The notes under the pieces were generated by a model. That model was not told where the DNA came from, ran no database searches, and saw only the letters and a program-made list of their open reading frames with translations. Position numbers and translations under genes: made by a program. Shown here piece after piece: positions 1-21,393 of a stretch of 21,393 nt of DNA. The stretch is from a virus. Position 1 is the first letter of the stretch; each line of letters opens with the position of its first letter. The stretch is taken from positions 1-21,393 of IMG/VR virus record IMGVR_UViG_3300017528_000327; one strand, written 5' to 3'.

Positions 1-552
1 CGGCGTTCGGCGACCCATCGACCGCTTGTAGACGATTTCCATCGGTGCGAAGCCATAGCCGAGCATCGACTGCATTTCGACGATAAAGTCCGGCCACGTA
101 TTCGACATGTCGTCACGGCAGCCATCGAAGAATTCCGCGTATTGCGCCGACTTCGGACTGTCGTCGGCCGGATCGACGCGCCACGTGATCTTCCGCATCG
201 ACGAATTGATCGCGTACATGAGACCGCCGACGACCGACGAGTTGTCCATCATTTCGCGGTACGTTCGCGCGCCGTTGCGGCCGACGAGCTGCGGCAGGAA
301 TTCTTCACGGACCCAGCCGGACCACTGGCGCAGACCAGACGAGCCCATGTCGGCGAACATCATGCCGCCCTGGTACTGCGGCGGCGCCAATCCGCCGGAG
401 CTGTCCGGCGATCGGCCGGCAGCGAGCGGGATCCCTCGCGACGGATTGACCGTCGGCATCGGCGGCGCCGGCCACGACGCCGGCGCTCCGCTGCGCGTTG
501 CCGGAGCGCCGAGACCGGCCAGATTGACCTTCGTTACGACGTCATAGCTCAT
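1..552 (-). CDS. Phage portal protein, N-terminal part (runs off the window)
   Basis: Forms the dodecameric ring at the capsid vertex through which DNA is packaged and ejected. The 184 visible codons start at the ATG at 552, whose ATGA overlaps the TerL stop, so the two genes are translationally coupled. The first ~65 residues are Pro/Ala/Gly-rich and low complexity. The conserved body starts near residue 75 with a WVREEFLPQL segment, then YREMMDNSSVVGGLMYAI, a KITWRVDPADDSP strand and a GYGFAPMEIVYKR segment. This order (a tyrosine-methionine helix, 'W-V-P-A', then 'G-F-x-x-E-I-x-Y-K') is what I know from portal proteins of the Mu gp29/DUF935-like and related groups encoded next to TerL. The C-terminal two thirds lie outside the window, so the exact family is not fixed. 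Confidence 0.85.
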   Translation of the reverse strand, partial: MSYDVVTKVNLAGLGAPATRSGAPASWPAPPMPTVNPSRGIPLAAGRSPDSSGGLAPPQYQGGMMFADMGSSGLRQWSGWVREEFLPQLVGRNGARTYREMMDNSSVVGGLMYAINSSMRKITWRVDPADDSPKSAQYAEFFDGCRDDMSNTWPDFIVEMQSMLGYGFAPMEIVYKRSMGRRTP

Positions 553-2141
553 GGAAGGTCACTCCCGGCCCTGATGACCATGGGCCCCTGGACGATCGCG
601 CTGCTACCCTCGCCGAACGCGTTCAAGACCGCTTCGCCTTCGTCCGGAGATCGGCCGATGCGCTCGCGGATATCTTCCTTCGCCTCAATCTTGATGCCCT
701 TCGGAACGTACTCGTACCGGATCGCACAGAGATCGGCGAGCAGCGACCGCGCCGGCGGCAGCTCGATTTCATGGCCCGACGCCGGATCGAGCGCTTCGCG
801 CAGACCCCATGCCCACTCGGCGCGCTTGTTGAAGTAGCCGAGTTTTGAATTGCTGCGCTTGAACGACTTGCCGCCGCCGAACATCGGAATGATCAGCAGC
901 TTGAACAACCGGCCCAGATCGACCGGCGACGAGCCGATCGCGACGGCGTCGATCTTGATCTTCGTGTTCGGCGACGGCGAGCTGCCGAGAATGTCGAAGA
1001 CGTCGCGGATGATCGACTGACCGTCCGGCGTCAGCTTGCCCGGCCGGACGACCAGCTCGTCGATATATTCGTTGCACCGCGGCGCATAGACGGTCTTGTC
1101 GCCGACGTTCTTGCTCTTCGGATCGCCGCGAGCGACGTCGATGCCGACGTCCGTGAGCTCGCGGACGACTTGCTCGCGCGGCCGCTTTTTCCAGCGCGCT
1201 TGCGCCGCTTCCACCCAGGCGGTCGGAATGACCTGCCACGGATGGTCGGCTTGCGCGAGATCGAAAGAACCCTTCAGCATCAGCGAGCGAAGCGGCTCGG
1301 GCAGCGCTTGCAGCTCCTTGCGGTAGCCCAGCGCCATATAGATCGGGTTGTCTTCGACGAACGACCTGATGAACGTCCGCGACTGCGGCTCGATCAGCTC
1401 CTCTTCGCCGGTCTCGGGATCCTTCCACCAGAATGGAACGCCGTTGCGGCACTCGCGCTCGACGCCGTCGATCATGGCGTACCAGCGCAGTTCGCCGTCG
1501 TTCGCCGGCCGCGGGTGACGCTTGTCCAGCCACGGGCCGAAATAGTCGATGACCCAATCGCCGTCGGCCGACGTCGGCGGATTGAAGCCGGCGATCGTCC
1601 GGCAGCGCTGGCCGGCGCGCGAAGTCCGGTTCCAGCCTTTCAGGAAGCGGAACTGATACTCGGTGAAGTGCGTCAGCTCGTCGAAGCCCTTCAGATCGTG
1701 CGGCCGCCCTTGATACTTGTTAACGTCGGCTTCGCGCTCGACGCCGCCGAATTCGATCCGTCTTCCGTCGTCAAGTTTCCACACCGGATGAGGCGAAGCT
1801 TTGAAGCGCCCGAGACCGGAATACATATCATTCGCGCGCTCGACCAGACCACTGAGCTGTGCAAGTTCGCGACGGAAAATGATACTTCGATGATGCTTCG
1901 TGTGAGCTGCGCCCAGCAGAAGATCAGTCTTTCCGCCGCCTGCCGCACCGCCAAATCCGAGGACGTCGGCTTCACTGCTCAGAGCCCGGCTTTGCGGGCT
2001 GTTCGGAAACGCTGACCACGCTACTTGCGCCGTCAATAGCGCGTCCAGCTCGGCGCGCTCGCGCAACGTTAAGAAGGGCAAGCACTCGGCCACTTCTTTC
2101 GCCGTCAGTAAGTCCCGCAGTATTGTACTCGAGGCCGTCAT
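549..2141 (-). CDS. terL: Terminase large subunit (TerL), ATPase plus nuclease
   Basis: DNA-packaging motor that cuts the concatemer and pumps DNA through the portal. The 530-residue length is normal for the family. A short helical N-terminal region containing LTLRERAELDALL precedes Walker A GGAAGGGKTD at about residues 64-73. SIIFRRELAQ follows near 86, then the Walker B/catalytic segment LKGFDELTHF at about 150-159 (D154, E155). The AGFNPPT coupling motif is near 184-190. The RNase H-fold nuclease begins with TDVGIDVARGD near 330-340 (D335 is the likely metal ligand) and continues through KIKIDAVAIGSS. The ATG at 2141 lies 170 nt inside the upstream TerS-like gene. I keep this start because the residues before Walker A look like the conserved TerL N-terminus. 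The 3' end overlaps the portal start by 3 nt. Confidence 0.95.
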   Translation of the reverse strand: MTASSTILRDLLTAKEVAECLPFLTLRERAELDALLTAQVAWSAFPNSPQSRALSSEADVLGFGGAAGGGKTDLLLGAAHTKHHRSIIFRRELAQLSGLVERANDMYSGLGRFKASPHPVWKLDDGRRIEFGGVEREADVNKYQGRPHDLKGFDELTHFTEYQFRFLKGWNRTSRAGQRCRTIAGFNPPTSADGDWVIDYFGPWLDKRHPRPANDGELRWYAMIDGVERECRNGVPFWWKDPETGEEELIEPQSRTFIRSFVEDNPIYMALGYRKELQALPEPLRSLMLKGSFDLAQADHPWQVIPTAWVEAAQARWKKRPREQVVRELTDVGIDVARGDPKSKNVGDKTVYAPRCNEYIDELVVRPGKLTPDGQSIIRDVFDILGSSPSPNTKIKIDAVAIGSSPVDLGRLFKLLIIPMFGGGKSFKRSNSKLGYFNKRAEWAWGLREALDPASGHEIELPPARSLLADLCAIRYEYVPKGIKIEAKEDIRERIGRSPDEGEAVLNAFGEGSSAIVQGPMVIRAGSDLP

Positions 2142-2559
2142 CGGCTGGCTTTCCGTCGGGGTCGATCTGGCCGGGCCCGCCGTCGCGGAAGCCGCAGTGT
2201 ACCTTGCTCAGAAACATGAGCAAGATACGATCCGGAGCGACTTCGGCGCGCGTCTGGTTGCCCTTCTCGTCGTACATGGCCGGACCGCCGAGCGCTTGGC
2301 GCATCAGCGTATTGCAGATCGCCGCTTGAACCTTGGCGTTCCCGTAGACCAGCTGCGGCGCGTAGTGCTTCCGCAGCGTATTGACGCTGACGCCGATCAG
2401 CGCGGCGATCGCGCGCTGCGGCACGCCGTTCTGCGAAGCGGCTTCGACTTGCGCGACGGTCGTCGGCGTCGGCCGGTGCGAGAGCGCGTGCAGCTCGTCG
2501 TCATCGTCGTCGCGCGGACGGCGCGGCGTCGGCGATACGCTTAACGACTTCTCAACCAT
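1972..2559 (-). CDS. terS: Probable terminase small subunit (HTH DNA-binding protein)
   Basis: Position directly upstream of TerL and a helix-turn-helix suggest the pac/cos-recognising small terminase subunit. Of 195 residues, the first ~30 are basic then Asp-rich (a run of five Asp). Residues ~36-66 form a homeodomain-like HTH (VEAASQNG followed by QRAIAALIGVSVNTLRKHY), as in resolvase-type or TerS DNA-binding domains. The remainder is helical (AAICNTLMRQALGG). The 170-nt overlap with TerL is out of frame, so the C-terminal tail (after about residue 139) is encoded in the same DNA as the TerL N-terminus. A GGGGAG sequence lies about 11 nt upstream of the ATG. Alternative: a phage HTH regulator that merely neighbours TerL. 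Confidence 0.7.
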   Translation of the reverse strand: MVEKSLSVSPTPRRPRDDDDDELHALSHRPTPTTVAQVEAASQNGVPQRAIAALIGVSVNTLRKHYAPQLVYGNAKVQAAICNTLMRQALGGPAMYDEKGNQTRAEVAPDRILLMFLSKVHCGFRDGGPGQIDPDGKPADDGLEYNTAGLTDGERSGRVLALLNVARARRAGRAIDGASSVVSVSEQPAKPGSEQ

Positions 2560-2605
2560 TGGCGACTAAACTCCCCGGTCTCTCGAACCAAGAAAGGACA
2601 AGACC

Positions 2606-2896
2606 ATGTCAACACACGTTCAAGTCCGTTCGGCCGCCGCCGGCTGGACGTCGGTCTATATCTGCCCCCAGCCGGACGCGCCGGCGAAGCGTCTCTGTGA
2701 CCAGATCGCCGCGCGGTGGTTGAAGGGCGGCACGTTCGCCGCCGAAGATATCCGCGTCGTGACCGACGCGCAGCTCGCCGACGAGCCGCCGGCGCCGGCC
2801 GGACCGCTGATTGCCGGCGCGCTGGCGACCGGTCTGTCGCTGGTCATGCTCGGCGCAACATTCGTCGCGTGGCTGGCGATCTTCGCAACAATATAA
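2606..2896 (+). CDS. Small membrane protein, unknown function
   Basis: First gene of the rightward island, divergent from the terminase operon with only 46 nt between the two start codons. The 96-residue product has a polar N-terminal domain of about 70 residues (two Cys, CPQPDAPAKRLCDQIAARW) and a single C-terminal hydrophobic segment of about 25 residues (LIAGALATGLSLVMLGATFVA onward) ending at the C-terminus, so it looks tail-anchored. The start is supported by AGAAAGGACAAGACC just before the ATG. No signal peptide or family was recognised. Genes of this type are often lysis-associated, superinfection-exclusion or host-takeover factors, but nothing here decides between them. Confidence 0.75.
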   Translation: MSTHVQVRSAAAGWTSVYICPQPDAPAKRLCDQIAARWLKGGTFAAEDIRVVTDAQLADEPPAPAGPLIAGALATGLSLVMLGATFVAWLAIFATI

Positions 2897-2929
2897 CCCG
2901 AACGCACCGAGAACAGCTCACAGTCTGTG

Positions 2930-2957
2930 TTGACGGCTGCGGGCCTCACGGTAGTAT
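2930..2957 (+). promoter_or_regulatory. Rightward sigma70-like promoter, copy 1
   Basis: TTGACG at 2930-2935, a 16-nt spacer, then TAGTAT at 2952-2957, followed by CCGTCTGGTTAAAC. The same layout with the same spacer recurs at 4167-4194, and the conservation extends 3' of the -10 box to a TTAAAC motif. It reads into the small gene starting at 3008. Confidence 0.75.
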
Positions 2958-3007
2958 CCGTCTGGTTAAACGAACCGGCCGAACGGCCACATCAAGGAGA
3001 CAGTCAG

Positions 3008-3193
3008 ATGGAACGACCGACTTTCAAGAGCAAAAACGAAGAGATCGCGTTTACCGCCGGCATGATCGCGAAAAGCTTCCCGATCGAGACCGCGCGGACC
3101 GGCGCCAAGATGACCATCCTTCGCAATCCGAAGCTGAAAGCCGCTTACGAGAAGGGCAAAGCCTACCGCGAAGCGCTCTTTCCGAACCGCTGA
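3008..3193 (+). CDS. Small hypothetical protein (61 aa)
   Basis: Start chosen at 3008 because ATCAAGGAGA lies 7 nt upstream, the same leader as the genes at 3243, 3487 and 4246. A start at 2927 would sit upstream of the promoter. The product is basic with no membrane segment; it has a FKSKNEEIAFTAGMIAKSFP segment and a lysine-rich KLKAAYEKGKAYREALF helix. It is the first gene after promoter copy 1. The stop TGA opens the TGATATCAACC intercistronic cassette. Function unknown. Confidence 0.7.
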   Translation: MERPTFKSKNEEIAFTAGMIAKSFPIETARTGAKMTILRNPKLKAAYEKGKAYREALFPNR

Positions 3194-3235
3194 TATCAAC
3201 CGGAGCCGCTTCGGCGGCTCCACCCATCAAGGAGA
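3191..3235 (+). repeat. Intercistronic cassette 1: UUCG hairpin plus ribosome-binding leader
   Basis: Begins at the stop codon with TGATATCAACCGG. It contains a perfect 8-bp hairpin GGAGCCGC-TTCG-GCGGCTCC at 3202-3221 and ends with ATCAAGGAGA 7 nt before the next ATG. There is no T-run after the stem, so it looks more like an mRNA-stabilising or spacer hairpin than a terminator. A second copy is at 3432-3480. Confidence 0.75.
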
Positions 3236-3242
3236 ACAATCG

Positions 3243-3434
3243 ATGTTTGTCGTAACAACCCGCAACGGCGCCGGCGAAAAGGTCCCCCTCCGCGGAACGG
3301 TCTGGGCGTTCTCGATGGAGCGCGCGCAACAGTTCGAGACGCGCGAGCTGGCGCAAGCCGCTCTCGACCGCGCCAGCAAGTTCATGAAGGCGAAGGTCTA
3401 CAAGTCGGCGCAGATCGAAGAGATCGCCAGCTGA
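3243..3434 (+). CDS. Small hypothetical protein (63 aa)
   Basis: Starts 7 nt after an ATCAAGGAGA leader and ends in a TGA that opens the second intercistronic cassette. The N-terminal half is predicted beta (MFVVTTRNGAGEKVPLRGTV). The C-terminal half is an Ala/Lys-rich helix (LAQAALDRASKFMKAKVYKS). It is soluble and of near-neutral to basic charge. No recognised family. Probably co-transcribed with the genes at 3008, 3487 and 3861. Confidence 0.75.
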   Translation: MFVVTTRNGAGEKVPLRGTVWAFSMERAQQFETRELAQAALDRASKFMKAKVYKSAQIEEIAS

Positions 3435-3480
3435 TATCAACCGGGGCCGCCGCCGAGCGGCTCCAACCACATCAAGGAGA
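3432..3480 (+). repeat. Intercistronic cassette 2: hairpin plus ribosome-binding leader
   Basis: Second copy of the element at 3191-3235. It again starts at the stop codon with TGATATCAACCGG. The hairpin is GGGGCCGC-CGCCGA-GCGGCTCC at 3443-3464 (8 bp with one G-U pair; the loop differs). It ends with ATCAAGGAGA 6 nt before the ATG at 3487. Flanks are conserved while the loop has diverged. Confidence 0.75.
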
Positions 3481-3486
3481 TTACCG

Positions 3487-3861
3487 ATGATCTGCACCTG
3501 TCCCCGATACCGGCTCTATCAAGTCGGCTGCGATTGCGACGCGTCGCGGCCGGAGCGCCAGCTCGACGCAGAACGCCGCGCGCGCGCCGCCAAGCGCGAA
3601 GCGCTTTCGAAGCTGCCGCTGACCGCCGAAGAAAAAACGCGCTGGTCGGCGGCGATGCACCGGACTTGGCACGCGATCGCCGGCGACCTCGGCGACGTCG
3701 GCCGGATGTCCGGCAAGCTGATCGTCGAACTGGTCTGCGACGCGAACCGCGTTCAAGAGTACGGCGGCATGCACGACGCCGAGTACGCGTTTCTTTCGGC
3801 GATCTATTCGACACCGCGTTTCCAGCGTTGGGCCGTCGGCGAGCTGAAGGGGTACGCGTGA
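3487..3861 (+). CDS. Hypothetical protein with N-terminal cysteine pairs (124 aa)
   Basis: Follows intercistronic cassette 2. The N-terminus carries two CxC pairs (ICTCPRYRLYQVGCDCD), spaced as in a small metal-binding knuckle. A charged Arg/Glu helix follows (ERQLDAERRARAAKREALSK), then an Ala/Trp-rich globular part (WSAAMHRTWHAIAGDLGDVG). No family recognised; metal binding is inference from the Cys spacing. The TGA stop overlaps the next ATG by 1 nt (TGATG), so translation of the gene at 3861 is probably coupled. Confidence 0.75.
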   Translation: MICTCPRYRLYQVGCDCDASRPERQLDAERRARAAKREALSKLPLTAEEKTRWSAAMHRTWHAIAGDLGDVGRMSGKLIVELVCDANRVQEYGGMHDAEYAFLSAIYSTPRFQRWAVGELKGYA

Positions 3862-4100
3862 TGGCAAAGAAGGTCCACCCCGCCGACGCCGGTATCGCGA
3901 TCGCGATCCGCGACCCGGCGACAACGTTCATGGTGCTGGTCGTCGCCGACCCCGTCAGCGGCTTCTGCCAGCAAGACAACTTCGCGTCGCTCGACGCGGC
4001 GCGCAGGTTCGCTCGTCTCCAGCGCTCGCGGTCAGCGGCGCTCGTCTACGCGAAGACCGACCGCGGCTATCTGCTCGTACCGGACAGCCTCGACGCGTAG
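3861..4100 (+). CDS. Small hypothetical protein (79 aa)
   Basis: Starts at the ATG overlapping the preceding stop. An in-frame extension upstream would run antiframe through the Cys-rich gene and has atypical Arg-rich composition, so it is rejected. The product shows alternating strands and one helix (IAIAIRDPATTFMVLVVADP, then SLDAARRFARLQRSRSAALV), like a small alpha/beta fold. It is the last gene before the terminator at 4123-4154. Function unknown. Confidence 0.7.
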   Translation: MAKKVHPADAGIAIAIRDPATTFMVLVVADPVSGFCQQDNFASLDAARRFARLQRSRSAALVYAKTDRGYLLVPDSLDA

Positions 4101-4122
4101 CCGGCCGGGGATATCACAGCAG

Positions 4123-4154
4123 AAAAGAGCGCTCTACCAGGGGCGCTCTTTTTT
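4123..4154 (+). terminator. Rho-independent terminator ending the first rightward unit
   Basis: Stem AAAAGAGCGCTC / GGGCGCTCTTTT around a TACCAG loop, running into six T. It sits 23 nt after the stop at 4100. It lies directly upstream of promoter copy 2 at 4167, separating two transcription units. Confidence 0.9.
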
Positions 4155-4166
4155 GTGCGTTTCGTG

Positions 4167-4194
4167 TTGACGGGCGTGAGGCGCACTCTAGTAT
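4167..4194 (+). promoter_or_regulatory. Rightward sigma70-like promoter, copy 2
   Basis: TTGACG at 4167-4172, a 16-nt spacer, TAGTAT at 4189-4194, then CCGCCTCGTTAAAC. It matches copy 1 (2930-2957) in both boxes, spacer length and the downstream TTAAAC. It drives the single gene at 4246, giving an mRNA leader of about 45 nt. Confidence 0.8.
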
Positions 4195-4245
4195 CCGCCT
4201 CGTTAAACCGCTGGCGCAGACCAGCACCATCAAGGAGATCAGATC

Positions 4246-5196
4246 ATGAAGACGAACGAAGCCAAGACCGCTATCCTGAAGACCGCCGCGCAGCTGATGG
4301 GCGTACGCTCGCGCGTCAAGCTGGCGCAGCTGGCCGCGGCAATCGCCGACCGTCCGGTCGCTCCCGAGCCGACGCTCGCTTCCGAGACGCGCGAGGTCGT
4401 CAAGATGATGCCGGCCGTGAACAAGATCGCGAAGCAGCTCAAAGAGCTGGACGCGATGAACGCCGCGAACGGCGTCGGTCCGCAGCACGACCACCACGTC
4501 GCCGATCGCCGTCTCGCGCTCGCCGGCGTCGATCCGAGCGGGAAGCCGCAGCCGAAGCCGCGCAAGTCGCGCGCTAAGTCGAAGCCGCTTGCCAACGTTC
4601 CGGAGCTGACCGCCGAGAGCAAGGTGGCGCTGGAGATCGCGACGCGCGGTGTCGCCAACTCGTCGACGCCGGCGCAAGTCGCCGCCGAGCTGAAGCAGCT
4701 GACCGCGGCGCAACAGCAGATGGCCGACGACGGCTGTCCGCTGGAGGCGTTCTCGACCGAGCGCAAGCCGGTCGCGGCCGCGCCGCTTGCCGGCGGTCAG
4801 AAGCTGCCGCGGTCTGCGCCCGGCCGTGAGCTGGCGGTCCCTGCCGCGAAGCCGACTTCCGGTACGCCGCAGACGAAGCGCGATCAGGAAGCCGCCGCCA
4901 AGCGCCTCGGTCTCTCGATCGGCGGCAAGAAGCCGGCGAAGACGACGCGCGTCGGCGCCGGCGCGTACGACTGGACCGCCGCCGAGGCAGACGCCAAGTC
5001 CGGCAAGCTGCCGAAGCTGCCGCCGTTCAAGTCGTACGACTGCCACATGGCCGACATGCTGGCTTTCGCCGAGAAGGGCGACGTCGACGGTCTGAAGACT
5101 TACGGCAAGGGCTTCCGCGATCGTCTCGGCGGCCGCGCGAATATGTTCCGGTTCTTCGACTTGCTGCTCGTCGCGCTCAAAAAGTCCGCGAAGTAA
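4246..5196 (+). CDS. Hypothetical basic, Ala/Lys/Pro-rich protein (316 aa)
   Basis: A monocistronic unit with its own promoter (4167-4194), an ATCAAGGAGA leader 7 nt before the ATG and a strong terminator at 5224-5250, so it is probably well expressed. An N-terminal helical, HTH-like part (KTAAQLMGVRSRVKLAQLAA) is followed by a long Pro/Lys/Ala-rich low-complexity middle (PKPRKSRAKSKP). The compact C-terminal domain runs from about residue 243 (YDWTAAEADAKSGKLPKLPP, then LAFAEKGDVDGLKTYGKGF). That C-terminal layout, a short proline-containing segment followed by a helix pair with 'GD-x-x-x-L-K', recalls small C-terminal domains seen in some phage and alphaproteobacterial proteins. I cannot name it. 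The basic composition would allow nucleic-acid binding. Confidence 0.8.
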   Translation: MKTNEAKTAILKTAAQLMGVRSRVKLAQLAAAIADRPVAPEPTLASETREVVKMMPAVNKIAKQLKELDAMNAANGVGPQHDHHVADRRLALAGVDPSGKPQPKPRKSRAKSKPLANVPELTAESKVALEIATRGVANSSTPAQVAAELKQLTAAQQQMADDGCPLEAFSTERKPVAAAPLAGGQKLPRSAPGRELAVPAAKPTSGTPQTKRDQEAAAKRLGLSIGGKKPAKTTRVGAGAYDWTAAEADAKSGKLPKLPPFKSYDCHMADMLAFAEKGDVDGLKTYGKGFRDRLGGRANMFRFFDLLLVALKKSAK

Positions 5197-5223
5197 TTCG
5201 CGCTAGCTCCAGCCGATCGAACG

Positions 5224-5250
5224 GGGGCGGTCTTCGGACCGCCCCTTTTT
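5224..5250 (+). terminator. Rho-independent terminator with UUCG loop
   Basis: Perfect 9-bp stem GGGGCGGTC-TTCG-GACCGCCCC followed by five T. It lies 27 nt after the stop at 5196 and only 2 nt before the end of the convergent gene at 5253. It separates the rightward island from the leftward modification operon. Confidence 0.93.
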
Positions 5251-5252
5251 CG

Positions 5253-5459
5253 TTACCGCTGGCGCTGCTCTTTCGCGAGCAGCTCTGCCCATTCTCCCCA
5301 TGACTTCTCTAACACGTCCCGCTTCTGACCGATTACGGCCGACGCCAGCTCTTCAAGCGGCGTCAGCTCGCGCTTTTCGTCTTCGTCCACAGCTGCCGCG
5401 AAAACCACGACGAGCGCTTCCTCCATCGTGATCACTATCTGACCGTTCTCGATATGCAT
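5253..5459 (-). CDS. Small acidic protein, last gene of the modification operon (68 aa)
   Basis: Start at 5459, chosen for the AGGGAGATCGGACG sequence directly upstream; longer in-frame starts run into the glycosyltransferase. The product has a beta hairpin-like N-terminus (MHIENGQIVITMEEALVVVF), an acidic turn (DEDEKRELTPLEEL) and a C-terminal helix with two Trp (SWGEWAELLAKEQ). It lies 29 nt after the TAGT gene, so it is probably co-transcribed. No recognised family. Its role in DNA modification is only suggested by location. Confidence 0.75.
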   Translation of the reverse strand: MHIENGQIVITMEEALVVVFAAAVDEDEKRELTPLEELASAVIGQKRDVLEKSWGEWAELLAKEQRQR

Positions 5460-5488
5460 CGTCCGATCTCCCTGTACAGGCGACGTCC

Positions 5489-6376
5489 CTACGGCCGGGC
5501 CGTCGTATCTGTGTGTATCAGACGCATTCCGTAGTTGTCGATCTCGCCGGCGGGCGGCAGCTCGACGTCGGTCCGGCGTACCAGCCGGTTGTCCTTGAAC
5601 GGCGAATAATCGACGTAATGGTGCCAGCGCTTGAACCGCTGGACGAGCCGCGTAACGTCGGGGTGCATGCGCACCAGCATCTGCGATTTCGGCAGCGTCC
5701 CTTCCTTCGCGTAAAACTCGGACGTGTTGCCGCCCTTCAAGAGCTGCGTCACGTGCTTGTACTGAATAAACGCGTTGAACTGGATTGTGCACCAGCCGGC
5801 TTTGAGCATCCGCAGCGACAGATCAGTATCTTCGTTGTAGCGGCCGCGCCAGCGGAACGGAACGTCATTGCGGATGAGATTGCAGCTATAAATCCGCGTG
5901 TTCATAAAGAACGGCGGCGGCGCCGTCTTCCGCGGCGCGAACATGAAGTAATTCGGTCCGGCCATCGCGACGTTGGCGTAGCGGCCGACGAAGTCTTCCA
6001 TGCAGCGGAAGATCGTTCCGTCTTTCACCGGCACTTTCAGGTTCCGGTTCCAGCGGAAGAACATCCAGATATTATCGTCGACGACCCAGTGCCAGTCAGC
6101 GCCGGCGTCGATCGCGTGGTCCCAGATGAAGTTTCGAGCTGGACCGGGCCCCTTGCCCTTGCTGTCGCCGAGATCGTCGAACGTCTCGTAATAACGCTGG
6201 TACGAGCGATCGAGAACGAGCACGTTGCGCTTGTCGACGACCGCGCAATAGTCGCGATATTCCTGCTCTTCGACGACGACCTTGTAAGGTACGCCCATGT
6301 TCTCGAACGCTTTGATCGTACAGCGGCTGTCGGCGCGTCCCTTGCTGGGGATGTAGACCGGATATTGCGGGTTCAT
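5489..6376 (-). CDS. TET-associated-type glycosyltransferase (TAGT), DNA base modification
   Basis: Predicted to transfer a sugar to a modified DNA base (5-hydroxymethylcytosine or a related base) in the phage genome. The 295-residue protein has the GT-A layout of the TAGT family. VYIPSKGRADS (residues 7-17) forms the first strand and nucleotide-sugar contact, and YKVVVEEQEY is at 31-40. PGPARNFIWDHA (77-88) precedes the DxD-like metal motif VVDDNIW (98-104). FRWRGRYNEDTDLSLRMLK (174-192) followed by GWCTIQFNAF is the hallmark acid/base region. In the published family these enzymes act after a TET dioxygenase; no TET-like HxD protein is visible in this window. The ATG at 6376 overlaps the stop of the ParB-FkbM gene (ATGA), so the two are coupled. 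Substrate and sugar are unknown. Confidence 0.85.
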   Translation of the reverse strand: MNPQYPVYIPSKGRADSRCTIKAFENMGVPYKVVVEEQEYRDYCAVVDKRNVLVLDRSYQRYYETFDDLGDSKGKGPGPARNFIWDHAIDAGADWHWVVDDNIWMFFRWNRNLKVPVKDGTIFRCMEDFVGRYANVAMAGPNYFMFAPRKTAPPPFFMNTRIYSCNLIRNDVPFRWRGRYNEDTDLSLRMLKAGWCTIQFNAFIQYKHVTQLLKGGNTSEFYAKEGTLPKSQMLVRMHPDVTRLVQRFKRWHHYVDYSPFKDNRLVRRTDVELPPAGEIDNYGMRLIHTDTTARP

Positions 6377-7830
6377 TTCCGCACCAGCGTATAAGCGCGC
6401 TTCCGCGACTGGACGACGACGAAGCCCTCGCCGGCGAGCCGCTTGCGGATTGTCTCGCCGCGCGTCTCGTGGTCCGGCGCCGGGTGAAACTCGATGAACA
6501 GACAGCTTACGCCGGCGAGATCGCCGGGCTGGAGATGCTCGAGGAGGTCGTATTCGGCGCCCTCAATGTCCAGTTTGACTACATCAGGCTTGAATGCGAG
6601 CAGCTCGGTTCGGAAGTTGACGGCCGCGACGACCAGCCGTCCCTTGGCTTTCTCGCGCGGAACGACGCTATGCGAGCCAGGAAAGCCTGACGAGCACAGC
6701 TCGACACTACTGCGGTCGTCCGGCGCCAGGGCGGCGCGGACCAGCTGCGCGCGATCGCCGTATCGCGCCAGATTGCCGGCGATCAGGTCGGCGTTCTTTG
6801 CCACGGGCTCATATATGCGCACTGTGCTGGCACCCTGCTCCAGCGCCGCCGCCGAGAACGTTCCGATACAGCCGCCGCAGTCCATCACCCGCGCTCCAGC
6901 GCGCAGCTGGACCGCGGCGAACGGGTTCTTGGCTTCGGTCAGATCCTTGCCCAGCACCCAGGCGAACGACTTCGGAATATTGAAGCCGGCCGGCAGCGCG
7001 TCGCCGTAGCGGAAGACTGGCGCCGGCGGTCCCTGCTGTTCGGTGGTTGCGACACCGCTGGGAGGGGGTACCGCCGGCGCTGCCGGCGCAGCGGAAGGAC
7101 CGTTCGCGGCTGCCGGCGCTTGCTCCGGCGGTGACGCGGGCGCGGCGCCCGCCGGAGTAGTTACGTAGCGCTTGTCGACGTAGCTCTCGATCTCCAGCTT
7201 CGGATAGGTCAGCGACCGCGTATTCTTGGTGATCTTGACGCCGAGGATCGACGCGAACTTGTCGACCGCGGCTTGATCGACGAAATGCAGAACGACGTCT
7301 TGAAAGTACGATTTGTCCTCTTGCTCGAATTCCGGCATCCCCGACCACTCGCCGTGCGGATCGAGCACGGTCTCGGACGTCAGCGCCAGAAGCTGCGGCT
7401 CTGTGAAGCCGATCTGCGACAAGTCCGCGCCGAGCTCCTGCAGCTCGCCCAGCTCGATCTTCAGCAGATCGTAATCCCATGCGCTGTTCCGCGGGATCTG
7501 GTTGTCGGCGATGACGTGCTTGCGCTTCTGCTCGGCGGTCCAGCCGACGGCGATCATCACCGGCAGCTGCTTGATACCGAGACGCTCGGCGGCGACGATG
7601 CGGCCGTGGCCGGCGATTACGCCGCCGTCCTCGTCGATCAGGATAGGGTTCGTCCAGCCGTTCTCGCGGATCGACGCGACGATCTGGTCAATCTGCTCGG
7701 GCGGATGGGTGTTCGGATTGTTGACGTACGGCGTCAGCCGCTCGATCGGCCAGCGCTCGATCTTGTCGACCGGCCACGGGTTCGAGCTAAACGGCGCCGT
7801 TACCGGCGCCGCCGCGTTGGATTGCTGCAT
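6373..7830 (-). CDS. ParB-like domain fused to FkbM-family methyltransferase
   Basis: A 485-residue two-domain protein. Residues 25-125 are a ParB/sulfiredoxin-type domain (IERLTPYVNNPNTHPPEQID, ILIDEDGGVIAGHGRIVAAERLG, then HVIADNQI). Residues 175-212 resemble the extra strand-helix segment (FQDVVLHFVDQAAVDKFASI, then NTRSLTYP) found in phage ParB proteins. A Pro/Ala-rich linker spans about 224-272. Residues 285-485 form an FkbM-type SAM methyltransferase: motif I VMDCGGCIGTFSAA near 316-328, acidic EP at 341-342 and VKLDIEGAEYDLL at 418-430. FkbM enzymes O-methylate sugars and related hydroxyls, so methylation of a base-linked sugar is a reasonable inference next to TAGT. Phage ParB domains are more often fused to DNA N4/N6-methylases; this pairing is less usual. 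The ribosome site is weak (GAGAG) and the leader is highly structured. Confidence 0.88.
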   Translation of the reverse strand: MQQSNAAAPVTAPFSSNPWPVDKIERWPIERLTPYVNNPNTHPPEQIDQIVASIRENGWTNPILIDEDGGVIAGHGRIVAAERLGIKQLPVMIAVGWTAEQKRKHVIADNQIPRNSAWDYDLLKIELGELQELGADLSQIGFTEPQLLALTSETVLDPHGEWSGMPEFEQEDKSYFQDVVLHFVDQAAVDKFASILGVKITKNTRSLTYPKLEIESYVDKRYVTTPAGAAPASPPEQAPAAANGPSAAPAAPAVPPPSGVATTEQQGPPAPVFRYGDALPAGFNIPKSFAWVLGKDLTEAKNPFAAVQLRAGARVMDCGGCIGTFSAAALEQGASTVRIYEPVAKNADLIAGNLARYGDRAQLVRAALAPDDRSSVELCSSGFPGSHSVVPREKAKGRLVVAAVNFRTELLAFKPDVVKLDIEGAEYDLLEHLQPGDLAGVSCLFIEFHPAPDHETRGETIRKRLAGEGFVVVQSRKRAYTLVRK

Positions 7831-7854
7831 GGGGGCTGCTCTCGTTTGGAAGTA

Positions 7855-7935
7855 ACCGGGGCGGCCGCAGTCCGGCGTTACCGACGGACCACCCTCACCT
7901 CAGCGGATGAGCGGCCTTGTAAGGGCCGCCCCGGT
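7855..7935 (-). ncRNA. Structured 5' leader with two mutually exclusive stems upstream of ParB-FkbM
   Basis: A perfect 12-bp inverted repeat (ACCGGGGCGGCC; arms 7855-7866 and 7924-7935) encloses 57 nt. That interval contains small hairpins GTCCG/CGGAC (about 7870-7889) and CTCA-GCGGA-TGAG (about 7898-7910). On the leftward transcript the 5' arm can instead pair locally with GGCCGCTC (7916-7909) across a 7-nt CTTACAA loop. The two pairings exclude each other. The CCCCC run just before the ATG at 7830 could also pair with the GGGGC of the arm. It resembles a switching leader; no known riboswitch class is recognised. Confidence 0.45.
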
Positions 7936-7941
7936 CCGACG

Positions 7942-8024
7942 GTGGACTAATTTTAGCGCTACCGGTGCCAAACTAGTCCACCTCTGCGGTAAAGCGCTGC
8001 GGCGCAGCGTTTTACGGTGGACTA
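7942..8024 (-). promoter_or_regulatory. Leftward promoter flanked by three GTGGACTA operator-like sites
   Basis: Minus-strand TAAAAT (-10-like) lies at 7955-7950. GTGGACTA occurs at 7942-7949 and 8017-8024 on the plus strand and inverted (TAGTCCAC) at 7974-7981. Two of the sites bracket the -10 element at the positions expected for a start site and a -35 box; no good -35 hexamer is seen. The third site overlaps the stop of the small gene at 8022. Likely a regulated promoter for the modification operon. Confidence 0.5.
7989..8015. terminator. Terminator-like hairpin between leftward operons
   Basis: A 12-bp near-perfect stem GTAAAGCGCTGC-GGC-GCAGCGTTTTAC (one G-U pair on the plus RNA, one mismatch on the minus RNA). 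It sits just past the stop of the small gene at 8022 and between operator copies. A TTTT tract lies in the plus-strand arm and TTTA on the minus side, so it could end leftward transcription from the 8-12 kb operon. Confidence 0.5.
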
Positions 8025-8189
8025 AACCGGCTGACCGGCGTCATCTATGTACGGATGGCAGAGAAATGACGAGACATTGCGCAGCTCTCGACCGGCTTCC
8101 GCGCATCTCTCCAACGTCTCGAACTTGCCGCGATAGTCAGACTGGCACTGTCCGCCGACGGCGCAGACGACCGCGAGTAAAATCCACAT
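8022..8189 (-). CDS. Small Cys-containing, probably exported protein (55 aa)
   Basis: A short ORF at the end of the leftward operon, supported by a strong GAAGGAGG ribosome site 9 nt before the ATG at 8189 and by lying 3 nt after the upstream stop. The N-terminus MWILLAVVCAVGGQC is hydrophobic and signal-peptide- or lipoprotein-like, although a lysine or arginine before the hydrophobic stretch is missing. Four Cys residues in all (9, 15, 29, 44) could form disulfides after export. The TAG stop overlaps an operator-like GTGGACTA repeat. Function unknown. Confidence 0.65.
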   Translation of the reverse strand: MWILLAVVCAVGGQCQSDYRGKFETLERCAEAGRELRNVSSFLCHPYIDDAGQPV

Positions 8190-8192
8190 CGG

Positions 8193-8750
8193 TCAGTCCT
8201 CCTTCAGCTTCGGCCGACCGGGCTGTCGTGACCAGTGGCCGCGCCGGATTGCGCGCGGATCGTCTTTCTTGCGCAAGATCGGCAGCACATGCGCACAGAC
8301 CGAGCCCGGCCGCAGATTGTATTTTTCCTCGATCGCCGAGCTGGCGACGCCGTCCATCCAGTCGATCATGACCAGATCGAGCACGCCCGGCTCTTTGAAT
8401 ACCCTTACGTACTCGCCGCGCTTCCGCGCCGGCGGCGCCGGATACGGCTCTGGTGGCAGTGCCGGAGAGTGCGCCTCCGGATACATCGGTGCGCGCGTGC
8501 TGTCCTTGCGGCCGTAATTCTGGAGCGCCGGCGACTGCGGCCGCAGCGACAGCGATCGCGGCGTCTCGATCTTCGGCCAGACGGGTTCCGGACAGCGCCG
8601 ACCGACGTAGTAATCGACTGCCTCGAACCGGCCCTTAAATTGGGCGAGCAGCTCGCGGATCGTCGGCGCCTCGGCAACGCGGCCGTCGCGCTTTTTGTAG
8701 AACCACGTGCGCGTCTCGGTATCGTAAGCCGGATGGATTTTTACACTCAC
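8193..8750 (-). CDS. HTH-containing hypothetical protein (185 aa)
   Basis: Start assigned to the GTG at 8750, which overlaps the upstream stop (GTGA). The longer ATG-initiated version would overlap the Cys-rich gene for 180 nt with atypical Arg-rich residues. The N-terminal ~45 residues (IHPAYDTETRTWFYKKRDGR, then APTIRELLAQF) resemble a small strand-strand-helix domain that reads like an HicB/antitoxin- or AP2-like fold, unproven. A Pro-rich middle follows. The C-terminal ~60 residues read as HTH (LDLVMIDWMDGVASSAIEEK, then LRPGSVCAHVLPILRK), then a basic tail. Possible DNA-binding regulator; no family assigned. Confidence 0.7.
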   Translation of the reverse strand: MSVKIHPAYDTETRTWFYKKRDGRVAEAPTIRELLAQFKGRFEAVDYYVGRRCPEPVWPKIETPRSLSLRPQSPALQNYGRKDSTRAPMYPEAHSPALPPEPYPAPPARKRGEYVRVFKEPGVLDLVMIDWMDGVASSAIEEKYNLRPGSVCAHVLPILRKKDDPRAIRRGHWSRQPGRPKLKED

Positions 8751-8980
8751 GGCAGCACCCTCGACGTCGGCGCGGCGATCGGCTCGTCGAGCGGCGTCTC
8801 GATCTCGACGCCGCCGAGTGTTCGCTCGTAATAGCATCCGGGCGGGTACGCTTTGCCGCGGCAGATATTCTCGTCTGGAATGACGCAGCCGCAGAGCGTC
8901 GCCGCTCGGCGTCGCTTTCGCTTGCGCCATACTTTCTTGGCGATTGCGCGGAAATCGCGCGTTTCCCGTGAAACGTTCAT
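8747..8980 (-). CDS. Small basic Cys-containing protein (77 aa)
   Basis: Start at 8980, chosen for the GGGAGAG ribosome site 5 nt upstream. The N-terminal third is strongly basic (KKVWRKRKRRRAATL), followed by a four-Cys segment (CGCVIPDENICRGKAYPPGC) that could bind a metal or be disulfide-linked. It ends in a GTGA overlap with the next gene, so the two are coupled. No recognised family; nucleic-acid binding is plausible from charge alone. Confidence 0.7.
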   Translation of the reverse strand: MNVSRETRDFRAIAKKVWRKRKRRRAATLCGCVIPDENICRGKAYPPGCYYERTLGGVEIETPLDEPIAAPTSRVLP

Positions 8981-9018
8981 ATCATCTCTCCCTGTTTCGA
9001 CCAGGGCAGAGAATACGA

Positions 9019-9390
9019 TCAGACGCGTGCGCGCAACGGCTTCGCCAGCGCGCCGGCGATCTCGCATTGTTTCACAATAAATTCGGCGAACGCTCGGTCA
9101 TCCGCGCCGCGCCAGTCGACGGCGCCCGGCAACGGCTCGTTCTCGCCGCCGGTATAGTTGCGGCCGCGGAACTGGACGAACTTTGATTTCAGCTTGCGGA
9201 CGTCGACGTCGTGCGTCGGCAGCTCGCGGCAAGCGTGGCGCGCAAGCGGCCCGAGATCGTCGAAAGCCGACAGCTCGGACCGCTTGTCTTTCAGCCAGTA
9301 GCCCTCGACGACCGAATTGACGGCCGGCAGCGGGACGCGACTAGCTGCCCCTCTAGACCGGGCCGTTCGGTTGCGGTTGTGCAGTGACAT
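9019..9390 (-). CDS. Hypothetical protein (123 aa)
   Basis: The only ATG that keeps the ORF is at 9390, 38 nt inside the end of the preceding gene, with a weak ribosome site. A later non-ATG start shortly after the upstream stop (a GAGGGG is present there) cannot be excluded. The conserved-looking part starts near residue 23 (VVEGYWLKDKRSELSAFDDL) and continues through LKSKFVQFRGRNYTGG to an Ala-rich C-terminal helix (FAEFIVKQCEIAGALAKPLR). Not recognised. Confidence 0.65.
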   Translation of the reverse strand: MSLHNRNRTARSRGAASRVPLPAVNSVVEGYWLKDKRSELSAFDDLGPLARHACRELPTHDVDVRKLKSKFVQFRGRNYTGGENEPLPGAVDWRGADDRAFAEFIVKQCEIAGALAKPLRARV

Positions 9391-9919
9391 GGTCCATCGA
9401 CGGCGAGAGCGAAGCGGGGTTGACCGGTTCGGCCGGCGTCGGCGCCGAGCTGTCCGGCGCGGCCGGCAGCGGCGCGACCTTGTCGAGAATACCCATTGCC
9501 TGCTGCATGCGCAGCTTCAGCTCGGCGAAAAGGCGCTCGATCTCGGCTGCCATCGCCGGGATATCGAACGGCAGAACGGAGACGCCGGGCCCGCCGTTGA
9601 CATAGTCCGCCGGCGGAACGTCGTCCGGACGAACGCCGGGCTTCAGCTGGCGTTTCTGCGCGTCAGTAACCGGTCCGGGCGCTGGAGCGACCGGCGGCGC
9701 GACGCCGACCGGCGCCGGCGCGGTACCGTTCGGCTGGTGGGTTACGGCGGCGATCAGCGACGGAATGTTCGCGACCAGGTCGGCGGCGATCGTCGAGAGA
9801 TCGCGCTTCGACTGGACGCCGCTATGAGCATCGACTACGCCCCTCACGAGAGCGTCGATCGAGCGGCCAGGGGTCTCTTGCGAGGCGACGTGCTGTACCA
9901 AGTCTCGTGCGTTCAACAT
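9353..9919 (-). CDS. Hypothetical Ala/Pro-rich protein (188 aa)
   Basis: Strong ribosome site GAAGGAG 8 nt upstream of the ATG at 9919. A helical N-terminus (LNARDLVQHVASQETPGRSI, then DLSTIAADLVANIPSLIAAV) is followed by a Pro/Ala-rich linker, a YVNGGPGVSVLPFDIPAMAA segment and a helix EIERLFAELKLRMQQAMGIL that could be a coiled coil. The C-terminal tail is low complexity. The layout (helix, disordered linker, coiled coil) suggests a scaffold or adaptor, but no family is recognised. Confidence 0.75.
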   Translation of the reverse strand: MLNARDLVQHVASQETPGRSIDALVRGVVDAHSGVQSKRDLSTIAADLVANIPSLIAAVTHQPNGTAPAPVGVAPPVAPAPGPVTDAQKRQLKPGVRPDDVPPADYVNGGPGVSVLPFDIPAMAAEIERLFAELKLRMQQAMGILDKVAPLPAAPDSSAPTPAEPVNPASLSPSMDHVTAQPQPNGPV

Positions 9920-10097
9920 GGCTGGTCTCCTTCTCGCGCGCGTTCAGGGCAGCGCGCAGAGCCCCGGTCATCTTCTCGCGCCAGAAGTCCCGACCACAGA
10001 ACGTCTTCGACGCCCAGCCGTTCCGGCCAGGGAACCAATTGCGCAGCGCGGCTTCGACGGTAGCCGCGCTCGGCTCGATCTGGTGCCTACGCTTCAG
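9822..10097 (-). CDS. Candidate gene with non-ATG start (about 91 aa)
   Basis: The 167-nt gap between the flanking genes has one minus frame with strongly GC-rich third codon positions and protein-like content: ATVEAALRNWFPGRNGWASK, TFCGRDFWREKMTGALRAAL, then NAREKETSH. It lacks an in-frame ATG upstream. The best guess is CTG at 10097, which would overlap the upstream stop by 11 nt with only a weak GGCGAAG site. The frame stays open for ~98 nt into the next gene (stop at 9822), where codon quality drops. The middle is probably truly coding; both ends are uncertain. Confidence 0.4.
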   Translation of the reverse strand: MKRRHQIEPSAATVEAALRNWFPGRNGWASKTFCGRDFWREKMTGALRAALNAREKETSHVERTRLGTARRLARDPWPLDRRSREGRSRCS

Positions 10098-10314
10098 CGG
10101 GCTTCGCCGGGGGAAGCGTCTTGTCGTACGTCCGCGGCATCTCCTGCGTAGCCGCTTTCTCCTGCGTAGCCGCCTTCTCGGACGCCGCCTCCAGCGCCGC
10201 GCAGCTCGGACAGTACGGCGCCGACCAGCGCGTTAGACCGTCGCCGATATGCTCTTTCTGCCGGACCATCGGGGTCGCGTGCTTATCGCAGAACGTTACT
10301 TCCTGATCGTCCAT
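10087..10314 (-). CDS. Small putative zinc-ribbon protein (75 aa)
   Basis: Start at 10314 with GGAGACGACCG upstream; it overlaps the previous gene by 32 nt. An N-terminal Cys/His pair (FCDKHATPM) and a later CPSC knuckle (SAPYCPSCAAL) suggest a small zinc ribbon of about 40 residues. A duplicated KAATQE motif in tandem and a Pro/Lys-rich tail follow. Common type of phage accessory protein; no specific role can be given. Confidence 0.7.
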   Translation of the reverse strand: MDDQEVTFCDKHATPMVRQKEHIGDGLTRWSAPYCPSCAALEAASEKAATQEKAATQEMPRTYDKTLPPAKPAEA

Positions 10315-10843
10315 CGGTCGTCTCCGTTGGTTGCGGGTACAGGATCTCCAGCTCGCCGATCGGCAGCTGCATTTCCGACGCGGACAGGCGGGTCTTGCGG
10401 AGAACAACGCGGCCGTGGTCGAGCAGTTGCGCGTCGTACTTGCTCTCGCGGCGCAGATACTGACACGGACAATCGTCGGTCCACTTCTCGGCGACGATCT
10501 TCGTGCGCCAGTCGCTGCCGCGTAGCCAGACCAGCCAGCCGCCGGCGGCCGGCGGCGAGGCGAGCACCGGGCCACCGTCGGCGATCGCCGCTTCGTCGTC
10601 GTCCGCCGGCGTCTCGTAAGCCTCTTGACCGGCAAGATGCCGCTTGCGGTGTACATACGGCCACAGCTTCGGATTGTCCCCTTCCGGCTGCGTCTTGACG
10701 ATCTGCGAGACCAGCGCCGCGGCGATCGCGTCGCGCTTCGCTTGTTCCTCTTCGACCAGCCGTTGCCGGTTGCGCTCGGCGGCCGCCATCATGGTCAAGC
10801 CCTGGGCCTCGAGCTGGTCGGGGTCGAGCGATTGCCGGTTCAC
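10283..10843 (-). CDS. Hypothetical protein (186 aa)
   Basis: GTG start at 10843 overlapping the upstream TGA (GTGA), with AAAAAGG nearby. The N-terminal charged helix (EAQGLTMMAAAERNRQRLVE, then EQAKRDAIAAALVSQIV) is followed by an acidic DDDEAAIADG linker. The C-terminal domain has beta-like strands (GWLVWLRGSDWRTKIVAEKW) and a CPCQYLRRES pair, then LPIGELEILYPQ. It reads as one globular domain after a helical arm. Not recognised. Confidence 0.75.
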   Translation of the reverse strand: MNRQSLDPDQLEAQGLTMMAAAERNRQRLVEEEQAKRDAIAAALVSQIVKTQPEGDNPKLWPYVHRKRHLAGQEAYETPADDDEAAIADGGPVLASPPAAGGWLVWLRGSDWRTKIVAEKWTDDCPCQYLRRESKYDAQLLDHGRVVLRKTRLSASEMQLPIGELEILYPQPTETTDGRSGSNVLR

Positions 10844-11058
10844 GGCTGCAGCCTTTTTCGCATTTCGACGAAGTCGGCGATCAGCGCGTCGACGCCAGCT
10901 GTTGCGATCTGAATGCCGGCCTGCTGTCTGTCGTCGTAATAAATCCGGATGATGATGCCGGACAAATCCGGCATCGCGTCGACGCGTATCTGGGCGTTGC
11001 GCGGCTCGCGCGCTACCGCAGCCAGAGCCTCATATGCCTGCTCGTACGACGACCTCAT
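10840..11058 (-). CDS. Small hypothetical protein (72 aa)
   Basis: Start at 11058: GGAGAAG lies upstream and the ATG overlaps the preceding stop (ATGA); the longer version is Arg-rich shadow sequence. The alpha/beta pattern (SSYEQAYEALAAVA, then DLSGIIIRIYYDDRQQAGIQ, then a C-terminal helix ALIADFVEMRKRL) fits a small soluble fold. No recognised family. Confidence 0.75.
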   Translation of the reverse strand: MRSSYEQAYEALAAVAREPRNAQIRVDAMPDLSGIIIRIYYDDRQQAGIQIATAGVDALIADFVEMRKRLQP

Positions 11059-11360
11059 CGCAACACTTCTCCGGTACCGGTCCGGCCGGCTTGGCGGCCG
11101 CGCGATTGATCCTCTCTGGCCGCGGCCGCGATCTCGCGCGAGCGCTTGTCGTCTTGCAGCGATCGCCGCGCGTTGCCGACAGCTCGGACGTCCGGAGCGT
11201 CGTCGCGCTTCATATCGACGTCGTGCCGGTCTTGCGTGTGGTGCCACAGCGCCGCGACGAGCTGCGCCGCGACGTGCTTAAGCTTCGTCAGCTCGGCTTC
11301 GAGGCGCTCGATCCGGCGCGTCTTTGCCGCCTCGGCCATACGTTCCATAGATGTCGACAT
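11055..11360 (-). CDS. Coiled-coil hypothetical protein (101 aa)
   Basis: Starts 2 nt after the upstream stop. Weak ribosome site; an internal ATG at 11348 (MERMAEAAK) is an alternative. The N-terminal heptad-like helix (RRIERLEAELTKLKHVAAQL, then VAALWHH) is a probable coiled coil. The rest is a charged, Arg/Asp/Ala-rich and likely disordered tail. Function unknown. Confidence 0.65.
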   Translation of the reverse strand: MSTSMERMAEAAKTRRIERLEAELTKLKHVAAQLVAALWHHTQDRHDVDMKRDDAPDVRAVGNARRSLQDDKRSREIAAAAREDQSRGRQAGRTGTGEVLR

Positions 11361-11362
11361 AC

Positions 11363-12190
11363 TCAGTTCTTGCGCGTCATCGGCGTCACCGGCTTGCCTC
11401 GCGCGTCAAGCAGCTGCGCCCGCGGAACGGCGATCGTCTTTTTCTCGGCTGCCTGGACGGCGCCGGCGACCGCTTTCGCGAATTCGCGAGCGAATTGCAG
11501 CTCCGGCAGGCAGATCATGGTTTCCTGCGGCGTATCGACGTTCAGCGTTACGAGCAGACCGGGCACGCCTTCCAGATCGCCGCAAGCGAACGTGTCGACC
11601 ATCTCGACCGAATGCGGCACTGTCTCACCGGCCCGCGCGATCGCCATCTCGGCGGCGTAGCGTCCAGCGCGCAGCGACGCGATCAGATTGCTGACCGTCG
11701 TGAGCTCGATCTGGAGACCGACGACGCCCTGCGTCGCGGTCTCGACGGCAAGGCGGATAAACTTGCCGTCTTCCGCGGCGAAGATACTGACGACTTTTTC
11801 GAGCACGACGACTGGCGCCGAAACCGGTGGCATCGGTCCGTCGCGCTCGATGATCGCGTCGCCTCCGGCGCGCATCTTCTCCAGATCGGGGCCGGCAGCT
11901 CGAACGCCCTGCTCCTGGGACGTGATCGCCGACGTCTGCGGTGGCGGAGGCCAGGATCCGCCCCCGCCGCCGGTTGCAAACGTGCTATTGCCGCCGCCGT
12001 TGTTCCCGCTGGCGCTGGACGCCCCGCCGGCAGCTCCGTTGGAGCGCATCCACTGACCGGACCTGACTTCCCACCACTGTCCGGTCGACCCCTGCTTTCG
12101 TGTTCCCTCCGGCAGACCGACGGCGCTCTCGCGCGGCATCCAGTCGTAAGACGGAACGGCTTCGGACTTGTCTCCAGGCTGGTCGGCCAT
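11363..12190 (-). CDS. Hypothetical protein with disordered N-terminus (275 aa)
   Basis: Start placed at the ATG at 12190 (MADQPGDKSEAVPSYDWMPR). A TTG at 12322 gives a 319-residue version, but that TTG is itself part of a TTGACA -35-like box. Residues 1-110 are Gly/Ser/Pro-rich and disordered (GNNGGGNS, GGGGGSWPPPP). From about 130 a folded alpha/beta domain follows (APVVVLEKVVSIFAAEDGKF, then LAVETATQGVVGLQIELTTV, then CGDLEGVPGLLVTLNVDTPQ), ending in an Ala-rich helix. It is the first gene of the 8-12 kb operon, downstream of the GTRAC array. Not recognised. Confidence 0.75.
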   Translation of the reverse strand: MADQPGDKSEAVPSYDWMPRESAVGLPEGTRKQGSTGQWWEVRSGQWMRSNGAAGGASSASGNNGGGNSTFATGGGGGSWPPPPQTSAITSQEQGVRAAGPDLEKMRAGGDAIIERDGPMPPVSAPVVVLEKVVSIFAAEDGKFIRLAVETATQGVVGLQIELTTVSNLIASLRAGRYAAEMAIARAGETVPHSVEMVDTFACGDLEGVPGLLVTLNVDTPQETMICLPELQFAREFAKAVAGAVQAAEKKTIAVPRAQLLDARGKPVTPMTRKN

Positions 12191-12293
12191 CGAGGTTTTC
12201 CCATGTGTCAGGAGGGGCTGAGGCGGACCGGCGTAGCGCCGTCCGCCGCGGAACTGACAAAGCAAGCAAGATATCAGGTTCCGCGCGGGCGCA

Positions 12294-12322
12294 ATGAGTG
12301 TCTCAAAGTGAAATTCTGTCAA
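12294..12322 (-). promoter_or_regulatory. Candidate leftward promoter for the 8-12 kb operon
   Basis: Perfect TTGACA on the minus strand at 12322-12317, a 17-nt spacer, then ACTCAT at 12299-12294 as a poor -10 (three of six). The repeat array at 12331-12370 sits directly upstream, so the promoter may depend on an activator. The transcript would start about 100 nt before the ATG at 12190. Confidence 0.4.
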
Positions 12323-12330
12323 GCGCTGAA

Positions 12331-12440
12331 AATGGTGACAAAGCGTGACAGAAGGTAACAGAACGTAACAGACGCGCTCCGGCGATCGTCCGATTATCGT
12401 TTCGGATCAACGCGGTGTCGGCCGCGTTACGTTTTGTTAC
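12331..12440. repeat. Phased GTRAC repeat array, left copy
   Basis: Four tandem 10-bp units at 12331-12370 (AATGGTGACA, AAGCGTGACA, GAAGGTAACA, GAACGTAACA). After 56 bp comes an inverted pair GTTAC at 12426-12430 and 12436-12440, again 10 bp apart. One-helical-turn phasing puts all sites on one face of the DNA. A homologous array is at 20937-21030. Confidence 0.8.
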
Positions 12441-12486
12441 TTTTTTTTTGATCTGGCTGTGGAACGAAGCTTGACGGCTGGACCGA

Positions 12487-12792
12487 TCAGAGACCCCACA
12501 GCCCTTCGGAGACGCGTCCGCCGTCCAGTCCGAAGACGGCGCCGATCTCGCGCAGCGGCGTATCCGGATGGGCCCTTGCGTAGCTGGCGGCTTCGGCGCG
12601 CAGACCGCGGGTACTCCGGCGAGACTTCGGCGGGGCTTTGTGGCGCGGCTTCGGCCGGCGCATCAGTGTCAGCACGTACCGCAGCTCGCCGGCGGCGTCG
12701 CTGCGCGAGACGGTTCCCTTCTGCAGGCGCTTGGCAAGATCGGCGATCTGGTCGCGCGCTCTCGGGATCTTGTTCTTCTGGCCGGGTTCCAT
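12487..12792 (-). CDS. HTH-type DNA-binding protein (101 aa)
   Basis: Last gene of the leftward replication operon. Start at 12792, overlapping the upstream stop (TGATG), with GGGAGC 5 nt before it; upstream in-frame starts fall in the Cys-rich gene. The basic N-terminal half has a helix (ARDQIADLAKRLQKGTVSRS). The C-terminal ~35 residues form an HTH (EAASYARAHPDTPLREIGAV, then FGLDGGRVSEGLWGL). Possible regulator; its target could be the GTRAC array immediately downstream, which is inference from location only. Confidence 0.7.
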   Translation of the reverse strand: MEPGQKNKIPRARDQIADLAKRLQKGTVSRSDAAGELRYVLTLMRRPKPRHKAPPKSRRSTRGLRAEAASYARAHPDTPLREIGAVFGLDGGRVSEGLWGL

Positions 12793-13064
12793 CAGACGCT
12801 CCCTAGGCCTGCGAGCGGCGGCCGCTGGGCGAGGGTGGGGTCTTCCGGCGCCAAGCGTAGCGGCTTGTATGTTTCCGCTTCCCCGTGGCCGGCGCACGTG
12901 TGCTGGCTTGGCATCGCGCAGTCCGGTCGCTCCGGCAGTACTTCGAACAGTACCTGCCCCCAGCATGGCTGGCCCGCGCTGGCTTCGCCGGCGCGGTCGC
13001 AATGGGCGCCGCAGCCGGAGCACGGTCTATAGCTGGTAGTCAGTCGGTGCTTTGGCCACGGCAT
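12792..13064 (-). CDS. Small Cys-rich putative zinc-binding protein (90 aa)
   Basis: GAGGGAACAAAA precedes the ATG at 13064. Cys/His clusters include PCSGCGAHCDRAG near residues 14-26 and QPCWGQVLFEVLPERPDC, CAMPSQHTCAGHG further on; the first CxxC looks like a zinc knuckle. No family recognised. Member of a group of tiny Cys-rich proteins in this operon. Confidence 0.7.
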   Translation of the reverse strand: MPWPKHRLTTSYRPCSGCGAHCDRAGEASAGQPCWGQVLFEVLPERPDCAMPSQHTCAGHGEAETYKPLRLAPEDPTLAQRPPLAGLGSV

Positions 13065-13098
13065 TTTTGTTCCCTCTCGCTCTTGCTCATACCGCTCA

Positions 13099-13302
13099 TC
13101 ACTTCGCCTTCTCCTGCTCTGGACGCGCCGCCCTAATCATGGCGAGGCGCTTCTCGGTAAAAGCCGTGTGCCACGCCGCGCGCTGGTCTGCGCGCGTGTA
13201 GGGGTTCGCGTCCGGTCCCCGTCCAAGTTCGGCTGCCCAGCGGCCGTCGCGTGCGGCGGCGCGTATGACTTCAAGCCAGCGCACGCGACGGTATTCAGTC
13301 AC
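13099..13302 (-). CDS. Small protein resembling ribosome modulation factor (67 aa)
   Basis: GTG start at 13302, 10 nt after the upstream stop; a longer ATG version is Arg/Ser-rich and overlaps the neighbour. The pattern ARDGRWAAELGRGPDANPYT, then RADQRAAWHTAFTEKR, matches the RMF-type order 'G-x-x-A-x-x-G, C/N-P-Y, R-x-x-W-x-x-a-f'. RMF dimerises ribosomes in stationary phase. RMF-like small proteins occur in phages, but their role there is not established. Similarity is by eye and short, so treat it as a hint. Confidence 0.5.
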   Translation of the reverse strand: MTEYRRVRWLEVIRAAARDGRWAAELGRGPDANPYTRADQRAAWHTAFTEKRLAMIRAARPEQEKAK

Positions 13303-13312
13303 GGATCGCGCT

Positions 13313-13495
13313 TCAGCTGTTCTGGACCGACTTGGCGATAACGCGCCAGTGCGCGCTATCAGACATCCCCCCGATCGCCGTAGCCGCTGCGTCCGCCAAG
13401 GCTTGCGAGGCAAACCCGGGGATGACCCAAACGGCCGGCGTCATGATGCTGTTCGTCGAACCAGCGTATTGGGCGAGAACGATAACAGACCACAT
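13313..13495 (-). CDS. Small hypothetical protein (60 aa)
   Basis: Start at 13495, chosen for AGGGAG 8 nt upstream. The product is mostly hydrophobic-neutral: MWSVIVLAQYAGSTNSIMTP, AVWVIPGFASQALADAAATA, then a WRVIAKSVQNS end. It has a beta-strand/helix/beta-strand pattern rather than a clear membrane span. Function unknown. Confidence 0.65.
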   Translation of the reverse strand: MWSVIVLAQYAGSTNSIMTPAVWVIPGFASQALADAAATAIGGMSDSAHWRVIAKSVQNS

Positions 13496-13559
13496 TTTCA
13501 GTGCTCCCTGGGGCTGGTTGAAAGGATCATGGTCGCAGCCCCGCGCGACCAAACGGAGA

Positions 13560-13883
13560 TCAGGGGCCGGTCGGATCGTACAGCTGCGCCAGCCGTTCGA
13601 AGCCGTGGTCGAGCAGATACGCCCGCAGCTCCGGCCGCAGCGGCGGCGGATGCGGTCCGCGGCCGCGCAGAACGTAGTCGCATAGCTGGCACAGCCCCAG
13701 ATGACGGTCAGCCGGCAGCGTCGTCAGCCAGTCGTTTCCGCAGATCGCGCACGAATATTGCGTCGCATGGTTCATAATCTGCCGCCGGCCCTCAAAGTCG
13801 ACTTTGTCGGCTTCGACGCGAGCGCGGATGCGTTCGAGCGCGGCGGCCGCGCCGGCGGCCGTTGGAACGTATCCGCTCGTCAT
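13560..13883 (-). CDS. Putative zinc-finger protein (107 aa)
   Basis: ATGA overlap with the preceding gene. After an Ala-rich helical N-terminus (GAAAALERIRARVEADKVDF) comes a CxxC-x17-CxxC zinc-ribbon pattern (SCAICGNDWLTT and LCQLCDYVL), then a Pro-rich turn and a helix (PELRAYLLDHGFERLAQLYD). This is the spacing of a small treble-clef or ribbon finger. Specific function unknown. Confidence 0.75.
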   Translation of the reverse strand: MTSGYVPTAAGAAAALERIRARVEADKVDFEGRRQIMNHATQYSCAICGNDWLTTLPADRHLGLCQLCDYVLRGRGPHPPPLRPELRAYLLDHGFERLAQLYDPTGP

Positions 13884-14362
13884 CGGAACAGCGCCTCGAG
13901 ATCGGTAATCGTCTCCAGACCGACGCCAGTAACGACCATCTGGCGCCCGGGCGTGAGCAGCTCGGACGACAGATCGACGTCGACCAGCCAGCCGAGAGCA
14001 TGCGTCGAGAGCGGGAAGCCGCCGTCGTCTACAGCCGCAGCATCAGGATCCCAAAACTCGATCTCGACCCTGCCGCGTTCGGTAGACCGGAAGCGCTCGA
14101 CCCTGTGCACCTTGAACGCAATCCGCTTCGTCGCCAGCTCGCGCCGTACGGCGTTGGGATCCGGCTTCGTTCGGCTGAAGCCGTGGATCGAGTACAGCGA
14201 GAACGTCCGGTCTGCATTCTTCTCGACGTCGAGGGCGTCGACCAGCCACCCAGTCTCCGGATAAAACGAAGTCGATCCGTACCATATCGCTCTCAAGACG
14301 ATCTCGCGCCATCGGCGCTCGCCGCGGTGGTTCGTGTAGTCGATCCAAACGTTTCCGTCCAT
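13880..14362 (-). CDS. Hypothetical protein with WYL-like N-terminal segment (160 aa)
   Basis: GGGAGAAGATCGG precedes the ATG at 14362. The N-terminus, IDYTNHRGERRWREIVLRAI then WYGSTSFYPETGWLVDALDV then NADRTFSLYSIHGF, is a pattern I recognise from small phage proteins and from WYL-like ligand-sensing folds ('Y-x-N-x-x-G-x-x-R ... W ... A-x-D'). The second half (FKVHRVERFRSTERGRVEIE, then a C-terminal VVTGVGLETITDLEALF) looks like an unrelated alpha/beta part. Role unknown. Confidence 0.7.
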   Translation of the reverse strand: MDGNVWIDYTNHRGERRWREIVLRAIWYGSTSFYPETGWLVDALDVEKNADRTFSLYSIHGFSRTKPDPNAVRRELATKRIAFKVHRVERFRSTERGRVEIEFWDPDAAAVDDGGFPLSTHALGWLVDVDLSSELLTPGRQMVVTGVGLETITDLEALFR

Positions 14363-14377
14363 CCGATCTTCTCCCTG

Positions 14378-14875
14378 TTAGCTTCGCCTTCTGATGACCG
14401 GATACCAGCTTTGCGGCAACGCCGACCGGTCAAGATCGACGCAGCGGCGCTCGACTTCTGCCACGCCCTTGTCGCGCAGTCTGCTGATGACGGAAGCTGC
14501 TTTCTGGTGCGGCGAGCCTACTTCGTGAACGTTCGAGACGCGCGAGCATCCGGCGACGACGTCTTCTACCGCCCTAAGCGGCGTCCACTCGTCTGGTACA
14601 TACGCAAGCGCCTCCAGCTCTTCGGCATCGAGTACGGGCGGAAACTGCACCAGCTCGGACGCGCGCTCGATCCCGCCCTCGATCTGAACGCCGTCGACCA
14701 GATACAGCCTGACGATCCCGTTTGCCTCGATCCGCTCGATGAACTGAATTCGCGGGCAGTCTTTCAGCTGGTACTGATAGCCGACGACGCAGTGGCCGGT
14801 CTTGTCCGGTCCATAGTTGAGCCGACAACGCAGCCGCGCGCTCATCTTCAGAATATCTTCGTACGTCGGCGCCAT
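14378..14875 (-). CDS. Hypothetical protein (165 aa)
   Basis: Start at 14875 (MAPTYEDILKMSARLRCRLN), chosen because CGGGAG lies upstream and the longer reading is Arg-rich shadow. Beta-rich centre (GHCVVGYQYQLKDCPRIQFI, then GIVRLYLVDGVQIEGGIERA), followed by an acidic-helical region (LDAEELEALAYVPDEWTPLR) and a basic tail ending PVIRRRS. Not recognised. Confidence 0.7.
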   Translation of the reverse strand: MAPTYEDILKMSARLRCRLNYGPDKTGHCVVGYQYQLKDCPRIQFIERIEANGIVRLYLVDGVQIEGGIERASELVQFPPVLDAEELEALAYVPDEWTPLRAVEDVVAGCSRVSNVHEVGSPHQKAASVISRLRDKGVAEVERRCVDLDRSALPQSWYPVIRRRS

Positions 14876-14888
14876 TGCTCGCTCCCGT

Positions 14889-15155
14889 TCAGTGGCAACA
14901 GATCGGGCAGAAATCGCTATCATGGAAACCGTGCAAGCACGCCGGCGCCTTGGTCTCGACGACCGGCGGCTGGCGCGCGTCGGCAAGCGCACGGTTCGTC
15001 TTCAGCAGCTGATCTTCTAGCATCTGCAAACGTGCTAGCAACGCCTCGGACTGCTCGCGATCGAGCGTCATGATCCGTACCGGCACGCCGCCGGGCGGAC
15101 GGCGCGCGAGCTGGTTGCGCAGCGAAGAGATCGCTTCGTCGGCTTTGTTGGTCAT
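14889..15155 (-). CDS. Coiled-coil protein with C-terminal Cys/His motif (88 aa)
   Basis: The ATG at 15155 overlaps the preceding stop (ATGA). The middle helix (EQSEALLARLQMLEDQLLKT) is a probable coiled coil. The end CLHGFHDSDFCPICCH holds a C-x-H ... CxxCCH cluster that could bind zinc. Function unknown. Confidence 0.7.
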   Translation of the reverse strand: MTNKADEAISSLRNQLARRPPGGVPVRIMTLDREQSEALLARLQMLEDQLLKTNRALADARQPPVVETKAPACLHGFHDSDFCPICCH

Positions 15156-15637
15156 ACCAGCTCCCCCGCTTCGACCAGCTCGCGCAGCCGTTCCATCGGC
15201 CGCAACGGCGGGCTGAGAAACCAGACCTTCGCGCGGTCGTTCCAACGGCCGCGCCGGCGCGCTTCGTATCCGAAAGCCCAGCCGACGAGATCGTTCTCGT
15301 TATCGGCAAGCCGATGGACCAGCACGTACGGCTTTTCCATCTCGTCTTTCGGTCTGATCGGAAGATCGCGGCCGCGCGACGGATTGCGGCATCGAACCTC
15401 GACAAGATCGCCGACGTCGCCGCGCAAGATCGTGTCGCCACCCTCTCGCGGCCGCCAGGGCAGATTGAGATACTTCGCGACGCAAGCTTCGGCGACTGCG
15501 CCCTGCGCGTGGCGGACTTCGCCGGTGTCGGCGTTGGCGTAGTAATTGACCCAGCCGTTCGCGTTCGCGACTGCCTCGCGCCGGCGGCCGATATCTTGCG
15601 CGATCGCGAACCACTCGTCGCTCAGAACGATGATCAT
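15152..15637 (-). CDS. Possible PD-(D/E)XK-like nuclease (161 aa)
   Basis: After an N-terminal helix pair, the order GAVAEACVAKYLNL (E50 in a helix), GGDTILRGDVGDLVEVRCR (D74/D77, then E80-V-R82) and DLPIRPKDEMEKPYVLVHRL fits the restriction-endonuclease-like core: helix with Glu, strand with Asp, E-x-K strand, next strand. Lys is replaced by Arg in the third motif. Proteins of this form are frequent in phage replication operons and are thought to be resolvase- or Cas4-like. The assignment is by fold logic, not by a named family. It overlaps its neighbours by ATGA at both ends. Confidence 0.5.
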   Translation of the reverse strand: MIIVLSDEWFAIAQDIGRRREAVANANGWVNYYANADTGEVRHAQGAVAEACVAKYLNLPWRPREGGDTILRGDVGDLVEVRCRNPSRGRDLPIRPKDEMEKPYVLVHRLADNENDLVGWAFGYEARRRGRWNDRAKVWFLSPPLRPMERLRELVEAGELV

Positions 15638-16005
15638 GGCGTCGCGTCGTCGGCTAGCTTGAACAGCTTAAACCAGACGCCCATCGTATCGGCGCCCTCG
15701 GCGACGATCGCGCGTTTCGTCCGATCGTGTATCATCGCGACGAAAATCATCTTTTCGCCCATCGAGCGATAATGGTTCATGCCGACGATTGACCAGCCCT
15801 TCAGCCGGTCGTCTTTCCACGGACAGACTTTGATCGACGCCGGATCACTTTGGAAATGCATCAACTCTTCGGCAACGGCGATCGAGTTGCTCAGCATGCC
15901 GCGCGTAAATTCGGCGCGCGGTATTTCTCCCTCGGGGTACTCCTCATCGATATGTTTAAGACCTGATATGTGGGTCTCCAGCGAGACAGTCATTTTGTCG
16001 ATCAT
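15634..16005 (-). CDS. Hypothetical protein (123 aa)
   Basis: GAGGGCGCCAAT precedes the ATG at 16005, which overlaps the upstream stop. Helical N-terminus, then alpha/beta (IAVAEELMHFQSDPASIKVC, LKGWSIVGMNHYRSMGEKMI, FVAMIHDRTKRAIVAEGADT). It resembles small phage beta-sheet proteins with two conserved aromatics. Function not recognised. Confidence 0.7.
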   Translation of the reverse strand: MIDKMTVSLETHISGLKHIDEEYPEGEIPRAEFTRGMLSNSIAVAEELMHFQSDPASIKVCPWKDDRLKGWSIVGMNHYRSMGEKMIFVAMIHDRTKRAIVAEGADTMGVWFKLFKLADDATP

Positions 16006-16787
16006 ATTGGCGCCCTCTTGTCCGCGATCAGACCGTCCACGATGAGCTCCAGCCCGATCTTCCGCTTCCGATAGTAAGTCGCAGGCCAGATGTCGTACAG
16101 CTCACAAGCGCGTCTGACCTTGACGCGCGTTGCGCGCCAGAAGCCGCCGAGATTGACGAAGCGCGCGATCTCGTCGTCGGTCTGGTCAGCCAGATAGTCG
16201 GTAGTCCAGCCGATCGCGTCGGCCGCGAGCTGCTCGTCCTGCGCGGTCCAATGGACGCGCCGGCGCAGTAAGCGCGACAAGTGCTTTTTCAGCTCTTGGT
16301 TTTCCGCCTGGGCGACGAGATCGGACAGCTGGGTAATCGTCTTCGGCATCATCGAGCCGAACTGACGCGGTCCGCCTTTCTTCCACGTCAGCGAGACCTC
16401 GAACGCTCGCGCGATCCGCTGGTCGACGATCTCGGGTGTCCAGATCGTTCCGCGCAGCGCGTTGTCGCGCTCGCGCTCACGCTGCCGCTCGTGGTACCGG
16501 TTGATGACGACCGTCCGCTCGGCTTCGATATCGGTCGCCGTCGGCGCCGTCTGCTCGATCGCGCGCTTGCGGTACTCGGACAGCGGCGGCGGATCGGGCG
16601 GCGTCGGCATCCGGACGTCGCCGGGCTCGACCAGATCGGAGTGTTCCAGGGTCGTCGCGTCCAGCGGCCAGCTCGTCTCGCGGTGCCGGCGCGCTATCTG
16701 TGATCGCTCGATGGCCTCTCGCCGGCGCGCCTCTCGCTCCTCTTGGCGCCGGAGCTGCGTCGGTTTCTTGGCGTCAGAAGTGCTCAT
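16002..16787 (-). CDS. Hypothetical protein with charged N-terminus and HTH-like C-terminus (261 aa)
   Basis: Overlaps the primase-helicase stop by 14 nt. The first 120 residues are charged and probably disordered or helical (ERQRERERDNALRGTIW). A folded part starts at WTPEIVDQRIARAFEVSLTW and includes a helix-rich section (DLVAQAENQELKKHLSRLLR) and a C-terminal HTH-like pattern (GFWRATRVKVRRACELYDIW, then PATYYRKRKIGLELI). Position directly downstream of the primase-helicase suggests a replication accessory or regulator; no family name can be given. Confidence 0.7.
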   Translation of the reverse strand: MSTSDAKKPTQLRRQEEREARRREAIERSQIARRHRETSWPLDATTLEHSDLVEPGDVRMPTPPDPPPLSEYRKRAIEQTAPTATDIEAERTVVINRYHERQRERERDNALRGTIWTPEIVDQRIARAFEVSLTWKKGGPRQFGSMMPKTITQLSDLVAQAENQELKKHLSRLLRRRVHWTAQDEQLAADAIGWTTDYLADQTDDEIARFVNLGGFWRATRVKVRRACELYDIWPATYYRKRKIGLELIVDGLIADKRAPI

Positions 16788-19134
16788 TTTCTACGTCGCT
16801 CGATGCTGCCGCCGGCGCCGGCGCTCTGTCGATCGCCGCGGTCTGCGGCCAGACAATCCCCGGTCCGACGACCGGCCGCCCCGTAGGCCAGATGTAGTGA
16901 ACGTCGCGCGCCGTCACGATCCCTGCGTCGTCGGTACTCTTCGACGTCACTTTCGCGACGGCGACGACGCCGCGCTTGTAGAGCTGGTCGCGCGCGCGGT
17001 GCATCGACGTCTTGATCCGGTTGAGATACTTGCGGTGGCCCTCTTCGGTCTCGTCGTCGTTCGGCGTCTGGTTGCGGTAGACGGCGCCAATCTCTTTCCA
17101 CTGCACGACCTTGGTGATGGACTTCGGCAGATCGCCGCGCAGCTCGGTCGGCGGCTCGACGCCACTCTTGTTGAGCGCGCGAAGCAGCGCCAGAAAGAAC
17201 GCGACTTCCGGCGCCGTCAGATGCCACGCCCCGACCGGAATGCCGCTGCGCGGCTTGGCGATCTCCTGATTGTCGCGGCCGAGATCGCCCTCGCCGCGGA
17301 CCGGTTCGTCGATGACCATGCTGCGGAACGGGTCGCCGTCCTCGTCGACGCCCAGCTCGACCTCTTGCAGACAGAAGTCGACGCTGAGATGGTCGGCGCC
17401 GTCGCGCTGCTTGTCGATCGTCAGCCGCCGGATTACGCGCGGCTTATCGTAGTGCTGGTCGTACTTGTCGCGCTCGCTCTCGCCGCGCCCTTCGGTAACG
17501 CGCGCGATATGGATCGTCGTGTCGATCCGATTGTAAATTTGCTCGTTTCCGCGATGCCGGCCGTCCTTGTTCGAGTGGCCGATGATCCACAGAGGCGCGC
17601 CGACGGCTTCGCTCAGAGCGTCGTAGTTGGTCAGAATTTTCGAGATATCGTCGGACTTGATCTCGCTCGATCCGCGCGTCGCGCTGTTGTGCGTGTCGAT
17701 GACGACGAAGCCGAGACGGTGCTTCCACTGCGCCGTTACGAACTTGATCTCTTCGGCCAGCGACTTTACGGTGTGGTCGTCCGTCGCGAACAGCCCCGGC
17801 GGCCGCGTCCACCACGCGAAATGCCGGAGATCGTCGCCGCTCAGATTGTTGTGCTTGGCGTACGCTCGGATACGGTTCTCGAAACCGTTCTGCCCCTCAT
17901 AGCTCAAATAGACGCCGCCGAGCTGCTGAACCTTGCGGCCGTCGACCGGCTTCCCGAGCACGACGCGCATCGCCATGTCGAGGACTTTGAACGTCTTGCC
18001 GCTCTGCGACGGGCCCATAATGAGTACATGGTCGTTCCGCGGTATCAGCCCCTTGACCGTCCAGTCGTACGCTTTCGCCGGACCGCCGAGATCGGAGAAT
18101 GTCTTGGCGCCGAAGCGCGACTGATAAGGCGGCGGCTCCCAATCCTTCAGCTTGTCGACGAGCGCGTAAAGCTTGTCGGCGTCGCCGCCGGCCTTCTCTT
18201 TCCAGTCCGTGATGTCGCCTTTCGGCGGACACTCCGGCCAGATTTCGCCGACGCGCAGAACGCGAACGCGGCAACCATGCTCCAGAAGCATCGGCGCGAT
18301 ATCGTTCGTTCGCTTGCGGCCCGCATCGTCGTTGTCCTCGATCAGAACGATATCGCCGTGCGCGAGCAGCTTCGCCAGCTCCGGCTTGAAATTGCCGGCG
18401 CCGCCGCTGTTCGTCGTCGCGGCCATGTCCCACGCTTCGAGCGTGTGAACGTCTTTCTCGCCTTCCGGCAGAAACCACGTCAGCTGATCTTGCCGCTCCT
18501 GCTTCAGATCCTCGATCACCTTCGGCAGTCGGTACAGCGAGTGGCCGATCCCTTCGAGGTTCCAGACCCAGCCCTGTTTTATGTCTTCCGGCGGATCGTC
18601 GAGCCGGGGCTTGCGCCGCTGCGCGAAGCCCTTGGGATCGAACCGGACCACTTCGTACGCAAGCCCGCCGTCTTGCCGCTCGTACTGATACGTCGCGACG
18701 ATACTGCGTCGGCCGCCGCGCGCATTGCCGCTGCTAGCTCGCGCCGCGTCAGCGGCTGGTCGATCATGATCTTCAGATATGCGCCCTTCTGGCTTTCGTC
18801 GCGTGGAAGCCGCTTTGCCGTTGGCGGGTGATGGATCGTGACCATTGCGCCGATTGTCATGCTGTACGTCGCCGGCGAGACGCGCGACTTCGCGGACCGC
18901 GTCGGGGAATTTGAGACCGTGATGGACTTGGAAGAACTTGAAGACATCGCCGCCCTCTTTATGCGAGCCGTGGTCGTACCACAGCCGCTTCCTGTCATTA
19001 ACCGTGATTGATTTGTCTTCGACCGCGGCCAGCTCGGTACCCTGCCGGCGAAGCGTGAACTTCGTCGACACGGCGGCGCTGACCGAGACGCGCTCGCGCA
19101 GCTCGTCGAGATAGTGCTCGTCGTAACCCGACAT
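16774..19134 (-). CDS. Primase-helicase (TOPRIM plus RepA-type AAA helicase)
   Basis: Central replication enzyme: makes primers and unwinds DNA at the fork. Start at the ATG at 19134 (786 aa); a TTG 39 nt upstream is less likely. Residues ~8-87 match a CHC2 primase zinc-finger fold (FTLRRQGTELAAVEDKSI, then DVFKFFQVHHGLKFPDAVRE), but the zinc-binding Cys/His are gone (LWYDHGSHKEGG where CFGCG normally sits). The TOPRIM domain spans about 218-315: FLPEGEKD (E224), VLIEDNDDAGRK (DND at 267-269) and KGDITDW (305-311). The RecA-like helicase starts near 345, with Walker A MGPSQSGKT (373-381), Walker B FVVIDTH (476-482) and sensor IIGHSNKDG (517-525). The C-terminal ~200 residues are helical with an HTH-like tail. 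Confidence 0.9.
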   Translation of the reverse strand: MSGYDEHYLDELRERVSVSAAVSTKFTLRRQGTELAAVEDKSITVNDRKRLWYDHGSHKEGGDVFKFFQVHHGLKFPDAVREVARLAGDVQHDNRRNGHDPSPANGKAASTRRKPEGRISEDHDRPAADAARASSGNARGGRRSIVATYQYERQDGGLAYEVVRFDPKGFAQRRKPRLDDPPEDIKQGWVWNLEGIGHSLYRLPKVIEDLKQERQDQLTWFLPEGEKDVHTLEAWDMAATTNSGGAGNFKPELAKLLAHGDIVLIEDNDDAGRKRTNDIAPMLLEHGCRVRVLRVGEIWPECPPKGDITDWKEKAGGDADKLYALVDKLKDWEPPPYQSRFGAKTFSDLGGPAKAYDWTVKGLIPRNDHVLIMGPSQSGKTFKVLDMAMRVVLGKPVDGRKVQQLGGVYLSYEGQNGFENRIRAYAKHNNLSGDDLRHFAWWTRPPGLFATDDHTVKSLAEEIKFVTAQWKHRLGFVVIDTHNSATRGSSEIKSDDISKILTNYDALSEAVGAPLWIIGHSNKDGRHRGNEQIYNRIDTTIHIARVTEGRGESERDKYDQHYDKPRVIRRLTIDKQRDGADHLSVDFCLQEVELGVDEDGDPFRSMVIDEPVRGEGDLGRDNQEIAKPRSGIPVGAWHLTAPEVAFFLALLRALNKSGVEPPTELRGDLPKSITKVVQWKEIGAVYRNQTPNDDETEEGHRKYLNRIKTSMHRARDQLYKRGVVAVAKVTSKSTDDAGIVTARDVHYIWPTGRPVVGPGIVWPQTAAIDRAPAPAAASSDVENEHF

Positions 19135-19200
19135 TTCCCAATTCCCGCGTCGCTCTTGATTTGCCGGCGGCAACGTCGGCTATTCGTCCAGTGTACGCAA

Positions 19201-19452
19201 TCAGCGCAGCCGGTTCATTTCGCGGATGATCCGCTTGACCAGATCAGCCGGCAGCGCCGCGAACTTGTCGAAGAATTCTTCCATCTCCAGCACGGTCGCG
19301 CGCTTGCGTTCCGTCAGCTCCAGCGGACCGAACTGTTTCAAGATCGCGTCGTATGATCCGCGCTCGACCGCCAGATACCGGCGCCAGCGGTCCAGCGGCC
19401 GCTCCTTCGCCGGCGGCTCGGCTTCGAAGACTTCGGTCTGCATCTCGGTCAT
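19201..19452 (-). CDS. Small hypothetical protein (83 aa)
   Basis: ATGA overlap with the RusA gene. The product is helical and charged: PPAKERPLDRWRRYLAVERG, LELTERKRATVLEMEEFFDK, then a C-terminal LPADLVKRIIREMNRLR helix. The 66-nt gap after it leads to the primase-helicase. It may be a helicase loader or nucleoid-type accessory protein given its place, but nothing in the sequence proves this. Confidence 0.7.
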   Translation of the reverse strand: MTEMQTEVFEAEPPAKERPLDRWRRYLAVERGSYDAILKQFGPLELTERKRATVLEMEEFFDKFAALPADLVKRIIREMNRLR

Positions 19453-20075
19453 TCGACTTGCTCCACTTCGTCTGGCGGATCGAGCCGCGGCGGCAGCTCC
19501 TCGTCGTCATCGGCTTCGATCGGTTCGGCGATCTCCGGAAGCGGCAGACCGCCAGGGATGAACGGAATATCGGCCAGACGGCAGAGATCGGCCTCGTCCA
19601 GTTCGGAGGCGCGGACCTCGATCCCAGTCTGGTCGTCGGGCCCGTACCACTTGGCGACGCGGCCGTCGACGACCTCGGCGTCGTCGCGCCAGATACCGCC
19701 GGCGAGTATGCCGGTGCGCTTGTCGCGCTGCGGATTGAGCGCGTCGCAAGCTGCTTTGGCGTAGTTGTCAAAGTCCGGCTTCCCAGTCGGCCGGACAAGA
19801 CCAGCGAGCGCGAGCTCACGCGTACGCTTCGGCCAGCTCTTCGGTACCGGCTTAACGACGATGACGTCGACCATCAGCGGTCCCTTGAGCCGCTTGTGGC
19901 GGCCGCGGACCATCTCCAGATCAGCAGCGTCGCGCAGCTCCTTCTCGAACTTGCGGGTCTTCGCCGGCGTGTAGAGCGTAACGAACGCAGCGCCGCGCTT
20001 CGGCTTTACCAGCCGAGCGCGCGCGCGTCCTTTACCGACGGTATCGCCGGCGAGACGGATAACGATCGTGCGCAC
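19449..20075 (-). CDS. rusA: RusA-family Holliday junction resolvase
   Basis: Cleaves four-way DNA junctions during phage recombination and before packaging. The RusA order is clear: IVIRLAGDTVGKGRARAR near the N-terminus, TLYTPAKTRKFEKEL at 33-47, then the catalytic block GKPDFDNYAKAACDAL at 98-113 (D101, D103) and IWRDDAEVVDG at 128-138 (D131, D132). A C-terminal extension of about 60 residues ends in an acidic tail (EADDDEELPPRLDPPDEVEQ). GTG start at 20075, 12 nt after the upstream stop, with a poor ribosome site; expression may rely on coupling. Length (208) is above that of the shorter RusA proteins because of the tail. Confidence 0.9.
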   Translation of the reverse strand: MRTIVIRLAGDTVGKGRARARLVKPKRGAAFVTLYTPAKTRKFEKELRDAADLEMVRGRHKRLKGPLMVDVIVVKPVPKSWPKRTRELALAGLVRPTGKPDFDNYAKAACDALNPQRDKRTGILAGGIWRDDAEVVDGRVAKWYGPDDQTGIEVRASELDEADLCRLADIPFIPGGLPLPEIAEPIEADDDEELPPRLDPPDEVEQVE

Positions 20076-20087
20076 CGCACGCCGCCG

Positions 20088-20570
20088 TCAGTGCTTCAGA
20101 TTGGGATCAGGGTTCGAGCTGCCGCTGCGAAGATGCCGCGGCCGAAGATCGCGGACGTTGTCGTCGTCCGGCGGCGGATCGAGCCGCGGTCCGGTCGACG
20201 GCTCGCTGACGTCGTGACCGTTCAGCTCTTCCGGTTCGCCTTCGTCGCCGGACGATCGGTCGGCGAGCAAATCCTCGCCGGGCCACCCCTCATATTTGAA
20301 ATAGGTCATGAGGTGAAAGAGCAACTCGTCGCGTTTTGTTTGCGACATTTTCTTCAGCATCTTCGTCCAGCTGAACGCCTTGGCGTGCAGGTTGTCGTTC
20401 TCAACCGCCTCGCCGATCTTCTCGCGATCGGCGCCGGCGGCTTCCTTGCGCTCTTTCTCGTTCGTTATCATGCGGCGCATCAGGCCGTCATATTTCGACT
20501 TGGTAATCGCCTTCGATGACGTCTGGTCGCTGGTCTCTGTAGTAGCCGCAGTCGTCGGTTTACGTGCCAT
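20088..20570 (-). CDS. Hypothetical protein, first gene of the replication operon (160 aa)
   Basis: Start at 20570, chosen for GAGGAG 9 nt upstream; the longer reading runs through a leader hairpin. The Thr/Ser-rich N-terminus is followed by charged helices (LMRRMITNEKERKEAAGADR, then ENDNLHAKAFSWTKMLKKMS, QTKRDELLFHLMTYFKYEGW). The tail is acidic and Pro/Asp-rich, and disordered. The helical core is of a type common in proteobacterial phage early regions, possibly DNA- or helicase-associated. No family name can be given. Confidence 0.75.
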   Translation of the reverse strand: MARKPTTAATTETSDQTSSKAITKSKYDGLMRRMITNEKERKEAAGADREKIGEAVENDNLHAKAFSWTKMLKKMSQTKRDELLFHLMTYFKYEGWPGEDLLADRSSGDEGEPEELNGHDVSEPSTGPRLDPPPDDDNVRDLRPRHLRSGSSNPDPNLKH

Positions 20571-20598
20571 GTGCGATCGCTCCTCGAGATGGGGGAAA

Positions 20599-20657
20599 AG
20601 AGGCGCGGTCTTGTCGAAACCAACTCTCCCAAATCGTCCCAACCAGACCGCGCCTCT
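20599..20657 (-). terminator. Attenuator-like hairpin in the leader of the replication operon
   Basis: Perfect 13-bp inverted repeat AGAGGCGCGGTCT (20599-20611) with AGACCGCGCCTCT (20645-20657), loop of 33 nt. On the leftward RNA the stem is followed by CTCTTTT-like sequence (minus strand of 20596-20602) and then the GAGGAG ribosome site at 20580-20585. The loop on that strand holds GG/GGG runs that could fold on their own. It may act as an attenuator or a processing stem. Confidence 0.5.
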
Positions 20658-20725
20658 GGACTGCTCGGCGCCGGCGCGCGGGGGGAAAGGGGCGTTAAAA
20701 CGCCGGCGGTCGAACAGCGCCGGCG

Positions 20726-20754
20726 AGTTGAGAGCGTATTCGCAAATTTGTCAA
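20726..20754 (-). promoter_or_regulatory. Candidate leftward promoter nearest the replication operon
   Basis: Minus-strand TTGACA at 20754-20749, a 17-nt spacer, TCAACT at 20731-20726 (weak -10, three of six). A start near 20719 would give a leader that includes the 13-bp hairpin. Confidence 0.35.
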
Positions 20755-20815
20755 ATCGCGTCGGAAGCGCGCCGGCCAGGCGCGCGCTTGCGGACCGGCG
20801 TTACCTACTCTGACT

Positions 20816-20843
20816 AGAAGCGCGCTTCTGACGAAGCGCTTCT
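20816..20843. promoter_or_regulatory. Palindrome cluster, operator-like
   Basis: Perfect 14-bp palindrome AGAAGCGCGCTTCT (20816-20829), then GAC and GAAGCGCTTCT (20833-20843). The half-site GAAGCGC also occurs at 20764-20770. Alternative hairpins GCGCTTC-TGAC-GAAGCGC or a wider 8-bp stem are possible. It lies between the two leftward TTGACA boxes, as expected for a repressor binding site. Confidence 0.45.
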
Positions 20844-20893
20844 ATTGGTTGCGGCCTGTCCGGTTTCTCTGTTGCCGCGCGAGGGGAAGCAAG

Positions 20894-20923
20894 ATCGTTG
20901 TTCGATCGTGGAACGGCTGTCAA
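20894..20923 (-). promoter_or_regulatory. Leftward TTGACA box next to the right array
   Basis: Minus-strand TTGACA at 20923-20918 with a poor -10 (AACGAT with an 18-nt spacer, 20899-20894). Its spacing to the GTRAC array (about 13 nt) parallels the left copy (about 11 nt between 12322 and the array). The pair therefore looks like one promoter-plus-array module used twice. Confidence 0.4.
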
Positions 20924-20936
20924 TAGCGGCGACAGC

Positions 20937-21030
20937 GGTTACAAACCGTAACGAATGGTAACGGTGCGCTACAGATCGGACGACAAGACGCTGGAATTGC
21001 TCACGAACCGGTCCTGTTACCATCTGTTAC
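20937..21030. repeat. Phased GTRAC repeat array, right copy
   Basis: Sites at 20938 (GTTAC), 20948 (GTAAC), 20958 (GTAAC) and 20968 (GCTAC), each exactly 10 bp apart. An inverted pair GTTAC lies at 21016-21020 and 21026-21030. It aligns without gaps to the left array over 39 bp with 28 identical positions by my count. Confidence 0.75.
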
Positions 21031-21079
21031 CGCGCAACATTATTGCCGAGATTTATTTTCAGGTTCGTTGCAGGGCGTG

Positions 21080-21108
21080 TTGCCGGTCTATAACCACGCG
21101 GATATATT
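21080..21108 (+). promoter_or_regulatory. Rightward sigma70-like promoter
   Basis: TTGCCG at 21080-21085, a 17-nt spacer, TATATT at 21103-21108 (four of six and five of six matches). Transcription would start near 21115, about 45 nt before the small membrane-protein gene. Confidence 0.6.
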
Positions 21109-21159
21109 GCCGCTTCGCGTCGGCCGCTCCCGGCTGCCGCTGGAAAGGGGGAACAAGCC

Positions 21160-21276
21160 ATGACTGCCCGTGATTTCGTCGAGATCGCCGGGTTTGCGTC
21201 AATTCCGGTGATCGTCGCGTCTGCCGTCGGTTTCTTTCTGATACTAACCGGCCATCCGATCCCGCTGCCGTTCTAG
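21160..21276 (+). CDS. Tiny single-span membrane protein (38 aa)
   Basis: GGAAAGGGGGAACAAGCC precedes the ATG at 21160. The product is MTARDFVEIAG, then one hydrophobic segment (FASIPVIVASAVGFFLILT), then a short HPIPLPF tail. First gene of the second rightward unit, after the promoter at 21080. It is comparable in size class and position to the membrane protein at 2606. Function unknown. Confidence 0.7.
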   Translation: MTARDFVEIAGFASIPVIVASAVGFFLILTGHPIPLPF

Positions 21277-21288
21277 TCCGTTTCGCTT

Positions 21289-21341
21289 ACGGCCGACCCC
21301 AGGCGGCCGTCTGCGAAGCGATCCGAGAACCGGACGCTTCG
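21289..21341 (+). repeat. Two intercistronic hairpins before the last gene
   Basis: ACGGCCG-ACCCCAGG-CGGCCGT at 21289-21310 (7 bp) and CGAAGCG ... CGCTTCG at 21314-21341 (extended by TCCG/CGGA with one bulged A). Neither is followed by a T-run. Together with the CATCAAGGA leader that follows, this repeats the hairpin-plus-leader design seen at 3191 and 3432. Confidence 0.6.
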
Positions 21342-21365
21342 TCAACCATCAAGGAAGGACAAGCT

Positions 21366-21393
21366 ATGCAGATCGATATCGTCGAACAGCTGC
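21366..21393 (+). CDS. Start of a rightward gene, truncated by the window edge
   Basis: Begins MQIDIVEQL and continues past the window. CCATCAAGGAAGGACAAGCT upstream is the same ribosome-binding leader style as the 3-5 kb island. Nothing can be said about function from nine codons. Confidence 0.6.

Follow-up and report, generated by a model that had tools for sequence, protein, structure and literature searches.

What does a phage glycosyltransferase of the TAGT family modify when its gene is translationally coupled to a single protein joining a ParB-fold domain to an FkbM-type methyltransferase? The question is raised by a window of 21,393 bp that comprises an entire virus record, itself a fragment, and in which two adjacent minus-strand open reading frames encode proteins of 295 and 485 residues (Table 1). 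We compared both proteins and their neighborhoods with those of other phages. The gene pair probably marks an uncharacterized kind of phage modification, because the pairing recurs in many phages without any known DNA-preparing route having been found there.

Domains of the gene pair

Table 1. Features of the window and the evidence for each of them.
Feature	Position	Strand	Evidence
Terminase large subunit, downstream of the cassette (context, outside the proposed machine)	549..2141	-	phrog_979, E=6.2e-39
Probable terminase small subunit (context)	1972..2559	-	Position and HTH-like sequence, by eye
TAGT-family glycosyltransferase, 295 aa	5489..6376	-	PF20691, E=1.3e-42; phrog_842, E=3.8e-50; invariant residues
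ATGA overlap of fusion-gene stop and TAGT start	6373..6376	-	
ParB - Mid - Pro/Ala linker - FkbM fusion protein, 485 aa	6373..7830	-	Profile matches, sequence comparison
FkbM-type methyltransferase domain, residues ~266-485 (MDCGGCIG, KLDIEGAEYD)	6376..7035	-	PF05050, TIGR01444
Pro/Ala-rich linker, residues ~229-265	7036..7146	-	Sequence; pLDDT <50
Mid module, residues ~158-228 (W-x-GMPEFEQED ... FASILGVKITKNTRSLTYP), TAGT partner	7147..7359	-	Co-occurrence, conservation
ParB-fold domain, residues ~22-156, P-motif GHGR (74-77)	7363..7767	-	phrog_620, Foldseek, motif
Structured intergenic region with three GGTGGACTA copies, upstream of the fusion gene	7860..8060	.	Folding, repeats

The original prediction had described a TAGT glycosyltransferase coupled through an ATGA overlap to a ParB-like domain, itself joined to FkbM by a Pro/Ala linker, and each of these elements is borne out. 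The glycosyltransferase scores 146.5 bits against its Pfam family (cut-off 27.5), and its DDN motif (D100, D101, N102), the acidic metal/donor motif of GT-A enzymes, is invariant in 20 relatives, as are N181 and D183 of NEDTDL. An AF2 model of a natural homologue fused to the Mid module described below (not of the window protein) has a well-packed chain (pTM 0.84) with structural matches to GT-A enzymes; it resembles the protein/polysaccharide glycosyltransferases COLGALT1 and TarP, a likeness that speaks to the GT-A fold and to nothing narrower. A PDB sequence search with the TAGT protein returned chance matches only, and its activity on DNA is putative.

The C-terminal domain of the fusion protein exceeds the cut-offs of PF05050 (28.6 against 22.7 bits, residues 317-470) and TIGR01444 (43.6 against 37.7 bits), with residues of the SAM motif and of K-x-DIEGxE (D52, G54, G58, K154, D156-G159, E161) invariant in a six-sequence alignment. 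The N-terminal domain falls below its Pfam cut-off (22.6 against 26.3 bits) and well below the full partition ParB model TIGR00180 (24 against 58.45 bits), but it is identified as ParB-like by phrog_620 (E=4.7e-47) and by its predicted fold, which Foldseek matches to ParB, Noc and KorB structures with E values down to ~2e-6. It also keeps the P-motif, a GxxR stated to be needed for nucleotide binding in ParB folds (PMC12704722); nothing was found in favor of the DNA-nicking role that had been suggested for this domain. AF2 predicts the ParB part of the window fusion confidently; no model of the FkbM arrangement is offered, because pLDDT is below 50 in the linker and over a large share of the FkbM portion. 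Upstream of the fusion gene, the intergenic stretch contains nested inverted repeats and folds better than 199 of 200 shuffled sequences (z -3.09); neither this region nor the rest of the window has an Rfam match, and the region is a possible operator or packaging element.

The Mid module and its glycosyltransferase

Between the ParB and FkbM parts lies a separate conserved unit of about 70 residues, here called Mid, which the original prediction had missed. Pfam, PHROG and NCBIfam leave it uncovered in the window protein, apart from several residues at the margins of ParB-family matches; those Mid-only proteins that were scanned matched no family of named function. Its W-x-GMPEFEQED segment is the best conserved part of 22 aligned ParB-Mid proteins, the ParB half being variable, and Mid contains no strands in either AF2 model (the window fusion and the Mid-TAGT homologue).

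Recruitment with TAGT alone gave 137 distinct loci, of which 128 have Mid either fused to TAGT or encoded in a nearby gene. When loci cut short upstream are set aside, the figure is 113 of 116 (60 with ParB-Mid, 35 with Mid alone and 18 with a fusion), and in one of the three exceptions (L089) Mid lies 1.6 kb upstream. In contigs recruited with the Mid motif, TAGT likewise adjoins Mid or stands one gene away. Judged from this co-occurrence, Mid is a near-obligate partner of the TAGT clade found in the window, and a partnership of the two is very likely. TAGT without an alpha- or beta-glucosyltransferase has been reported in 288 of 753 genomes, its function there being undefined (PMC13216743), and a near-obligate partner module, together with cultured phages and bacterial genomes carrying the pair, makes that question testable.

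Cultured phages with Mid-TAGT fusions include Aeh1, 65, POP12, PTm1, Kuja, 1.124.O and 1.076.O. In Aeh1, POP12 and Vibrio phage 1.124.O, Mid and TAGT form one unit as they do in the window, but Mid is fused to TAGT directly and neither ParB nor FkbM is attached. TAGT-recruited loci from bacterial assemblies include those of Erwinia sp. OLFS4 (L209), Chryseobacterium gambrini DSM 18014 (L216), Xenophilus sp. E41 (L219) and Marivivens donghaensis KCTC 42776 (L231); the deduplicated table has ParB-Mid in L215 (Chryseobacterium) and L218 (Xenophilus), and a fusion in L231. A second, tiny Mid-like protein of ~60 residues directly follows the Mid-TAGT fusion in Aeh1 (L115 4394-4594) and POP12 (L119 4352-4531).

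Methyltransferases and ParB partners across phages

The link between FkbM, ParB and TAGT that the original prediction had drawn recurs in other phages. A scan that used FkbM relatives as query kept 80 loci, 66 of them triads of ParB, FkbM and a TET/JBP-like gene and six with FkbM in a Mid/TAGT cassette, counts that should not be read as frequencies because L129 and one of the triads were represented in the query alignment and many of the triads are closely related. Gene order is Mid-FkbM-TAGT in L387, L393, L403 and L410, Mid-FkbM in L374, which is cut before TAGT, and ParB-Mid-TAGT-FkbM-terminase in L129; in L304, FkbM lies upstream of a Mid-TAGT fusion. In a tree, the six cassette FkbM sequences form one clade (100/97) and those of the triads another (100/100). 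The FkbM domain of the window sits on a long branch that the tree does not place; measured along the branches it comes closest to cassette members, a proximity that carries no support. Since FkbM genes recur in the cassette, the window protein is best seen, from these comparisons, as a ParB-Mid protein fused to an FkbM gene that elsewhere is sited between Mid and TAGT; no other ParB-Mid-FkbM fusion was found among the relatives recruited in the survey. FkbM likely acts within the TAGT pathway, as a putative O-methyltransferase of the sugar or of another hydroxyl, although it need not act on the TAGT sugar because FkbM also adjoins TET genes where no TAGT is seen. Another class-I methyltransferase is encoded in or beside the cassette at 10 distinct loci.

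Methyltransf_11/12/23-like methyltransferases are found between Mid or ParB-Mid and TAGT in L083, L007, L200, L283, L156 and L335. Extra glycosyltransferases occupy the interval between Mid and TAGT in L089, L038, L281 and L289; Pfam matches among them are to GT8, GT1 and a second TAGT-like protein, and the L281 enzyme matches, weakly, the sugar-binding DXD type, with that of L289 looking similar.

The triads, present on 66 contigs (within L338-L415) and also in L090 and L091, are mostly located just upstream of the terminase and likely constitute a DNA hypermodification cassette without TAGT. They occur in the cultured cyanophages MED4-184 and MED4-117, where FkbM comes after ParB and both precede the terminase, as in the window, but as separate genes, with a TET/JBP-like oxygenase instead of TAGT and without Mid. 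The original prediction had set the ParB-FkbM combination apart from ParB domains paired with DNA methylases, a contrast that holds only in part: adjacent, separate ParB and FkbM genes are common beside a TET/JBP-like gene, and the unusual part of the window locus is the fusion with Mid plus the coupling to TAGT. Other partners follow related ParB domains upstream of the terminase in Psychrobacter phage Y8A, where the ParB gene precedes Mom (L092 6521-7778; PF25680, E=1.8e-55), and in Pseudoalteromonas phage SL25, where it precedes an ATPase-GNAT protein (L093 15120-16723). Such swaps of partner behind the phage ParB fold (Mom, FkbM with TET, TAGT) suggest that genome-modification systems have a loading platform in common. 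The TET/JBP-like protein of L090 (13295-14080) matches phrog_6059, named queuine tRNA-ribosyltransferase; its PF12851 match, though under the cut-off, and its motif suggest that this name is wrong.

The order found on the minus strand of the window, with the cassette followed by the terminase some 3 kb on, is similar to that of other cassettes. Where enough sequence was available, the large terminase subunit gene starts within 2.5 kb downstream of 40 of 64 ParB-Mid cassettes and of 40 of 48 TET triads, as compared with none of 35 Mid-only and none of 13 fusion loci. Some Mid-only cassettes stand, by eye, amid replication and recombination genes (gp46-like, clamp, polymerase), and in Vibrio phage 1.076.O the Mid-TAGT gene lies between portal and head-morphogenesis genes. 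The ParB-type neighbors, the pre-terminase site and the replication-gene context therefore favor DNA as the target, with 1.076.O as an exception. Another gene of the 1.076.O genome (L419 29780-30145) is annotated as Lar, a restriction alleviation protein.

Acceptor and proposed pathway

Glycosylation of a prepared base had been envisaged as the first step of the pathway, and this is the part of the original prediction that, unlike its domains, coupling and FkbM-ParB-TAGT link, is left without support in the form given. TET/JBP (PF12851) and TS-type (PF00303) enzymes were found in none of 63 cassette records (37 plus 24 IMG/VR records, among them one that ends short of TAGT, along with two Vibrio phages), with 35 of the 63 reaching 30 kb or more; the same searches recover the TET genes of the triads and gene 42 of T6. 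Pfam scans of two long cassette records revealed no other oxygenase, and a complete-looking 42-kb record (G011) shows no base-preparing enzyme. This absence is strong but not final, because many records are fragments. Aeh1 and 65 carry Mid-TAGT while not being among the T4 relatives listed with gene 42 (PMC2993671). TS-family matches in Aeh1, PTm1, Kuja, henriette, POP12 and 65 have thymidylate synthase as best PHROG, an assignment that may not separate hydroxymethylases. A C5-cytosine methylase, considered as a shared first step, was rejected, being present in 5 of 39 cassette records. With no known base-hydroxylating enzyme found alongside the cassette, the acceptor is the weak point of the proposal, and there are three ways to account for the absence: the base-preparing enzyme is of an unrecognized kind, TAGT attaches its sugar through a different reaction, or the sugar goes to something other than DNA. 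We nevertheless regard DNA as a probable acceptor, which would require either a base-preparing enzyme yet to be recognized or some other chemistry, and methylation as falling somewhat more probably on the sugar than on the base.

The reading that we favor, at a little short of even confidence, is that of a scaffolded machine that glycosylates and then O-methylates phage DNA. The two genes would encode one modification machine beside the packaging genes, in which Mid would dock the TAGT glycosyltransferase and the ParB fold would serve as a nucleotide-binding, nucleotide-controlled scaffold that associates with phage DNA and keeps the complex there. TAGT would place a sugar on DNA, most likely on a base, and FkbM, held near it by the flexible linker, would methylate one of the hydroxyls on this sugar; the resulting modification would shield phage DNA from host nucleases. 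More tentatively, the Mid-type TAGT may represent a distinct DNA glycosylation system that operates without a hydroxymethyl base made by TET or TS enzymes, Mid or ParB-Mid bringing TAGT to an unprepared or unrecognized position on DNA and FkbM or another methyltransferase capping the sugar.

The lack of base-preparing enzymes in the cassette records, including the 42-kb one, is also what would be expected if the sugar were transferred to a virion or host protein or to a surface glycan, with FkbM methylating the TAGT sugar and ParB-Mid acting as an NTP-controlled scaffold. The location of Mid-TAGT among head genes in 1.076.O points the same way, as does the likeness to COLGALT1 and TarP, within the bounds of GT-A fold evidence. 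We nonetheless consider such an acceptor less likely than DNA, given that many ParB cassettes precede the terminase, that this type of ParB elsewhere accompanies DNA-modification enzymes, that some Mid-only cassettes are embedded among replication and recombination genes, and that the characterized TAGT of T2/T6 acts on DNA, to which it adds a second glucose (PMC13216743).

If DNA is the substrate, FkbM could instead methylate the base or its hydroxymethyl group, the window FkbM and TAGT acting on DNA in parallel. The triads, in which FkbM is present and TAGT was not found, fit O-methylation of a TET-made hydroxymethyl; this arrangement is improbable for the window, since no enzyme making such a hydroxyl was found in TAGT cassettes and the cassette FkbM clade is separate from that of the triads. 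An ordinary TET- or TS-initiated hypermodification, with the enzyme making 5hmC or 5hmU encoded by the host or in a stretch of the phage genome beyond the window, appears slightly more improbable still: the window and many of the compared contigs are indeed fragments, but these enzymes are absent from the longer cassette records as well, and Mid-TAGT occurs in phages not listed with gene 42.

Phage hypermodification systems linking TAGT to TET/JBP enzymes have reportedly been described by Iyer 2013, which is also said to have introduced TAGT and may note parts of the present neighborhood, and by Pyle 2024. These systems share the TAGT family with the window-type cassettes, which differ in having no TET/JBP in the 63 records. 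The T2/T6 enzyme, a beta-glucosyl-HMC-alpha-glucosyltransferase, shares PF20691 and the GT-A fold with the window TAGT, but in T6 it is without Mid and adjoins gene 42, whereas in the window clade Mid is present and the searches revealed no hydroxymethylase. Phage fusions of a ParB-CTPase fold to a SAM methyltransferase, with GxxR as in the window (Kaljevic 2025, PMC12704722), are named there with N6_N4 and Methyltransf_23 domains; the main text of that paper does not mention FkbM or, for these fusions, the Mid/TAGT coupling seen in the window. The open-license phage literature yielded no paper on FkbM with ParB and a glycosyltransferase, on ParB with Mom and a glycosyltransferase, or on ParB with a dioxygenase and terminase. 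Elsewhere in the window, a primase-helicase with Zn ribbon, Toprim and AAA domains (16774-19173) and a RusA resolvase (19449-20075) make up an ordinary phage replication module.
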